From Halohasta salina (lineage in GTDB: Archaea > Halobacteriota > Halobacteria > Halobacteriales > Haloferacaceae): a stretch of DNA of 64,000 nucleotides. Both the position numbers and the translations under genes were made by a program. The stretch's first letter is position 1. Each line of letters begins with the position of its first letter. This document shows, one piece after another, positions 1-64,000 of this stretch. Under the pieces are notes generated by a model. That model did not search any database and was not told the origin of the DNA. It saw only the letters and a program-made list of their open reading frames with translations. Location of the stretch: NCBI RefSeq assembly GCF_024178165.1, contig NZ_JAMZIE010000002.1, forward strand, positions 372,001-436,000, read 5' to 3'.

Positions 1-842
1 GCGATCATCTCGGGGTAGACCGCCTCGTAGACCGTTGGGGTCCCTTGGCTCATCCACGTCCAGCGTTCGAGCCCGTAGCCGGTGTCGACGATGTAGGTGT
101 CCATCGGGCTGTACCGGTTGCCGTCCTTCATTTCGTACTCGCCGTCGGGGTCCTGCTCCATCGACATGAAGACGAGCGTGGCCAACTCCGCGCCCTTGTA
201 GATGACCTCGATGGCGGGCCCGGCGTTGCCGCCGCCGACCCACGGATCCTCGATGTAGGTGATCTCCTCTAAGTCGGCGCCGAGGGACTCGAAGAGGCCG
301 TCGCAGTATTCGACGGTTTCGTCCTTCCAGTAGACCTCGCCCTCGTAGGCGTACTCCTCGTCGGCGTCCTCGCGAGTGTTGAACGCGTGGTGGGCCATCA
401 TCTCGAAGGCCATCGTGTGTCGACCGGTCTTGCCGACGTTGTCGATGTCCTGCATCCGGATACAGGGCTGGCTGATCGTCAGTGGGTTGGCCGGCGGCGG
501 CGTCTGACCGCTGGTGACCAGCGGCTGGAAGTCGTAGATAGAGGCTTGGGTCAACAGCACGTCGTCCCGCCAGCGGTTGGCAGCGACCGGGTAGGGGTCG
601 ATGCGCTCGTGGTCGTGGTCTTCGAAGTACGAGAGGAACGCCTCGCGCATCTCTTCGAGGGTGTACTCCTCGTCGAAGCTTTGGTCGTCGATAAAGCGAT
701 AGTCCTCGCACGGCGGCTCACCGCAGAGTTCGCGGTCGTGGTCGCGCGTCCAGAAGTGGGCTCCGCACGACGAACACTCCCGGCGCACGAAGTCCTCGGC
801 CTCGAAGTAGTCGAGACGGTACTCCTGCTCTAGGCTACTCAT
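1..842 (-). CDS. alaS: Alanyl-tRNA synthetase, N-terminal part (cut by the window edge)
   Basis: Charges tRNA-Ala in the cytoplasm. The reading frame starts at the CAT at 840-842 on the reverse strand and runs off the left edge after about 280 residues. The N-terminus carries an archaeal-type cysteine pair ([10 protein letters not shown]) and then class II catalytic-domain features: [19 protein letters not shown] (motif 2 region), [16 protein letters not shown] and the [13 protein letters not shown] stretch. These match archaeal AlaRS, which is about 920 residues, so roughly the first third is present. The editing and C-Ala domains lie outside. It is divergent from the aminopeptidase gene at 955, with about 110 bp between them. 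Confidence 0.95.
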
Positions 843-954
843 TACTTTCTTGTGGCCCATGACGCTCTAAAAGCGTTCCGACGACGGGCTGACGCCGGTC
901 GACAAACCTCCGTTAGACAACGCCTATTTCAGCCAGCAACCCGCCACACAGGGT

Positions 955-2034
955 ATGGACCCACGAATCCGCGAACACGCCGAGACGATCGTCGACCACT
1001 CGGTCGACATCGAGGAAGGGGATCGCGTCGTCATTCAGATGCCGGGGGAAGCCGAGGATCTGGCGGTCGCACTCCACGAACTGTGCGGCGAACGCGGCGC
1101 GATCCCGATCTGGATTGCCCACTCCGACCGGGCCTCGCGGGCGTATCTCCGCGCGGGTGGCGAGGAGTACGAAACCCCCGACCACCAGCAGGCGCTCTAC
1201 GAGGAGACCGACGCGTTCATTATCGCCCGCGGCGGCGCGAACATCACCGAGACCAGCGACGTCCCGCCCGAAAACAACGCCGCCTACCGCCGAGCCGTGA
1301 AGCCGGTCCAGGAGGAACGGCTCTCGAAACGCTGGTGTCTGACCCAGTTCCCGACCAGCGGTCACGCCCAGCTGGCAGGCATGAGCACCGAGGGCTACGA
1401 GAACTTCGTCTGGGACGCCGTGGGCCTCGACTGGGATGCCCAGCGGGAGTTTCAGGCCCAGATGGTCGACCATCTCGATGCGGCGAGCGAGATTCGGATC
1501 GTCGCCGGCGAGGAGACCGACCTGACGTTCTCTATCGAAGGCAACGAGACGCTGAACGACTACGGCGAGAAGAACTTGCCGGGTGGCGAGGTCTTCACCG
1601 CACCGGTCGCCGACAGCGTCGACGGAACGGTCTTTTTCGACGTGCCGCGCTACCGCCAAGGCCGGGAGATCGACGACGTGCGACTCGACTTCGAGGACGG
1701 CGAAGTGGTCGACTACAGCGCGGGTCGCGGCGAGGACCTCGTCGGCGAGATCCTCGAAACCGACGAGGGGGCCCGCCGCATCGGCGAGTTCGGCGTCGGG
1801 ATGAACCGCGCGATCGACCAGCCGACCTACAACATGCTGTTCGACGAAAAGATGGGTGACACGATCCACCTCGCGGTGGGGTCGGCCTACGAGGAGACCG
1901 TCGGCGAGGACAACGAGCGCAACGAGTCGGCCGAACACGTCGACATGATCGTCGACATGAGCCGGGATTCGAAAATCGAACTCGACGGCGAGATCGTGCA
2001 GGAAAACGGGCGGTTCGTCTTCGAAGACGACTGA
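955..2034 (+). CDS. M29-family aminopeptidase (COG2309)
   Basis: A 359-residue cytoplasmic metallo-aminopeptidase that would trim N-terminal residues from peptides. The residues expected for the M29 dinuclear metal site are visible in order: the Glu in PGGEVFTAP, the Glu in RRIGEFGVGMN, the His in DTIHLAVGSAY, and the H-x-D in EHVDMIVDM. Length is normal for the family. The ATG at 955 gives the conserved N-terminus MDPRIREHAETIVDHS. A second, shorter COG2309 protein lies at 38045-38995, so the organism has at least two paralogues. Substrate preference cannot be read from sequence. Confidence 0.88.
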   Translation: MDPRIREHAETIVDHSVDIEEGDRVVIQMPGEAEDLAVALHELCGERGAIPIWIAHSDRASRAYLRAGGEEYETPDHQQALYEETDAFIIARGGANITETSDVPPENNAAYRRAVKPVQEERLSKRWCLTQFPTSGHAQLAGMSTEGYENFVWDAVGLDWDAQREFQAQMVDHLDAASEIRIVAGEETDLTFSIEGNETLNDYGEKNLPGGEVFTAPVADSVDGTVFFDVPRYRQGREIDDVRLDFEDGEVVDYSAGRGEDLVGEILETDEGARRIGEFGVGMNRAIDQPTYNMLFDEKMGDTIHLAVGSAYEETVGEDNERNESAEHVDMIVDMSRDSKIELDGEIVQENGRFVFEDD

Positions 2035-2083
2035 TCGCAGTGGCTACTGGTCGGTCGGCGTGTGCCGAGAAGGGTCCGGCCGG

Positions 2084-2548
2084 CTACTCCTCGTCGTTGA
2101 GGTCGAGTTCGAACTGCTCGTTTTCGGTGACCGCGTTGAGCACGACGCTCGTGTTCGATTCGCGGATGTCGACGTCGGTCAACAGCTCCTTGATCTGGCT
2201 GTTCATCCCATCGGTGTCGGTGAACTTCCCGATGGCGATGATGTCGTAGTCGCCGGTGACCTCGTAGACGCTGATCATCTGTTTCTGCTCGCGCAGCCGG
2301 TCGGTGATCTCGGGGAGGGCACTCCCCTCGACTTTGAGGTGGATGACTGCGGTGACGTCGTACCCCAGCGCGTCGTAGTCGACGACGGGGGTGTAGCCGT
2401 TGACGACCCCTTCGGCTTCGAGGTCACGCAGGTGATTCGAGACCGTCGTGACCGAGACATCGAGTTCCTCGCCGAGGCTTCGTAGACTGGCCCGACCGTT
2501 GCCGAGTAGTGCATTGATCAACTTGGCGTCCAAGTTTTCGTACGTCAT
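2084..2548 (-). CDS. lrp: Lrp/AsnC-family transcriptional regulator next to glnA
   Basis: A 154-residue DNA-binding protein. It has an N-terminal winged helix (about residues 1-60, ending in [19 protein letters not shown]) and a C-terminal RAM/AsnC effector domain (about 66-150, containing [15 protein letters not shown]). Lrp proteins form dimers and octamers that sense amino acids. It is transcribed divergently from glnA across a 125-bp gap. This lrp-glnA arrangement is known in other haloarchaea, where Lrp is linked to control of glutamine synthetase. The likely targets here are itself and glnA; that is inferred from position and family, since no operator was identified by eye. Confidence 0.92.
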
Positions 2549-2636
2549 TACAGTTCACCACACACCGGGGGGATTAGAATTTTACGAATATCCAGTTTCT
2601 CAGAGCCCGCGGCGTAATTGCACTAAGCGACAAGAT

Positions 2637-2643
2637 CTTTATA
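2637..2643 (+). promoter_or_regulatory. TATA box of glnA
   Basis: CTTTATA about 31-37 bp upstream of the glnA ATG at 2674, in an otherwise GC-rich region. The spacing predicts a transcript with a leader of only a few bases, as is usual in haloarchaea. The box lies in the gap shared with divergent lrp, so Lrp bound here could control both genes. Confidence 0.6.
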
Positions 2644-2673
2644 CTGGCAGCGAATGGGATAGATGTCCACAAC

Positions 2674-4044
2674 ATGACGGAAAAAAACGTTGCCACTGAT
2701 GGTGGATTGACGGAGAAGGAACAGGCAGTTATTGACGAAATCGAAGAAGAAGGAATCGACTTCCTTCGACTACAGTTCACGGATATCCTCGGTGTCGTAA
2801 AGAACGTTTCAGTTCCGGCCCGGCAGGCCGAAAAGGCCTTTACCGACGGGATCTACTTCGACGGCTCCTCGATCGAGGGGTTCGTCCGGATTCAGGAGTC
2901 CGACATGCGGCTGAAGCCCGATCCGGACACCTTCGCCGTGCTCCCATGGAGACAGAAGGAAGAGAGCAGTTCGGCACGACTCATCTGTGACATCATCAAC
3001 ACCTCTACCGGTGAGCCTTTCGAGGGCGACCCACGCTATGTGCTCCAGCAGGCCATCGACCGGGCCGAGGAACACGGCTACGACGTCAACGTCGCTCCCG
3101 AACCGGAGTTCTTCCTGTTCAAGCAGGACGAAGACGGCTATGCGACCACCGACTTCGCCGACCAGGGTGGCTACTTCGACCTCGCACCGAAGGACCTCGC
3201 CAGCGACGTCCGGCGTGACATCATCTTCGCGCTCGAAGACATGGGCTTCGAGATCGAAGCCAGCCACCACGAGGTCGCCGAGGGTCAGTACGAGATCAAC
3301 TTCGAGTACGACGACGCGCTGACCACCGCCGACAACGTGGCGACGTTCCGGACGGTCGTCCGTGCGGTCGCCGCACAGCACGACCTGCACGCAACGTTCA
3401 TGCCCAAGCCCGTGCCGCGGATCAACGGCTCGGGGATGCACACCCACATGTCGCTGTTCGAGGACGGCGAGAACGCCTTCCACGACAGCTCCGACGAGTT
3501 CGACCTGAGCGACACCGCTCACTCGTTCCTCGCCGGCATCCTCGACCACGCGCCCGCCATCTGTGCGGTCACCGACCCGACGGTCAACTCCTACAAGCGT
3601 CTCGTCCCCGGCTACGAGGCACCCGTCTACGTCGCGTGGTCCGACCGCAACCGCTCGGCGCTGATCCGCAAGCCGGCCGCGCGCATCCCGGCGGCCAGCC
3701 GTATCGAGGCTCGCTTCCCCGATCCGTCCTGTAACCCGTACCTCGCCTTCGCCGCGCTGCTCAACGCCGGTATCGACGGCATCGAGCGTGATCTCGATGC
3801 CCCGGACCCGATCCGCGAGAACATCTACGAGTTCGACGAAGAGAAACGTGAAGAGTACGGTATCGAGACGCTGCCGACCAACCTCGGCGAGGCCATCGAG
3901 GCCCTCGAAAACGACGAAGTCATCTACAGCGGACTCGGCGAGCACGCCGGTCCCAAGTTCGTCGAAGCCAAGAAGGCCGAGTTCAAGGACTACCTCGTCG
4001 ACGTCTCCCAGTGGGAGCTCGACGAGTACCTCGAAAAGTTCTAA
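2674..4044 (+). CDS. glnA: Glutamine synthetase, type I
   Basis: ATP-dependent amidation of glutamate to glutamine, the main ammonium assimilation step; a cytoplasmic dodecamer. 456 residues, normal for GSI. Visible signatures are the beta-grasp start ([11 protein letters not shown]), FDGSSIEGF, the metal-site region [11 protein letters not shown], the ATP-site motif [10 protein letters not shown], the glutamate-flap region, and [19 protein letters not shown]. The loop that carries the adenylylated Tyr in GSI-beta (NLYDLP) reads [10 protein letters not shown] here, so control by adenylylation is unlikely; feedback and regulator proteins are more plausible. Its stop codon overlaps the stop of the convergent PAP2 gene by four bases. 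Confidence 0.97.
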
Positions 4045-4964
4045 GCCTCGACCGGCTCCGATTTCCCGCTTTTTTCGCGTCGCTCCGTGAGCAGTGGCAA
4101 CAGCAGGATCGTCCCGACAGCGCCGCCGCTCGCCACTACCGCCCCGACCGCCGGGAGCAGACCCGCGTACGCCGCGATCCAAAGGCCACCAGCGACCGCG
4201 AGCCCCGCGGCCGCGAGCGGCGTCGACACCGGCGGGGCGTCGACGAGTCGGTCGCCGAACCGTCGCCACGCCACGACGCCGCCAATGGCGGTGCCGATCC
4301 CGATGGCGCCCTGAAGAACCTCCTCGGCGTGGCCGCCCTGTAGCGCAACCGCGAGACCGACCACTGATACCACGCCGCCGAGTGCGAAGATTCGCTCGGG
4401 ATAGAACTGGCCGTCGTCGCGGCCCACCGCGAGCCCCACGGCGATCAGGGTCGACCCCAAAACGATCCCGGCGACGATATCACGGACGTAGTGAACGTCG
4501 AGGACGACCCGCGAGAGGCTGATCAGGACGATCAGACTGCCGGCGAGAAGATACCGGACCCGTTTCCGGCCGACCGACAGCAGGAGCCCCAGCCCGCCGT
4601 AGACGACCGTTGCGGCGGTCGCGTGGCCGCTGGGGAACGTAAAGCCGTCCGAGTCGATCTCGCCGGCGACAAACGAGTCGACGACGAGCGGGAGACCCGC
4701 GGGGTCGACCGGCGTTACCGCCGGTCGGGGAATCGCGGTCGCGCTTTTCAATGCCAACACCGCGGCCAGCCCCAGCGTCGCAAACCCGATACAGACGGCC
4801 GCGACTGCTCGGGCATCGTCGACGTACCGGGGACCGATCCAGTAGAGCGCCGACAGGCCGACGAGAACGAACCACGCGTCGCCAAGCAGCGTGATAAACG
4901 CGAAGACGACGACGAGGAGTTCCGCAGCCGAGACCGCGGCGATCGGGGAAGACAGAGGGAGCAT
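4041..4964 (-). CDS. PAP2-family membrane phosphatase
   Basis: A 307-residue polytopic membrane protein with the type 2 phosphatidic acid phosphatase signature: the first motif is not obvious, but [15 protein letters not shown] (motif 2, catalytic His) and [16 protein letters not shown] (motif 3, SRxxxxxHxxxD) are both intact. The active site should face outward and release phosphate from a lipid phosphate or pyrophosphate such as a polyprenyl-phosphate carrier; the substrate is inferred only from the family. A C-terminal block of further hydrophobic helices extends it beyond the PAP2 core. Convergent with glnA. Confidence 0.85.
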
Positions 4965-5028
4965 CGAGCGGCGCTACAGCAGCCACCGGTTAAGCAGGTG
5001 TGGTTTCGGTCGCGGCGCGCGACCCGTT

Positions 5029-6420
5029 TCAGTTCCGCCGGTCCCGAGCCATATCGATGGCCTTCCCCGGCACACCGAGCAGGTTCAAACCGAAGCCGAC
5101 GACGACGAAGACGACATAGAGGCCGAGCGTCGACAGGAAGATGATGAGCATGGCGACGATAGCCAGCAGATCGCTGTTGAACAGGTAGAACGCCCCCAGC
5201 GTCAGGGCCGTCCCGTACAGCAACACGAGGTAGGGCCCCCAGCCGCGGGCGTGGCCGCGGCGCATCCGCGAGCGGACGTAGCGTTTGAGTTCGGACTCGA
5301 CACTGGGTTTGTCGACCGTCCGCGCTTGGATATCTGACTCGAAGGCGTCGAACTCCGCCCGGAGCCGGTCGACCCGCTCGTCGATCTCGCTGATATCGGG
5401 GGCTCCTTGGGGCTCGGTTCGGCTCCCGTCCTCGGCAACACCAGTCTCCGCAGCGTCGGCGTCGGTGTCGGTCGACGCCTCGCTTCCCTCACGCGCCATA
5501 TGTCCCGACTCATGGCCGCCGCCCTGTTGTAACTGCCGGTCGGCTGACGCGGTCTCGGGTCCGTCGCCGCCGTCGGTTTCGGGGCTGAACGGCGGCCCCC
5601 TCGCGGCGGCACCGGCTCGGACCGCGTTCACGACGGCCCCGAGAATCACGATCACGGCGGCGAAATACAGCCACGTCACGAGCAGCAGGATCCCGCCGAG
5701 GACGCCGTAGGCCTCGTACTGGCCCGCATTGGCGGCGTAGACCTGAAACCCCGCCTGCAGCAGCGTCCAGCCGACCCCGGCAAACACCGCCCCCGGAAGC
5801 GCCTCCCGAAACGGGATCGGCGGGTTCGGGAACTGCCGATAGATCGGCAACAGCACCACCGTGAGGATGGCCGGCAGCGCGAGGATGCCGACGAGCTGAT
5901 CGGCCGGACCGAGCGGGAGTGCCGTCAGCACGGTTCCGGCACCGACCATGACACCGACGCCGACGCCGATGGATACGACGGCAACCATTCCGTCGACGAG
6001 TTGGCCGACGAAGCTCGCGGACTCGACTTGGCCGTAGACGGCGAGGAACGCGGTGTTCAGTGCACGAAATACCTTGAGCGTACTCCACACGAGGACGACG
6101 ACGCCGACGACGGTCGCCCCGCCGCGGCCGGACGTGCCTGCGATCGCCCCCGCAATGGCATCCGCACCCGCTGGCGTCAGGAACTCCTGTGTCCGGCCGA
6201 CCAGTTGGTCGGCGATTTCCTCGCCGGCGAGCGTCGTGGCGACGACCAACAGCAGCAGCAACGACGGCAAAAGCGAGACGAACGCGTAGTAGGCGATACT
6301 GGCGGCTAGAAACGTGATCTGTTGCTCGCGGGCCGTCTCGACGACTGCCCTAGCCGTCGACACGCCGGATCGGGCACGGGAACTCACACCATCCCCTACC
6401 GGCGAATTACCCAAAAGCAT
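5029..6420 (-). CDS. YihY/BrkB-family inner membrane protein with C-terminal coiled-coil and extra helices
   Basis: 463 residues. The first 280 form the six-helix YihY/BrkB core, with hallmark stretches ITFLAASIAYYAFVSLLPSL and WTLLQAGFQVYA; the exact transport role of this family is unsettled. An acidic, hydrophilic, Asp/Glu-rich segment and a short coiled coil (EIDERVDRLRAEFDAF) follow, then two more hydrophobic helices. The frame stays open upstream to 6531, but the ATG at 6420 is chosen because it gives the short haloarchaeal-type N-terminus and avoids overlap with trm1. It may be co-transcribed with trm1, whose stop is about 70 bp upstream. Confidence 0.82.
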   Translation of the reverse strand: MLLGNSPVGDGVSSRARSGVSTARAVVETAREQQITFLAASIAYYAFVSLLPSLLLLLVVATTLAGEEIADQLVGRTQEFLTPAGADAIAGAIAGTSGRGGATVVGVVVLVWSTLKVFRALNTAFLAVYGQVESASFVGQLVDGMVAVVSIGVGVGVMVGAGTVLTALPLGPADQLVGILALPAILTVVLLPIYRQFPNPPIPFREALPGAVFAGVGWTLLQAGFQVYAANAGQYEAYGVLGGILLLVTWLYFAAVIVILGAVVNAVRAGAAARGPPFSPETDGGDGPETASADRQLQQGGGHESGHMAREGSEASTDTDADAAETGVAEDGSRTEPQGAPDISEIDERVDRLRAEFDAFESDIQARTVDKPSVESELKRYVRSRMRRGHARGWGPYLVLLYGTALTLGAFYLFNSDLLAIVAMLIIFLSTLGLYVVFVVVGFGLNLLGVPGKAIDMARDRRN

Positions 6421-6490
6421 CCGGATATTCCAGCCATACAAACCGTCTGTAGCTGAGGAACACCTATCGAAGAAACGGTCGCCCCAGCGG

Positions 6491-7621
6491 TCAGTCGACC
6501 GGCTCGGGGGCGGCGGCCGCGCGGATCTCATCGACCGTCGCCGTCGTCTTGAACGCCGTCCCGCTGTAGTGGGCTTTCGAGGCCTCGTACCCCGCCGCCC
6601 GCAGGTCCGCGACGAACTCGTCCATCGCGTTGGCGGGGACGCCCCACGTCTTACAGAGCCGGTGTTGGTCGTAGTGGGTCGGGGTGTCGATCTCGGCGGC
6701 GACCGTCGACAACAGCCGTTCGGCGCGGGCGGCAGTGTCGAGTTCCGGCGTTAGGTGGTCGATAACCGACTCGGTGAACGCGCTGTCGGCGACCGGCCCG
6801 AGCCACACCGGGCCCGCCGTTAGGGTCCGACTACTCCCACAGTTCGGACACTCCTCGGGGACCGATTCGGGGTAGTGACCGAACTCGTGGGTGCGGGCGA
6901 GACAGTCCTCGCAGTGGTGGATGAACCCGAGGGATTCGAGCAGCGAGTCGGCTGCCGTCGCCCGGTGGTCGAGTTCGAGGTAGGTCCGGGCGTAGTGCCG
7001 CGAGACGTGCGAACAGATCGGTTCGGCGGCGACGTCGTAGCGGGCGGCGGTCCGAACCAGCGCCGACAGCAGCGTCCGCAATCCCATTTCGGGATGATAA
7101 TCCGTATTCTGCGGGACGGCGCTGTACTTCCGGATCCCGCTCTGGAGGTGGGCCCCACACAGCGGCGCGGTGTCGGTCGCGGTGACACACACCACGTTCC
7201 GGGTGGTCGCGAACGCCGCGTCGGCGAAGGGGATCGGCGTCCCGAAGGGGTCGAGGTCGACCACGTCGAACATCGACTCGTGGAGCAGGGCGTTGACGTT
7301 CCGGTTTTTCACCTCGCCATCGAGATCGTTGCGAGCGAGGTTCTCGCGGGCCAACTCGGCGGCTTCGCTGTCGATATCACAGCAGGTGACGCTGTAGCCC
7401 TCGTTTGCCGCCCGCACCCCGCGGATGCCGGAAGCGGCCATCGCATCGAGATAGGTGTCGACCCGCGGCTCTCGCTGTTGGTAGGCCCGCAGGACCGCGA
7501 CCGTGATATCGCGGTTCAGTTCCATCGTCGGGTTGAAGAAGACGCCGTCGCCGCTTCCCTCGCGGGTCCCGTCCCGTGGCTGGTCGACGGTGACGGTGAG
7601 GCCCCCTTCGGTGAGTTCCAT
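6491..7621 (-). CDS. trm1: tRNA (guanine(26)-N2)-dimethyltransferase Trm1
   Basis: SAM-dependent enzyme that makes m2,2-G at position 26 of tRNAs. 376 residues. The SAM-binding motif lies at [18 protein letters not shown], and the catalytic/SAM region at [16 protein letters not shown]-terminal four-cysteine zinc site (CEDC ... CPNC) is followed by [10 protein letters not shown], all typical of archaeal Trm1. Divergent from the SWIM-domain gene. Function is secure from family conservation. Confidence 0.95.
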
Positions 7622-7688
7622 ACCGGGGGTGGAACCGGTGTGTCAAAAAAGGATGCGAAGCCAGCACCGAACCTGTTTTGATGGCGGT

Positions 7689-8051
7689 GTGAGTAGGACC
7701 GCTGTGGCAGAGATCGACGACTGGCGGGGGGCGCTTGCGGCGGCCGGCGAGCTACAGCCGGCGATCGTCGAGGCCATCCTCTCGGTCCACGGCGACCGCG
7801 GCCAGCGGGCCATCGAAGCGGTCTCCGAGCGACGGGTCAAGCGCTACCGCGATTTCACGGTCGTCGTCGGCTACGACGACGAGTACGTGATCGAGGACGG
7901 ACGCTGTACCTGCAAGGACAGTCAGTACAACCTCGATCCGGCCGACCCGACCCAGCGGTGCTGGCACGTGCTCGCGGCCGCCATCGCCGACCGGATCGAC
8001 GCCGTCGACGAACACGACATGTGGTATTCGGACGTCCGTGAGTTCGTCTGA
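7689..8051 (+). CDS. SWIM zinc-finger protein, small
   Basis: About 120 residues containing a SWIM signature C-x-C-x(n)-C-x-H (CTCKDSQYNLDPADPTQRCW followed by H), a zinc-binding fold used in DNA or protein interaction. No ATG is available in frame. GTG codons at 7689 and 7704 are the candidates; 7689 is used but 7704 is equally possible. Similar stand-alone SWIM proteins occur in haloarchaea without a defined role. It reads away from trm1, with about 67 bp between start codons. Confidence 0.75.
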   Translation: MSRTAVAEIDDWRGALAAAGELQPAIVEAILSVHGDRGQRAIEAVSERRVKRYRDFTVVVGYDDEYVIEDGRCTCKDSQYNLDPADPTQRCWHVLAAAIADRIDAVDEHDMWYSDVREFV

Positions 8052-8068
8052 CCGACAGTAAGAACCGA

Positions 8069-8428
8069 TTACTCAAGTATCGAGTCGAACTCTTCGAGGA
8101 GTTTCGTCTCCGAGACGGGTTTGGTCACGTAGCCGTCGGCCCCGGCTTTGGCGGCCTGTCGCATCTTCTCTTCCTGTTCGACGCTGGTACACATGACGAC
8201 GATCGTCTCCGGCGAGCGGGTTTTGATCTCCCGGAGCGCTTCGATCCCGGTCATCTCCGGCATCACGATATCCAGTGTGATCACCTCGGGCTCGTACTCT
8301 TCGAACTTCTCGACGGCCTCCTGCCCGTTTTCGGCGGTGTCGACGACGTCGAACCGCTCGTCCAGCGTGTCGGAAACGACGGTCCGCTGAAACGACGAGT
8401 CGTCTACGACAAGCGTCCGGAATGCCAT
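8069..8428 (-). CDS. Stand-alone response regulator receiver protein, CheY-like
   Basis: 119 residues making up a single REC domain. The acidic pocket is seen in LVVDDSSFQRT, the phospho-acceptor Asp in VITLDIVMPEMTG, the conserved Thr/Ser in IVVMCTSVEQ, and the Lys in GYVTKPVSE. With no output domain, it acts by protein contact; CheY proteins link receptor arrays to the archaellum through adaptors. The start at 8428 is chosen over the longer frame because MAFRTLVVDD is the family N-terminus. No cheA or cheY partner lies beside it, so it could also belong to another two-component pathway. Confidence 0.85.
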   Translation of the reverse strand: MAFRTLVVDDSSFQRTVVSDTLDERFDVVDTAENGQEAVEKFEEYEPEVITLDIVMPEMTGIEALREIKTRSPETIVVMCTSVEQEEKMRQAAKAGADGYVTKPVSETKLLEEFDSILE

Positions 8429-8488
8429 GGTTCCACTGCGAGGGTTCTCCATATAGGTGTTATCCATCCGAGGGACACCGCAGCCTCG

Positions 8489-9175
8489 CTACGTGGTATT
8501 CGCCCCGATCGGTGCGGAGAGTGCGACGACGAGCAGCGGCCCGAAGACGGCCGCCAGCGCTGCGGTCACCCACGGATCCGGCAGACCTGCCGTCGTAACC
8601 CCGACGATCACGAGCCCCGCCGCCGCCACCAGACCGGCGACGAGCCGGCGACGCTGGTGGCGACGACTGGGCGGGGCCGACCGCACCGCGAACACGCCTC
8701 CGGCGACGTACACCAAGAGGGCACTGACCGCGCCGGAGACGCCCGCTCCCGCGGCGATCCCCGCGGCCAGCAGGCCGGCAGCACCCACGGTACATGCCCA
8801 CTCGACCCGGCGCGGCGAGAGCCACGCTGGCGGCGAGCCGTACCGTGCGGCGTAGGCCGCCAGTGGAAGGACGACGCCCAGTGCGAACGGTAGACCGAAC
8901 AGTAGCGCCGCGGTGGGCGGCGAGAACAGCCGGACGACATCGACGAGGATGCCACCCCCCAGTAGTCCGCCGACAGCCACGACCGGTCGGGGCGGAAGCA
9001 CCGTCGTCGGATCGGTGTCGGTGTGGACCGCGTAGGCCACAAACGGGTAGCCGAAGGCGGCCCCGACGACGACCGCGGAGTAGAATTCGCCGACCGAAAA
9101 CAGCACGAAGCCGCCGAAGACGACGCCGAGCAACGCCCCAGCCACCAGTGCCAACTCCGGCGCGTACCGGTTCAT
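8489..9175 (-). CDS. Hypothetical polytopic membrane protein
   Basis: 228 residues that are hydrophobic almost throughout, with about seven predicted membrane helices and a short Arg-rich cytoplasmic loop near PPSRRHQRRR. I do not recognise a family. The ATG at 9175 is preferred over an upstream in-frame GTG. No functional residues are evident, and the neighbours (CheY, TRAM protein) give no clear hint. Confidence 0.6.
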   Translation of the reverse strand: MNRYAPELALVAGALLGVVFGGFVLFSVGEFYSAVVVGAAFGYPFVAYAVHTDTDPTTVLPPRPVVAVGGLLGGGILVDVVRLFSPPTAALLFGLPFALGVVLPLAAYAARYGSPPAWLSPRRVEWACTVGAAGLLAAGIAAGAGVSGAVSALLVYVAGGVFAVRSAPPSRRHQRRRLVAGLVAAAGLVIVGVTTAGLPDPWVTAALAAVFGPLLVVALSAPIGANTT

Positions 9176-9265
9176 ACTCACCGCTAGGCCGCCGTGAGCA
9201 AGAGTCGCTCGATTCGCGGCCTCACCAGCGGAAGCGTTTAGACGACCCCCTGATTACGAGGTGAT

Positions 9266-9721
9266 ATGGCGAACTGTCCACTGGCGGACGACTGCCCGGA
9301 GTTCTCCGAGCGGATCCAGGGTATGGGGTGTCAGCACTACGGCGACCGCGGCGGGGCTGAGTGGTGCCAACACTACGAGCGGCCGATCAGCGAGCTGAAA
9401 CAGCAGCCGATCCAGCCCGGCGACGAGGTCGTCGTCGACGTCACCGACATGCACGAAAGCGGGGCCGGCGTCGGCCGCACCGACGACGGCTTCATCGTCT
9501 TCGTCGACGGGCTCCTGCCGGAGTCTCGTGCGAAGGTTCGGATCGACCGCGTGCTGTCGAACCACGCGAAAGCCAAGGAGATCGTCGAACGCCTCCCGAT
9601 GGAGGACGACGAGGAGTCGGCCGACGACGCCGCGGCCGACGGTGACGACGACGAACCGACCCGCGGCGGGGCCGACCGGGACGACCGCCTCGGTAGCCGC
9701 GAGAACTTCTGGGGCGGGTAA
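9266..9721 (+). CDS. TRAM-domain protein with N-terminal cysteine cluster
   Basis: 151 residues. Residues 1-40 carry four cysteines (Cys4, Cys10, Cys22, Cys34) that could bind zinc or iron. The TRAM beta-barrel follows at about 48-110 (QPGDEVVVDVTDMHESGAG ... FVDGLLPESRAKVRI), an OB-like RNA-binding fold. The last 40 residues are acidic and disordered. Small TRAM proteins act as RNA chaperones in some archaea; a role in RNA binding is inferred from the domain. Confidence 0.85.
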   Translation: MANCPLADDCPEFSERIQGMGCQHYGDRGGAEWCQHYERPISELKQQPIQPGDEVVVDVTDMHESGAGVGRTDDGFIVFVDGLLPESRAKVRIDRVLSNHAKAKEIVERLPMEDDEESADDAAADGDDDEPTRGGADRDDRLGSRENFWGG

Positions 9722-9797
9722 CCCCATACGACTGGGCGTCGCCCCGGTGGACAGTCAGTGCTGTATCTTTTTCCGCACCGCCCGCAAAGCCGCTGCC

Positions 9798-10292
9798 ATG
9801 AGCGACGAGACCGACCAGTCGGCGTCCGAAGCCGAGCCCGACGTCGACGCGCTGCTCGAACGAGCGGGGTTCGATCCGGACACGAGCGTGTTGACCCGTC
9901 GGCAGGCCGAGGTGTTGGCCCTCCGCGAACAGGGGATGCGCCAGCGGGATATCGCCGAGTTACTCGGGACCTCCCGGGCGAACGTCTCGAACGTCGAGGC
10001 CAGCGCACGAGAAAACATCGACCGCGCCCGCGAGACGATCGCCTTCGCCGACGCCGTCGCCGCCCCGGTCCGGGTCGAGATCCCGGCCGGGACCGACCTC
10101 TTCGACGTCCCGACGCTGGTGTTCGACGCCTGCGACGACGCCGGCCTAAAGGTCAAACACACCGCTCCGGAGCTGATGAACGTCGTCAGCGACGGTGCCG
10201 ACGACGCAGTCGAGGGGCGGGCGATCCACGAACGGCTCCTCGTCGGTGTCACCGAAAGCGGTGCAGTCCGGGTCCGCCAGTCCGGCGAGTAG
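9798..10292 (+). CDS. Tfx-family DNA-binding protein
   Basis: 164 residues. An acidic leader is followed by a helix-turn-helix (VLALREQGMRQRDIAELL and SRANVSNVEASARENI, about residues 40-80), then the C-terminal domain found in the Tfx family. The founding member, from Methanothermobacter, binds downstream of the promoter of a formylmethanofuran dehydrogenase operon; haloarchaea lack that pathway, so the target here is unknown. The ATG at 9798 is about 75 bp after the TRAM gene, so it may be co-transcribed or start independently. Confidence 0.82.
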   Translation: MSDETDQSASEAEPDVDALLERAGFDPDTSVLTRRQAEVLALREQGMRQRDIAELLGTSRANVSNVEASARENIDRARETIAFADAVAAPVRVEIPAGTDLFDVPTLVFDACDDAGLKVKHTAPELMNVVSDGADDAVEGRAIHERLLVGVTESGAVRVRQSGE

Positions 10293-10320
10293 CTGCCGAC
10301 TACCGGACGGTAGCTACCGG

Positions 10321-10605
10321 CTACCAGGTCTCGATCCGGCCGGCGTCGATGTCCTCGACACAGCCGATACAGTCGGTGTGGTCCGGGTCGAAGCAGACCG
10401 GCACACCGTCGTCGACGTCGATCGCGCGTCGCTCGGCGTAGCGCCGACAGACGAGTTTGGCGCGGCCGTTGTCGTCGGTCGGCAGCGAGTCGGCTGCGGG
10501 GGCGGCCTCGTCTTTGCCAGCGGAGTAGGCCCGGCGCGTGCGCTCGTACTCCCGGCCGAGTTCGCGGAGCCGGTCGCGCACGAACGCCTCGAAACGCTCG
10601 TCCAT
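10321..10605 (-). CDS. Conserved haloarchaeal protein of unknown function, 94 aa
   Basis: A small soluble protein with an N-terminal basic amphipathic helix (MDERFEAFVRDRLRELGREY) and a C-terminal segment with three cysteines (VCRRY, VCFDP, DCIGCVED includes a CxxC), which might bind a metal. Codon usage and the compact fold-like composition suggest a real gene, and similar proteins occur across haloarchaea. No function is assigned. It is convergent with the Tfx gene and divergent from rpa3. Confidence 0.7.
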   Translation of the reverse strand: MDERFEAFVRDRLRELGREYERTRRAYSAGKDEAAPAADSLPTDDNGRAKLVCRRYAERRAIDVDDGVPVCFDPDHTDCIGCVEDIDAGRIETW

Positions 10606-10726
10606 GGGCCGGCTACGGTCGCAGATCCTATAGCTCCGTTGGCGGTGGTCGCCCGGTAGTTTTTATATTATGAGGGTCCAACCCCCGCTTGTCTCCCATT
10701 GAAAACAGCGCGGAGACAGAGATACC

Positions 10727-11659
10727 ATGAGTGAGTTGCAGAAACACGCAGCCGAGATTGCGGCACAGTTTTCGGACCACACCGACGTCGACGCCGAGGA
10801 GATCGAACAGCGGCTCGACCAGTTGGTCAGCGAATACAAAGTCCCGGTCGACGAGGCCCGACGGAGCGTCACCAACAGCCTCCTCGAGGAGGCCGACATG
10901 GACCGCGAGGAGTTGGGCCGCGGCGGCGCGGAGGCCGTCCTCGTCGGCGAGATCGATCAGGACGAACAGTGGGTCGACGTCACGGTACAGGTCGTCGACC
11001 TCTGGGAGCCCCGGAGCGACTCGATCGCGCAGGTCGGTCTCGTAGGCGACGAGTCCGGCCGGACCAAATTCGTCGCCTTCGAGACCTCCGACCTCCCCGA
11101 ACTGGAGGAGGGCGCGAGCTACAAACTGGCCAACGTCGTCACCGACGAGTATCAGGGCGACTACTCGATCAAACTCAACCGGACGACGACGATCACCGAA
11201 CTCGACGAGACGGTCGAGGTCGGCGACGACACGACAACCGTCGACGGCGCGCTGGTCGACGTCCAGTCCGGCTCGGGGCTGATCAAGCGCTGTCCCGAGG
11301 AGGGCTGTACCCGCGTCCTCCAGAACGGCCGCTGTTCGGAACACGGCGAGGTCGACGGCGAGTTCGATCTCCGGATCAAGGCCGTCCTCGACGACGGCCG
11401 GCAGGTACAGGACGTGATCTTCAACCGCGAGGCCACCGAGGAGCTCACCGGCATCGGACTCGAAGACGCCAAACAGCAGGCCCAAGACGCCCTCGACACC
11501 TCGGTCGTCGCCGAGGGCATCCGGACCGATATCGTGGGGCGCTACTACCGGGTGACCGGCCCGACGCTGGGTCGATACGTGCTGGCAAACGAGTTCGAGC
11601 GGCTGGAACGGCCGACAGATACGGCTGCGATCCGCGCCGCAGCGGGGGTCGACCGATGA
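10727..11659 (+). CDS. rpa3: Replication protein A, Rpa3 type
   Basis: Single-stranded DNA-binding protein for replication and repair. 310 residues, matching haloarchaeal Rpa3 (about 311). An N-terminal helical region is followed by an OB fold (about 70-165, SYKLANVVTDEYQGDYSIKL) and a zinc-finger region (KRCPEEGCTRVLQNGRCSEH). The next gene overlaps it by four bases (ATGA) and encodes the associated protein Rpap3. In Haloferax, rpa3 and rpap3 form an operon and act together in DNA-damage survival. A TATA-like ATATTA stretch at about 10664 lies upstream. Confidence 0.93.
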   Translation: MSELQKHAAEIAAQFSDHTDVDAEEIEQRLDQLVSEYKVPVDEARRSVTNSLLEEADMDREELGRGGAEAVLVGEIDQDEQWVDVTVQVVDLWEPRSDSIAQVGLVGDESGRTKFVAFETSDLPELEEGASYKLANVVTDEYQGDYSIKLNRTTTITELDETVEVGDDTTTVDGALVDVQSGSGLIKRCPEEGCTRVLQNGRCSEHGEVDGEFDLRIKAVLDDGRQVQDVIFNREATEELTGIGLEDAKQQAQDALDTSVVAEGIRTDIVGRYYRVTGPTLGRYVLANEFERLERPTDTAAIRAAAGVDR

Positions 11660-12279
11660 GCGCCGACCAGTCGGTGCCGACCCGCGAGGTCGCCCAACGC
11701 GTCTTCGCCGCCGAGTTCAACGACGCCAGCTACACGTTCAAGGAGTCCGACGACGACCGTGCGCCTGTGTACGCCCTGTTACCGACGGGTGAACGCGCCA
11801 ACCGCGTCTTTTTCGTCGGCACGCTGACCGAGACCGACGACGTCGGCGACGACAGCGAGTACTGGCAGGGGCGAATCGTCGACCCGACGGGGACGTTCTT
11901 CGTCTACGCGGGGCAGTACCAGCCCGAGGCCGCCAGCACGCTGCGGGAACTCGAACCGCCCGCCTATGTGGCCGTGGTCGGCAAGCCCCGAACCTACGAG
12001 ACCGACGACGGCTCGATCACAGTCTCGGTGCGGCCCGAATCGATCACGCCGGTCGACGCCGCCACCCGCGATCGGTGGGTCGCCGAGACCGCCGAACGAA
12101 CCCTCGACCGCATCGAGGCCTTCGACGACGAGGCCAACGAGTACGCCCGGATGGCCCGCGAGGAGTACGGCGAAGACCTCTCGGCCCACCGTGAGGCCGT
12201 CGTCGAAGCGCTCGACAGCCTCGACGACGATGGCGCGTCGGACGACGCTGCCGAGCCGCCGGTCGACGGCGAACCATAG
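11656..12279 (+). CDS. rpap3: RPA-associated protein Rpap3
   Basis: 207 residues: an OB-fold protein (COG3390 type) with the core at YWQGRIVDPTGTFFVYAGQY and a Pro/Asp-rich C-terminus. Translationally coupled to rpa3 through the ATGA overlap at 11656-11659. In Haloferax volcanii the Rpa3-Rpap3 pair forms a complex, and neither substitutes for its Rpa1 counterpart. Start choice is fixed by the overlap. Confidence 0.9.
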   Translation: MSADQSVPTREVAQRVFAAEFNDASYTFKESDDDRAPVYALLPTGERANRVFFVGTLTETDDVGDDSEYWQGRIVDPTGTFFVYAGQYQPEAASTLRELEPPAYVAVVGKPRTYETDDGSITVSVRPESITPVDAATRDRWVAETAERTLDRIEAFDDEANEYARMAREEYGEDLSAHREAVVEALDSLDDDGASDDAAEPPVDGEP

Positions 12280-12389
12280 GCCTACCCACCGCCCACCGTT
12301 TCACCTTTTTGCCGCGACCGAGCCGTGTGGCTGTCTGACAAATACTTAAATATCCGGCGTGTGCAGAGTCACGCAGAGAGGACGCAGGA

Positions 12390-12794
12390 ATGGGAAACAA
12401 AAACAAGACGATCTCGTTCCGTGTCAACGAGGACGCCTTCGAGACGCTTCGTGAGATCGCCGAGGAGCGGGACATTTCGCTGTCGGCGGTGTTCCGGGAC
12501 TACGTCGACATGCTGGTCGACTACGACGGCCGCGTCGAGGTCGTCCCCGAGAACGAACTCGACGAGCGCCGGGAGTCGGGGGAGTTCCCGCCGACCGTCG
12601 AGGTGCCCAAGAGCTTCGTCCGGGAGCACGAACGGCTCGAACTCGAAGCCGAACACCTCCGCGAGCAGTTGGAAGAGCACAAACAGTACGTCAACCACCT
12701 CCGACAACAGGTCGACGCCGAAGACGAGGAGGACGTCGTCTATCTCGAAGACCTCGACGGCGAGTCCGACGAGCCGTCGTTCCAGATCGGGTAG
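12390..12794 (+). CDS. Ribbon-helix-helix regulator with coiled-coil extension
   Basis: 134 residues. The N-terminal 45 residues (KTISFRVNEDAFETLREIAE ... LSAVFRDYVDML) are a CopG/MetJ-type ribbon-helix-helix DNA-binding domain, which acts as a dimer. It is followed by a linker and a predicted coiled coil (residues 75-115, LELEAEHLREQLEEHKQYVN), then an acidic tail. The coiled coil could drive higher-order assembly. An AT-rich TTAAATA at about 12346 may be its TATA box. Target genes are unknown. Confidence 0.8.
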   Translation: MGNKNKTISFRVNEDAFETLREIAEERDISLSAVFRDYVDMLVDYDGRVEVVPENELDERRESGEFPPTVEVPKSFVREHERLELEAEHLREQLEEHKQYVNHLRQQVDAEDEEDVVYLEDLDGESDEPSFQIG

Positions 12795-12810
12795 TCGCTG
12801 TCTACCGGTG

Positions 12811-13269
12811 TTAGCCGTTGGTTAACTCGCGTTTTGCGTCGTGGAGTTCGTCTCGGCGGTCCCGACTGGCTTCGATTTCGGCCAGCGCCTCGGCGGCTTC
12901 GAGCGTCCGGACCGACTGATCGAGAAACGAGAGGATGTCGCCGGAGTAGGCATACAGCATGTAGTCGTCGCCCATCACGTCGACGATGGCGTCGGGGCCG
13001 AACCCTTGAGCGCGGAGCTCCAGCAGGTACTGGATGAACTTGCGTTCGGCACAGCCACAGTAGGGGTGAGACTCGCAGTCACAATCGAGGAAGTCCTCGG
13101 CGAAATCCAACACGCGGTCCTGAGTGGTCGAATCGAGGTTCGCGAGGCTGTCGCCGGTAAACAGCAGGTCCAGCGTCGCCCCGGCGAAGGCACTTTTGGG
13201 AAAGCTCGTCTCCAACTGGGAAGCGAGCTGGCGGTGGTTTTTGACGTAGATCTTGTCCGTGATGGCCAC
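12811..13269 (-). CDS. Conserved haloarchaeal protein with CxC cysteine clusters, 152 aa
   Basis: A soluble alpha-helical protein. Mid-sequence it carries DCDCESHPYCGCAERKF, four cysteines and a histidine in a CxC ... CxC layout that suggests a zinc or iron site. No catalytic motif of a known family is recognised. It looks like a genuine gene because of its balanced composition and haloarchaeal acidity. It is convergent with the RHH gene and lies directly upstream of tRNA-His on the other strand. Confidence 0.75.
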   Translation of the reverse strand: MAITDKIYVKNHRQLASQLETSFPKSAFAGATLDLLFTGDSLANLDSTTQDRVLDFAEDFLDCDCESHPYCGCAERKFIQYLLELRAQGFGPDAIVDVMGDDYMLYAYSGDILSFLDQSVRTLEAAEALAEIEASRDRRDELHDAKRELTNG

Positions 13270-13370
13270 AGCTACCCGAAGATTGCGGTGGGAGCCTCAA
13301 AAGCATCGCGTTCGTGGCCCTCGATGGGGTGTGAGAGTCGACCTCGCGGGGAACCCCGAGTCGTAACGTA

Positions 13371-13378
13371 TTTCTTTA
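13371..13378 (+). promoter_or_regulatory. TATA box of tRNA-His
   Basis: TTTCTTTA in a GC-rich context, 25-32 bp upstream of the first base of tRNA-His (13403). The position fits a tRNA promoter with little or no 5' leader. Confidence 0.5.
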
Positions 13379-13402
13379 CGAGTAGTGTACCGACGAGTGC
13401 GT

Positions 13403-13476
13403 GTCCGGGGTAGGGTAGTGGACTATCCTTCAGCCTTGTGGAGGCTGAGACGCGGGTTCGATTCTCGCCCCTGGAC
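13403..13476 (+). tRNA. tRNA-His (GTG)
   Basis: A full cloverleaf can be drawn. The acceptor stem TCCGGGG pairs with CCCTGGA (one G-U pair), and the anticodon stem CAGCC/GGCTG encloses loop TTGTGGA with anticodon GTG. The T stem GCGGG/CTCGC encloses TTCGATT. The extra G at 13403 opposite C73 is the encoded G-1 specific to tRNA-His. No intron; CCA is not encoded. T5 at 13478-13482 follows directly and probably terminates transcription. Confidence 0.95.
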
Positions 13477-13598
13477 CTTTTTGCTCCGAGCACTAACGCG
13501 AGGAGCTGAACGTCTATCTGAAGAGAATCGAACCCTGCCAGTCGCGCGCAGCGAAGCGAGCACGTCTGGCTTCGGTTCGATTCTCGCCCCTGGACCTT
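13455..13598 (+). repeat. Duplicated 3' end of tRNA-His (25 bp, two exact copies)
   Basis: The last 22 bases of tRNA-His plus three following bases (13455-13479) recur without a mismatch at 13574-13598, 119 bp downstream. The downstream copy also forms an inverted pair with AGAATCGAACC at 13524-13534 (11-bp arms, 13574-13584). Such copies beside a tRNA are typical scars of integrase-mediated insertion or excision, but no integrase or cargo lies between them. Confidence 0.85.
13478..13482 (+). terminator. T-run terminator after tRNA-His
   Basis: Five consecutive T residues two bases after the discriminator base of tRNA-His. Archaeal RNA polymerase terminates on such T-rich stretches. Confidence 0.5.
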
Positions 13599-14034
13599 CT
13601 CCTGAACGTTACCCTTTGAGCGTGTGCTCCGTTCGGAGCAGACGGGAGACCGATATCGAATGGTGGGAGACTATGATTCTTGGCTCGCCGCGTCGACCGA
13701 CCCTACACAGTTAGGGTCAATCGTTTAGTTATCGATCCCCCTACAGGAAGATGCAGATACGGGGTGCAGCGCCGTCGGCTCGGTCCCCCTACTGCCGACG
13801 GTGATGCCCTTGGATACGTCTGCCCTCCCACAGGCCGCTGGCCGCGTGCTCGCAGGTGGCGTTGCCCTCCCTCTCCCCCTACGCCTGTCAGACCCCCCGC
13901 TGACGACACAGCCACCCCTCGCGGCCAGCCGGTTTCGAATCTACTCCTGGGAGCGTCCCGTTTCGACCGCGTCGACGGGTTTTTCTCAGTGCTTCCGCAT
14001 CGAACAGCGCCGGCAGCGGAGCGACCGATTGGGG
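13599..14034. other. 436-bp stretch without a gene, with hairpins
   Basis: No convincing protein can be read here. It contains GACCCT/AGGGTC (13699-13704 and 13713-13718), a TATA-like TTTAGTTA (13724-13731), three copies of CCCCCTAC (13737, 13785, 13875), an 8-bp stem CCGTCGGC/GCCGACGG (13772-13779 and 13794-13801), and a T5 run (13980-13984). It lies between convergent tRNA-His and the transducer gene. Confidence 0.6.
13755..13984 (+). ncRNA. Candidate small RNA (structure and promoter only)
   Basis: A TATA-like box at 13724-13731 would start transcription near 13755-13760. The predicted transcript contains an 8-bp GC hairpin and several further self-complementary segments, and ends at a T5 run preceded by the palindrome CGTCGACG. 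I could not match it to RNase P RNA, SRP RNA or a known riboswitch by eye. Both ends are approximate. Confidence 0.25.
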
Positions 14035-16380
14035 TCAGGAATCGGAGCCGCCGTCGGTGGCGGCCGGCCCTCCGAAGCGGCTCGACCACGCCGACGCGGA
14101 CACCGACGGGCCGCCACGCTCGCCGTCGACGACCGTCCCGACCGTGTCACCGCCCGCAGCACCGGCCTCGGTGTCCGTCTCGAAGGTCCCGAGCAGTTCG
14201 CCGAGTTGGTGGGCCTGCGCCGACAGACTGTCGACGGTGGCGGTCACCGTCTGCATCCGTTCGGCCTGTTCGGTAGCGTCGCTGGCGGCGGCGTCGGCGG
14301 CGTTCGCGGTCTCGGTGCTCACTTCCGAGACCTCAATCAGCTCGCTCATCACCGCCTGCGTGGAGTCGGCCTGCTGGGAGACCGCCCGATCGATCTCGGC
14401 GATCCCGGTGGCCGTCTCCTCGATATCGTCGACGATGGTGTCGAACGCCGCCAGCGCCTCGTCGATGGTCTCGGCTCCGTCGTCGACCTTGCCGCGGGCG
14501 TGTTCCATCTCGGCGGCGGTCTCGTCGGTCTGGGTTTTGAGCTCCGCGATGGTCGACTCGATGTCGCCGGTCGCCGCTTGGGTCTCCTCGGCGAGGCTCT
14601 TGACCTCCGTGGCGACCGCGCCGAACCCGTCGCTGTCGGCCCGTGCGGCCTCGATGGCGGCGTTGAGTGCGAGGATGTTGGTCTGGTCGGCGATCTCGGT
14701 GATGAGTTCGGTCACGTCCTCGATGTCGTCGACCAGCGCCGCCAGTTGATCGACCTGTTCGGCCGCCGCGACCGTTCGGTGCTCGATGGCATCGAGTTCG
14801 TCCTGGGCCGCGCGGGCGGCCTCCCGGCCTGCCGCCCCGTTGTCGAGGACCTCGTCGGCGGCGGTGGCGACCTCGGCGGCCGCCGAGGAGGCCTCCTCGA
14901 CGCTGGCCGACAGCGACTCGGTCTCCTCGCGGACCGTCTGCAGGCTGCTGGCCTGTCCCGTCGACTCCTCGGCGATCGTCGCCATCCCATCGGCCAGCGT
15001 CTCGCTGGTGTGGTGGGCGCTGACGACGCTGTCGGCGACCATCGCCGTTTCCGCCTCGACAGCATCACCGAACTGCCGGACCTCCTGGATCGTCTCGGCC
15101 CACTCGTCGACCATCGCGTTGAACGCCGCGGCGATCTCGGCCATCGCGTCGCTGTCGGTGTCGGTCGAGAGCCGGCGGGTGAGATCACCCTCGGCGCAGG
15201 CGTCCATCGTCTCGCCGAAGGCGGCGGCGGTCGACTCCAGTCGGTCGTTGAGCGCTTCGGCTTCCTCGCGGGCGGTTTGGGCCCGCTGGCGTTCGGCCTC
15301 GGCCTGCTGATGGGCGGCCTCGGCCTCGGCGATCTCCTCGCGGAGCGAACACCGCATCGAATCGAGCGCCCGATAGACGTCGCCGAACTCGTCGCGCCGA
15401 TCGGTTTCGATCGACGTTTCGAGGTCCCCATCCCGGAGCCTGTTGGCCCGTGCGGCGAGATCCGTGACCGACCGCACGGTGTTGCGGCCGATCGTGAGCC
15501 CGATCCCGCCGAGGCCGGCGACGAGCACGCCGAGCAACAGGAGGATCTGTTTCGAGACGGTGTCTCGGAGCCCGTAGGCCGCGTCGATCGGGACCTGCGT
15601 GGTCATCGTCCAGCCGTCGGCCCCGGTGGCCGCGTAGCCGACCGCCAACTGCTGGCCCGCCGTCGTCGTGGTCGTGCCCGTGTCGTCACCGACGCCACGG
15701 CCGTCGACCGGTGCCTCTGCCAGCAGCGCGCTCTGGTTGCTCGAGAGGACGACCGTCCCGGAGTCGTTGACGACCGCCGACGTCCGGTCTCCTTTGGTGC
15801 CCGTGCCGAACAGTTCGAAAGAGAGTTTCGAGAGGTCGACCACCGAGACGAGCACGCGGTCGTCGCCGCTCGGCGGCGTGGTCACCGCGAGGACGACCGG
15901 CCGCTCGTCGTCGATGCGGAACGGTTCGGAGTAGCTCGTCCGGCCGTTGGGCCCGTCGGCCAGCCGCTGGACGCGCTCGGCGACCGAGGGCCGCAGACGG
16001 CCGTCGCCGTCGTCGATCTCGACCTGTCCTGCCTCCACTGCCACGGCCGCCGCCGAGGGGTCGACCAGCGACGCGCCGACGATCTCCCGCTGGGTCGACA
16101 CGCGAGTGAGTTGGCTGTGGGCCCCGAGGTCGTCGCCGGACCGGACCGGCGTCGACCGCATCACCGAGACGAACTGTTGGTTGGTCAATCGCTGCCAGTT
16201 GTCGATCTGTGCCGCGTCGCTCGTCGCCCGCGACTCCAGTTGGGCCTCGGTACTCTCGGTGAGTTCGTCGTCGACCGTGGTATAAATAGCCACGCCGACA
16301 CCCCCGACGAGCACCGCGATCACGAGCAATGACAACGCAAGCTTTGCTCCGTACCGCTCCCGGATCTCGAAGCCACCCAT
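14035..16380 (-). CDS. Methyl-accepting chemotaxis transducer (halobacterial transducer family)
   Basis: 781 residues. TM1 is at about 12-33, an extracellular sensing domain (dCache-like) at 35-285, TM2 at about 290-308, then two HAMP regions and a long coiled-coil signalling domain. The hairpin tip that contacts CheA/CheW is intact: [20 protein letters not shown] followed by [19 protein letters not shown]. Glu/Gln pairs in the flanking helices are candidate methylation sites. No rhodopsin or CheA gene is adjacent, so the stimulus is unknown but is probably an extracellular small molecule. The next gene on the right is divergent. Confidence 0.93.
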
Positions 16381-16563
16381 TGGTGCCGTTCTACGACGTA
16401 CCCACTAGTACATTGATATGAACACACTGTATCCGAACGTACTGCCTGCGTCCGGTCTAGTTGGATCTTGTGGCATATTGTGTCATAAATACCGATACGT
16501 AAATCGGGTTTCAGTCACCACAAACTATACGCCACATCGTTCGTATCGGATTATAAGTCGACA

Positions 16564-17199
16564 ATGAAAAGTCTGCTCCCGCTGAAATCCCGCGTCGAAC
16601 CCACCGACGACGGGGCCACTGTCGTCTCTATTGCCGATGATGCTGCCGACGAAGTCTTCGAGACGCTGTCGTCGTCGACGGCGCGGCAGATTCTGGCGGC
16701 ACTCTACGAGGAGCCCCGCCCGGCGAGCGAACTCGCCGCCGAGACCGACACCACCGTCCAAAACGTGCGCTACCATCTCGAAAACCTCCAGGACGCCGAG
16801 TTGATCGCCGCCGCCGATACGTGGTACTCGGAGAAGGGCACCGAGATGACGGTGTATGCGCCATGTGAGGCGGCGCTCGTCGTTACCGCGGGCACGGAGT
16901 CGACCACCGATCGGCTCAAGGCCACGATCAAAGACCTCCTCGGCGCGCTGGGGGTGTTCGGCCTCCTCAGCCTGTTGGTGCAGTACGTCGCCACGACCTA
17001 CCTCCAGTCCGCCCCGACCGACGACTCCGCCGCGGGGCCGGAGCCGATGTCCGTGGAGACGACCGACGCCGCGACCGCGGCTGACCGGGCCGCCGGCGGT
17101 GGCCTCGTCGAGTTCCTGACCGAGCCGGGTGTCGTCTTCTTTCTCGGCTGCGTGATCGCGCTCGTCGTCGTGGTCGTCCTGATTCGTCGACGGCAGTGA
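16564..17199 (+). CDS. Membrane-anchored winged-helix (ArsR-like) regulator
   Basis: 211 residues. The N-terminal half is a winged helix (ETLSSSTARQILAALYEEPR, then QNVRYHLENLQDAELI, residues about 35-100). A hydrophobic helix lies at about 120-140 (LLGALGVFGLLSLLVQYV) and a second at the C-terminus (VVFFLGCVIALVVVVVLI) ending in RRRQ, with a Ser/Thr/Ala-rich outer loop between. The layout suggests a DNA-binding domain tethered under the membrane that responds to an external or membrane signal. Its TATA-like GATTATAAG lies immediately upstream. Family members are common in haloarchaea and not characterised in detail. Confidence 0.8.
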   Translation: MKSLLPLKSRVEPTDDGATVVSIADDAADEVFETLSSSTARQILAALYEEPRPASELAAETDTTVQNVRYHLENLQDAELIAAADTWYSEKGTEMTVYAPCEAALVVTAGTESTTDRLKATIKDLLGALGVFGLLSLLVQYVATTYLQSAPTDDSAAGPEPMSVETTDAATAADRAAGGGLVEFLTEPGVVFFLGCVIALVVVVVLIRRRQ

Positions 17200-17216
17200 C
17201 GGCAGTCGGCCGCGGA

Positions 17217-18407
17217 TTACCGGATCGGCGGTAGATCGGACGCCGACCCCGATCCGATGAGCGAACTGTTGTCGCCGCGGCTCTGGATCACATTGAACGC
17301 CGTCATCAGATCGGTCCGGGAGATGATGCCCCGAAGATTCCCCTGGCCGTCGACCACCGGTAGTCGGCCGACGCCGTGTTCCTGCATGGTCCGCAGGGCG
17401 GTGATCGCGTCGGCGTCGGGGGCGATCTGCTGGATGTCGCGTTCCATCACGTCCTCGACGCGATAGGCGTCGCGTTCGATCTCCTTGATCGTCCGGGCGT
17501 CGTCCAGCGTCACCATCCCCACGAGGTCGCCGCGGGCGTCGACCACCGGGTAGCCGGTGTGCCGCTCGGTGAACATCCGGCCGACGAGTTCGGCGACCGT
17601 CGACTCGGCTTCGACGACGTGAAGCTCTTCACCGGGGGTCATGATGTCCCGGACCGAAACGCCCTGAAAGGCGGCCTTGATCGTCGACTGCTGGGCCTCG
17701 CCGGAGGCCGCGATGTAGATGAAGAACGCCAGGAGGATAAACAGCGGGCTGAATGCGAACAGCCCGACCATCCCGAGCAGGAACGCGAAGATCTTGCCCA
17801 CCTCGGCGGCCAGTTGGGTCGCCCGAGCGTGGGGGCGTTTGCGGGCCAGCAGCGCGCGGAGTACCCGGCCGCCGTCCATCGGGAACCCCGGAAGCATGTT
17901 GAAGAGCGCCAGCGTGACGTTCATCACGGCCAGATAGCCGAGGACGAACTGGACGGCCCCCAACCCCGGGGGGACCAGCCTGAACGCGCCGTAGGAGACG
18001 ATCCCGACGAGCACGCTCACCACGGGACCGGCGATGGCGATGGTGAACTCCTTGTGCCAGTCTTCGGGCATCTCCCGGAAGCTCGCGACCCCGCCCAGCA
18101 GCCACAGCGTGATCGACTCGATTTCGAGCCCGTAGCGCATCGCCACCAGCGAGTGACCGAACTCGTGGAGCAACACGCCGAAAAACAGCCCGCCGGCGGC
18201 CGCAAAGCCGAGGAGCCACGGCGTCGACCCGGCGGTCAGCGAATCGGTGGCGATCGATCCGCCGAGGACGCGGTTGACGAGTTCGGCCAGCGTGATGATA
18301 TCCGAGCCGATAATCCACGCGAACACCGGCAAAACGAGCAGAAACGTCCAGTTGAGTTGGATGGGGATGCCGAAGGCGCTCCCGAGACGAATGCCACGCA
18401 TACCCAC
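17217..18407 (-). CDS. Site-2 protease family (M50) zinc metalloprotease with CBS pair
   Basis: 396 residues. An intramembrane metalloprotease core: HEFGHSLVAMRYGLE supplies the zinc-binding HExxH, and LPGFPMDGGRVLRALLA supplies the third ligand Asp. The C-terminal third is a tandem CBS domain (VRDIMTPGEELHVVEAESTV ... VEDVMERDIQQI), which usually binds adenosine nucleotides and could tune protease activity to energy state. Such S2P-CBS proteins (SpoIVFB-like) are common in archaea. Substrates may include membrane-tethered regulators; the neighbouring convergent ArsR-like membrane regulator is a speculative one. Confidence 0.92.
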   Translation of the reverse strand: MGMRGIRLGSAFGIPIQLNWTFLLVLPVFAWIIGSDIITLAELVNRVLGGSIATDSLTAGSTPWLLGFAAAGGLFFGVLLHEFGHSLVAMRYGLEIESITLWLLGGVASFREMPEDWHKEFTIAIAGPVVSVLVGIVSYGAFRLVPPGLGAVQFVLGYLAVMNVTLALFNMLPGFPMDGGRVLRALLARKRPHARATQLAAEVGKIFAFLLGMVGLFAFSPLFILLAFFIYIAASGEAQQSTIKAAFQGVSVRDIMTPGEELHVVEAESTVAELVGRMFTERHTGYPVVDARGDLVGMVTLDDARTIKEIERDAYRVEDVMERDIQQIAPDADAITALRTMQEHGVGRLPVVDGQGNLRGIISRTDLMTAFNVIQSRGDNSSLIGSGSASDLPPIR

Positions 18408-18548
18408 AGGTAGTCGCCGAGCCGGTATTAAATTGGCCGTCGACCAGCGTCGTCGGCTCGCGGCCGCCGTCTACGGTGCCCCTGTGTCGGGCTCGCACGT
18501 CGACACCGAGCCGAACCGCTGATATACCACGCTCGCATACCGTCGGGC

Positions 18549-20615
18549 GTGTCTCAGCAGGTCGCGCAGGTCGGTACGCTGTTCCTCCACGAATCCGGCG
18601 ACAGCTACCGCGTCGTCGCCCGGAAAAACGGCAGCCGCGTCTTCCACGGCAGCCTCGACGTCAAGGAGACGAGCGCCGGCCCCCGGCCGGGGCGGTTTCG
18701 TCGTAAACAGGGCTCCAGCGAGGAGCCCCGCGATCCGACCGAGTTCGTCGACCTCGCGCGCAACGCCTCTCGTATCCGGATCTCTCAGCAGACCTCCACG
18801 CAGGGCCGCCAGGAACTCCAGGACCTCCTCGATGGCTACCAACTGGAGGCGGCGGTCGTCCGGACCTGCCGCTACTGCGCCAACGACGGCCGGTACTCCC
18901 CCGTAACGAAGGAGACGGCAATCAAGACCGACCGCGAACACATCTGTCCCGACTGCGCGGTCGAAGAGCTCGAACGCGAACTCTCCTACAAGGGGCAGTT
19001 CACCGGCTCCGCACAGGACCGGCTCGAAGACCTCCTCTTGGAGGTCCAAGACCTCGACCGGATCGTTGACCTGCTGTCCGGCAACCTCGATCCGGACCTC
19101 ACCAAGTTCGACACCATCAGCGCGACCGTCGACGACGTCGACCCCGTCAAAACGGCCGACCTCGATCTCCACCCCCGGCTCAAGTCGATGACCGAATCCC
19201 GATTCGAATCCTTGCTGCCGGTCCAGAGCCTCTCGGTGCGCAACGGCCTCCTCGACGGTGAGGACCAACTCGTCGTGAGCGCCACGGCGACCGGGAAGAC
19301 GCTCGTCGGCGAGCTTGCGGGAATTGATCGCGCCCTCAAAGGCAAGGGGAAACTGCTGTTTCTGGTTCCGCTGGTCGCCCTCGCTAACCAGAAACACGAG
19401 GACTTCCAGGAACGCTACGACGAGTTGGGCCTCGACGTGACGATCCGGGTCGGCGCGAGCCGGATCGCCGACTCGGGCAGCCAGTTCGACCCCAACGCCG
19501 ACGTGATCGTCGGTACCTACGAGGGGATCGATCACGCGCTGCGGACCGGCAAGAACCTCGGCGACGTGGGGACGGTCGTCATCGACGAGGTCCACACGCT
19601 CAAGGAGGGCGAACGCGGCCACCGCCTCGACGGGCTGATCTCGCGACTCAAATACTACTGCGAACAGCGCGCGAGCGGTGACAGCCACGGCAGCAACTAC
19701 GACGGCGCACAGTGGGTCTACCTCTCGGCGACCGTCGGCAACCCCGAGTGGTTGGCCGGTCGACTCGGCGCGCGACTCATCGAGTTCGAGGAGCGGCCGG
19801 TCCCCATCGAGCGGCACGTCACCTTCGCCGACGAACGCGAGAAGCTGCGGCTCGAAGATAAACTCGTCAAGCGCGCCTTCGACCAGAAGTCCTCGAAGGG
19901 ATACCGGGGCCAGACGATCATCTTCACCAACTCCCGTCGACGCTGCCACTCGATCAGCCGGAAACTCCAGTACGATTCCGCGCCCTACCACGCTGGCCTC
20001 GGCTACAAGAAGCGCAAGAAGGTCGAAAAACAGTTCCTCGATCAGGAGCTGTCGGCGGTCGTCACCACCGCAGCGCTGGCGGCGGGTGTCGACTTCCCGG
20101 CCTCACAGGTGATCTTCGACACGCTTGCGATGGGGATCGAGTGGCTCTCCGTCCAGGAGTTCAGCCAGATGCTCGGGCGGGCGGGTCGACCCGACTACCA
20201 CGATCAGGGGACCGTTTACATGCTGATCGAGCCCGACGCCACCTACCACAACTCGATGGAGATGACCGAAGACGAGGTCGCCTTCAAGTTGTTGAAAGGC
20301 GAGATGGAGGACGTCAAGAACGTTTACGACGAGGCGGCGGCTGTCGAGGAGACGCTGGCGAACGTCACCGTCGCGGGCAAAGGGGCCAAACGCCTCAACG
20401 ACCGGATGCTCGGCGAGATCGACACGACGCGAGCGATCGGTCGACTGCTCGACTGGGAGTTCATCGACGGGCTAGAACCCACGCCGCTTGGCCGGGTCGT
20501 CACGCGGCACTTCCTCTCGCCGGACGACGCCTTCCGGCTGCTGGACGGCATTCGGGGGGGCCTCACGCCCTACGAAATCGTCGCCGAACAGGAACTGGCC
20601 GACGAGGAGATGTAG
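18549..20615 (+). CDS. Superfamily II DEAD/DEAH-type helicase (Ski2/Hel308-like), haloarchaeal
   Basis: 688 residues with a GTG start at 18549. An N-terminal haloarchaeal domain (probably the one called DUF5814) of about 230 residues includes a four-cysteine zinc site (CRYC ... CPDC). The helicase core follows: ATGKTLVGELAG (Walker A, SATATGKT), DEVHTLKEGERG (motif II), LSATVGNPE (motif III), and QMLGRAGRPDYHDQG (motif VI). The C-terminal part resembles the winged-helix/ratchet region of Ski2-like enzymes. The substrate (DNA or RNA) is not known. The GTG is chosen because MSQQVAQVGTLFLHE begins a foldable domain and no ATG fits. Confidence 0.88.
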   Translation: MSQQVAQVGTLFLHESGDSYRVVARKNGSRVFHGSLDVKETSAGPRPGRFRRKQGSSEEPRDPTEFVDLARNASRIRISQQTSTQGRQELQDLLDGYQLEAAVVRTCRYCANDGRYSPVTKETAIKTDREHICPDCAVEELERELSYKGQFTGSAQDRLEDLLLEVQDLDRIVDLLSGNLDPDLTKFDTISATVDDVDPVKTADLDLHPRLKSMTESRFESLLPVQSLSVRNGLLDGEDQLVVSATATGKTLVGELAGIDRALKGKGKLLFLVPLVALANQKHEDFQERYDELGLDVTIRVGASRIADSGSQFDPNADVIVGTYEGIDHALRTGKNLGDVGTVVIDEVHTLKEGERGHRLDGLISRLKYYCEQRASGDSHGSNYDGAQWVYLSATVGNPEWLAGRLGARLIEFEERPVPIERHVTFADEREKLRLEDKLVKRAFDQKSSKGYRGQTIIFTNSRRRCHSISRKLQYDSAPYHAGLGYKKRKKVEKQFLDQELSAVVTTAALAAGVDFPASQVIFDTLAMGIEWLSVQEFSQMLGRAGRPDYHDQGTVYMLIEPDATYHNSMEMTEDEVAFKLLKGEMEDVKNVYDEAAAVEETLANVTVAGKGAKRLNDRMLGEIDTTRAIGRLLDWEFIDGLEPTPLGRVVTRHFLSPDDAFRLLDGIRGGLTPYEIVAEQELADEEM

Positions 20616-20817
20616 CGCTCGTGGTCGACGAACGACGGTAACGAACTCCTGTAGCCGCCAACAGATGGTGGTAGATAGCAGCAACACGGATAGATGCCGG
20701 CAAACACCAGTGAGTCCGGCTGTGGATGGGCGAAAAACGTTGCCGGTTGCCGCTTTGCAATCTCAGTTCAGTCACCATTGGCAGTTGCCCGACGTCCGCG
20801 ACGGATCGGAAGTTAGT

Positions 20818-20827
20818 ACATATATCC
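20818..20827 (+). promoter_or_regulatory. TATA box of the TFS-like gene
   Basis: ACATATATCC centred about 29 bp upstream of the ATG at 20852, in a locally AT-rich stretch. It predicts a nearly leaderless mRNA and supports that start over the longer open frame beginning at 20726. Confidence 0.6.
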
Positions 20828-20851
20828 GTCATCCGTGTATTCCGACGATAT

Positions 20852-21169
20852 ATGCAATTCTGTGACGAGTGTGGCTCGATAATGCACACGGAGGGCGACA
20901 CGTGGGTGTGTCGCTCCTGTGCGAACGAGGAGCCGCGGGACTCGCAAGCGGAAGCGGCGATGGCGACTCAGGATGGACAGCGGGACGACGGGGCACCCGC
21001 CGTGGCCGACGCGACCCGGGGGTCGACCGAGACGGTACAGGAGCCTTGTCCGGCCACCGACTGCGACAGCGATCGGGCCACTTCCGAGATGATGCCGAAG
21101 CCGGGCGGCTCCTACGAGGTTCGGCTGTTCACCTGCGTCGAGTGCGGCCACAAGTGGCGCGACTCCTGA
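20852..21169 (+). CDS. Transcription factor S (TFIIS/RPB9-like) paralogue lacking the catalytic acidic pair
   Basis: 105 residues, the normal TFS length. An N-terminal zinc ribbon (FCDECGSIMHTEGDTWVCRS) is followed by an acidic linker and a C-terminal zinc ribbon whose last half (FTCVECGHKWRDS) is typical. TFS reactivates stalled RNA polymerase by stimulating RNA cleavage through an Asp-Glu pair at the tip of the second ribbon. In this protein the tip reads EMMPKPGGSYEVRLF, with no DE. It may therefore be an inhibitor or a non-cleaving paralogue, as with lysine-substituted Sulfolobus TFS4, rather than the housekeeping TFS. Confidence 0.85.
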   Translation: MQFCDECGSIMHTEGDTWVCRSCANEEPRDSQAEAAMATQDGQRDDGAPAVADATRGSTETVQEPCPATDCDSDRATSEMMPKPGGSYEVRLFTCVECGHKWRDS

Positions 21170-21329
21170 TACGGTTTGCTGTAGGAAGACCGCATCTCGA
21201 CTACCCACCAGGGTGACGCTCAAGCCGCAACCGTCGACGGCAGACTATGGGTAGATCTCGCGACACTCGCCGCGTACAGGTACACAGGCTATCTGTGATA
21301 GGGAACAGTTCTCAGCAACGGGTCGCAGA

Positions 21330-22391
21330 TCAGTCCAGCGAGATCGCTCGTCCCTGTTCGGACGAGCGGTAGATGGCGTCGATAACTTTCTGGACGGCCA
21401 GCCCCTCCTCGACGGTGTTTCGCTCGGGGGGAGAGCCGCCGACATGGTCGAGGAAGTAGCGCTGTTCGGTTTTGTGAGTGTCGGTGGCACGAGTTTCGAT
21501 CTCGGCGTCGGTGAGGTGGTCCTGTCCGGCGGTGCTGTCCTCGTAGATCGTGAGTTCGTGGCTCGATCGATCGAACGTCGCCCCGGCCTCGGTCCCCCGA
21601 AGGATGAAGGCGTCGTTGGTCGGGCGGTTGGTCGCCCATGCGATATCCAGTGAGATCGTCCGGTCGTCGGCCGTCCGGATGAACGCGCTGGCCGAATCGT
21701 CGACGTCGAACCCCTCGGGGCCAGTATCGTCGCCCCACATCTCGACGTAGGCGTAATCTTCGCGGGTGCCGAACTGCGAGCGAGCGGTCCCCGAGACCTC
21801 GGCGATCCGCGGGAAATCCAGGAAGTACAACGCCAGATCGATGGCGTGGACGCCGATATCGATCAACGCGCCGCCGCCGGCGACCTCCTTCGAAGTGAAC
21901 CACGACCCCCGGCCGGGGATCCCCCGGCGGCGGATGTAGTTGGCCTCGATGTGGGTGAGTTCGCCGAACCGGCCGTCGGCCTGATACTGTTTGATCACTT
22001 CGACGGGGGCGGAAAACCGGTTGTTGAAGCCGACCATACAGAACCCCTCGGCGGCGTAGGCCGCCTCGACGATCCGTTCGGCGCTTGCAACCGAGTGGGC
22101 CAGCGGCTTTTCGAGCAGCACGTCACAGCCCGCCTCCAGCGCCGTGACCGTATACTCCTCGTGGAACCGGTTGGGAGTGGTGACAAACAGTGCGTCGACC
22201 ACGTCGATGAGGTCGCCGACCTGTTCGTACGTCGAGACGTTGAACTCCTCGCTAAAGCCGCGTCTGGCATCGCCGGAGATGTCGACGCCGCCGACGAGTT
22301 CGGCGTCCTGTTCGGCCAGCAGTTCGGCGTGGTACCGACCGATGCCGCCGAGGCCGACGATTCCGATCCGTGGTGCTGAGTCAGACGACAT
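21330..22391 (-). CDS. Gfo/Idh/MocA-family NAD(P)-dependent oxidoreductase
   Basis: 353 residues. An N-terminal Rossmann fold with RIGIVGLGGIGRYHAELLAE (dinucleotide motif) precedes the family EKP motif (LLEKPLAHSVASAERI), and the catalytic region contains GGGALIDIGVHAID. Members oxidise or reduce sugars and cyclitols; the substrate here is not known. The ATG at 22391 is used rather than the longer frame start at 22523, because family homology begins at MSSDSAPRIGIVG. It lies downstream of moaB on the same strand with a 147-bp gap. Confidence 0.88.
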   Translation of the reverse strand: MSSDSAPRIGIVGLGGIGRYHAELLAEQDAELVGGVDISGDARRGFSEEFNVSTYEQVGDLIDVVDALFVTTPNRFHEEYTVTALEAGCDVLLEKPLAHSVASAERIVEAAYAAEGFCMVGFNNRFSAPVEVIKQYQADGRFGELTHIEANYIRRRGIPGRGSWFTSKEVAGGGALIDIGVHAIDLALYFLDFPRIAEVSGTARSQFGTREDYAYVEMWGDDTGPEGFDVDDSASAFIRTADDRTISLDIAWATNRPTNDAFILRGTEAGATFDRSSHELTIYEDSTAGQDHLTDAEIETRATDTHKTEQRYFLDHVGGSPPERNTVEEGLAVQKVIDAIYRSSEQGRAISLD

Positions 22392-22538
22392 TGCTGTAGT
22401 GAGTACTCCCGAGTTCGACCGTCGCACAGCAGCGTCCCACGTCATCGACGGGACAACGCACGCGGGGTAGGTCCGTCTGAAAGTCCGCCAGCGTCGACAA
22501 TAAACCCTGTGACGAATCAACAAGCGGGGAGGTCGGCG

Positions 22539-23120
22539 CTACGCGTCGGGATCGGCTGCAAGATGCCGCGTCGACAGGCCGACCAGATGCGGGGCCTCCT
22601 CGAGGATGATCGCTTCGGTCGCCAACTCGACGGCGTTGGTGCTGCCCGGCACGACGAACACCGGCGTCGCGTCGGCGATGCCGGCGGTCGCCCGCGTCGC
22701 CACCACACGCGTCCCGATCTCCCTGTGGGAGAGCCGGCGGAACAGCTCGCCGAACCCCGGCAGCTCGCGGTCGAACCGGGCGGCGACCGCCTCGGGGGTC
22801 ACGTCGTCGACCGTCGGCCCGGTCCCCCCGGTGGCGATCACGAGGTCGACTGTCGGCTCGGCGACCAGATCGTCGAGGGCCGCCTGGATCGGGGCCCGCC
22901 CGTCGGCGACCAGCCGGCGGTCGACGACGCGGTGACCCGCCGCCTCGAACAGCGATTCGATCCGGTCGCCGCCGGGGTCGTCGGGGTCGACAGCCTCGGC
23001 CCGCGAGGTCGAGACGGTGATGATCGCCGCCTGAAGTGGGGTGACGATATCGTGGCCGTGGTCGTCGGTCGTCCGCCGGTCCGGATCGGTCGTCGGGGTC
23101 GGCTCCGTTGGTTCGGTCAT
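22539..23120 (-). CDS. moaB: MoaB/MogA-type molybdopterin adenylyltransferase, nested start
   Basis: 193 residues from the ATG at 23120, the usual length of haloarchaeal MoaB. The MPT-binding motif region VIATGGTGPTVDDVTPEAVA and the later PVFVVPGSTNAVELA (Gly/Pro/Ser loop) are intact. The enzyme activates molybdopterin with ATP for molybdate or tungstate insertion. The ATG lies 24-33 bp downstream of a strong TATA box inside the upstream REC-PAS frame, which argues that MoaB is made as a separate protein from a leaderless transcript. No other moa gene is in the window. Confidence 0.75.
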   Translation of the reverse strand: MTEPTEPTPTTDPDRRTTDDHGHDIVTPLQAAIITVSTSRAEAVDPDDPGGDRIESLFEAAGHRVVDRRLVADGRAPIQAALDDLVAEPTVDLVIATGGTGPTVDDVTPEAVAARFDRELPGFGELFRRLSHREIGTRVVATRATAGIADATPVFVVPGSTNAVELATEAIILEEAPHLVGLSTRHLAADPDA

Positions 23121-23924
23121 CTCGGCTGTAGCTGCTCGGCTCGAAAACATAAAGCTTCCAGCAGTCTCCCGGTCGTCGGATCGTTTGCGGACGACCCCGA
23201 CGCTCCCCCCGGAGCCGTCGGCGTCGTCGCCGATTGGAGCAGTGCTGATCTCGGTCGGGATCACCTCACCGTCGGCGGTCCGGACGCCCGCCTCGAAGGC
23301 CGACCAGTCGGTCTCGGGATCCCCGCGAACCCCGGCTAGGCAGTCACTACCGACCTGATAGTCGCCGGCTACGAGCAGTTCAGCGGCGTCCATGCCGACG
23401 ACCTCCTGACGGTCACGACCGAGCATGTCGGCCAGCGCCTCGTTGGCCAGCGTGACCGTTCCCTCGGCGTCGAGCATGTACATCGGGTCGCCGACCGTCT
23501 CGACCAGCAGTTCGTACCGTTCGAGCTCTTTTCGGGCCCGATAGCTCTCGACGGCGTTTATGACCCGGTTGGCCAGCAGTTCGTACTGTTCGGTACCAGT
23601 CCGTTTCCGGAGGTAGTCCGTTGCCCCCGCCGAGATCGCGTCGCTGGCGATGGTCTCGGATCCCTCGCCGGTAAACAGGACGAACGGCAGGGCGGGGTAC
23701 CGCTCCCGGACGGCGTCGAGGAACTCGATGCCGGTCATCGATGGCATCCGGTAGTCGCTAACGACGCAGTCGAACGCGCCGGTTTCGAGCCGGTCGAGCC
23801 CGTCGGTCGCCATCGATTCGGTGACGACCGACAGGCGGTCGTCGGCCGCGGCGAGGAACTCCGCCGAAAGCTCCAGAAACCGGGTCTCGTCGTCGACGTG
23901 GAGTACCCGGATCGGTGCCCCCAT
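22539..23924 (-). CDS. REC-PAS signalling domains in one open frame with MoaB/Mog domain
   Basis: A continuous frame of 461 residues. Residues 1-125 form a receiver domain (RVLHVDDETRFLEL; phospho-Asp in DCVVSDYRMPSMTG; Lys in DYLRKRTG), and about 140-255 a PAS domain (YELLVETVGDPMYMLDAEGT). After a 25-residue low-complexity stretch the rest is a complete MoaB/MogA domain. REC-PAS proteins are normal haloarchaeal signal proteins; MoaB is normally a separate enzyme of molybdopterin biosynthesis. No stop codon separates them. The nested entry at 22539-23120 gives the alternative, and a promoter sits at the junction. Either a true fusion or a lost stop. Confidence 0.7.
   Translation of the reverse strand: MGAPIRVLHVDDETRFLELSAEFLAAADDRLSVVTESMATDGLDRLETGAFDCVVSDYRMPSMTGIEFLDAVRERYPALPFVLFTGEGSETIASDAISAGATDYLRKRTGTEQYELLANRVINAVESYRARKELERYELLVETVGDPMYMLDAEGTVTLANEALADMLGRDRQEVVGMDAAELLVAGDYQVGSDCLAGVRGDPETDWSAFEAGVRTADGEVIPTEISTAPIGDDADGSGGSVGVVRKRSDDRETAGSFMFSSRAATAEMTEPTEPTPTTDPDRRTTDDHGHDIVTPLQAAIITVSTSRAEAVDPDDPGGDRIESLFEAAGHRVVDRRLVADGRAPIQAALDDLVAEPTVDLVIATGGTGPTVDDVTPEAVAARFDRELPGFGELFRRLSHREIGTRVVATRATAGIADATPVFVVPGSTNAVELATEAIILEEAPHLVGLSTRHLAADPDA
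23144..23153 (-). promoter_or_regulatory. Internal TATA box for moaB
   Basis: Read on the reverse strand it is TTTATGTTTT, 24-33 bp upstream of the moaB ATG at 23120. It is the only AT-rich decamer in this GC-rich frame, and it codes FMF (after GS) in the surrounding REC-PAS frame. Confidence 0.6.
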
Positions 23925-23988
23925 GGCCGGCTGTAGGGGACGAATCGAGGTAACTGTTCTGACTGCTGGAGTGTCGCTCCGGGAACGA

Positions 23989-25038
23989 TCAGATCTCCGG
24001 CGGGGTCTCACGGCCGATGTGTATCTCTCGGCCCTCGATGTCCTCGAGGGCGGCGACGCGCCCGCCGATCTCGACGCGGCCGGAGTCGGTTGCGACGGTC
24101 AGGGAGGCGACCTCCTCGGAGTCGGTGAAGTCGACGCCGACGACCTTCCCCGAGCAGACCCGTGACTCGCCGGTTTCGACGTCCCGGCCCTCGACGGTCG
24201 CGTAGAACTCCCCGCCGAGCCCGCGGATGTCCTTGACCGCCCGGCGGATCGAGGCGTACTTCCGGGGAAACGGCCGCTCGGAGCTATCGGTCGCCAGCGT
24301 CTCGGCGGTGGTCCACAGCACGGTGCCGAAAAAGCCCGACACCAGAAAGCCCAGCGCCGACCGGTTGAAGATCACGCCGTAGCGGTCGGTGTCGTTCCGG
24401 AGGGCGTTCTGCGTGGCGTACACCGAGCGTTCGCCGTCGGCGACCGCCACCACCGGGGTAGTGATCCCGCGGCGGGCCCGGACGGTCGTCGCCACCGAGA
24501 GGTAGTCGAACGACGCCGGTTCGGGGGCGGCACTCGCCGGGGTGACAAGCAGGTCGACGCTGACACCGGCGGCGGTTCGGGCCGCCAGCGTGTCGCCGAA
24601 CTCCTCGAGCAGCTCCGGGGTCAGCGAGACGGCGAGTTCGTACTCCGCCGACTCGATGCACTCGGCGAGATGGCGGACGATCGTCGACCGGGATTTGACC
24701 AGCGACACCGCCTCGGTCTCGCGTGCCGGCGCGGTGTAGCGGGCGACCAGTTCGTCGACCAACTCGGTGAACGACGTCTGGATCTCGCCGAAGGCCTCCT
24801 CGGGGTCGATGGCGACGATCCGCATCGGTCGGGACTCCCGGAGTTCGACGAGTTGTCGGTCCGCGAGGCTGCGGACGGTGTCGTAGACCCGTGGCTGTGG
24901 GATGTCGGTCCGATCGGCGATCTCGCTGGCGGTGAGCTGGCCGTGTTCGAGGACGACCAGATAGGCGTCGATCTCGTACTCGCCCAGATTGAACCGCTCG
25001 CCGACCGTATCGAGCGTCTGCCGGAGGTCGTCGGTCAT
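23989..25038 (-). CDS. trmB: TrmB-family transcriptional regulator with sugar-sensing domain
   Basis: 349 residues. An N-terminal winged helix ([20 protein letters not shown], then [20 protein letters not shown]) is followed by a central phospholipase-D-like dimer region and a C-terminal sugar-binding domain. The layout equals haloarchaeal TrmB, which represses or activates carbon and nitrogen metabolic genes in response to glucose. The ATG at 25038 is used because [16 protein letters not shown] is the family start. A near-consensus TrmB site lies upstream over its own promoter. Orthology is likely but not proven, since haloarchaea carry several TrmB-like genes. Confidence 0.85.
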
Positions 25039-25069
25039 AGTTCGATATCGGAGAGTGTACCTATGAGAG

Positions 25070-25087
25070 TTACTATACCCCGAGTTA
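25070..25087. promoter_or_regulatory. Near-consensus TrmB operator over the trmB promoter
   Basis: TACT (25071-25074), seven bases, then GAGTT (25082-25086). The published halobacterial TrmB motif is TACT-N7-8-GAGTA, so one base differs. On the reverse strand the site covers the TATA-like GTATAGTAA about 32-41 bp before the trmB ATG. Confidence 0.5.
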
Positions 25088-25151
25088 CACGCCACCGGAT
25101 AGATCGGCGGCGTTCGGCATGGTACTTGTATCTGGAGCGGAACAGTCGGCT

Positions 25152-26456
25152 ATGGACCGACGGACGTTCCTGCGAACGACGGGCGTTGCGGGCAGCGCGC
25201 TCGCGGTCGCGGGCTGTCTGGACGACGGCGACAGCAGCGAGCCGATCAGCAACATCGGATCGGGCCCACCGGAGTACGACCGGCCACCCTACAGCGCGTG
25301 GCCGCCGGCCGAGAGCCACGCCGGCGGCGGGGTCGTCGCCCTCTCGATGCGGCTCGATTCCGCCCACGGCGTCCGACAAGCGCTTGCGGCCGGTCGACTC
25401 CCAGTCGACGAGCCACTGGTGGGACTGCCGGCAGCCGCAACCGGGGCGATCCCCGACGCGGTCGCCACGCTCACCAGCTACCCGTTTGCGGCCCCCCTCC
25501 GCCGGGCGGTCAACGTCGCCGTCGGCACCGATCCGACCGACGACGACGTAGCCGGCAACGAGACCGTGATCGATCCGGTAAACCGGTCGATCGCCGGCAT
25601 CATCGAGGAACCGACCGTGGCGGGCAACGAGACGATCGAGTCGACCAACGGAACGACTGTGGACGGGAACACGACAGCCGTCGACGAAAACACGACGGCT
25701 GTGGACGGAAACACGACGGCCGCCGACGAGAATACGACGGCCGTGGACGGAAACACGACAGCCGCCGGCGAAAACACGACAGTGGCGGCAAACAGGAGCG
25801 CCGAGGGGCCGGTCGTCGACACCCTCGGGATCGAGGTCGACAGGGTCACGCTGGTCGACGGCCTGCTGGTCTGTCACGGTCGCTTCGATACGACAGTGAT
25901 TGCCGACCGGTACACCGACGGCTTCGAGGAGGTCGACCGACAGCGCGGCATCTCGATCTACGAGGCGACCGACGGCCCGTCGGCGTTCGCCGTCTCCGAT
26001 GACGTCCTCGTGGTCCCGACCGAGCGGCCCGACCGGGAACCGCCCGCCGAAACCGTCCTCGCCCACGGCCTGAGCGGCTACGTGTCGACGGTCGGCCGGA
26101 TGGTCGACGACGAGGACGGTCAGTGGCTCTTTGAGTCGACCGGCGAGGCCGCCCTCGCGGTCGCGATCTGGGGGAGCGACGACCCACTCGGATCCGTGGC
26201 GTCGATCGATCCCGACGGGCGCATGGTCGACGGCGAGGACCTGCTTGCGAGCGCCGACGGACTGGTCAGCATACTCGACGTGACGACCAACGAGGGGACA
26301 GTGACGGGGGGAAACGCGCGGTTCGCCGGACTGTTTTCGACGGCCGCCCCGACCGAAGACGAACTCGACGACCGCCTCGTCGGGGCCGGCACCGACGGCG
26401 AGATCTTCGTCGACGCCGAGCGCGTCCACGTGATGGCCGCGTTTGGCGGCAACTGA
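25152..26456 (+). CDS. Tat-exported lipoprotein with sequon-rich repeat linker
   Basis: 434 residues of unknown function. The N-terminus has a twin-arginine signal (DRRTFLRTTG) and a lipobox ending in AVAGC, so it should be folded before export and lipid-anchored outside. Two hydrophilic domains, about residues 30-130 and 215-434, are joined by a linker carrying six 7-residue repeats (VDGNTTA type), each with an N-x-T glycosylation sequon. No enzymatic motif is recognised. The ATG at 25152 is chosen because the signal starts there. Divergent from trmB across 113 bp, so it may be under TrmB control. Confidence 0.8.
   Translation: MDRRTFLRTTGVAGSALAVAGCLDDGDSSEPISNIGSGPPEYDRPPYSAWPPAESHAGGGVVALSMRLDSAHGVRQALAAGRLPVDEPLVGLPAAATGAIPDAVATLTSYPFAAPLRRAVNVAVGTDPTDDDVAGNETVIDPVNRSIAGIIEEPTVAGNETIESTNGTTVDGNTTAVDENTTAVDGNTTAADENTTAVDGNTTAAGENTTVAANRSAEGPVVDTLGIEVDRVTLVDGLLVCHGRFDTTVIADRYTDGFEEVDRQRGISIYEATDGPSAFAVSDDVLVVPTERPDREPPAETVLAHGLSGYVSTVGRMVDDEDGQWLFESTGEAALAVAIWGSDDPLGSVASIDPDGRMVDGEDLLASADGLVSILDVTTNEGTVTGGNARFAGLFSTAAPTEDELDDRLVGAGTDGEIFVDAERVHVMAAFGGN
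25659..25784 (+). repeat. Six tandem 21-bp units encoding N-x-T sequons
   Basis: Six in-frame copies of a 21-bp unit coding VDGNTTA, VDENTTA, VDGNTTA, ADENTTA, VDGNTTA, AGENTTV. Each unit supplies one N-glycosylation sequon. Variation is mainly at the second, third and first codons. Four or five more sequons (NET, NRS, NGT) lie within 40 residues on either side. Confidence 0.9.
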
Positions 26457-26585
26457 CCCGGTAGGCAGTGGCTACTACAGCGGGCTTGTGGGACTCTCAC
26501 AGTAAGTGGTGACTACTGCGACCCGGCGCGTGGTACCTCGCCCCGCACAACGCTTATCCCTCCGGCGGCGTTCGGAACAAAGGCA

Positions 26586-26780
26586 ATGGCAAACGGTACG
26601 GTTGATTTCTTCAACGACACTGGCGGCTACGGTTTTATCGACACGGAAGATGCTGACGACGACGTGTTCTTCCACATGGAAGACGTCGGCGGTCCGGACC
26701 TCGAAGAGGGTCAAGATGTCGAGTTCGACATCGAGCAGTCCCCGAAGGGCCCCCGCGCGAACAACCTGACCCGTCTGTAA
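26586..26780 (+). CDS. cspA: Cold shock protein, CspA family
   Basis: 64 residues, a single cold-shock domain that binds single-stranded RNA and DNA and melts RNA structure. RNP-1 (GYGFID) and RNP-2 (VFFHM) are intact. It is very acidic (pI shift by Asp/Glu), as expected for halophiles. A TATA-like GCTTATCC at 26552-26559 lies 27-34 bp before the ATG, indicating a leaderless transcript. Confidence 0.95.
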   Translation: MANGTVDFFNDTGGYGFIDTEDADDDVFFHMEDVGGPDLEEGQDVEFDIEQSPKGPRANNLTRL

Positions 26781-26858
26781 GGTCTCGCACCGCACAGACA
26801 CCCGCTTTCTTCCATATTTCAGCCGGCTAGCGGCAGCGCCACACGGCAACCCGATCGA

Positions 26859-27935
26859 CTACGCGTCCGAGGCGGCTGCCTCGTCGGTGTCGACGCCGGT
26901 AAACTCGAAGCGCGCGCCGCCGTCGGTGCCCGTCGTTACTGCGACGTGCCAGCCGTGGGCCTCGGCGATCTCCCGAGCGATGTTGAGCCCGAGGCCGGTG
27001 CCGTCCTCGCTGGTCGAGTAGCCGGGGTCGAACACCGAATCACGGTCGTCCTCGGGAATCCCCGGCCCGTCGTCGGCGACGTAAAACCCGTCTTCAAGAC
27101 CACCGACGTGGATCGAGACGCCGGATCCCTCCACAGAGCCATGTTCCACACTGTTCCGAAAGAGGTTTTCGAGCAGCTGTCGACACCGGCTGCGGTCGGC
27201 CCGGATCCGGAGGCCGTCGGTCACCGACAGCGTCGCGTCGTCGGTCGAGACCGATTCCCAACACTCGGCTGCGAGCGCCGCGAGGTCGACGATGTCGGTC
27301 TCCTCGACGGTCTCTCCCTCGCGGGCCAGCGTGAGGACGTCCTCGATGATCGCCTCCATCCGGTCGAGGTTGCGTTCGATGACAGCGGCGTGGTCACTGT
27401 CGATCATCTCGATGCGCCCCTGAGCGACGCTCAGGGGGTTTCGGAGGTCGTGGCTGACGACGTTGGCGAACCGTTCGAGCCGGGCGTTCTGCCGCCGGAG
27501 CGCCTGTTGTTGGGCGTGGCGTTCGAGGGCATACCGGATCGTCCGGCGGAGGAGCGGCCCGTCGACGGTGTCTTTCACCAGATAGTCCTGTGCCCCGCGC
27601 TCGATCGCCTCAACGGCGGTGTCGTCGTCCTCCAACCCCGTCAGGACGATAACCGGTACGGGATCGATCCCCTCGGCGGCCGCGATGGCGTCGCTGTACC
27701 GGTCGAGAGTGTCGAGACCAGTGCTGGCCGGCAGCCCGAGATCGAGCACTACCAGATCGAACGCGTCGTCCTCGAGTGCCACGATCGCCTCGTCGAGCGA
27801 TTCGACGGTGACGACGGTCGACGGCGGGAACGACCCGCTTCGGGTGGTCGTGAGGTAGCGCTCGAACAGCGTTGCATCGCCCGGGTTGTCCTCGATGAGG
27901 AGCACGCGAAGCTCCCCGTCTGCACCGACCGTCAT
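26859..27935 (-). CDS. Hybrid response regulator-histidine kinase (REC-HisKA-HATPase)
   Basis: 358 residues. An N-terminal REC (VLLIEDNPGDATL; Asp in DLVVLDLGLPAST; Lys in DYLVKDTVDG) precedes a HisKA with phospho-acceptor motif ANVVSHDLRNPLSVAQG and an HATPase with N box LFRNSVEHGS and G1/G2 boxes DDGPGIPEDD and GTGLGLNIA. It has no membrane segment, so it acts in the cytoplasm downstream of another kinase or sensor. It directly abuts the upstream response-regulator gene: the RR stop (27936-27938) is next to its start (27933-27935), so they form an operon. Confidence 0.9.
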   Translation of the reverse strand: MTVGADGELRVLLIEDNPGDATLFERYLTTTRSGSFPPSTVVTVESLDEAIVALEDDAFDLVVLDLGLPASTGLDTLDRYSDAIAAAEGIDPVPVIVLTGLEDDDTAVEAIERGAQDYLVKDTVDGPLLRRTIRYALERHAQQQALRRQNARLERFANVVSHDLRNPLSVAQGRIEMIDSDHAAVIERNLDRMEAIIEDVLTLAREGETVEETDIVDLAALAAECWESVSTDDATLSVTDGLRIRADRSRCRQLLENLFRNSVEHGSVEGSGVSIHVGGLEDGFYVADDGPGIPEDDRDSVFDPGYSTSEDGTGLGLNIAREIAEAHGWHVAVTTGTDGGARFEFTGVDTDEAAASDA

Positions 27936-28376
27936 CTATGTCTCCGGTAGTTTCACGACCTTGAACCAGAAGTTCTCCAGCCGGTCGACGATCTCGACGA
28001 AGCCGTCGAAGTCGACTGGTTTGGTCAGATAGGCGTTGGCGTTGAGTTCGTAGGATCTGGCGATGTCCTCCTCCGACTCCGAGCTAGTCAGGACGACGAC
28101 CGGGATCCGACAGAGGTCGTCGTCCGCCGCGAGTTCCTGTAGCACGTCTTGGCCGTCCTTCCGTGGCATGTTGAGATCCAGCAGGATGAGGTCCGGTCGC
28201 GGAGCGTCCTCGTACTCGCCGTGCTGTCGGAGGTAGTCGAGCGCTTCGACGCCGTCGGTGACGACGTGGAGGTTGTTGGCGAGTTTTCCCTGTTCGAGCG
28301 CCTTCTTGGTCAGCATGACGTCGCCCGGATTGTCCTCGGCCAACAGTATCTCGACGGTTTTGTCGGGTGCACTCAT
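27936..28376 (-). CDS. Response regulator receiver protein (Rcp1-like)
   Basis: 146 residues of REC domain only. [20 protein letters not shown] carries the acidic pocket, [14 protein letters not shown] the phospho-acceptor, and [12 protein letters not shown] the Ser/Thr; [12 protein letters not shown] carries the Lys. Rcp1-like proteins accept phosphate from phytochrome or PAS kinases. It is first in the operon with the REC-kinase and divergent from the large PAS/GAF kinase 187 bp away; the three genes probably form a phosphorelay module. Confidence 0.9.
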
Positions 28377-28562
28377 CGCATCTCACCGCAGCGTAGCCGT
28401 CGATTCGAACGGCAGAACCCACTCATTGAGCGGTCTACGCACTCGGCCCGTTTAATGGTTCGGCGACACGTAGACTCGGATACGGAATCGACGAGCCGTT
28501 GGTCGACCGCCGGGCCGGGCCACGGTTTATTATGCCGGTCGAACTAGTACGGAAAACAGCCA

Positions 28563-30896
28563 ATGAAAGAGACAGTGTCGACCGTCTTCGACGATCTGGA
28601 GATCGGGATTACGCTCCACGATCCGGAGACGGGGGCGATCGTCGGCGTCAACAGCCGGCTCGAATCCCTCTACGGCTACACCGAAGCCGAGATCAGGGAG
28701 CTATCGGTTGGCGACTACAGCGCGACCGACGAGGGGTACACACAGGCCGACGCCGAGGCCCGAATCGCGGCGGCCGCCGCCGGCGAGCCGCAAGCCTTCG
28801 AGTGGGTGATCGAGCGCGCCGACGGCCAGCGGGTTCCGGTCAGGGTCCGGCTGGCACGCACCGAACTCGACGGTGAGGCCTACGTTATCGCCGAGATCCG
28901 CGACATTAGCGACCGCAAACAGCGCCAGCAGACCCTCGAAGCCGAACGGGGGTTCATCGAGCAGAGCCTCGAAACGCTCCAAGACGTCTTCTATATGCTC
29001 GATGCCGACGGGAGGCTACAGCGGTGGAACTCGTCGTTTTCGACGATGACGGGCTACACGGACGAGGAACTCGACGGGATGGACGCACTCGATCTCATCG
29101 CGGCGGCCGACCGCCGGCGGGTCGACGACGCGATCACAACCGTCCTCGACACCGGCTCGGTCGTCGTCGAAGCCGAACTCCTGACCGCCGACGGCGAGAC
29201 GATCCCCCACGAGTTTACGGGCACCCGACTGACCGACACCGAAGGGAACCTCCGGGGGATCGTCGGGATCGGCCGAGACGTCTCCGCACGAAAGCGGCGG
29301 CTGGAGCGACTCCGCAAGCAGGAGGCGGCGTTCCGACGTCTCCACCAGACGGCCTCGACATCCGCCCCCTTCGAGGAGAAGGTCGCCGAACTGCTGGAGT
29401 TCGGACGAGCGTATATGGATGTCGAACAGGGCTTTTACACCCGCGTCGACGACGATATCCAGAAGATCGTCGTCGGTGTCGGCCCGAACGAACAGCTCCA
29501 GACCGGGGCGACCGCACCGTTCGCCGAATCCTACTGTCGGAAGACCGTTCGGGGCGACGAGCCGCTTGTCGTCGACGATGCCGCCGCCGAGGGGTGGGCC
29601 GACGACCCGGCCTACGAGCGGTTCGAACTGGGTTGTTATCTCGGGTCGACCATCACGCACGACGGCGAAACCATCGGTACCGTCTGTTTCGCCGATCGGG
29701 ACCCACAGGATGGCGAGTTTACCGACATCCAGTCGACTTTCGTGGAACTGCTCAGCGAGTGGCTGGGCTACGAGCTCGAACGCGCCGAACGCGAGCGGAC
29801 CTACCGCCGGCTGACCGAGCGGATCTCGGATGCCTACTACGCCGTCGACACCGACTTCGAGGTCACCTACTGGAACGACACGATGGCCGCCCGGATCGGC
29901 GTGTCGGCCGACGACGTCCACGGGGAGAACCTCTGGGAGTACTTCCCCGAGGTTCAGGGGACCGTCGTCGAAGATCGGCTTCGGGAGGCGATGGAGACAC
30001 AGGAGCCGACGGGGTGTGAGTACTACTACGAGCCGGCCGACTACTGGACCGAACTCCAGATCTATCCCGACGAGGACGGACTCGCGGTGATCTCGAAGGA
30101 TATCACCGACCGCAAAGAGTACGAAGCCCGGCTCGAACGCTCCAACGAGCGACTCCAAGAGTTCGCCTACATCCTCTCGCACGATCTGCAGGAGCCACTG
30201 CGAATGGTATCGAGCTACGTCGACCTCTTGGAGACCGAACTCGACGAGCATCTCGACGCCGAGACACGGGAGTACATGGCGTTCGCGGTCGACGGGGCCG
30301 AGCGCATGCGCGGGATGATCGATGGCCTCCTGCAGTACTCACGGGTCGAAACCGAGGGCGAACCGTTCGAACCGGTCGACGTCGAGGCGGTCCTCGAAGG
30401 CGTCCGGCAGGACCTCCAGTTCGCACTCGACGAGGCCGACGCCGAGTTGCTGGCCGACGAGTTGCCGACGGTTCGGGGCGACGCCGACCAACTGGGGCAA
30501 CTGTTCCAGAACCTCGTCTCGAACGCCATTGAGCACGGCTCAATGAGCAACCGGTCGGAGACCGGTGACGTTCACAGGAGCGATGCTCCTGTGAGCCAAT
30601 CAGAATCGGGTGGCGATTCTGATAACGCCATCGAACACGGCGGGTCGACCATCGAGATCACGGCCACTGAAACCGCCGGCGGCCACCGGTTTGCGGTCAG
30701 CGACGACGGGCCGGGGATCCCGGCCGACCAGCAGGACGAACTCTTCGGGCTGTTCGACAAGGGTCCCAACAGCGACGGGACGGGGATCGGACTGGCGATC
30801 TGCGAGCGGATCGTCACTCGTCACGACGGCGAGATCTGGGTCGAGTCGACCGAGGGCGAGGGGTCGACGTTCTATTTCACCCTCGATGCGGCCTGA
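28563..30896 (+). CDS. Multi-sensor histidine kinase (PAS-PAS-GAF-PAS-HisKA-HATPase) with hairpin-rich N-box insert
   Basis: 777 residues. Two PAS domains (about 1-120 and 125-240), a GAF domain (about 255-395), a third PAS (about 400-505), HisKA with phospho-His540 in YILSHDLQEPLRMV, and HATPase. ATP-binding motifs are intact (DDGPGIPADQ, GTGIGLAICERI), except that the N box NAIEHG is duplicated around a 34-residue insert. The insert is encoded by four consecutive palindromes. No membrane helix, so ligand sensing is cytoplasmic; cofactor unknown. It faces the REC genes on the opposite strand, which may be its phosphotransfer partners. Confidence 0.93.
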   Translation: MKETVSTVFDDLEIGITLHDPETGAIVGVNSRLESLYGYTEAEIRELSVGDYSATDEGYTQADAEARIAAAAAGEPQAFEWVIERADGQRVPVRVRLARTELDGEAYVIAEIRDISDRKQRQQTLEAERGFIEQSLETLQDVFYMLDADGRLQRWNSSFSTMTGYTDEELDGMDALDLIAAADRRRVDDAITTVLDTGSVVVEAELLTADGETIPHEFTGTRLTDTEGNLRGIVGIGRDVSARKRRLERLRKQEAAFRRLHQTASTSAPFEEKVAELLEFGRAYMDVEQGFYTRVDDDIQKIVVGVGPNEQLQTGATAPFAESYCRKTVRGDEPLVVDDAAAEGWADDPAYERFELGCYLGSTITHDGETIGTVCFADRDPQDGEFTDIQSTFVELLSEWLGYELERAERERTYRRLTERISDAYYAVDTDFEVTYWNDTMAARIGVSADDVHGENLWEYFPEVQGTVVEDRLREAMETQEPTGCEYYYEPADYWTELQIYPDEDGLAVISKDITDRKEYEARLERSNERLQEFAYILSHDLQEPLRMVSSYVDLLETELDEHLDAETREYMAFAVDGAERMRGMIDGLLQYSRVETEGEPFEPVDVEAVLEGVRQDLQFALDEADAELLADELPTVRGDADQLGQLFQNLVSNAIEHGSMSNRSETGDVHRSDAPVSQSESGGDSDNAIEHGGSTIEITATETAGGHRFAVSDDGPGIPADQQDELFGLFDKGPNSDGTGIGLAICERIVTRHDGEIWVESTEGEGSTFYFTLDAA
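30522..30641 (+). repeat. In-frame palindromic insert with duplicated NAIEHG flanks
   Basis: The 18-bp sequence coding NAIEHG occurs at 30522-30539 and 30624-30641 with two synonymous differences. The 102-bp period holds four perfect back-to-back hairpins: 30527-30545 (8-bp stem, 3-nt loop), 30550-30566 (7 bp, 3 nt), 30572-30594 (10 bp, 3 nt) and 30599-30623 (10 bp, 5 nt). It adds 34 residues without breaking the frame. Confidence 0.9.
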
Positions 30897-30910
30897 TCGC
30901 CGAACGAAAC

Positions 30911-30918
30911 GCTTTACA
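30911..30918 (+). promoter_or_regulatory. TATA box of tRNA-Pro
   Basis: GCTTTACA, 26-33 bp upstream of the first tRNA-Pro base at 30944 and just after the kinase stop codon. Confidence 0.5.
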
Positions 30919-30943
30919 CTACCTGTCCGGTAGAATGTGGTGA

Positions 30944-31017
30944 GGGTTCGTGGGTTAGCTTGGCCATACTTCGGGCCTTGGGTGCCCGTGACCCCGGTTC
31001 GAATCCGGGCGAACCCA
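30944..31017 (+). tRNA. tRNA-Pro (TGG)
   Basis: Cloverleaf: acceptor GGGTTCG/CGAACCC with discriminator A, anticodon stem CGGGC/GCCCG around CTTGGGT giving anticodon TGG, T arm CCCGG-TTCGAAT-CCGGG. 74 bases, no intron, no encoded CCA. Confidence 0.94.
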
Positions 31018-31132
31018 TACAACCGCCGACTCAAGAGAGGCGTGTTCTATTTCTGTGAGCGCGGATTCGAAGCAGGGAGTGAAGTGAGCGACAGCGAACG
31101 GAACGACCGAGGTTCGAACCCGGTCGACCCCA
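30996..31132 (+). repeat. Degenerate copy of the tRNA-Pro 3' end downstream of the gene
   Basis: The last 22 bases of tRNA-Pro (30996-31017) recur at 31111-31132 with three mismatches, 115 bp downstream. The spacer contains a GTGAAGTGAGCGACAGCGAA stretch resembling the GCAGCGAAGCGAGC spacer after tRNA-His. No gene is inside. Confidence 0.7.
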
Positions 31133-31154
31133 CCAGCGTCGACACTCGGGTGCC

Positions 31155-31424
31155 CTACACTCCGTTCGGTGAGATGATAACAGTCACCGCCTCGTCGTTC
31201 CGTCCCATCGCTTGGACAGTCCAGCCATGACGCTCGACAGCCGAGCGAAGATTGTCGGGAACGAGATTCGGATCGCCCGCGTTACAGTAGACTCGCGGGA
31301 GCAGTCGTCGCCAACCCGTCGGCGGGTCCCGCCGATGGGCTTCGGGGAGTGGAACCTGTCCGCTCGCCTCGTCCGGATAGCCGTCGGTCAACGTGAGCTC
31401 CTCGTGTCGCACAGCCACGATCAT
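31155..31424 (-). CDS. Small hypothetical protein, 89 aa
   Basis: From the ATG at 31424 a compact protein reads MIVAVRHEELTLTDGYPDEA through RVYCNAGDPNLVPDNLRSAV and ends in EAVTVIISPNGV. The composition is like that of a folded small haloarchaeal domain. The longer open frame upstream to 32117 is rich in Arg/Pro and looks like noise, so the short form is preferred. No family is recognised. It ends just after the degenerate tRNA-Pro copy. Confidence 0.55.
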   Translation of the reverse strand: MIVAVRHEELTLTDGYPDEASGQVPLPEAHRRDPPTGWRRLLPRVYCNAGDPNLVPDNLRSAVERHGWTVQAMGRNDEAVTVIISPNGV

Positions 31425-31495
31425 AAACGTCGACCTTACTGGTGATACCCACGACAGCAACTGCTCGGAGTCCGTCCGCCGAACGACACCGGGAC

Positions 31496-31714
31496 CTACG
31501 CCAGCGTGTACCGGTCGCCGTCCTTCGAGATCATGTTCTGTTTCTGTAGCGTTTTGAGAATACTGTAGAGGGAGATCTTCTTCATATTCAGGCTCTCTTG
31601 GAGTTCGGTGATCGTTGCCGTGCCGTTCATCGAGAGGAATAGATAGACCAGTTTCGCCCGCGGCGACCGAAGATCGGTCGGAATCGAGATCGCTTGCGAC
31701 GACTGTGTGAGCAT
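31496..31714 (-). CDS. Small winged-helix DNA-binding protein, 72 aa
   Basis: A MarR/TrmB-like winged helix with nothing added: RAKLVYLFLSMNGTATITEL and MKKISLYSILKTLQKQNMI. The ATG at 31714 is supported by a TATA box (ATAATAAA at 31736-31743) 22-29 bp upstream. Small stand-alone winged helices act as regulators in haloarchaea; the target is unknown. It is less GC-rich than its neighbours. Confidence 0.75.
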   Translation of the reverse strand: MLTQSSQAISIPTDLRSPRAKLVYLFLSMNGTATITELQESLNMKKISLYSILKTLQKQNMISKDGDRYTLA

Positions 31715-31735
31715 ATCTGTAGATTGGGTTCGACA

Positions 31736-31743
31736 ATAATAAA
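31736..31743 (-). promoter_or_regulatory. TATA box of the small winged-helix gene
   Basis: TTTATTAT on the reverse strand, 22-29 bp before the ATG at 31714; it supports the short start and a leaderless mRNA. Confidence 0.55.
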
Positions 31744-32002
31744 GCTGTCCTACGACATTCGTCGAACTTCGGGAGAGCGCCGCTGTCGACCGTTGGTGGC
31801 TGTTTAGTCCGATCTGGCCGGATCGAACCGCACCGGCGACGTGGGCCACAGGGCTCCATCGAGGGCGGCTTTCGACTCGTGACGAATCTGTGAGAGGAAC
31901 TCCCATGCACGGTGGATTCGACGGTCACGGCCGCAGTCGACCGACAGCGTGTTGCCTCTCGACGAGGGGGATCTGCGGAGAAAAATCGGTGGTCGACCGC
32001 GA

Positions 32003-33847
32003 TCAGTAGCTGCGCGTCTTCGGCTCGTAGGTCTTGTTCTCGCCTTCGAGGATGACCGGGCGGTACCAGAGTTCGGGCGCGCCGTCGTTCCACGAGAGCA
32101 GCGTGTGTTTCAGCCACTCGTCGTCCTTCCGCTCTTGGGCCTCGGCGCGCCAGTGTGCGCCACGGAACTCCTCGCGGGCCAGCGCGCCGACGGTGATCGC
32201 CTCGGCGAGATCGAGCAGGTTCCGGGTCTCGATCGTCTGCAACAGATCCGTGTTGAACGTCTGTGAGGGGTCCATCACGGTCACGTCGGTGTACCGCTCG
32301 CGTGCGTCCCGGATGTCACGTAGCGCCTGTTTGAGGCCTTCTTCCTCACGGAAAACGTTGACGTGCTGGGTCATCGTCTCCTGGACCGCCGAGCGGACTT
32401 TCGAGTGGTGGATGCCGTCGTCGCCCGACTGGAGATCCTCGATGCGCCGGCGCTCGGCCGCAACACTCTCTTCGAGCAGCGTGTCGGGATCGGCCGATCC
32501 GCCGGCGGCGACTGCGCCGCCGTCGGCGACCGCATCGCCGGGCGAGCCGCCCTCGCCGAGTTCGACCGGGGAGTCGACGGTCGCGCGCTCGAACTCGCCG
32601 CGCTGGCCGGTCTCGATCTCGGCGGGTTCCATCTCTTTGCCGGCGGCATGGTAGCCGGCGCGCTTGCCGAAGACGATGAGTTCGGGCAGCGCGTTGCCGC
32701 CCAGTCGGTTCGCACCGTGGACCGACGCACAGGCACACTCGCCGGCCGCATACAGGCCGGAGACACAGGTCTCGCCGTTCTCGTCGGTCTCAATGCCGCC
32801 CATCGCGTAGTGTTGGCCGGGTTTGACCGGCATCGGCTCTTCGAGGCCGTCTGCGCCCTCGAAGTCCTCCGCGAGGTGAAGGATGTTTTCGAGGCGGTCG
32901 AGAATGCGCTCCTCGCCGAGGTGCCGCATGTCGAGGTGGACGTACTCGTCTTCGATGCCGCGGCCCTCGTTGACCTCGGTCAACTCTGCACGAGAGACCA
33001 CGTCACGCGAGGCGAGTTCGCCGTCGTTGTTGGCGTAGCCGTGTTCGAACATGAACCGCTCGCCGTCGCTGTTGTAGAGGATCCCGCCCTCGCCACGAAC
33101 ACCCTCGGAGATCAGCACCCCGGTAGAGGGGAGCGTCGTCGGGTGGAACTGGATGAATTCCATGTCCTCCAGCGGCACGCCCGCCCGGTAGGCCATCGCT
33201 TGGCCGTCGCCGGTACACGAAACTGCGTTGGTCGTGTGGTCGAAGGCCTGCCCGGGGCCGCCGGTGGCGAGGATGACGCCGTCCCGTGCCTTGAATCCGG
33301 AGACCTCGCCGGTCGCCACGTCGTAGCCGACGACGCCGTGGCAGTGGCGGTCCTCGGGGCGCTCCTCGTCGGTGACCGCGAGGTTGAGCACGTGCCACTC
33401 GTCGTAGACCTCGATCCCCCGCTTGACGACCTGCTCGTAGAGGGTATGCAGCAGGTGATGGCCGGTTTCCGCGCCGGCATAGGTGGTTCGGGGGAACGAC
33501 AGTCCCCCGAACGGTCGCTGTGAGACCCGGCCGTCGTCCTCCCGCGAGAAGGCCATCCCCCAGTGTTCGAGTTGGATGACCTCGTAGGGACTGTTCTGAC
33601 AGAGGGTCTCGATCGCCGGGGCGTCGCCCAGATAATCCGACCCTTTCATGGTGTCGTAGGCGTGGTCTTCCCACGAGTCGGCATCCCGCAGAGCGGCGTT
33701 GATGCCGCCCTCTGCCGCCCCCGTGTGGCTCCGCACCGGGTGGAGTTTCGTAACCATTGCCACGTCCGCACCGGCCTCGTCGGCGGCGATCGCCGCTCGA
33801 AGCCCGGCACCGCCCGCACCGACCACGATGACGTCGTGTTCGTACAT
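32003..33847 (-). CDS. sdhA: Succinate dehydrogenase flavoprotein subunit
   Basis: 614 residues. Oxidises succinate to fumarate on covalent FAD. It shows the Rossmann motif VIVVGAGGAGLRAAIAADEA, the FAD-His region SHTGAAEGGINAAL, and catalytic region FHPTTLPSTGVLISEGVRGE. A Gly/Ala/Asp-rich stretch of about 35 residues (LGEGGSPGDAVADGGAVAAG) interrupts the C-terminal part and is likely a surface loop. Fourth gene in the sdhCDBA order, downstream of sdhB. Acts at the inner face of the membrane. Confidence 0.97.
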   Translation of the reverse strand: MYEHDVIVVGAGGAGLRAAIAADEAGADVAMVTKLHPVRSHTGAAEGGINAALRDADSWEDHAYDTMKGSDYLGDAPAIETLCQNSPYEVIQLEHWGMAFSREDDGRVSQRPFGGLSFPRTTYAGAETGHHLLHTLYEQVVKRGIEVYDEWHVLNLAVTDEERPEDRHCHGVVGYDVATGEVSGFKARDGVILATGGPGQAFDHTTNAVSCTGDGQAMAYRAGVPLEDMEFIQFHPTTLPSTGVLISEGVRGEGGILYNSDGERFMFEHGYANNDGELASRDVVSRAELTEVNEGRGIEDEYVHLDMRHLGEERILDRLENILHLAEDFEGADGLEEPMPVKPGQHYAMGGIETDENGETCVSGLYAAGECACASVHGANRLGGNALPELIVFGKRAGYHAAGKEMEPAEIETGQRGEFERATVDSPVELGEGGSPGDAVADGGAVAAGGSADPDTLLEESVAAERRRIEDLQSGDDGIHHSKVRSAVQETMTQHVNVFREEEGLKQALRDIRDARERYTDVTVMDPSQTFNTDLLQTIETRNLLDLAEAITVGALAREEFRGAHWRAEAQERKDDEWLKHTLLSWNDGAPELWYRPVILEGENKTYEPKTRSY

Positions 33848-33892
33848 AATTGTTTGTTGGTTTGTATTGGATCCGCAGCCCTTTGAGCGTTC

Positions 33893-34789
33893 CTACCAGA
33901 ACTTCAGGTTCTTCTTGACCGCTTCGCGTTTGAGTTCCTGAATGTGTTCGGTGAGTGGGATATCCTTTGGACAGACGTTCGTACAGGAGAACTGGGTCTG
34001 ACACCGCCAGACGCCGTGTTCCTGTTCGATAGTTTCGAGTCGGTCCTGTGTCTTGGCCTCGCCCTCCCGTTCGTCCATCGCGAACCGGTAGGCCTTGTTC
34101 AAGGCCGCCGGCCCGAGATACTGGTTGTCTCCGGCGGCGATGTTACAGGAGGAGAAACAGGCCCCACACCAGATACACCGCGTCGACATCTTGATCTTCT
34201 CCCGATTGGCCCGCGACTGACGCTGTTCGGCGAGTTCACCGTCGGGCGTCTCGTCGGGGTCGAAGTAGGGGTCGACTGCCTCCATCTCCTCGTAGAAGTG
34301 GTCCATGTCGACGACCAGATCTTTGACGACCTCCTGATGCGGCAGTGGTTCGATCCGGACCGGCTCGTTGAGGTCCGACAGCTGGGTCTGACAGCCCAGC
34401 CGCTGCTCGCCGTTGACGAAGAAGGCATCCGAGCCACAGACCGCCTGCCGGCAGGAGTGCCGGAAGGTCAGCGACGGATCGTACTCGTCGCGGGCGTAGA
34501 TCAGCGCATCGAGGACGGTCATCCCCTTGGTGAAGGGGACGTGGAAGTCGTCGAACCGCGGCTCCTGTTTCCCCTCGATCTCGGGGTCGTAGCGGAACAC
34601 CTTGATGTGCCGGGTCGGCTCGTCGCGTTTGGCCGCGGCGTCGTCCTCGGCCTGCCGCTGGGCGTCCCGCCCCCGCTTGTCGGCTTTGGCGTCCTCACGC
34701 CGCTGTTGGGCCGGCGGCGTCGACTCCGTCTCGTCGACGCTGTCGGCGGGCGATTCCTCGTGTTCTTGTTGTGGTGGTTGTGTGCTCAT
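33893..34789 (-). CDS. sdhB: Succinate dehydrogenase iron-sulfur subunit
   Basis: 298 residues; carries electrons from FAD to quinone. The plant-type [2Fe-2S] site is CRQAVCGSDAFFVNGEQRLG followed by CQ, with Asp at the third ligand position, as in E. coli SdhB. The [4Fe-4S] motif is CIWCGACFSSC, and the [3Fe-4S]-region motif is CQTQFSCTNVCPKDIP. The first 60 residues are a highly acidic, Gln/Asp-rich extension absent from bacterial SdhB. The ATG at 34789 lies two bases before the stop of sdhD and is chosen over the long open frame upstream. Confidence 0.96.
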   Translation of the reverse strand: MSTQPPQQEHEESPADSVDETESTPPAQQRREDAKADKRGRDAQRQAEDDAAAKRDEPTRHIKVFRYDPEIEGKQEPRFDDFHVPFTKGMTVLDALIYARDEYDPSLTFRHSCRQAVCGSDAFFVNGEQRLGCQTQLSDLNEPVRIEPLPHQEVVKDLVVDMDHFYEEMEAVDPYFDPDETPDGELAEQRQSRANREKIKMSTRCIWCGACFSSCNIAAGDNQYLGPAALNKAYRFAMDEREGEAKTQDRLETIEQEHGVWRCQTQFSCTNVCPKDIPLTEHIQELKREAVKKNLKFW

Positions 34790-34791
34790 GG

Positions 34792-35166
34792 TTAGAAGAA
34801 CGTCGTGAAGCCGGCCCACGCGTTCGCCGTCCGGACCCCCTGAACCAGCAGCACGACGCTGGCAGCGACGAGCGTCCACTTGACAGCTTGGCGCTTGGTC
34901 CCTGTTAACCCTTGGTTGACCAAGGCGTTGTAGACGCCGTTGACGCCGTGGAACGTCGCGGTGACCAGGAACAGGATCATCAGCGAGTAGTAGCTCAGCG
35001 TCTCCATCCGCCCCTGACTCATCGCGAAGGTGACTTCGTCGGCGTGGTAGACGAAGTGCAACAGGAAGAAGTGGAACGCGAGGACGACGACGAGGAACGC
35101 CGCCGTGATGCGTTGCCACAACCAGAGCCGTCCACCCTTCGTAAAGGAGGAGTAGTGCTCGGCCAT
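34792..35166 (-). CDS. sdhD: Succinate dehydrogenase membrane anchor subunit D
   Basis: 124 residues with three predicted membrane helices. It starts at the ATG at 35166, one base after the sdhC stop; the longer frame start at 35205 overlaps sdhC. It contributes quinone- and heme-binding residues with SdhC. The hydrophobic segments begin at ITAAFLVVVLAFHFFLL, with histidines at the end of the first helix that may bind heme. Part of the sdhCDBA operon. Confidence 0.92.
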   Translation of the reverse strand: MAEHYSSFTKGGRLWLWQRITAAFLVVVLAFHFFLLHFVYHADEVTFAMSQGRMETLSYYSLMILFLVTATFHGVNGVYNALVNQGLTGTKRQAVKWTLVAASVVLLVQGVRTANAWAGFTTFF

Positions 35167-35167
35167 C

Positions 35168-35593
35168 TCAGAACGCCCCCGCGATGAACGTTGGGACAGA
35201 GGCAACCGTGATCGCTCCGGTGAGGATCAGGGATGCATAGAAGCTCTTGTCCTGTGATTCCAGCCCGATTCCGAGGTCGACGAACAGTAGCCGGAGCCCG
35301 TTGAGGATGTGGAAGACGGCGACCGCGAGCAGGCCCACTTCGAGGATGCGAACCACGAGTAGGCTTTCGAGCGCGACGATCGTCGTCGTGTAGATGTCCT
35401 CGTTGGCGGCCAGCACGGCGGCGTCCTGGCTCGATGCCGGAATCGCTGTACTGAGCACCGCAATGTGGGTAAACAGGTATCCCACAAGCACCCAGCCGGT
35501 GAACTTGTGGAAGATCCATGCCCACATGCCCGCCGAGAACTCCCGCCAACGGCCGAAGTCCTCGATGAGGCCCCGATTGTACGACTGACTCAT
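35168..35593 (-). CDS. sdhC: Succinate dehydrogenase cytochrome b556 subunit C
   Basis: 141 residues with three predicted helices; the conserved SdhC pattern reads [20 protein letters not shown], including His residues that could ligate heme. First gene of the operon, so the promoter should lie in 35594-35767. The stop codon (35168-35170) lies one base upstream of the sdhD start (35166). Confidence 0.93.
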
Positions 35594-35767
35594 GTCGTGT
35601 GTGGATCCGTACCGGGGTGGTATAGAAGTTACGTGTCGACCATGCGGGTTAGCCCGCGGGCGACCGGTCGGGACGACGGCGGGATCGGTCGGCGACCGGT
35701 CGAGACGGGGGGTCGACCGGTGGGCCGGAGCGGGCGGTCAGCGCCGGGTTGCCACGATGGGCCGGCG

Positions 35768-36049
35768 CTACCGATCGCGGCGGAACACGACGAACACCGC
35801 AGCGCCGACCGCGAGAACCGCCAGCGTGCCGAGGACGAACAGCCCGGCGACGATCGGATAGACGAGCGCGAGCGCGATGACGAACGTGAACGCAAACAGG
35901 GTCAGTACGACGAGGAACAGCCCCATCGCCGGCTGCTGGCTCGTCGCAAGGGCGATCCGTTCCGGAATCGTGAGTTCGGTCAGGTCGACGTCCGGCTCCG
36001 CGGTCGCAGCGCCGTCGGCCTCGCCCGGGGATTGTGCTGAATCGGCCAC
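35768..36049 (-). CDS. Small two-helix membrane protein of unknown function
   Basis: 93 residues with a GTG start at 36049. A cytoplasmic acidic N-terminus (PDVDLTELTIPERIALATSQ) is followed by two membrane helices (MGLFLVVLTLFAFTFVIALA and LFVLGTLAVLAVGAAVFVVF) ending in RRDR. A GGAGG-like sequence overlaps the start. It follows pcm on the same strand after 37 bp, so it may be co-transcribed. Conserved small haloarchaeal membrane proteins of this kind have no known role. Confidence 0.65.
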   Translation of the reverse strand: MADSAQSPGEADGAATAEPDVDLTELTIPERIALATSQQPAMGLFLVVLTLFAFTFVIALALVYPIVAGLFVLGTLAVLAVGAAVFVVFRRDR

Positions 36050-36086
36050 ACCTCCAGTATGACCGGGAGCCTCCTGAGTGTGTCGC

Positions 36087-36824
36087 TTACAGCCGTTCGT
36101 CCCAGTCGAGCCACTCGTACTCCCAGCCCGTCGGCGCGAAGTACCTCTGGGTGTCGAACTCGCTGTCCTCGCGTTCGGTCCGGTTTCTGACCGGCGCGCT
36201 GGCCTGCTCGCCGTCGACCAACATCGGGCGGAACTGAACGGCACCGAACTCACCGGCCGCCTCGACAGTACCGCTGTCGGGAGTCCGGTCGAAGGCGACG
36301 AGCGTCTGGGTGGTCGTCCCGCGGGGAGCCACCAGCCGCCCGCCGGGTGCGAGTTGGTCGACCAGCGCGCGCGGCGGCTCGACGACCGCACACTCGACCA
36401 AAACCCGGTCGAAGGGCGCGTACTCGGGCAGGCCTTTCGCGCCGTCACGCCGGTCGACCAACACCTCGTCGTACCCCGTCTCCCGGAGGTTCCGGCGGGC
36501 GACCGACACGAGCCGGCGGTCGATGTCGACGGCGTGGACGTGGCGGCCGCCGACGAGTTCGGCGAGCGCCGCGGCGGTGTAGCCGACGCCCGCACCGACG
36601 ATCAGCGTCTCGTCGCCCGGCCCCGCATCGAGGGCGAGCAGCAGGCGGGCGACCAACTCGGGTGAGAGACTGCGCGACCCAGGGCCCTCGCCGCCGCTCT
36701 CGGGGTCGGAAAACTCGTGGGCGGGGACCGTCTGGAGGGCGTCGACGAGTGCGGGATCGAGCGGCCGGTCGAGGCTGTACTCCAGTCCCTCGACCATGTC
36801 TGCTCGGAGGGTTTCGCGATCCAT
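36087..36824 (-). CDS. Protein-L-isoaspartate O-methyltransferase family
   Basis: 245 residues. SAM-binding loop ETLIVGAGVGYTAAALAELV, then AVDIDRRLVSVARRNLRETG and VECAVVEPPRALVDQLAPGG, all of the Pcm/Rossmann methyltransferase pattern. It repairs isomerised Asp/Asn residues in proteins; the C-terminal 60 residues are less conserved. Many archaea have several Pcm-like genes, so the substrate is uncertain. The small membrane protein gene follows on the same strand. Confidence 0.85.
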   Translation of the reverse strand: MDRETLRADMVEGLEYSLDRPLDPALVDALQTVPAHEFSDPESGGEGPGSRSLSPELVARLLLALDAGPGDETLIVGAGVGYTAAALAELVGGRHVHAVDIDRRLVSVARRNLRETGYDEVLVDRRDGAKGLPEYAPFDRVLVECAVVEPPRALVDQLAPGGRLVAPRGTTTQTLVAFDRTPDSGTVEAAGEFGAVQFRPMLVDGEQASAPVRNRTEREDSEFDTQRYFAPTGWEYEWLDWDERL

Positions 36825-36870
36825 TGTGGTGGCTCTGGTGTGGACAGTCTTTAACGGTCGGAGTTGTCAG

Positions 36871-37530
36871 CTACCACGCCGACCACGCGCTGGTGGTCTC
36901 GTCGGTGCCGTAGATCCGTTTGATGTCCTTTGCGTACACCATATCGCCCCGCTCGTCGAACTTGTCGAAGCGGTAGCCTTCGGCGTCGTCGCGGACGAAG
37001 ATCCCGGTGATGGTGAACTCGTTGTCGCCAAACGACTCGGTGTCGCCGACGGTGAACTCGTAGTCGCCGGGGACGTTGACTTTCAGACTCCGGGTGTCGT
37101 CCCGCGAGCCGTCCTTGGGGTGGAGGGTGACGTTGACACCGACGTTGTCGACCGCGCGCGTCCAGACCGATTCGACCTCGTCCATCACCGCGCTCTCGAC
37201 GCGGCTGTCGGTCTCCAGCAGTTCGATCCCGGTCACCCGGACCTGCAGGATGGCCTCGGGGGTGTCGACGATGAACTCGTCGCCGACCTCGACGTGTTCC
37301 TCGGGGTCGGTTTCGAGGTGGGTGCTGAACGACTCGCCCTCTTGGGAGACGATGACCCGTTTTTCGACGCTGGGCGTCGACTCGATGGTCGTCTTGTGGA
37401 CGTGGCTGCAGTCGGTACACCGGACGGTCACGTCGCCGCCGGGTTTCAGCACCTCGTGGACGGTGTCTTCGCGTGGCGAACAGGCGGGACAGGCGAGTGC
37501 CACCCGGTCGCCGGCGTCGATATCGCTCAT
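36871..37530 (-). CDS. HVO_0476-family zinc-finger protein
   Basis: 219 residues. N-terminal four-cysteine zinc ribbon (CPAC ... CTDC) followed by two beta-rich halves (VEKRVIVSQEGESFSTHLE; KVNVPGDYEFTVGD). The family is conserved across haloarchaea; function unknown, though a zinc ribbon with beta barrels suggests nucleic acid or transcription association. The ATG at 37530 is chosen because the zinc ribbon begins a few residues later. Confidence 0.82.
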   Translation of the reverse strand: MSDIDAGDRVALACPACSPREDTVHEVLKPGGDVTVRCTDCSHVHKTTIESTPSVEKRVIVSQEGESFSTHLETDPEEHVEVGDEFIVDTPEAILQVRVTGIELLETDSRVESAVMDEVESVWTRAVDNVGVNVTLHPKDGSRDDTRSLKVNVPGDYEFTVGDTESFGDNEFTITGIFVRDDAEGYRFDKFDERGDMVYAKDIKRIYGTDETTSAWSAW

Positions 37531-37591
37531 AGCCGCTTTTCCGGGGGCGGCAGGTAAAAAGTCGTGCTTGTGCGGGCGGTGTGGGTCTGCC

Positions 37592-37978
37592 TCACGCGGT
37601 GTCGAGCGCTTGGGAGTCGACTGCGGTAGCGAGTAGGATGACCCCACCGAGCGCTGAGAGTGCTGCACCGACGAGGCCGATCTGAGCGAACGGCAGTGGT
37701 GTTCCGGTGAGTGGATTTAGCAGGACAAGGCTGGCACCAACACAACTGAGCCCACCACCTTGTGCCAGTGTTGGATCAACACCCGTCAGTCGGCCCGTCG
37801 ACTGCAAGAGGGCTGCAAGCAGGCCTGCAAATCCAATTCCCGAAACAACGGCGGCAACCCTCACCGAGCCGTAGGGACCAACAACAGCACCATTGACCAC
37901 ACCAATGACAGCCGTGACGAACATCCCACCGGCACCGATGAGCATGATCGTCATGCCCAGCAGATCCTGATCAGACAT
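37592..37978 (-). CDS. Four-helix hypothetical membrane protein
   Basis: 128 residues with four predicted membrane helices separated by short loops, starting at the ATG at 37978 (third in-frame Met candidate). It has lower GC than its neighbours at the DNA level, mainly because of Ile/Leu/Val codons. No conserved motif or family is recognised. It stands between the zinc-finger and aminopeptidase-like genes on the same strand. Confidence 0.65.
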   Translation of the reverse strand: MSDQDLLGMTIMLIGAGGMFVTAVIGVVNGAVVGPYGSVRVAAVVSGIGFAGLLAALLQSTGRLTGVDPTLAQGGGLSCVGASLVLLNPLTGTPLPFAQIGLVGAALSALGGVILLATAVDSQALDTA

Positions 37979-38044
37979 CGAAGCCAACTCGTGTTTGTTT
38001 ACTGTTGTTTCTGTCGAACAGCCCTGCTGACAGCCATCCCGAGA

Positions 38045-38995
38045 CTACTCGGGCAGTTCGATCTCGCTTCCGTCGACGGAGACGGTCGGCTCCCGCAGGA
38101 TCCCATCGAGGTGGAGCGGAGCCTCGGTCTCGCCGCCGATCGAGGCGTTGTCGCCGATGGCGATGTGGACCGTCCCCGCGGCCTTCTCGTCCAACAGGAC
38201 CGACCCCACGAGTTCGTCGACCCCCACGTTCGTCCCGATCCCCAACTCCGCGAGATTGTAGGCAGCCTCACCGGCCTCCTCGGCAGCGGTCTCGATCTGC
38301 TCGCGGATCTCGTCGTCGCTAATCGAGGTCACGAGGCCGTCGTCGACCTCGAATCGGAGTTGCTGGCCGTCTTCGAGCAGCCCGTGGGGGCGCATCGTCC
38401 CGTCGACGACGTAGGTCCCGGAGGCGCTTTCGGGGCTGACGAACACCTCGCCGGCCGGCAGGTTCGAGAAGTCGCCGGGCTCGTGGACGATCCCGGTGTC
38501 GAGATGCCACTCGCGGTCGCCGATCTCGAACGTAATGTCGGTGCCCTGCGGCGAGGTGACCCGGATCTCCTCGGCGTCCCGCACCTGCTCGTGGAGCGTC
38601 GCGGAGTGGGCGGCGATCGCCTCGTAGTCGGCGTCGAGCCCGGTGACGAACACGTCCTCCGTGATTCCGGGGAGAGTCGACCCCCGCGCGCCGGCCTCGC
38701 AGGCCGCCCCGCGGGCCCGAGTGTGGCTGATGCTCTTGGTGGTCGGGGCGAGAAAGACGTCGGCCTCGTCGAGTGCCGCGGCGACCGGTTCGGGTGGTTC
38801 GGCACCGTGCTGTGGCCCCGGCGGGTAGCGGACGATCACCGGGTCGTCGGTCAGTTCGGCGGCGACCGCATACAGGGCCTCGCCGATCGGCTCGCGTTTG
38901 TCGTCGGTGACGATTAGACAGGTCTCCTCGGGGCCGAGATCGAGACACTGGGTGAGTGCCGTCTCGGCGGCCGCCTGCAGGTCGACATCGCTCAT
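38045..38995 (-). CDS. M29-type aminopeptidase paralogue (COG2309), shorter form
   Basis: 316 residues. It retains the metal-site residues of the family: Glu in PAGEVFVSP, Glu in YNLAELGIGTN, His in AGTVHIAIGDN and H-x-D in APLHLDGIL. It is about 40 residues shorter than the copy at 955. Likely a peptidase or a related hydrolase, but substrate unknown. The ATG at 38995 begins MSDVDLQAAAETA. Confidence 0.8.
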   Translation of the reverse strand: MSDVDLQAAAETALTQCLDLGPEETCLIVTDDKREPIGEALYAVAAELTDDPVIVRYPPGPQHGAEPPEPVAAALDEADVFLAPTTKSISHTRARGAACEAGARGSTLPGITEDVFVTGLDADYEAIAAHSATLHEQVRDAEEIRVTSPQGTDITFEIGDREWHLDTGIVHEPGDFSNLPAGEVFVSPESASGTYVVDGTMRPHGLLEDGQQLRFEVDDGLVTSISDDEIREQIETAAEEAGEAAYNLAELGIGTNVGVDELVGSVLLDEKAAGTVHIAIGDNASIGGETEAPLHLDGILREPTVSVDGSEIELPE

Positions 38996-39110
38996 ACCGA
39001 TCCATGGCAGCGGCGGCTGTTAGCCCTTCCCCCTCGGTCGACGACGGATCAGTGTCCCAACGTATTTATTGCGGACGCGGGACTACATCGTGTCTCGATC
39101 GAGGCGCACA

Positions 39111-40052
39111 ATGAGTTGGGGACTCCCGGATCGACGGGGCGAATGGCGGCCGACCACGCCGATCCAGTCGACGGTACTGCTCGCCTTTACCGTGGGACTC
39201 GGGCTCGTCGTCGGGGTCGTGGTCATCCAGTTCGTCGGTGGGACCGGGCCCACGACGACCGTCTCGGGTGGCGACGCCCAGTGTAGCTACAGCCAGACGT
39301 TCGATCCGCGTGACGTGGCGGGCTTCGCCGCCGACCGCGCGGCCAACGAGCGCTACACCGACGGGACGGTGCCCTGTGTGCTCTGGCTCGACGCCGGCGC
39401 GAGCCCCGGCTTCGATCCCGGAACGCCGGTCGGGGAGTGGCGGGACCAAAGCAGCAACGGGTTCCGGGCGACGCCGACCGCCGCCGGCCCCGAGTGGGCG
39501 GTCGTCGACGGCGTCGAAGCCGTCCGGTTCGACGGCAGTCGGGGCTGGCTCCGGCTCGACGCACCGCCGTCGGCGCTGTCGGTGACAAACGACACCGGAC
39601 TGACGGTGACGATGCTGGTCTACGTCGTCGACAGCGACCGCCGTGGCGGCGGGCCGTACGCGATCGATGCGGCCGACGGCAACGGTAGCGCCGTCGAACT
39701 CAGCCAGTCCGACCGGCCACCGGCGAGCCCCGAGGCCGACGAGTGGTGGTCGACGCCCGGCCCGGCCGCCGAGATCACGACCGACGGCGAGTGGGCGATC
39801 GTCACCCACACGACCGACGGCGAGACGGGAACCCTGTTCGTCGACGGCGACTCGCAGGGCACCGCCGGCGACGGCGTGGCGGCACTCGGCACCAGCGTCC
39901 GGATCGGCGGCGACGGCTCGGGGCGGGCCTTCGAGGCGTACGTCGCCGAATACTTCGTCAGCAACGAGCAGCTCTCACCGGGTGCCCGAAACGTCGTCCA
40001 GTGTGCGATGAACGCCAAACACGACGATATCGTCGACCTTGACGTGTGTTAA
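39111..40052 (+). CDS. Surface protein with LamG/concanavalin-like domain and N-terminal membrane anchor
   Basis: 313 residues. After a basic N-terminus (WRPTTPIQ) a single membrane helix (STVLLAFTVGLGLVVGVVVI) is followed by an extracellular domain with several sequons. The beta-sandwich pattern (VRFDGSRGWLRLD ... GTLFVDGDSQGTAGDG) is that of LamG-like, carbohydrate- or ligand-binding folds. A TATA-like TATTTATT at about 39064 supports the ATG at 39111 over the ATG at 39069. Likely an adhesin or wall-associated protein; pilin processing was considered but the QSTV motif is not followed by a recognisable pilin cleavage site. Confidence 0.65.
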   Translation: MSWGLPDRRGEWRPTTPIQSTVLLAFTVGLGLVVGVVVIQFVGGTGPTTTVSGGDAQCSYSQTFDPRDVAGFAADRAANERYTDGTVPCVLWLDAGASPGFDPGTPVGEWRDQSSNGFRATPTAAGPEWAVVDGVEAVRFDGSRGWLRLDAPPSALSVTNDTGLTVTMLVYVVDSDRRGGGPYAIDAADGNGSAVELSQSDRPPASPEADEWWSTPGPAAEITTDGEWAIVTHTTDGETGTLFVDGDSQGTAGDGVAALGTSVRIGGDGSGRAFEAYVAEYFVSNEQLSPGARNVVQCAMNAKHDDIVDLDVC

Positions 40053-40295
40053 CACGATCCTATTGGTAGTAGAAACCGACAACGTATTTCTCGGTGGGCT
40101 TCCGGCGGCTCGCCACAAGCTACCGACGGACGACGATCCGGGAAAGGACGTCCTCGGTGTGGTCGACGACCCAGTACACTGGGGCGCGGGTCGACCGAGA
40201 GGGACGTGGAACTGCCGATGCAGAGCGGCAGATCGCTACACTCGTCGACTGACCGTTCCCAGCATTTACTACAGGAACGGGAGATAGTCGGCCCA

Positions 40296-40742
40296 ATGAG
40301 AAGCTGGCTCTGGCCGGTGGGTTCGGTGCTCGGGCTCTGGCTGCTCGCCGGGCTGACGTGTCTCCCCGCCCTCGCCACGAGGCAGGTTCGGGAACGGATC
40401 GAGCGGTGGCCGACCGGCCGGCTGGGCGTGAACTACACGGTGCTCATCGGACTCCTCGTGGTCATCCAGACCGGACTCTATCTCGGCCGCGCGTTCGTTC
40501 AGGGACCGATCGGCGGCCAGCCACTGCTCCGGTGGACGGCGCTGATGGCCGTCGGCTATCCGATCTGCGTCTGGGCACTGATCGCCGTCGGCGGATCGGC
40601 GACTGGGCGCTGGGATCGCTCGGAGCCCGGCGTCGACGGGCGACTCGTCCTCGGCGGGGTGGCCCTGCTGTATGCCGTCGCCACGGGTGGACTCGCTGCA
40701 CTGATCGTCTTCTTGCTGTTCGTAGCGTACTTCCCCGGGTGA
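40296..40742 (+). CDS. Hypothetical membrane protein, 148 aa
   Basis: Four predicted helices (SWLWPVGSVLGLWLLAGLTC; GVNYTVLIGLLVVIQTGLYL; LMAVGYPICVWALIAVGG; LLYAVATGGLAALIVFLLFV). The ATG at 40296 follows a TATA-like ATTTACT about 30 bp upstream and is preferred over the frame start at 40206. Family not recognised; likely a small haloarchaeal membrane protein. Confidence 0.6.
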   Translation: MRSWLWPVGSVLGLWLLAGLTCLPALATRQVRERIERWPTGRLGVNYTVLIGLLVVIQTGLYLGRAFVQGPIGGQPLLRWTALMAVGYPICVWALIAVGGSATGRWDRSEPGVDGRLVLGGVALLYAVATGGLAALIVFLLFVAYFPG

Positions 40743-40781
40743 AGTCGGGTGGCTTATTCGAGTCGACCGCCCAAATGGCGT

Positions 40782-41423
40782 ATGGAACCGACGACGACCG
40801 GCCGGTTTCGGGTGTTGGATCGGCGACCCGACGGCAGGCTCCTGTTGGTCGACCTCGACGAGGCAGTCGCTGCGGTCGAAGACGACGACACCGAGGCCGA
40901 CCTCCAGCCACTTGCGGCCGTGCCGCCGGCATCTGACGACGACCTCGCCGAGACCGTTAGGGACCTCAAACCGGGCTACGAGGTGACCGCGAGCCTCTCG
41001 TGGGACGACAGCGAGGCGCGGTTCGTCGACTGCGCGGTCGACGGCCGGACGTGGATCCAGTACGCCGACGGCGTCAGCGGCCTCTTCGAAGCCGCACAGG
41101 AGACGTGGTACGACGCCCAGATGGCCGGGGAGGCGATGAACTCGCGGCTGACCTACAGCACCGACAACGAGCCCAACGGCGTCGTCTACACCTTCGCCAA
41201 ACAGACGCCGCCGCAGGACCTCTTCGAAGAGTTCCGAACCGGCGCGACGCCGATCGAACCGCTGATCCAGCGCGTCGAGGCCGAACGCGACGACAGCGAC
41301 GATCGGGCGGTGTTCGTGATGAACCCGGTCGACGAGGAGTTCGTCCTGATCTATATCGTCTTCCGCAAGGACGGCATGCTCGCCGAGACGGTGCGGGATA
41401 CCTACGGCCTGCCGCCGCTGTAG
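40782..41423 (+). CDS. Conserved haloarchaeal protein of unknown function, 213 aa
   Basis: A soluble acidic protein. The N-terminal half resembles a beta barrel (GRFRVLDRRPDGRLLLVDLD) and the C-terminal half is alpha/beta, ending in VFRKDGMLAETVRDTYG. It has no recognised catalytic motif. The ATG at 40782 is preferred because TTATT about 27 bp upstream could be its TATA box and the sequence upstream is unlike protein. Convergent with the CBS protein. Confidence 0.7.
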   Translation: MEPTTTGRFRVLDRRPDGRLLLVDLDEAVAAVEDDDTEADLQPLAAVPPASDDDLAETVRDLKPGYEVTASLSWDDSEARFVDCAVDGRTWIQYADGVSGLFEAAQETWYDAQMAGEAMNSRLTYSTDNEPNGVVYTFAKQTPPQDLFEEFRTGATPIEPLIQRVEAERDDSDDRAVFVMNPVDEEFVLIYIVFRKDGMLAETVRDTYGLPPL

Positions 41424-41442
41424 ATAGATCGGCGCGGCTGTT

Positions 41443-41823
41443 TCAGGCCAGCGCCATCGTGATATCGGTCGAGGAGACGATGCCGACGTAGTCGTTGTCC
41501 TCGTCGACCACCGGGAGGTGTTTGATGCCGAAGTTGGTCATCATCGCCGCTGCTTCCCCAAGCGGTAGCGACCGCGGGACGCGTTCGACCGGCGAGGTCA
41601 TCACCTCGCCGACCGTCACGGCGGTCGTATCGGCGGCCGCGGCGACGGCGTCGACGATATCCGAACTCGTGACGATCCCGGCCTCGGCACCCGGTACGAA
41701 CAGCGCATTGATGTTCTCGGCTTGCATCGTCTCGGCGGCCTCCCTGACGGTGGTCTCCGGCGACGTGGTGATGATCGGTTCCGACATCAGCTCTTCGACC
41801 GTTCGGTTGGACCCAGTTGACAT
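41443..41823 (-). CDS. CBS-domain pair protein
   Basis: 126 residues, two CBS motifs and nothing else: VEELMSEPIITTSPETTVRE and EVMTSPVERVPRSLPLGEAA, with the second half IKHLPVVDEDNDYVGIVSST. CBS pairs bind AMP, ATP or SAM and sense energy state, but its partner is unknown. The ATG at 41823 gives the family N-terminus. Confidence 0.88.
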   Translation of the reverse strand: MSTGSNRTVEELMSEPIITTSPETTVREAAETMQAENINALFVPGAEAGIVTSSDIVDAVAAAADTTAVTVGEVMTSPVERVPRSLPLGEAAAMMTNFGIKHLPVVDEDNDYVGIVSSTDITMALA

Positions 41824-41869
41824 ACACCATACTCTAGAGGCCGGCGGCTTTGGTGTTTCGCCCGCCCGC

Positions 41870-42475
41870 TCAGAACTCGCCCAGTCGCGACTGGCCGTCG
41901 CTACCGCCGTTGCCGTCACCGAGGCTGGCGAGGTCGACCGCCTCGGCGATCGTCTCGAAAAAGGTCGCCCGCTGGCTCCGGTCGTACAGCGTGGCGGCCG
42001 GGTGGACCGACAGCAGGACGCGCTGACTCCGGTCGCCGAAGCGGGCGTCGACGATCTCGCCCGCCTCGTTCGTGATGCCGACCGACCGCCCCAACAGGTG
42101 TTCGCTCGGTACCTTGCCGAGGGTGACGACCAGCGTGGGGTCGACGGCCGCGATCTCGCTGTCCAGATACCCCCGACAGTTGGCGAGTTCTTCCGTGGTC
42201 GGGTCCCTGTTTTCCGGGGGTCGACACCGCACGCAGTTGGTGATCCGGACCTCCTCGCGGAGGACCCCGGCCTCGCCGAGCGCCTCGTCGAGGACGCTCC
42301 CCGACCGACCGACGAAGGGTTCGCCCTGCTCGTCTTCGGTTTCGCCGGGTCCCTCGCCGACAAACAGGAGGTCGGCGTCGTCCGGTCCGACGCCGTTGAC
42401 GATCCGGCTCCGAGATTCGACGAGATTGGGACACCGCTGGCAGCCCTGCACACAGAGACCGTCGAACTGCTCCAT
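41870..42475 (-). CDS. udg: Uracil-DNA glycosylase, family 4 (iron-sulfur type)
   Basis: 201 residues. It removes uracil from DNA at the start of base excision repair. Visible residues are the cysteines of the N-terminal [4Fe-4S] site (CVQGCQRC), the active-site motif GEGPGETEDEQGEPFVGRSG, NCVRCRPPENRD, and the C-terminal SVHPAATLYD (H-x-S/A type). It overlaps none of its neighbours; it sits directly downstream of the DUF99 gene, whose stop is 24 bp before its start, so the two may be co-transcribed. Confidence 0.92.
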   Translation of the reverse strand: MEQFDGLCVQGCQRCPNLVESRSRIVNGVGPDDADLLFVGEGPGETEDEQGEPFVGRSGSVLDEALGEAGVLREEVRITNCVRCRPPENRDPTTEELANCRGYLDSEIAAVDPTLVVTLGKVPSEHLLGRSVGITNEAGEIVDARFGDRSQRVLLSVHPAATLYDRSQRATFFETIAEAVDLASLGDGNGGSDGQSRLGEF

Positions 42476-42499
42476 ACCGATCAGGGGGCGGGCAGCGGC

Positions 42500-43102
42500 T
42501 TAACCCTCCGTGTTTTCCGGCCTGTCCTCCGCCTGTTCCACCCCGTCGAGCCACTCGCGGCCGGCGCGGGCGGCGAGGCGGGCGACGCGCAGGGGTTCGG
42601 GCCGGCCGCTTCCCTCGAGCGTGAACGCACGAACCACGTCGGCGGCCACGTCGGTGTCGACCCCGACCGCCCGAACGAACACCGATTCGTCGCCGACCGA
42701 GACGCGGGTTCGAGGAGGGAGTCGGCGATAGACGTCGAGCCGAGTGTCGAGTGCATCGCCGTCGAACTGCTCGCGGAGCGGGGCTTCGAGGCCGTCGCTG
42801 TCCTCGAAGGCGACGGCGATGACCGGACGGTCGGTGTGGTCCGCGAGGGCATCGAGGTCGACGAGGTTGAACCACGCGGGCGCGACGCCGGCCAGCAGGA
42901 GCCACTGGACGTCGGGACGGTCGAGTCGGTCCCACAGCCGGCCGCAGGCGGCGGTCGCGTCGCTACCGCCGATGGTACAGCTCGCAAAAACGAGGTCGTC
43001 GACGACACGGTCGGCGCGGACCACCGCGCCAGATAGTCGGCTGCGGTCGGTAGCGTCGGAGGCTGCGATCCCGAGAGCGCGGCTACCGGCTTTCGGGGCC
43101 AC
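42500..43102 (-). CDS. DUF99/UPF0215 family protein
   Basis: 200 residues, family length. Family signatures are the N-terminal RALGIAASDATDRSRLSGAV (the R-x-LGI...D motif, here with an altered DDG) and WLLLAGVAPAWFNLVDLDAL. DUF99 proteins share a fold with endonuclease V and may act on nucleic acid, but the activity is not defined. It lies next to udg, consistent with a DNA repair link. Confidence 0.85.
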   Translation of the reverse strand: MAPKAGSRALGIAASDATDRSRLSGAVVRADRVVDDLVFASCTIGGSDATAACGRLWDRLDRPDVQWLLLAGVAPAWFNLVDLDALADHTDRPVIAVAFEDSDGLEAPLREQFDGDALDTRLDVYRRLPPRTRVSVGDESVFVRAVGVDTDVAADVVRAFTLEGSGRPEPLRVARLAARAGREWLDGVEQAEDRPENTEG

Positions 43103-43110
43103 TCCTCGGG

Positions 43111-43311
43111 CTACTCCTCGGCGGCTTCGGCCTCGTCGTCGGCCTTCATTTCCTGGAGCCTGTCCAGCAGTTCGTCGTTCGACGCGCCGATATCGAAGTC
43201 GACGCTCCCCGAGTGGACGTTCTCGGCGGTGTCGTGGCCTTCGTCGTCGTCGAAGTCGGTATCGAAGTTCTGGTTCTCCTGTTCAGACTCATCGTAGCTT
43301 CCGAAACCCAT
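43111..43311 (-). CDS. Small acidic haloarchaeal protein (probably DUF5786)
   Basis: 66 residues, MGFGSYDESEQENQN at the start, then a strongly acidic, likely disordered stretch and a short helix (NDELLDRLQEMKADD). The ATG at 43311 gives the conserved N-terminus. Function unknown; such short acidic proteins are common in haloarchaea. Confidence 0.75.
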   Translation of the reverse strand: MGFGSYDESEQENQNFDTDFDDDEGHDTAENVHSGSVDFDIGASNDELLDRLQEMKADDEAEAAEE

Positions 43312-43378
43312 ACGGAGTATACTACAGGAGCCGCACACAAAAATCCACGTCCGACCGGTCCGCGCTGGCTGTGGCGGC

Positions 43379-44173
43379 TCAGACGTCCCGAACCCGGACG
43401 ATACCGTCTCTGAGGACGGTTCGGTTGGGAACGACGTACTCCTTGCCGTCGTTTTCGATCCGGGTGACGAGCAGGTCGACCTCCTGGACGATGCCGTGTC
43501 GACCGCCGATGGTCACCTCGTCGCCGATGCTGTACGGTTGGTGCAACAGGAGATAGACGCCGGCGGTCCCCGAGGCCAGCAGGTCCTTGGTGGCCAGCGC
43601 CGTGAAGACGATCAGCGCCAGCGCGTAGGCCGCCAGCAGGACGATCAGCGCCAACACTGCGACGCCGATCTGACTCAGCGCGATCAGGACCGCCACGAAC
43701 AGCACGCTGTACTTCGCGAGCAACGGAAGCAGGCCGATCTCGGGGAGTTTGACCCCCCGAAGCCGCTCGGAGACCAGCAGTTCGATCTTGTCGGCGACGA
43801 CAACCCCGACGACCAACACGACGAGCGCGGCGAACAGCCGCGGGAGAAACACCGCAACCGTTCCCCAAAACAGGTCCGCAAACCGGAGATCAGCGACCGT
43901 GACAGCCAGAAACACCGCTACAAGCAGCGTAAACCCGCCGCTAAGCTGGGTGATGATCCGGGCGGTCGACGTACCGAACTCGTTTGTCGTCCGCTCGAAG
44001 CTGGTTCCCTCGATCGTCTCGACGACGCCGATCCGGTCGAGTAGCCGGCTGGTGATCCCCATCACGACGTAGGCGGCAACTACCCCGGCGGCGACGATTC
44101 CGAGGGCGAGCCACAGCCGGATCGACACCGTCCCGAACAGCCGGTCGAGTGCCAACTGGAGCGGCCCGAACAT
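43379..44173 (-). CDS. mscS: Mechanosensitive channel, MscS family
   Basis: 264 residues. About five predicted helices, then the MscS pore helix and beta domain (HQPYSIGDEVTIGGRHGIVQ, VDLLVTRIENDGKEYVVPN). MscS opens on membrane tension and releases solutes when salinity drops. The gene begins three bases after the stop of dacZ, so both are surely in one mRNA; the pairing suggests that c-di-AMP and channel activity are coordinated. Confidence 0.9.
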   Translation of the reverse strand: MFGPLQLALDRLFGTVSIRLWLALGIVAAGVVAAYVVMGITSRLLDRIGVVETIEGTSFERTTNEFGTSTARIITQLSGGFTLLVAVFLAVTVADLRFADLFWGTVAVFLPRLFAALVVLVVGVVVADKIELLVSERLRGVKLPEIGLLPLLAKYSVLFVAVLIALSQIGVAVLALIVLLAAYALALIVFTALATKDLLASGTAGVYLLLHQPYSIGDEVTIGGRHGIVQEVDLLVTRIENDGKEYVVPNRTVLRDGIVRVRDV

Positions 44174-44176
44174 CGG

Positions 44177-44983
44177 TCAGTAGGCCTCCGGATCGAGTTC
44201 GAGGATCAGCTCGCCGCTTTTGAACGCCCGTACCAGCCCGTCGGACTCCGAGAGCACGATCGCCGTCGCGTTCGTATCGCGGGTGATCGCCCCGCCGGCC
44301 ATGTGGCGGGCCCCGAGCCCCTTGGGGATGTCGACGCCCTCGGCGGAGGGTTCGAGATAGCGGTAGGCGGAGACGATCTTCCCCGAATCCGAGATCACGA
44401 ACGCGCCATCCAGCCGCGAAAACTCCTTGAGCATCACGTTGACGATCGGATCGCCGACGTGGACGTGAGATTTCTCGAAGGGGTTGTAGCTCAGTGGGCG
44501 GGACTTGTTCATCACCTTGCCCGCGTCGCCGACGACGAACAGCGCGCCGACGGGTTTGCCCTTCTGGCCCTTCCGGCCGAGTTCGAGGGCGACCTCGAAG
44601 ACGTCGCTGATCACCGCCGGGTCCGCCCGGGAGTTGGTAAACAGGTCGTAGATCCCCGACCGCATCGACTCGTCGACCCGGACGCGGCTCACGAAGTCGG
44701 CGTCGTCGGCGAACAGCGAGCCGAAACAGGCGACGACATCGCCCTCACCGACCAGCTCGTCGTCCATCGCCCCCTCGATTCCGAACCGGATCCGGTCTTG
44801 AACGTCCGCGAAGGGGATCGGAAGCTCGACGAACGTTTCGGCGTCGACGGTGTTTTCGGGGCCAACCACCACCACGTTCTCGATCTCGCCGAACCGCTCG
44901 TAAAACGAGCCGTTCGGACCGAAGAGAAAGACAGCGTCGACGTCCGAGACGAGGCCGTCGAGCACGTCACTGAGGGAGGTCAT
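44177..44983 (-). CDS. dacZ: Diadenylate cyclase DacZ (c-di-AMP synthase)
   Basis: 268 residues. Joins two ATP to form c-di-AMP. The C-terminal DAC domain shows the D-G-A motif in SRLDGAFVISDSGKIVSAYR and the RH motif in KGLGARHMAGGAITRDTNAT. The N-terminal half is the archaeal DacZ-specific domain. In Haloferax volcanii this enzyme is needed at a controlled dose for growth and osmotic adaptation. Followed directly by mscS. A conserved TATA-like TTATATAC lies upstream of the ATG. Confidence 0.93.
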   Translation of the reverse strand: MTSLSDVLDGLVSDVDAVFLFGPNGSFYERFGEIENVVVVGPENTVDAETFVELPIPFADVQDRIRFGIEGAMDDELVGEGDVVACFGSLFADDADFVSRVRVDESMRSGIYDLFTNSRADPAVISDVFEVALELGRKGQKGKPVGALFVVGDAGKVMNKSRPLSYNPFEKSHVHVGDPIVNVMLKEFSRLDGAFVISDSGKIVSAYRYLEPSAEGVDIPKGLGARHMAGGAITRDTNATAIVLSESDGLVRAFKSGELILELDPEAY

Positions 44984-45081
44984 TGCCTTATATACATTTC
45001 CGTTGTTAATAAAGGTTTAATGCAGCGTCCGACGGACGGCAGACGCATCAGGGGTCGACGGGTACAGGTCGACAACCGGCA

Positions 45082-45153
45082 TGCGTGGATCGAACCCGAA
45101 CCGCAGTCGCTCCGCTCACTGTGTTCGCTCAGTGCGTGGGACCGGATTTGAAC
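45082..45153 (-). repeat. Degenerate 3' copy beside tRNA-Leu (TAG)
   Basis: Just beyond the tRNA 3' end, on the same strand, a shortened copy GGTTCGATCCACGCA (45082-45096, reverse) resembles the tRNA 3' end GGTTCAAATCCGGTCCCACG... at 45132-45153. The spacer is GAGCGAACACAGTGAGCGGA-like, as after the other tRNAs. Confidence 0.6.
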
Positions 45154-45216
45154 CGGCGGACCCCTACGGGACAGCGTCCTAAGCGCTGCGCCTTTTCCTG
45201 GCTTGGCTACCCACGC
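45132..45216 (-). tRNA. tRNA-Leu (TAG)
   Basis: Class II tRNA, 85 bases. Acceptor GCGTGGG/CCCACGC with discriminator A, anticodon stem CAGCG/CGCTG around CTTAGGA (anticodon TAG), a long variable arm, and T arm CCGG-TTCAAAT-CCGG. A second tRNA-Leu with nearly the same acceptor, D and T arms is at 57592. Confidence 0.95.
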
Positions 45217-45312
45217 GCAGGCTTACGTAGGCCCCAATCCCGGTAAGAAGCTGTCGTTCTCCACTGCGAAATGGCCGGAGGGTTCAATTGGCTCGGCGGG
45301 CAACCGGCGGGC

Positions 45313-45621
45313 ATGTATCGCGCACGGGACCGGCTCGAACACCGCGAGTGGCTCGACCGCCTCGACGAGGCGGGCCAGCAGCTGGACCTCGGCGAGTCAA
45401 CCCGGTCGACGGCCGGGGACCTCTTTCTCACGCACGTCCCCGACACGGAGCGGTCGAAGCCGGCGGTCGCCGCCGCGAGCCTCTACGTGGCCGCGCTGAT
45501 CGACGGCGAGGAACGCTCCCAGCCGGCGGTCGCCGAGACGCTAGGGGTCTCGCGGCTCAGTATCCAGTCGCGGTGGAAGGAGATGATGGCCGAGGCGGGG
45601 TTTCAGCCGCCGGAGTGGTGA
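45313..45621 (+). CDS. Truncated TFB-like (TFIIB cyclin repeat) protein
   Basis: 102 residues. It resembles one cyclin-like repeat of archaeal TFB: AVAAASLYVAALIDGEERSQ and then AVAETLGVSRLSIQSRWKEM, corresponding to the C-terminal repeat with its helix-turn-helix. It lacks the zinc ribbon and B-reader, so it cannot initiate transcription alone; it could modulate TBP or TFB. Similar mini-TFB proteins occur in haloarchaea. The ATG at 45313 gives the start MYRARDRLEHREWL. Confidence 0.8.
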   Translation: MYRARDRLEHREWLDRLDEAGQQLDLGESTRSTAGDLFLTHVPDTERSKPAVAAASLYVAALIDGEERSQPAVAETLGVSRLSIQSRWKEMMAEAGFQPPEW

Positions 45622-45727
45622 CTGTCGTCCGAGCAACGACTGTTGGAGCAGGCTATTCCACTGGCGTACCCACTTGACTCACAGTTCCATCGAGCCAAGC
45701 GGCATCTATTGTGATAGTACACAACCG

Positions 45728-45734
45728 CTATACA
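45728..45734 (+). promoter_or_regulatory. TATA box of the small zinc-finger gene
   Basis: CTATACA, 23-29 bp upstream of the ATG at 45757. It argues for that start instead of the TTG at 45736, which overlaps the box. Confidence 0.5.
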
Positions 45735-45756
45735 ATTGGCACTCAAACCTGACTGT

Positions 45757-45933
45757 ATGGATGATGATCCATTCTTTTGTGACGATTGCGATACGGAATT
45801 AGACCACGAGGATATCAATACCGCCAAGGACGTCCCGAAAATCGACGTTGAGGGGTTCGAGATGTTCGCGGACACAGTCGACGTCTACCAGTGTCGCGAC
45901 TGTGGCGTCGTCATCGGGTTCAACTCCGAGTAG
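45757..45933 (+). CDS. Small zinc-finger protein (mu-protein), 58 aa
   Basis: Two CxxC pairs (FFCDDCDTE and YQCRDCGVV) 35 residues apart form one zinc site in a 58-residue acidic protein. Small two-CxxC proteins of this kind in haloarchaea have been linked to growth, biofilm and motility phenotypes, but this one has no assigned role. The DNA is less GC-rich than average. Confidence 0.75.
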   Translation: MDDDPFFCDDCDTELDHEDINTAKDVPKIDVEGFEMFADTVDVYQCRDCGVVIGFNSE

Positions 45934-46032
45934 GTCCCCTCTCGGAGGGTCCGCTGTAGCCGAACGTACGAGCAAGCCACACCAGTCGACGACCGAGTGA
46001 GGCGTGTTCCAAACCGCGGCTCGGAGCCACAC

Positions 46033-46521
46033 TCAGCGCGTCGCCTCGCGGCCGGTCCGCTCCGGCGTGAGGTTGCCGTGGCGGTCGATCTCGCCGGTGA
46101 CGATCCGCGTCGACGAGATGCGCTTGCCGTCGTCGGCCGGCACGTGGTCGACGACCTCGATGGCGAGCGGTTCGAGGCCGCGCTCCTCGCGGCGGTCGTT
46201 GATGCGTTCGGCCCCTTCGACCGTCTCGGGCGAGACGACAAGCGCATCGAACCGGGGTTCGACGGCGATCCCGGTCGGCTCGCTCAGCGGCCGGATCTCG
46301 AAGCGGCGGTCGTACTCGCCGGCGATCGGTTCGAGTTCGGCCCGGAGGTCGGCCTTCCGGTCGTCGAAAGACCGGACGTAGCGCTCGACGTGTCTGGTCT
46401 CGCTTGCGAGGTCGTCGTCGGTAAGCCCGACGGTCACATCACCCAGCGAAAAGGCCCGCTCGAACAGCGCACGGTGACCGTCGTGGACGGGGTCGAAGGT
46501 CCCGCCCAGCGCGACATTCAT
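46033..46521 (-). CDS. coaD: Phosphopantetheine adenylyltransferase, archaeal type
   Basis: 162 residues. Transfers AMP to 4'-phosphopantetheine in coenzyme A biosynthesis. Nucleotidyltransferase motifs GGTFDPVHDGHRALFERAF (HxGH type) and KRISSTRIVTGEID (ISSTRI) are intact. It starts 40 bp downstream of the winged-helix gene's stop, on the same strand. Confidence 0.93.
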   Translation of the reverse strand: MNVALGGTFDPVHDGHRALFERAFSLGDVTVGLTDDDLASETRHVERYVRSFDDRKADLRAELEPIAGEYDRRFEIRPLSEPTGIAVEPRFDALVVSPETVEGAERINDRREERGLEPLAIEVVDHVPADDGKRISSTRIVTGEIDRHGNLTPERTGREATR

Positions 46522-46560
46522 ACTGCCGGGTAGCGGTCCCCGAACTTAAATATCCACACT

Positions 46561-47166
46561 CTACTCGTGGTCGTCGGCGTGGGCGTCGTCTCCGTCGGCA
46601 TCCTCGTCCCCGGCGGCATCGTCGGCGTCCTCCGCAGCCTCGGCGTCGTCGACCTCGACCTCCACCGGCTCGTCGTCGACGCTGATCGTGATGGGGCCGC
46701 CCTCCTCGTCGTCGCCGCCGAGCCGATCGTCGAGGGTAAAGACGGTGTTGAGTTCGCGCTGGACGTCGCCGACGACGCCACGGACGAGTTCGCTGGGGGC
46801 GATGGCCTCGTACTCGTAGGGGTTGTTGCCCGCACCGCTGGACTCGCGTTTCTCCCGGTGGACAGTACCCTCGTCGTGGAGTTCCGCCAGCGCCTCCCGG
46901 ACCGTACTGGGGTAGAGCCCCGTGCCGTCGGCGACCTCATCGCTGGTGCTGTGTGGGTGTTGCCGGAGGTAGACGTAGATCCGCGCCCGCGTCTCGGTGT
47001 CCAACAGCCACGCCAGCAGGTCGACGATCCCCTCATCGAACTCCGTGACTGCCCGGTCGGCCTCGGCTTCGATCCGGGCTTTCGTCTTCTGGAGTTCGAC
47101 CCGCGGGCCGTCGGTCGACTCCGCATCCGCCTCACCGTCGGTTTCGTCGTCCGGATCCGTTGTCAT
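46561..47166 (-). CDS. Winged-helix regulator with acidic C-terminal tail
   Basis: 201 residues. A winged helix occupies residues 45-120 (DLLAWLLDTETRARIYVYLR; GLYPSTVREALAELHDEGTV), with a predicted helical N-terminus and a long Asp/Glu-rich tail. This layout is common in haloarchaeal Sulfolobus-Lrs14/PadR-like or TrmB-like regulators. The ATG at 47166 is used since the open frame upstream is unlike protein. Target unknown. Confidence 0.8.
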   Translation of the reverse strand: MTTDPDDETDGEADAESTDGPRVELQKTKARIEAEADRAVTEFDEGIVDLLAWLLDTETRARIYVYLRQHPHSTSDEVADGTGLYPSTVREALAELHDEGTVHREKRESSGAGNNPYEYEAIAPSELVRGVVGDVQRELNTVFTLDDRLGGDDEEGGPITISVDDEPVEVEVDDAEAAEDADDAAGDEDADGDDAHADDHE

Positions 47167-47228
47167 AGCACCAGTACTCGGGACGCCGACGGCAAAAGAA
47201 TTTCTGTCGCCACACCGGCGACACGTCG

Positions 47229-48302
47229 TTACAGCAGCAGCGATCGACACAGCGCATCGAGCCCCGACTCGGCCATCAGTTCACGCTGGCGCTGGCTCCC
47301 ACTGGGGCGGTCGAGCAGGTCCTGAATCCCCTCGACGCCGAGCCGATCGGCCTCGCGGTCGACCACCTCGGCGAGGTCGACGACGCCCTCGCCGTCCCGC
47401 TCCAGAAAGCTCGCGTCGTGGCCGTGGCGGATCGCCCGCCACTTGTTCTCGTCGAGCAACTCCCGACGGAGCCCGTCGGTCGGCTCGCCGTCCTCGTAGC
47501 GGGCGGCGAGGTCCTCGACGAGCGCGTGGATGTACTCGACGAAGGCGTCGACGACCGCGGGATCGGACTGCCCGTCAGGGGTCCGAACCTCGACGGTGCC
47601 GTGGCCGGTGTGCGGGCGGACGTCGTACCACAGTTCGCCGCGGTCGTTGATCGAGCCGGTCTCGACCATCCGCTCTTCGAACCGCTGGAAGGCGTCGAAG
47701 TCCTCGAAGCGGGTCGGCACCCCTGTGTTGGGAAGGTTCTCGAACACCTTGGCGCGAGCCGAGGCCAGCCCGGTGTCGAACCCGTTCCAGAACGGCGAGT
47801 TGGCCGACAGCGCCAACACGGGCGAGAGATACCACCGGAGCTCGTTGGCGATCCAGACGGCCTTGTCGGCGTCGTCGACGCCGACGTGAACGTGGAGCCC
47901 GGCAGTCGTGTTTCGGTGCTGGGGATACTGGATGCGGTCGAGTTGGGCCTTATACCGCGGCTTCGTCGCGTGGTCGAGCTCCCGCCACTTTGCGGCGGGA
48001 TGGAGCCCCGCGGCGGCGATCCGAAAGCCGTGGGCCTCGGCGTGGTCGACCAGCGCCTCGCGCACCTCGCGGAGCGTCTCTCCGGCATCGGCAGGCGATT
48101 CGATCAGCGGTGTCTGGGTCTCGATCGTACACTGAAACAGCTCGTGATCCAGCCGGTCTTCGAGAATCGTCGGCGGCTCCGAGTTGTAGATCAGCTCGTC
48201 GATCCCAGAAACTGGTCGACCATCGTCGTCGACAATAAAAAACTCCTCCTCGATGCCGAGAGTTCCCATTCGGGTGAACGGCTCCGACGCGCCAGTCTCC
48301 AT
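47229..48302 (-). CDS. gshA: Glutamate-cysteine ligase, GCS2 type
   Basis: 357 residues. Makes gamma-glutamylcysteine, the main low-molecular-weight thiol of many haloarchaea, in place of glutathione. Visible are the Mg-ATP residues in [14 protein letters not shown], the HVHVGV motif, [17 protein letters not shown] and [11 protein letters not shown]. The ATG at 48302 is set by a TATA box at 48326-48333 (reverse TATTTATG), giving a leaderless mRNA. Confidence 0.92.
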
Positions 48303-48325
48303 TACTCCGCCGTATGGAACGGTCT

Positions 48326-48333
48326 CATAAATA
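48326..48333 (-). promoter_or_regulatory. TATA box of gshA
   Basis: TATTTATG on the reverse strand, 24-31 bp before the gshA ATG at 48302. Confidence 0.6.
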
Positions 48334-48372
48334 CCCCTTGAAGGCGGGTCTCTCTGCGACGGTAGCCACCAC

Positions 48373-49722
48373 CTACTCGGAGACGGCAGCCCGACCATCG
48401 GCAAGCCGAGTCCGGAAGTAGGAGCCGACTAACAGGACGGTCGCGACGCCCAACAGGAGGGCGAACGCCAGCACGCCGCCCGCAAGCGGGGTCAGACCGC
48501 CACCGAGTTGACTCCCGACGAACGAGCCGGCGAGGACGCTGGCGACTGCGAAGACCGCAACTCCGCCGGCATTGAGCAGCGGTCCCGGCATGTCGGCAGG
48601 GGTCTCGGGGTCGTTCAATAGGACGAGTACGAGCGCGAGGGCGAAGGGCGTCCCGACAGTGCCGACCGCCAACACCAACACGAGCTGCTGGAGGAACGAG
48701 CCGCCGATGAACGCACCCGCCGCCGACAGCAAGGCCGTCGCCGCCAGCAGCCATCGGTAGCGGCTGTCGCTCACGTCGGTCTCCCAGCCGAGTTTGTCGG
48801 CGACGACGTAGGGCGGCACCAGCGTGTTCCCGCCGAGCGTCGAGACGGCCGCCCCGAGCAGGCCGGCGAGGAACAGCCGCTCGGCGAAGCCCCCGGCGAT
48901 CGGTTCGAGCGCCTGTCCCGCCGCGACCGCAGTCAGCCCCTCGGCGTCGACGGTGCCGAACAGCGCACCTGCGGCGACGAGGAAGGTCGCGATGCTGAAG
49001 ATCCCGAAGGCCACCAGCATCGAGACGCCGATATCGAACCGGGCGAGTCCGGCGTCCTCAGTCGTCCAGCCGCGGGCCCGGACGGTGTAGGTCTGCATCG
49101 TGATGATCGTGATGTGGACCGCGCCGCCGAGGATCCCAGCCGCGACCAGCGCCCCCTCGACACCTGCCGGGATCGTCGGTGCGAGCCCGCCGGCGGCGGC
49201 GACGATGTCCGTCGGTACGACGAAAAGCGAGACGACGAAGGCGACGACGACTGCCGAGACGAGCAGTTTCGCGCCGAGTTCGGCGATCCGGTAGCCGCCG
49301 CCCGCGAGCCCGGCCGCGAGGATAATCGCCCACGTGAGCCCCCAGACGCGGGCGTCAAAACCGGTCAGCAGCCCCGAGACGTCGGCGAGCGTCTTCATGA
49401 TGATCAGCTGGGCGAAGCCGGCGGCGAGGACGACATCCGCCACGAGGAGCCACGCCCACATCGAGCCGAGCCGGCGGTCGACGGTCGTCACGAGTCCCTC
49501 CTCGGTCGCCAACGCGAGTTTGGTCGAGAGATACTGTGCCAACGCGCCGAACAGTGCCGAAACGATCACGACCCACAGCAGGGTGTAGCCGAAGCTTGCC
49601 CCCGCGACGACCAGACTCGCCATCGTCGCCGGGCCGGCCGCGATGGCCCCCGCCAACCACGTCGGCCCGAGCGCCGAAAGCTTCTCGTTGATCGATCGTT
49701 CCGCAGGTTCCTGACGGCTCAT
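48373..49722 (-). CDS. Nramp-fold transporter with non-canonical metal motifs
   Basis: 449 residues with about 11 predicted membrane helices in the Nramp/APC fold. In canonical Nramp, helix 1 carries D-P-G-N and helix 6 M-P-H-N; here the matching places read GPATMAS and [11 protein letters not shown]. So the transition-metal ligands are missing. Substrate may be Mg2+ or another ion, as in the NRMT branch, or something else. The ATG at 49722 is used since the frame before it is unlike protein. Confidence 0.82.
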
Positions 49723-49782
49723 ACTCGGGGGTCGACTCCCGAGTGGTAAAGCGTTATTACTTGGTGTTACCACCGGCAGTAG

Positions 49783-50415
49783 TCAGCGCTTACGGGCGAC
49801 GACGGCGAGGTGATCGTCGTGGAACGGTTCGAGCCGCCGAGTGTCGACGATCTCGTAGGCGGCTGCTACCGCCTCGCGGACGTCCTCGAAGACCGTCTCG
49901 GGGTCGACAGTTACATCCTCGCTGCGGGCCTTGACCGCCAGACAGAGTTGGCCATCGTCCGCGAGAAACCGGGCGTTGTCGACGGCGACCGACGCCTGTC
50001 CGCGAGTGGCCACGTCTTGGACGAGCAGGTCGAGATCGCTCTCGACGACGTGGGCGTAGGTCTCCGGCTTCCGGGCGTCCTTCAGGAGCGGGAAGAGGTT
50101 CGGCCGCTCGGCGGCGACATCGAGCAGGTCTCGCGTCGGCCGCGGGGCGAACTCGACGGCGTAGGTCGGCCCCGCGAAGTCGGCGACGTGGCTCACGGTC
50201 GTCCCGCTGGCCGCGCCGAGATACAGGACGGAGTCGACGGCCGTGAGGTCGACGTCCATCCCGGTTTCGACCATTGCGCCGAGCTTCGAGCGGCCGGCGT
50301 CCCACAGTCGCCACTCGCCGTCGGTCGGCTCGCCGTAGACGGGTTCGCCGCGGGTCGCGAGCCGCTGTCGGCCGTCGAACTCGCGGCGCTGGATGCTCTC
50401 GGGGAGGTCAGTCAT
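49783..50415 (-). CDS. flpA: Fibrillarin, 2'-O-methyltransferase of box C/D RNPs
   Basis: 210 residues. Catalytic subunit of C/D box ribonucleoproteins that methylate rRNA and tRNA riboses guided by sRNAs. SAM motif LYLGAASGTTVSHVADF, then DLLVQDVATRGQASVAVDN and a Lys/Asp-containing AVKARSEDVTVDP, are intact. Its start overlaps the stop of the Nop5 gene by four bases, so the pair is translationally coupled. Confidence 0.95.
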   Translation of the reverse strand: MTDLPESIQRREFDGRQRLATRGEPVYGEPTDGEWRLWDAGRSKLGAMVETGMDVDLTAVDSVLYLGAASGTTVSHVADFAGPTYAVEFAPRPTRDLLDVAAERPNLFPLLKDARKPETYAHVVESDLDLLVQDVATRGQASVAVDNARFLADDGQLCLAVKARSEDVTVDPETVFEDVREAVAAAYEIVDTRRLEPFHDDHLAVVARKR

Positions 50416-51278
50416 TGGTCGCCTCCCGTGGCGTCGTCGTCCGCGCGAGCTTGGATGGTCGACATCCGGTCTTCGAGATCCGCATGGATCTCCGGGCGTC
50501 GCTCGCCGCTGTAGTGGTCGACGCGAGCGGCAATCGAGAGTTTGCCCGCGAAGGCGCGGGCCGCCGAGCCGCGGTCCTCGGGCCGGGTGCCGCTGACGTA
50601 CTCGTGGGTGTAGATGATCCCGTGTTTCGGGGAGCTCCCCCGTCCCGCGAGATGGGCGAACAATGCGTCTTCGGCTCCCAGCACCTGGACCGTGCCGCTG
50701 GGTTTCTTCGCCAGCGCCTCAAGCCCGCCGGCGAGCGCGATTAGCCGCGCAGCCAGCACGGGGCCGGCCATCTCGCTGAGGTTCGGCGCGACCTCGGGGG
50801 CCTGCCGTTCGATGAACGTCCGAAGCTCTTCGGCCTCGCCTGCGAGGTCGTCGACCCGCTCGGCCAGCGAGATCACGCGGGCTTCCAGCGGACTCTCGGG
50901 CTCGTGGTCGACCAACTGCCGGGCGGCGTCGACACCGGTACCGGCGTCGTCGAACAGCGTGCCGGCCCACTCGCCGAGTCGCTCGGCGAGTTCGTTGGCG
51001 GTTCGGGTGGCGTCGTCCATCGCCCGCACCGCGTGGAGGAGCTGTTTGTCGTCGGCCCGCTCGCGGTCGACGACGGCCGCCCGCGTGGCGGCGACGGTCG
51101 CCTCGTGGAGTAGTTCGTAGTAGTTGTCCTCGTCGGAAGCGAAACCAGCGTCGACGGCGCGTCGGGGCCAGTCGGCGGGCTCGGCGGCCGAACCCGACTC
51201 GATGGCCTCACGCGCCCCGTCGACTGATCCGGACGCAAGCCCAGTGAACCAGCCTCGGTCGGTGGTATGGTCGGTCAT
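50412..51278 (-). CDS. nop5: Nop5/Nop56-58 core protein of box C/D RNPs
   Basis: 288 residues, short as in haloarchaea. The Nop domain shows MAGPVLAARLIALAGGLEAL, KKPSGTVQVLGAEDALFAHL and PKHGIIYTHEYVSGTRPED, which bind fibrillarin and the L7Ae-RNA complex. The ATG at 51278 is used since the frame before it is unlike protein. Coupled to flpA by a four-base overlap (50412-50415). Confidence 0.93.
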   Translation of the reverse strand: MTDHTTDRGWFTGLASGSVDGAREAIESGSAAEPADWPRRAVDAGFASDEDNYYELLHEATVAATRAAVVDRERADDKQLLHAVRAMDDATRTANELAERLGEWAGTLFDDAGTGVDAARQLVDHEPESPLEARVISLAERVDDLAGEAEELRTFIERQAPEVAPNLSEMAGPVLAARLIALAGGLEALAKKPSGTVQVLGAEDALFAHLAGRGSSPKHGIIYTHEYVSGTRPEDRGSAARAFAGKLSIAARVDHYSGERRPEIHADLEDRMSTIQARADDDATGGDQ

Positions 51279-51367
51279 ACGACGCCGTTCTTTCTCAGGC
51301 AGTATATCGCTCCCCCTTTCGACTGGTGATGCACAACTACTTCCATCGGGACGGCACACAGTCGGCT

Positions 51368-51835
51368 ATGCTCTCAGAGGGCGACCGGGCGCCAACGTTT
51401 GAACTGGAAAATCAGGACGGCGGGACGGTGTCGCTGGCCGACGTCGACGGCGAGTATGCGGTGGTTTACTTTTATCCCCGAGCCGACACCCCGGGCTGTA
51501 CGACCGAGGCCAAGAGCTTCCGCGACCAGTTCGCCGCGTTCACCGACCGCGGGATCACGGTCCTCGGGATCAGCGACGACCCCGTGGCTGATCTCGCGGC
51601 ATTCGCCGAGAAACACGACCTCCCGTTCGACCTCCTGTCGGATCCCGACGGCGAGGTCGGCCGCGCATACGATTCCTACGGCGAGAAGAACATGTTCGGA
51701 CGGACGTTCGACGGCGTCTTTCGGAACACCTACATCGTCGACCCCGACGGGCGGATCGCGCGTGGCTTCGAGGGTGCCTCCCCGGACGGGCACGCCGAAG
51801 AGATCCTTGCGGCGGTCGACGAACTCCACGCATAG
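51368..51835 (+). CDS. bcp: Peroxiredoxin, Bcp/PrxQ type
   Basis: 155 residues. Peroxidatic Cys in YFYPRADTPGCTTEAKSFRD; the second Cys at +5 found in typical PrxQ is absent, so the enzyme is likely 1-Cys or uses an external thiol, perhaps gamma-glutamylcysteine. The ATG at 51368 is preferred over the upstream Met at 51326, which lies in nonconserved sequence. Confidence 0.88.
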   Translation: MLSEGDRAPTFELENQDGGTVSLADVDGEYAVVYFYPRADTPGCTTEAKSFRDQFAAFTDRGITVLGISDDPVADLAAFAEKHDLPFDLLSDPDGEVGRAYDSYGEKNMFGRTFDGVFRNTYIVDPDGRIARGFEGASPDGHAEEILAAVDELHA

Positions 51836-51865
51836 AACCCTCCGACACCGGTCGGAGTCGACCGG

Positions 51866-52909
51866 TCAGTAGCCTCGAGAGATCAGGTAGTCGGCGAGAT
51901 CGGCTAGCAGATCGCTTGCCTCGTTGTCCGGTAGCGCCTCCAGTCGCTGCTTGCTCCGTTCGGTCAGCTCTTCGGCCATCTCGCGGGCGTAGTCGATGCT
52001 GCCTGCGGCTTCGAGCTCCGCTACCGCGTCGTCGATCTCGGCTTCGGTGACCGTCTCGACGGTCGACCCATCGAGCAGGCCATCGACGTCGACGCCCTGC
52101 TGGCGGGCGTGGAGCGTAATGAGCGTCTCCTTGTTCTCGACGAGATCCGAGCCGCGCTGTTTGCCGAGCTCCTCACTCGGCACTGTCAGATCGAGCACGT
52201 CGTCCTGAATCTGGAACGCCTTCCCCGACTCGACGCCGTAGCTGTACATCGCGTCGACGACCGCCTCGTCGGCGTCCAGCAGCACCGCGGGGATCGCGGC
52301 GGCGGCACCGTAGAGGACGGCGGTCTTGCGCTCGACCATCTCCAGATACTCCTCGGGCGCGAGGTCGTCGCGGGACTCGAAGGCGACGTCCAGCGATTGG
52401 CCCTCGCAGATCTTGGTACAGGTCGAGGACAGCAGCCGCATCGCTTCGAGCGTATTGGCCGGATCGCCACCGACGTCAGCCATGATCTCGAAGGCTTTCG
52501 AGTAGAGCGTATCGCCCGCGAGGATCGCGGTCGACGTGTCGTACTGGTTGTGAACGGCTTTGACCCCGCGACGGAGGTCGTCGTCGTCCATGATATCGTC
52601 GTGGATGAGGGTAAACGACTGGATGACTTCGATCGAGACCGCCGCGGCCATCAGATCGACCTCGCCGCCGGTCACCGTCGGGAACGCCCGGTAGTCGGCC
52701 TCGCCGTCGACGTCGGCCAGCGCCTCGCCGACCAGCAGCGCGGCGGTCGGCCGGAGCCGCTTGCCGCCGGCTTCGAGAATGTATCGGGAGGCCTCGTACA
52801 GTCGCTCGGGCTCCTGTTGGGGAAGGTCGACGTCGATCGCGTCGTTGACCAACTCGCGGCGCTGGGCGATCGCCGCGAGCACCCGCTTTTCGGTCGCGTT
52901 TTGGGTCAT
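51866..52909 (-). CDS. idsA: Polyprenyl (geranylgeranyl) diphosphate synthase
   Basis: 347 residues. Chain-elongating prenyltransferase for archaeal lipid and carotenoid side chains. The first Asp-rich motif is LIHDDIMDDDDLRRG and the second FQIQDDVLDLT; GKRLRPTAALL and TAILAGDTLYSKAFE are also typical. The start overlaps the RNase J stop by one base (52909), so the two genes are co-transcribed. Confidence 0.94.
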   Translation of the reverse strand: MTQNATEKRVLAAIAQRRELVNDAIDVDLPQQEPERLYEASRYILEAGGKRLRPTAALLVGEALADVDGEADYRAFPTVTGGEVDLMAAAVSIEVIQSFTLIHDDIMDDDDLRRGVKAVHNQYDTSTAILAGDTLYSKAFEIMADVGGDPANTLEAMRLLSSTCTKICEGQSLDVAFESRDDLAPEEYLEMVERKTAVLYGAAAAIPAVLLDADEAVVDAMYSYGVESGKAFQIQDDVLDLTVPSEELGKQRGSDLVENKETLITLHARQQGVDVDGLLDGSTVETVTEAEIDDAVAELEAAGSIDYAREMAEELTERSKQRLEALPDNEASDLLADLADYLISRGY

Positions 52910-54261
52910 TACTCCACCAACTGAATGAGGTTGCCGTTGCGCGAGACGTGGAGATCACGACCCATCTCGTAGCCGAGACTCGAACAGAGGTCGACGTACG
53001 GCGCGAGGCCCTTCAGATCCTGGTGCGCCGGGATGACGTGTTCGGGCTGCAAGGCCTCCAGCATCTCGAAATGCCCCTCCTCGCGGAGGTGGCCCGAGAC
53101 GTGGATGTCGTCGTAGATGCGTGCACCCTGCATTTTGAGGAGGCGCTCGGACTGGTAGCGCTGGCCCTCGTTGGTCGGTTCGGGGATCACCCGCGCCGAG
53201 AAGATCACCTTGTCGCCCTCGTCGAGTTCGTACGGCGTCTCGCCGCGACCCATCCGGGTCAACATCGCTCGGGGCTCACCCTGATGGCCCGTGACGATCG
53301 GCAGGAAGTTCTCTTTGCCCTCCTTCATGATCCGCTTGAACGTGCGGTCGACCGACTTCCGGTGGCCGTACATCCCGAGATCGTCGGGGAACTCGACGAA
53401 GTTCAGGCGTTCGGCCGTTCCCGAATACTTCTCCATCGAGCGGCCCAACAGGACGGGCTGTCGACCGATCTCTTGGGCGAACTCGACGAGCGATTTCACG
53501 CGGGCGATGTGGCTCGAAAAGGTGGTCGCCACGATGCCGCCGTCGTAGTCCTCGACCGACTGCATGACGTCCCGGAGGTGTTCGCGGGCGACCGACTCCG
53601 ATGGCGTCCGGCCCTTCCGGCCGGCGTTGGTGCAGTCCTCGATGTACGCGAGGACACCGTTGCCTTCCCGGCCGATCTCCCGGAACCGATCCATGTCGAT
53701 GGGGTCGCCGATCACCGGCGTGTGGTCCATCCGTTTGTCGAGGCCGTAGACGACCGCGCCTTCAGGGGTGTGGAGCACGGGGTTGATCGCGTCGATCACC
53801 GAGTGAGTGACGTTGACGAACTCCAGTTCGACCTGCCCGCTGTCGCCGATCGACATCGTCTCGCCGGCGTCCATCTCGACGAGGTCGTTGTCGACGCTGA
53901 ACTTCGACTCGTCGTCGATCTCCTGTTCGACGAGGGCGATCGTAAACGGCGTCGCGACGATCGGTGCGTTGTAGCGGTGGGCGAGCTTGGAGATCGCACC
54001 GATGTGGTCGAGATGACCGTGGGTCGGGACGATCGCTTTGACGTCGCCTTCGAGCTCGCTCATGACCCGGTCGTCGGGGATCGCACCCATGTCGATCAGG
54101 TCGAGACTGTGCATCTGTTCGGTTCGGACGTCGTCGTGGATCAGCACCTGCGAGAGGTTCAGACCCATATCGAAGATGACGACGTCGTCGCCCGCACGGA
54201 CGGCCGTCATCTGCCGGCCGACCTCCTCGTAGCCGCCGATAGTTGCGATTTCGATTTCCAT
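52909..54261 (-). CDS. rnj: Ribonuclease J (metallo-beta-lactamase/beta-CASP)
   Basis: 450 residues. 5'-3' exoribonuclease of mRNA and rRNA decay. Zinc motif [12 protein letters not shown], later beta-CASP features ([34 protein letters not shown]) and the C-terminal [20 protein letters not shown] with PAHQDL. Paired with the prenyl synthase downstream; in other haloarchaea the pair is conserved. The gene starts a 290-bp intergenic region shared with lsm. Confidence 0.93.
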
Positions 54262-54551
54262 AGTTTCGAATCCTGCACAGCTCGGTCACGTACTGTGGCC
54301 CGCTGTGCGTCGAGCCGCGGAGGGGCCAACTGCCCCGGCGTACCGCGCGTCGGTCTGGCCCCGCTGTGTCGGCCGGCGGTCGACCGCCGAGCGACAGTTA
54401 CCCGCGGGTGTTGGTAGATGGGGGTTGCACGCGTGGTGTTAAAAACTACGTGGGTTCTCGCAGTTCGCCCCCGCTGGGGGACCCATCAGCCGGCCTGAGC
54501 GAACCACACGGTTCCGGTACGTTTATTACTGAAACTGGAGGCAGTGACGGT
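54262..54551. other. 290-bp divergent region between rnj and lsm
   Basis: No gene is visible. It has a 14-bp palindrome GGCGGTCGACCGCC (54375-54388), a GTTAAAAAC stretch at about 54440, a hairpin CCCCC-GCT-GGGGG (54468-54480), and the TATA box of lsm (GTTTATTA, 54521-54528). A small RNA or control region for rnj could lie here, but nothing identifies it. Confidence 0.5.
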
Positions 54552-54788
54552 ATGAGTGGACGACCCCTCGACGTCCTCGAGGCGTCGCTGGAGGAGACGG
54601 TGACCATCGCGCTGAAGGACGGTACCGCCTACGTCGGGACGCTATCGGGCTACGACCAGCATATGAACGTCGTACTCGAAGCGCCGGGCGAGGCCGCCGA
54701 CACCGAGGCACTGGGCGACCTGACGGTCGACTCGGTCGAAGACACAACCATTATACGCGGCGATAACGTCGTCTCGATAACTCTATGA
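54552..54788 (+). CDS. lsm: LSm (Sm-like) RNA-binding protein
   Basis: 78 residues, a single Sm fold with Sm1 ([20 protein letters not shown]) and Sm2 ([10 protein letters not shown]) motifs; forms rings that bind oligoU RNA. The ATG at 54552 follows a TATA box 24-31 bp upstream. It overlaps rpl37e by four bases (ATGA at 54785-54788). LSm-L37e is a conserved archaeal gene pair. Confidence 0.95.
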
Positions 54789-54958
54789 CCGGAGCAGGAA
54801 CCCCCTCTCAAGGAAAGAAGAACAAAACGACGCACGTCAAATGCCGCCGCTGTGGCGAGAAGTCCTACCACTCCCGCAAGAAGGTCTGCTCGTCGTGCGG
54901 CTTCGGCAAATCCGCCAAACGACGCGACTACGAGTGGCAGTCGAAAAACGGCGAATAA
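54785..54958 (+). CDS. rpl37e: Ribosomal protein L37e
   Basis: 57 residues with a four-cysteine zinc ribbon (CRRC ... CSSC), basic ends and [20 protein letters not shown] near the N-terminus. A large-subunit protein shared with eukaryotes. Translation is coupled to lsm through the ATGA overlap at 54785. It was found by reading on from the lsm stop. Confidence 0.95.
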
Positions 54959-55171
54959 CTCTCCTGCGGTCGCCGCACGACGCCGACTTCTCGCCGACCG
55001 ACACCGACCACTAGCGTCGGCTGTGGCCGGTCCGTTGCTCCACCACGACCCGAGAGTGTCGCCTCTGTGTGTCGCAAAGGTATGCACGAACGTGTGTATA
55101 TTTGACGAGTAGATGGCTGTGAGGAGGCACAAACACGGGGTTTTTAGCTACTCAACCTCCAACGGTGGTGT

Positions 55172-56686
55172 ATGGAACACGGCCGGGATTCGCACCACCC
55201 AGTCGACGGGCCCACAGAGAAATGTGGTGTCGTCGGGATCGCCACGGCGGATCGCCCTGTCGCACGACCGTTGTACTACTCGCTGTATGCGCTCCAACAT
55301 CGGGGCCAAGAGTCGGCGGGGATCGTCACCCACGACGGCTTCCAGCAGCACAGCCACGTCGACATGGGACTCGTCGGCGATGTCTTCGACGAGGGCGATC
55401 TCAATAATCTCAACGGCTCGACGGGGATCGGCCACGTGCGGTATCCGACCGAAGGATCGATCGGCACCTGTTGTGCCCAACCCTTCTCCGTCTCGTTCAA
55501 ATCGGGCTCGTTGGGCCTCTCGCACAACGGCAACCTCGTCAACGCCGACGAGATCCGCGAGGAACTCGCCGGGCTGGGCCACGCGTTTACCTCCGACGGC
55601 GACACCGAAGTCATCGCCCACGACATCGCCCGGAACCTCCTCGAAGAGGACCTGATTCGGGCGGTCAAACGGACCATGGAGCGGATCCACGGCTCGTATT
55701 CGCTGACGATCATGCACGACGACGCCGTCATCGGTGTTCGTGATCCGCAGGGCAACCGGCCGCTCTGTATCGGCAAACTGGAGGACGGCTACATGTTGGC
55801 CTCCGAATCCGCGGCCATCGACACCCTCGACGGCGAACTCGTCCGCGACGTCAACCCCGGCGAACTCGTCGTGCTCGACGACGACGGCTCCGGCTACGAC
55901 TCGTATCAACTCGTCGACAAGGACAACACGGCCCACTGCTTTTTCGAACACGTCTACTTCGCTCGGCCCGACTCGGTGATCGACGAGAGTCTCGTCTACG
56001 ACGTGCGGCGGACCCTCGGCGAGAAGCTCTGGGAGGAAAGCGGGATCGAGACCGACGTCGTCCTTCCTGTCCCGGACTCCGGACGGGCCTTCGCCTCCGG
56101 CTACGCCGACGCCGCAGGGGACACCACTGCCGACGGCGAACCCCGTGCGGCCGACGACGACGGCGTCGAGTTCGCCGAGGGGCTGATGAAAAACCGGTAC
56201 GTCGGCCGGACGTTCATCATGCCGACACAGGACGAACGCGAACGCGCGGTCCGGCTCAAACTCAACCCGATCAAAAGCACCATCGAGGGCAAGACCGTCA
56301 CCATCATCGACGACTCCATCGTCCGCGGGACGACCTCGAACCAACTGATCGGCCTCCTGAAGGACGCCGGCGCCGAGGAGGTGCATATGCGCGTCGGCTC
56401 GCCGCAGATCCTCGCGCCGTGTTATATGGGGATCAACATGGCGACCAGAGAGGAACTGATCGCCGCCGACAAATCCGTCGAGGAGATCCGCGCGGAGATC
56501 GGCGCCGACAGTCTGGCCTACCTCTCGATCGATGCCATCGCGGAGGCCCTCGACAACGACCGGCAGGACCTCTGTCTGGGCTGTGTCACCGGCGAGTACC
56601 CCTACGACATCGACGGCGAGACCACCGACCGCGAGGTGAGCCGGCCGGCCATCGGCGAACCCGAGGCGTTCGTCGCCGACGACTGA
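55172..56686 (+). CDS. purF: Amidophosphoribosyltransferase
   Basis: 504 residues. First committed step of purine synthesis: glutamine plus PRPP to phosphoribosylamine. After a 17-residue propeptide, Cys18 in EKCGVVGIATADRPV is the catalytic nucleophile. PRPP-binding loop VTIIDDSIVRGTTSNQL is intact. A glycine/Asp/Ala-rich insert of about 20 residues after ASGYADAAGD appears to be a haloarchaeal loop. Located 213 bp after rpl37e. Confidence 0.95.
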   Translation: MEHGRDSHHPVDGPTEKCGVVGIATADRPVARPLYYSLYALQHRGQESAGIVTHDGFQQHSHVDMGLVGDVFDEGDLNNLNGSTGIGHVRYPTEGSIGTCCAQPFSVSFKSGSLGLSHNGNLVNADEIREELAGLGHAFTSDGDTEVIAHDIARNLLEEDLIRAVKRTMERIHGSYSLTIMHDDAVIGVRDPQGNRPLCIGKLEDGYMLASESAAIDTLDGELVRDVNPGELVVLDDDGSGYDSYQLVDKDNTAHCFFEHVYFARPDSVIDESLVYDVRRTLGEKLWEESGIETDVVLPVPDSGRAFASGYADAAGDTTADGEPRAADDDGVEFAEGLMKNRYVGRTFIMPTQDERERAVRLKLNPIKSTIEGKTVTIIDDSIVRGTTSNQLIGLLKDAGAEEVHMRVGSPQILAPCYMGINMATREELIAADKSVEEIRAEIGADSLAYLSIDAIAEALDNDRQDLCLGCVTGEYPYDIDGETTDREVSRPAIGEPEAFVADD

Positions 56687-56813
56687 GCCCGACTGGGCGT
56701 CACTGACACCCGTTCTGTAACACGGCGGTACCGCAGCCGCACGACTAGGACCCATAAACGGACGACGACCGCGTTACCAGCGGAACGGGAGCAACTGAGC
56801 CGAACTGAAACGA

Positions 56814-57371
56814 TCAGTAGACGACGTACAGCAGGCCGTAGACGAGGATCCCGAGACTAAAGGAGATCAGCCACAGCACCGCCGCGATCTGTCCGACGCT
56901 CCGGTGTCGACTCCGGTATATCTCTTCGACAGGGCGGCTCACCGCCAAGAGGAGTACGTAGAACAACAGCGGGACACAGACGACCGCCAGAAGGATGTGG
57001 ATCGCCAACATCGGCAGGTAGAAGAACTGATAGACGGCGTCCGGGCCGCCGAACGTCGAGGGACCCTCGATGCTCACCCGGTAGAGGTAGAACACGAGGA
57101 ACGCCCCGAAGAGTCCGAAGGAGGCCACCATCAGGTTGCGGTGGGTCGCGACCGCCCCGCGGCGGATCGCTCGCCAGCCGGCGACGATCGTGCCGATGGC
57201 AGTGAGGCTGATGACCGCGTTGAGGTGTGGGATGAGGTCGACGAGCGTCTGACTCCGTGGCAGCAGCCACTCGGGGACGACGCCACCGACCGCACTGAAC
57301 ACCAGTCCGAGCGAGACGATACTCAGCACCGCGGTCAGCAGCGGTACCCGCTGTCGTGAGACGAGTTGCAT
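56814..57371 (-). CDS. DUF420 membrane protein (CtaM-like)
   Basis: 185 residues with five predicted helices, family-typical. Conserved features include PHLNAVISLTAIG, RAIRRGAVATHRNLMVASFG and LYRVSIEGPSTFGGPDAVY. In Bacillus/Staphylococcus the related CtaM is needed for heme-a cytochrome oxidase assembly. Here it lies near a halocyanin gene, supporting a respiratory role. Confidence 0.88.
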   Translation of the reverse strand: MQLVSRQRVPLLTAVLSIVSLGLVFSAVGGVVPEWLLPRSQTLVDLIPHLNAVISLTAIGTIVAGWRAIRRGAVATHRNLMVASFGLFGAFLVFYLYRVSIEGPSTFGGPDAVYQFFYLPMLAIHILLAVVCVPLLFYVLLLAVSRPVEEIYRSRHRSVGQIAAVLWLISFSLGILVYGLLYVVY

Positions 57372-57591
57372 ACGCTGATTGTTGGTGGCCGGCGGTCAAA
57401 ATCGTTTGTTTGTCCGGCCGGCCGACCGGGACATCGAGGCTTCGCTCGGCTGGGACGCCGACCGTGACATCGGGGGGTTCGTCGACCGAGGGTGAGATGT
57501 GGGTTCCTCCCCCACTGGGGCGGAAAATCGACAACCCTTTTAGTAACCCTCGGATACGAATGAGTGCGGAAAGACAGAAACCACACGACGA

Positions 57592-57676
57592 GCGTGGGTA
57601 GCCAAGCCAGGCCAACGGCGCAGCGTTGAGGGCGCTGTCCTGTAGAGGTCCGCCGGTTCAAATCCGGTCCCACGCA
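57592..57676 (+). tRNA. tRNA-Leu (GAG)
   Basis: Class II, 85 bases. Acceptor GCGTGGG/CCCACGC with discriminator A, anticodon stem CAGCG/CGCTG around TTGAGGG (anticodon GAG), long variable arm, T arm identical in stem and loop to the tRNA-Leu(TAG) at 45132. Both lack introns. Confidence 0.95.
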
Positions 57677-57721
57677 TCGTTAGCGGTTCACGCCGCATAC
57701 CGATGCTCGGTGTTGTCTCTA

Positions 57722-57889
57722 CGACAGCACCCACGCACATTCTTCCGACGCTACTCGGCGAGCGACCGCTCCGTCGACCCGCCGTGTACGTCCACGCACA
57801 CAGCAAGCTACGGTACGCCTGTGACACAGCATGAGCTACGGCACGTCCACGACACTCCGCAAGCTACGGTGTCGACTCATACGGTTACA
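57722..57889. repeat. Degenerate 28-bp tandem repeat downstream of tRNA-Leu (GAG)
   Basis: AGCTACGG occurs at 57806, 57834 and 57862, exactly 28 bp apart. Matching positions extend back to about 57722 with decreasing similarity; in the preceding unit (57778-57805) the ACGTCCACG block is shared with the unit at 57834. The unit length is not a multiple of three, and no gene is visible. Confidence 0.8.
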
Positions 57890-57942
57890 CAGAACCGTCA
57901 CACCGCCGTTGCGAGAACGAGTTTCGGAAAAAGCCCGACGCC

Positions 57943-58569
57943 CTACGCGTTCTCGTAGTCGCCGCCGTACTTGATGAAGAAGAACGCGAACGAGAGCGTC
58001 GAGACCATCGCGAAGAAGGTCGCGATGCCGAGGGTCTTCGCGCTATCCGGGATCTGTGGCGCGCCGCCGCCGCTGTCGCCGCCACCGGTTTCGACAGTCG
58101 GGACGTCGTCGCCGACGGCGACCGCGCCGAGCATCCCCAGCGAGGCGTGTGGGTTACACTGATAGTTCGTGATCCCCGCGTACTCTTCGGTGAACTCGAA
58201 TTCGAACGTAAAGCCCGCCTCGGCTGTGAGTTCGCTTTCGAACTCGGCTGGCCCGTCGGTACTCTCGACGTTGTGTTCGCCGCCCTCGCCGGTCCACTCC
58301 CAGATCACGGTCGTGCCCGGATCGACCCATATACCTGCGGGCGCGAAGGCGAGGTTCCCGCCGTTGCCGCTGGCGCCGACCTCGACGGTGACCTCGCTTT
58401 CGCCGCGGAGGTCTTCGGTTCCGCCGTCGACGTCTGCGACCTCGCCGAAATCCGGCATTTCACTCTGTGCAGCGGCCGTGCCTGCGGTGGCTGTTGCGGC
58501 TCCTGCCGCGGCGGTCGCTCCGGCAGTCGTCCGGAGGAACCCGCGCCGAGAGACTGCGTTGTCGCTCAT
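57943..58569 (-). CDS. Halocyanin-like blue copper protein with Tat signal and C-terminal membrane helix
   Basis: 208 residues. Twin-arginine signal RRGFLRTTAG, then a plastocyanin-like domain with copper ligands visible as His in GGEHNVEST and Cys/His/Met in YQCNPHASLGM. A C-terminal membrane helix (LGIATFFAMVSTLSFAFFFI) replaces the usual lipobox anchor. Electron carrier at the outer membrane face, between quinone-linked dehydrogenases and an oxidase. The start is the ATG at 58569. Confidence 0.9.
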   Translation of the reverse strand: MSDNAVSRRGFLRTTAGATAAAGAATATAGTAAAQSEMPDFGEVADVDGGTEDLRGESEVTVEVGASGNGGNLAFAPAGIWVDPGTTVIWEWTGEGGEHNVESTDGPAEFESELTAEAGFTFEFEFTEEYAGITNYQCNPHASLGMLGAVAVGDDVPTVETGGGDSGGGAPQIPDSAKTLGIATFFAMVSTLSFAFFFIKYGGDYENA

Positions 58570-58715
58570 ACCAAGAGGTTTGTCATCGGCCGTAGTGAAT
58601 ACTTTGGTTCGCTGTCGGCCGCGGTGCCGACACAGCCGCCGACTGGTCGGTGGCGAGGCGGCCGGTGTGTTGTCGTTCCGGAACGTTTTTGCTCTCCATC
58701 CCGCCTTGTGGGAGT

Positions 58716-58973
58716 ATGACCGATATCGAAGCCGAACTCCGCGAGCAGTTCACCCAGGCCTTCGAGAACGCCGAGTTCCCGGTAACCAGTCAGATGGATC
58801 TGGTACCGGCACTCCCCGACGGCCCGGGAACGACCTTCTCGGCCGGCGACCGGAGCCTCTCGGCGATGGAGTTGGCCTCGAAGCTCGGCGGCCATCAGGA
58901 CTTCCCCTACGAGGACATCGAGAGCCTCGTCGACGACGTGATGGCCGGACTGAAGGCCGAAGACGTGATCTGA
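58716..58973 (+). CDS. MTH865-family protein
   Basis: 85 residues of an acidic helical protein (LREQFTQAFENAEFPVTSQM ... EDIESLVDDVMAGLKAEDVI), matching the archaeal MTH865 family, which has a solved fold but no known function. The ATG at 58716 is used since family homology begins at MTDIEAELRE. Confidence 0.88.
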   Translation: MTDIEAELREQFTQAFENAEFPVTSQMDLVPALPDGPGTTFSAGDRSLSAMELASKLGGHQDFPYEDIESLVDDVMAGLKAEDVI

Positions 58974-59015
58974 CTGCTCCGAGAGCTTCTTACTCCCTCG
59001 TCTCCAAATCCGGTT

Positions 59016-59621
59016 GTGCTCATCGAGCCGCTGACTTCCCTGCCCGGATGGTTGGTGCTAGGGGTCGGTCTCGGCGCGGTCGCGTCGGTGGTCGTCGGAG
59101 CGGTGTTCTACTTCGGCGACCGGCTGTTTCCCGCCACCGACCACGGCGACCACTACCGCCGAGTCGACGGCACCCTGCGCCGTCACGCCGAGGTCCGCTC
59201 GTACCTCAACGCTATCGGCGAAGGGTTCGTCGAAAACGCCGACATCGATGGCTTCACCGCTGCGTTCTATCTCCCCGACCGGGACGTCGTGGTGACGTTC
59301 GATCCGCGGGTGTTTTTCGGCCTCGAAGCGGCCGCGACCTACGTCGTCCTCTGTGAAGACGAGATGCCGATCGGCCAACTCGGCCGCCGGCTCCCCTTCG
59401 AGGTCGACGAGCCCGCGGGGTCCCAGCGCCGCGGCCCCGTCGACCGATCGGTGACCAGCGCGTTCGACGAGCTCGGATTGGACGCCGGCGCCACCGAAGA
59501 CGAGATCCGGAGCGCCTACCGCTCGCTGGCCAAGGAGGCCCACCCCGACCGCGGCGGGACCGAAGCCGAGTTCAAACAGCTCCAAGACGCCTACACGACT
59601 GCCAAGGAGTACGCCGATTGA
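59016..59621 (+). CDS. Membrane-anchored J-domain protein
   Basis: 201 residues with a GTG start. An N-terminal membrane helix (WLVLGVGLGAVASVVVGAVF) precedes a domain of about 85 residues and a C-terminal J domain (LGLDAGATEDEIRSAYRSLA, HPD in AHPDRGGT). Stimulates DnaK-type ATPase at the membrane. No dnaK nearby. Confidence 0.88.
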   Translation: MLIEPLTSLPGWLVLGVGLGAVASVVVGAVFYFGDRLFPATDHGDHYRRVDGTLRRHAEVRSYLNAIGEGFVENADIDGFTAAFYLPDRDVVVTFDPRVFFGLEAAATYVVLCEDEMPIGQLGRRLPFEVDEPAGSQRRGPVDRSVTSAFDELGLDAGATEDEIRSAYRSLAKEAHPDRGGTEAEFKQLQDAYTTAKEYAD

Positions 59622-59673
59622 GCCGTGACTCGGATCCAATCGTCAGTAGTGATTGAGTGATCGAGAACGGCTG

Positions 59674-61137
59674 TCAGTTCCGATCGGCAGCGTTTGTTTG
59701 AACAATGAGGTCGGTGCCGGTGATTTCGAACCGTGCACCACCGAGGTCGCTGTCGGTGACACCGATCCGCCAGCCGTGTGCGTTCACGATGCGTTTGATG
59801 ATCGCCAATCCGAACCCGGTCCCCTGTTCGTTCGTCGTAAACCCCGTCTCGAAGATCTGGTCTTTTTTGTCGTCCGGGATGGGGTCCCCGTCGTTTTCGA
59901 CGTAGAACCCCGATTCGTCCTCCAGCAGGCCGACGCTGATCGTCACGTCGTCGCCACCGTGTTCGATGGCGTTTCGGAAGAGGTTCTCGAAGACTTGCCC
60001 CAGCCGAATTTCGTCGGCCTGAATCCGGACGTTCGTCTCGGCCTGCAGCGATGCGTTCTTTTGATCAATATTGTTCCAACTCGACAGCACGAGTTTGTCG
60101 AGCGACACCGGTTTGGTGTCGGTTACTTCTTGGCCCTCTCGGGCGAGGACGAGCAGCTCACTGATCAGTGTCTCCATCCGGTCGAGTGCGCGAGCGACGG
60201 TTTCGAGATGGTCGCTATCGGCCTCCTCGCGGGCCAGTTCGAGGTAGCCGTCGGCGACGCTCAGTGGGTTCCGCAAGTCGTGGGAGACGATCGAGGCAAA
60301 CCGTTCGAGCTGTTCGTTTTTGCTCCGGAGTTCGAGTTCGCGCTGCTTGCGTTCGGTAATATCGTGTGTGAAGCCAGCGACGCGGACGACCGACCCCGTC
60401 TCGTCGCGGATCGGCTCGGCGTGGGACTCGACCCATCTGGTCGTGTCTCCCTCGATCCGGTACTCGATCTCCTGTGGGTTGCCCTCCGAGACTCGTTTCA
60501 TTGCGCCTTCGAGATCGTCGACGTCGTCCGGATGGGTTGCCCGGAGAAACGCCGCCGGGTCCTGGTATAGTGTCTGGACCGATTGGTCGAACATCTCCTC
60601 GTAGCGCGAGTTGATGTATTCGAGTTCGGTCCAGTCGGCCGAAAAGATCCATAGCACGTCGTGGGTGTTCTCGGCGAGTTCGCGGAGCTGTCGTTGGGTA
60701 CGATTCGCAACCGCTTCGGCCCGTCGACGCTCGACGTGTGTCGTGATCTTGGTCGCCAACAGCTCGTACTGGTTTTTGACCCTCTTTTTGATGACGTAGT
60801 CGGAGACCCCCGCCGAGATCGCTTCGCTGGCGATCGTCTCGCTGCCCGTGTCGGTAAACAGTATAAACGGGAGCTCCGGGTCGACCGTTCGAACCTCATC
60901 GAAAACGTCGAGGCCGGTCAGTTCCGGCATCGCGTAGTCGCTGAGTACACAGTCGACCGCTTCGGTCGCAACGATCTCGGCGACTTCCTCCGAGTCGGTC
61001 GTCCACTCCACGGTAAAGCGGTCGTCCTCCCGTTCGAGATTTCCGGCGACCATCCGTGCGAAATCCGGCTCATCGTCGACGTGGAGGATACGGATCTCCG
61101 AGCGTGGTGCGACCCGAGTCTGTGATGAAGCAGTCAT
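59674..61137 (-). CDS. REC-PAS-histidine kinase
   Basis: 487 residues: REC (RILHVDDEPDFARMVAGN; Asp in DCVLSDYAMPELTG; Lys in SDYVIKKRVKN), one PAS (about 160-280), HisKA with FASIVSHDLRNPLSVADGYL and HATPase with N box LFRNAIEHGGDDVT, DGDPIPDDKKDQ and GTGFGLAIIKRI. The N box is of normal length here, unlike the kinase at 28563. The start at 61137 gives MTASSQTRVAPRSEI. No membrane helix. Confidence 0.92.
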   Translation of the reverse strand: MTASSQTRVAPRSEIRILHVDDEPDFARMVAGNLEREDDRFTVEWTTDSEEVAEIVATEAVDCVLSDYAMPELTGLDVFDEVRTVDPELPFILFTDTGSETIASEAISAGVSDYVIKKRVKNQYELLATKITTHVERRRAEAVANRTQRQLRELAENTHDVLWIFSADWTELEYINSRYEEMFDQSVQTLYQDPAAFLRATHPDDVDDLEGAMKRVSEGNPQEIEYRIEGDTTRWVESHAEPIRDETGSVVRVAGFTHDITERKQRELELRSKNEQLERFASIVSHDLRNPLSVADGYLELAREEADSDHLETVARALDRMETLISELLVLAREGQEVTDTKPVSLDKLVLSSWNNIDQKNASLQAETNVRIQADEIRLGQVFENLFRNAIEHGGDDVTISVGLLEDESGFYVENDGDPIPDDKKDQIFETGFTTNEQGTGFGLAIIKRIVNAHGWRIGVTDSDLGGARFEITGTDLIVQTNAADRN

Positions 61138-61380
61138 AAATGGTTCCTGAAACTGCAACCACTGCTGATTGTCTTAGCGGTGTTTTATCAACCAGAAATA
61201 AATACGTTTGGAGTATTTATTGTAAACTAAATTTACATATTGTCCCACATTTGTTGAGTTATGTATGCTTCCAGAGCCACGGCGTCAGCGGTTGATGCAG
61301 TGAGTACAGAGCGGTACTGTAGACTGCGATCAGCACGGCTGCTCGCCGCTTAAAAATGGGGAAACTGAGTTGGGATCGGT

Positions 61381-63351
61381 TCAGTCGTCGGCCGGGGCCG
61401 CGCCGCTGCCGCCTTCGGCCTGCTGTTTGGTCCACGAGAGCTTGCCACCCGCGGCGAGGATGTCGCGCTCGCGTTCGGAGGCGTCGAGTTCGGCGGTGAA
61501 CTCCCACTCGCCGTTGACGCTGACGGTGAACTCATCGTCGCCGGAGCGGACGCCCTCGCCGATGTCGTCGACGATCTCGATGTCGTCGCCCTGATCGATC
61601 TTCGCGTAGGTGTCTTCGTCGATCTGGAGCGGGACGATCCCGAAGTTGAACAGGTTCGCCTTGTGGATGCGGGCGAAGCTCTGGGCGAAGACGGCCTCGA
61701 TACCGAGGTACATCGGACAGAGCGCCGCGTGTTCACGCGAGGAGCCCTGGCCGTAGTTCTCGCCAGCGACCAGCACGCCGCCGGGAGCGGCCTTGGCGCG
61801 CTCGGCGAAGGTGTCGTCGACACGCGAGAGGGTGAACTCCGAGAGCTTCTCGATGTTCGACCGGTACTTCAGGATGTCTGCGGTGGCGGGGATGATGTGG
61901 TCGGTCGTGATGTTGTCGTCCATCTTGAGGATGGTTTCGCCGCCGACCGTGTCACCGAGGGGGTCCTTCAGCGGCACGTCGCCGATGTTCGGCCCTTTGA
62001 TGAGCTCGTCGTCGATCGCCTCGTCGGGCGAGATGAGATCCGCCTTCGAGCCGTCGTACTTCTCGGGCAGCTCGATACCGGGAGCTTCGAGGTCGTGTTC
62101 CTCGGCCAGATCCCGTGGGTCGACGATCTCGCCGGCGATGGCCGCCGCGGTGGCGACTTCCGGCGAACAGAGGTAGACGTTGTCGTCTTCGATCCCCGAG
62201 CGACCCTCGAAGTTGCGGTTGAAGGTACGCAGCGAGACCGAATCCGAGGCGGGCACGTGGCCGATGCCGATACAGGCACCACAGGTCGCCTCCGAGAAGT
62301 TGACACCGGCGGCCATCAGTTCCGCGACGTGGCCCTGTCGGGCGAGGATCTCGGCGGACTGCTTCGAGGCAGGCGCGATGATCATCTCGGTGTGTTTGGC
62401 CACCTCGTTGCCTTTGAGCATCTTCACCGCGGGCAGGATGTCCTCGTAGCTGCCGTTGGTACAGGAGCCGATCATGACCTGCTCGACGCGCTCGCCTTCG
62501 ACCTCGCGGACGGGCACGACGTTGTCGGGCATGCTCGGCGTAGCGATGAGCGGTTCGAGCTCCGAGAGATCGATGGTGATCTCGTCGGCGTACTCGGCGT
62601 CCTCGTCGGGGCCGAGCTCGACGAACTCGTCGGCGCGGCCGACGCGTTCGAGGTAGTCTTTGGTCTGCTCGTCGGTCGGGAAGATCGACGAGGTCGCACC
62701 GAGTTCGGTACCCATGTTGGTGATCGTCGTTCGCTCGGGGACGGTGAGCGACTCGACGCCGGGACCGGTGTACTCGAAGACCTTGCCGACGCCACCCTTC
62801 ACGCTGAGGCGGCGGAGCATCTCGAGGATGACGTCCTTCGCGGAGGCCCAGCCTTCGAGCTCGCCCTCAAGTCGGACGTTGACGACTTCCGGCATCTCGA
62901 CGTAGTAGGCGCCGCCACCCATGGCAACGGCGATATCGAGGCCACCCGCACCGATGGCGAGTTGGCCAAGGCCGCCGGGGGTCGGTGTGTGGCTGTCCGA
63001 ACCGAGCAGCGTCTTGCCGGGGGCGGCGAAGTTCTCCTTGTGGACGTTGTGGCAAATACCGTTGCCGGGTCGGGAGAAGTGCGCGCCGAAGGTGCCAGCG
63101 GCCGAGCGGAGGAAGCGGTGGTCGTCGGTGTTTTTGAAGTCGAACTGATAGGTCTGGTGATCGCAGTACTGCGCGGCCAGCTCGGTCTGGACGTCTTCGA
63201 GGCCCAGCGCCTCGAACTGGAGCCAGACCATCGTGCCGGTGGTGTCCTGCGTCAGCGTCTGGTCGATTTCGATACCGATCTCCTCTCCGGGGGTGAGTTC
63301 CCCTTCGACGAGATGATCGTCGAGGATCTTCTCTGTGAGCGTCTGTCCCAT
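61381..63351 (-). CDS. acn: Aconitate hydratase
   Basis: 656 residues. Interconverts citrate and isocitrate in the TCA cycle with a [4Fe-4S] cluster: cysteines in IGSCTNGSYEDI and SEATCGACIGIGHV. The active-site stretch EHAALCPMYLG follows GQGSSREHAALC. Shorter than bacterial AcnA (about 890), close to the archaeal form. Single gene with an AT-rich upstream region. Confidence 0.95.
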   Translation of the reverse strand: MGQTLTEKILDDHLVEGELTPGEEIGIEIDQTLTQDTTGTMVWLQFEALGLEDVQTELAAQYCDHQTYQFDFKNTDDHRFLRSAAGTFGAHFSRPGNGICHNVHKENFAAPGKTLLGSDSHTPTPGGLGQLAIGAGGLDIAVAMGGGAYYVEMPEVVNVRLEGELEGWASAKDVILEMLRRLSVKGGVGKVFEYTGPGVESLTVPERTTITNMGTELGATSSIFPTDEQTKDYLERVGRADEFVELGPDEDAEYADEITIDLSELEPLIATPSMPDNVVPVREVEGERVEQVMIGSCTNGSYEDILPAVKMLKGNEVAKHTEMIIAPASKQSAEILARQGHVAELMAAGVNFSEATCGACIGIGHVPASDSVSLRTFNRNFEGRSGIEDDNVYLCSPEVATAAAIAGEIVDPRDLAEEHDLEAPGIELPEKYDGSKADLISPDEAIDDELIKGPNIGDVPLKDPLGDTVGGETILKMDDNITTDHIIPATADILKYRSNIEKLSEFTLSRVDDTFAERAKAAPGGVLVAGENYGQGSSREHAALCPMYLGIEAVFAQSFARIHKANLFNFGIVPLQIDEDTYAKIDQGDDIEIVDDIGEGVRSGDDEFTVSVNGEWEFTAELDASERERDILAAGGKLSWTKQQAEGGSGAAPADD

Positions 63352-63531
63352 AACACTCGCCGATGGTCCCTACGCGGGTATAAATCCCGCGTATTTCTCG
63401 ACTGTTAACCGTGTGGAATCGACCGCCGACATCCCCGTCGAGACGGCTCACCACCCCTACGCCATCGATTTTCGAGAATCGAACCAGTCCGATCTCGGTA
63501 CTGTTTAGTCGGTTCCGACGGAGCCTCGGCC

Positions 63532-63996
63532 ATGTTCGAATCAGGCGCGTTCGTCGGTCAGCATCTCACGCCGCTCGACGAGAGCCAACGCCAGCCCAAC
63601 GGCGTCGACCTCACGGCTGCAGTGATCTACGAGCAGACGGGCACTGGGCGGATCGACCGCGACGACAAGACGATCGGCGACCGCGAGGAAATCGGCCCGG
63701 TCGACGGCACCTACCGGCTCGATCCGGGCGCGTACATCGTTCAGTACGGCGAGACCGTCCACATCCCGGAGGATCATATCGGCTTCATCTACCCGCGGTC
63801 GTCGCTGATGCGGAACTCGTGTATGCTCCACACCGCGGTCTGGGATGCGGGCTACGAAGGGAAAGGCGAGGGCCTCCTGGAAGTCCACCACGAGATCGAG
63901 ATCGAACAGGGCGCACGCATCGCCCAGCTCGTCCTCGCCGAGGCCGACCACGAGGGCACCTACGACGGGAGCTATCAGGGCGAACACGTCGACTGA
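63532..63996 (+). CDS. dut: dUTP diphosphatase (dUTPase/dCTP deaminase family)
   Basis: 154 residues. Hydrolyses dUTP to dUMP, keeping uracil out of DNA, a partner function to udg. Motifs GFIYPRSSLMRNSCMLHTAV, WDAGYEGKGEG and EIEQGARIAQLVLAEADH are those of archaeal dUTPases. The start ATG at 63532 is separated from acn by 180 bp of promoter region. The gene is complete within the window. Confidence 0.88.
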   Translation: MFESGAFVGQHLTPLDESQRQPNGVDLTAAVIYEQTGTGRIDRDDKTIGDREEIGPVDGTYRLDPGAYIVQYGETVHIPEDHIGFIYPRSSLMRNSCMLHTAVWDAGYEGKGEGLLEVHHEIEIEQGARIAQLVLAEADHEGTYDGSYQGEHVD

Positions 63997-64000
63997 TACC

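Follow-up and report, generated by a model that had tools for sequence, protein, structure and literature searches.

RESULTS

A duplicated N box in a histidine kinase gene

The window, by which we mean the whole 64,000-nucleotide stretch of Halohasta salina DNA that was analyzed, contains a histidine kinase gene whose N box is present twice (Table 1). The two copies, AACGCCATTGAGCACGGC and AACGCCATCGAACACGGC, both encode NAIEHG and differ at two positions, both of them synonymous. From the first copy up to the second, the DNA forms four perfect hairpins, and the left arm of hairpin A1 is the first NAIEHG copy itself. The reading frame is preserved through the insert. The original prediction had described these features correctly, namely, a duplication with synonymous changes only, four hairpins with stems of 8, 7, 10, and 10 bp and loops of 3 to 5 nt, and an unbroken frame. 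It had also placed 102 bp between the copies. This is indeed the length of the added DNA, but the strictly intervening stretch measures 84 bp, and the 102 bp includes one copy of the repeat.

TABLE 1 Features of the kinase locus in window coordinates (R1, covariance model of element B; R2, model of A-type elements)
Feature	Position	Strand	Description
PAS/PAS/GAF/PAS histidine kinase gene, 777 aa	28563-30896	+	ORF; Pfam HATPase_c match only from aa 687, downstream of insert
First N-box copy, NAIEHG	30522-30539	+	AACGCCATTGAGCACGGC
AACG	30522-30525		Native target sequence (preferred parse)
Remainder of first N-box copy	30526-30539		Part of element A (preferred parse)
Element A, 45 bp	30526-30570	+	CCATTGAGCACGGCTCAATG-AGCA-ACCGGTCGGAGACCGGT-GACG; R2 match 30524-30572, E 1.2e-15
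Hairpin A1	30527-30545	+	8-bp stem, loop ACG, perfect
Hairpin A2	30550-30566	+	7-bp stem, loop GGA, perfect
GACG end of A	30567-30570	+	Also target site of B insertion
Element B, 57 bp	30571-30627	+	T-TCACAGGAGCGATGCTCCTGTGA-GCCA-ATCAGAATCGGGTGGCGATTCTGAT-AACG; R1 match 30565-30631, E 1.6e-22 against own genome
Hairpin B1	30572-30594	+	10-bp stem, loop GAT, perfect
Hairpin B2	30599-30623	+	10-bp stem, loop GGTGG, perfect
Second N-box copy, NAIEHG	30624-30641	+	AACGCCATCGAACACGGC; original N box from 30628 on
tRNA-Pro (TGG) gene	30944-31017		3' of kinase
tRNA-like sequence	~31080-31135		GAGCGACAGCGAACGG...GGTTCGAACCCGGTCGACCCCACC; resembles tRNA 3' end, perhaps an old integration scar

A same-genus orthologue that has no insert (L032), 87% identical over the preceding domain, served for comparison. 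Relative to this sequence, exactly 102 bp has been added after AACG. In the alignment, the 3' N-box copy is nearer to the orthologue than the 5' copy is, and our preferred parse therefore assigns the 5' copy to the inserted DNA.

The hairpins are not a product of chance or codon bias. When the inserted peptide was recoded 5,000 times with the codon usage of the gene, the resulting sequences contained no hairpin in 3,863 cases, one in 1,082, two in 54, and three in 1, while four hairpins never occurred. The DNA minimum free energy of the insert was -36.8, compared with -24.7 ± 3.7 in the recoded versions, a difference of 12 kcal/mol in favor of the natural sequence. A search of both strands of the 64-kb window for a second bipartite hairpin pair followed by ACG found none.

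Two adjacent elements of one family

When 171 genomes from the same family were searched at the DNA level, the insert fell into two parts. The first part matched the N boxes of other kinases, and the second matched a dispersed two-hairpin repeat found at unrelated places, with many copies per genome. The single 102-bp unit of the original prediction was thus rejected in favor of two members of one family lying side by side, A (45 bp) and B (57 bp). Both consist of hairpin 1, a short linker ending in CA, hairpin 2, and (G/A)ACG. Throughout the family, the two hairpins share the same orientation and are separated by a linker of approximately 4 to 7 nt that usually ends in CA, with (G/A)ACG following the second. 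Elements sit directly after ACG, usually as GACG or AACG, so that each is flanked by a direct repeat of 3 to 4 bp, and their ends are ambiguous by a few bases. The two types also intermix. Two loci (L171 and L200) carry hybrids of an N-box-type hairpin 1 with a B-type hairpin 2, and in a kinase from another genus (L220), the same N-box position is occupied by a B-type element.

Distribution across genomes

To describe the distribution of the family, we used covariance models of B (R1) and of A-type elements (R2 and R3). R1 had matches in 163 of 169 genomes of the same family, and several genomes contained at least about 31. When genomes were sampled across the phylum, matches came from 32 genomes of this order and from 2 of approximately 164 others. 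The genome under study has a single strong B copy, which is the one in the kinase. The two matches outside the order, in G197 and G316, have E values of 1e-8 and 6e-11 and could reflect contamination, transfer, or the existence of an independent family. A phage source was rejected, as there were no matches among 50,697 phage records.

Among genomes of the same order, R2 matched 88 of 147 and R3 matched 215 of 295. All of the R2 and R3 matches listed were 49 or 55 positions long, corresponding to the 45-bp unit or a multiple-of-three variant plus flanks, unlike the R1 matches, whose lengths varied freely. This statement on A-type length is based on the covariance-model matches because the pattern script accepted only hairpin-2 loops in multiples of three. 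A stricter search for the A-type pattern recovered 21 sites in 18 of 295 genomes, and the reversed control pattern recovered none.

Most of the intergenic copies are of type B. Other B-type copies are found in IS6 transposases and within tnpB or IS605 ends, and a few conserved genes carry one in frame, including those for geranylfarnesyl diphosphate synthase (L064), aldehyde ferredoxin oxidoreductase (L067), and kinases. Some form tandem arrays, a number of them with many hairpins (L094, L096, L226, and L231). In genome G295, the arrays at L226 and L231 are made up of many different hairpin units, each pair ending in approximately GGGACG, and may be a nursery of element variants. One noncoding site has received A- or B-type insertions recurrently (L087, L357, L365, L369, L373, L407, L410, L411, L413, and L422). 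It resembles the 3' end of tnpB/IS605, with weak Rfam matches to HgcC and sot0042, and perhaps lies inside guide-RNA sequence. A known RNA family at this site was rejected, since no Rfam match exceeded the gathering threshold.

A-type units in kinases and housekeeping genes

Histidine kinases hold most of the A-type units, as repeats of 15 to 17 aa in the loop that follows the N box (109 units examined). At the DNA level, these are tandem arrays of 45, 48, or 51 bp with up to five or six units (five or more in L205), and a peptide pattern of VEHGST[SG][SN]R..[DG]D[AS]VEHG is shared across genera. The expectation that such inserts would be widespread in haloarchaeal kinases was therefore well founded. 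Specificity for the N box was not, as elements are found in frame in dozens of unrelated genes and also between genes (mostly B). The phenomenon is thus not confined to the N box.

Once orthologous duplicates were removed, there were 56 distinct nonkinase A-type sites in open reading frames, all in frame. Each of 20 sampled host proteins matched a named NCBIfam or Pfam family, most with one alignment spanning the insert. Hosts identified in this way include PEP synthase, MutS, LeuC, Mre11, valyl-tRNA synthetase (ValS), FolD, PolX, a beta-CASP ribonuclease, adenylosuccinate synthase (PurA), GlmM, formate dehydrogenase, YchF, TrpA, a copper ATPase, enoyl-CoA hydratase, and NMD3. In FolD and ValS, the inserts fall in alignment gaps of solved homologues. 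The host at L195 is adenylosuccinate synthase; its assignment as RNase P p30 was wrong.

Several of these hosts illustrate the behavior of individual elements. In six genomes (L361, L372, L375, L386, L402, and L403), A-type elements lie at, or within one codon of, a single point of the beta-CASP ribonuclease gene. Their hairpin arms differ (SEGRSP, SEVRST, and SAGRSP), a hint that insertion was repeated or that arms were replaced at this spot. Genome G544 has two copies of folD (L329 and L341) with an element at the same site in both, so the gene was probably duplicated after insertion. The genome under study (G000, C11 and C18) contains further A-type insertions (L182, L183, and L184) in two kinases and in a gene resembling a PQQ-type sugar dehydrogenase, which has two consecutive units.

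Empty sites

The original prediction had called for a check of whether close relatives lack the insert, and they do: the kinase orthologues L032 to L038 are empty. Likewise, MutS and GlmM sequences from congeners are without the element, the difference being exactly 45 bp. A further example comes from plasmid pHTUR02 of Haloterrigena turkmenica, where an IS6 transposase gene is filled by a 56-bp B-type copy. With the element removed, the IS6 sequence gave gapless 324-bp matches to intact transposases, and among the empty copies are ones on two further plasmids of this same strain. At 56 bp, a length not divisible by three, the element breaks the frame of the transposase, whereas elements in living genes have lengths that are multiples of three. 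This pattern fits selection acting after insertion.

Pairing is conserved at the nucleic acid level

In three alignments of elements, 96 to 100% of the cells pair, and where a pair varies, its two sides change together, with one-sided changes all but absent. Since these alignments were partly selected for good hairpins, the kinase units provide the stronger test. Among the 109 units, the third base of the Val codon was complementary to that of the Ser codon (V3:S3) in 95 cases (P = 1e-17), and the third base of the Glu codon was complementary to that of the Gly codon (E3:G3) in 98 (P = 3e-20), with both P values overstated by the relatedness of the units. These are synonymous positions, and the covariation is common to many genera. 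Furthermore, changes at residue 1 of the unit (V, D, or A) are matched by changes at residue 6 (T, S, or A) such that pairing is kept. Stem positions thus covary where the protein is indifferent, which indicates that the palindrome is maintained at the level of nucleic acid. Conservation of the protein without conservation of DNA pairing, the outcome that would have pointed to ordinary protein divergence, did not occur, and conservation at the protein level alone was rejected by the synonymous covariation and the compensatory changes. Pairing is either under selection, as would be the case if the hairpin serves as the substrate for movement, or reestablished through intrastrand template switching.

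DISCUSSION

Origin of the insert

With a probability of about 0.86, we interpret the insert as two successive insertions of small palindromes from a mobile family that occurs throughout Halobacteria and whose members can be read as protein. The original suggestion of a haloarchaeal insertion resembling those of Rickettsia is in this respect upheld by the dispersed family, the empty sites, and the recurrence in frame. The covarying stems and the kinship of A and B seen in the hybrids also favor this interpretation. Specifically, a 45-bp A-type element would have entered the N box between AACG and CC and added a disordered linker of 15 aa together with another N-box-like copy. A 57-bp B-type element would have entered between the GACG that ends A and the following CC, either after A or together with it. 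Lengths in multiples of three and a stop-free frame would let the gene survive, presumably with a working kinase, while insertions of other lengths would persist between genes or in transposase genes. Most hosts are expected to gain no beneficial function, the elements being tolerated in surface loops.

Numbers of Y1 transposases do not track copy number, which leads us to favor a single-stranded, hairpin-dependent process as the leading candidate for the mover. Such a process might involve a transposase acting in trans or template switching during replication that is directed by a few bases of target homology; intrastrand template switching could rematch the stem arms. The direct repeat at the two ends of an element may be either a short target duplication or a recognized tag, as in IS200/IS605-type movement. 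At A-type sites, the left flank (element arm) and right flank (target) agreed at 7.36 of 12 positions, compared with the 6.86 predicted by the general GACGNCG pattern (P = 2e-4). This slight excess is in line with a little homology guiding insertion, but as a weak locus-specific signal, it does not amount to a clean long target duplication for A-type elements, and we do not claim one. The N-box sequence within A-type units also offers another route, since gene conversion between kinase paralogs could spread the units that sit in N boxes.

A narrower version of this explanation, which we regard as rather unlikely, is that the elements are terminal-only PATE-like or REP-like units moved by TnpA or RAYT through IS200/IS605-type (Y1) transposition. 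Two hairpins with a short tag at both ends do resemble a minimal left end plus right end, several copies lie in tnpB or IS605 ends, and PATEs with 52-bp terminal-only forms are known in Haloquadratum (PMC3119063). However, genomes that lack an R1 match nevertheless have Y1 genes (three in G004, two in G142, and one in G157), none were detected in the high-copy genome G021, and no copy flanked a Y1 gene among the loci that were read.

Much less probable is a local origin, with the duplication and the hairpins built in place at the N box through slippage during replication and snap-back template switching, and no movement between loci. The duplicated NAIEHG, the identity of hairpin 1's left arm with the N box, and the tandem kinase arrays are all as expected from slippage. 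Yet hundreds of genomes carry the same hairpin-linker-hairpin sequences at loci unrelated to one another, and their empty sites are exact. Local switching probably explains the growth of arrays and the matching of arms rather than the origin of the elements. Finally, the notion of a conserved functional protein insert in the ATP-binding domain of the kinase, its hairpins being a by-product of codon bias, can draw on the peptide pattern shared across genera but is scarcely credible given the recoding results, the base-pair covariation of third codon positions that are irrelevant to the protein, the joint changes of residues 1 and 6, and the orthologues that lack the insert.

Beyond the locus itself, successive insertion of mobile elements admits a broader formulation that we offer only tentatively, at a little short of even odds. 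The elements would form an undescribed, order-wide superfamily of bipartite coding palindromes that still enters conserved genes without breaking the frame. The kinase N box would be a hot spot, pairing or homology between arm and target would help in the choice of site, and no dedicated transposase would be involved. If true, such a superfamily would go on supplying Archaea with new protein segments.

Significance

In the open-access literature, we found no description of in-frame palindromes in haloarchaea. A 2025 survey of bacterial and archaeal REPs covers intergenic regions, with haloarchaea absent from its main text, and describes no such inserts; nor does a 2018 census of archaeal two-component systems. 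Judged from open-access papers, palindromic elements that code in frame are apparently new to Archaea. The persistence of selfish DNA within essential proteins, reported to date from Rickettsia, Wolbachia, and other bacteria, would thereby extend to this domain. Some of the hosts, such as Haloferax volcanii, have good genetics, and the presence of filled and empty sites within one strain or genus makes movement, target choice, and effects on protein function directly testable. The elements also explain the odd low-complexity repeats (VEHGSTSSRTESDD...) of many haloarchaeal kinases, and annotators and structure predictors should be aware that these linkers are insertions.

Comparison with known systems

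Rickettsia palindromic elements (RPE) are approximately 100 to 150 bp long. A published summary puts them at about 150 bp and describes them, together with the WPE of Wolbachia, as lying in frame in unrelated and often essential genes, where they are read through as short peptides, and also between genes (PMC10969869). The haloarchaeal elements likewise occur in frame in unrelated protein-coding genes with empty orthologues, and by this comparison of features rather than sequence, RPE appear to be their closest functional analogue. In contrast to the longer RPE, they measure 45 to 60 bp (45, 56, and 57 bp measured), consist of two short hairpins, and are archaeal and nearly universal in one order.

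The closest structural class is that of the CGTC-tagged REPs (Di Nocera et al. 2013, PMC3733652). These have a short hairpin with an unpaired CGTC at one end and stems of about 8 to 10 bp (8 to 9 bp starting with AT at the tag). Their intragenic copies, many in DNA repair genes, have no dedicated transposase, and the class includes RPE-4 and RPE-6 (PMC3733652). Most haloarchaeal copies similarly have GACG, which is CGTC on the other strand, after hairpin 2; in the window, A ends in GACG and B in AACG. Haloarchaeal stems are 7 to 11 bp; AT at the tag is common but not universal among B copies and occurs in about half of the A copies. Haloarchaeal copies, too, occur within genes, DNA repair genes among them. 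The CGTC-tagged REPs, however, have 4- to 5-nt loops and a CCA tail, are mostly head-to-head dimers, and have been reported only from bacterial phyla (PMC3733652), whereas haloarchaeal loops are mostly 3 nt, the tail is TGGC or TGCT, and each unit has two direct hairpins. Because of the two hairpins, the 3-nt loops, and the shorter length, we do not file the elements as members of either the RPE or the CGTC-tagged REPs.

Two haloarchaeal systems are also similar. PATEs have near-terminal palindromes and short 52-bp terminal-only forms, as well as ends derived from IS605-type elements (PMC3119063). The palindromes, the short forms, and the haloarchaeal hosts are points of likeness, but no IS605-type parent of the present elements was found in the loci that were read. 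The SMR-A elements of Haloquadratum walsbyi (HqIRS42/43/55) are about 110 bp long, homogeneous (commonly >95%), and bounded by terminal inverted repeats; they have no transposase and no target duplication, prefer IS605-type transposons and PATEs, and move in a way that was called enigmatic (PMC3119063). Some of our R1 matches (L091, L094, L087, and L226) also lie in or near IS605-type ends, with many others elsewhere, and 110 bp is twice the length of our unit. As to target duplication, the 4-bp GACG repeat at both ends of the haloarchaeal elements is indistinguishable from a recognized target tetranucleotide. SMR-A differ, by description, in that they have not been reported as protein coding or as crossing genera. 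On the same descriptive basis, SMR-A may be this family as it appears in one genus, or possible relatives of it.
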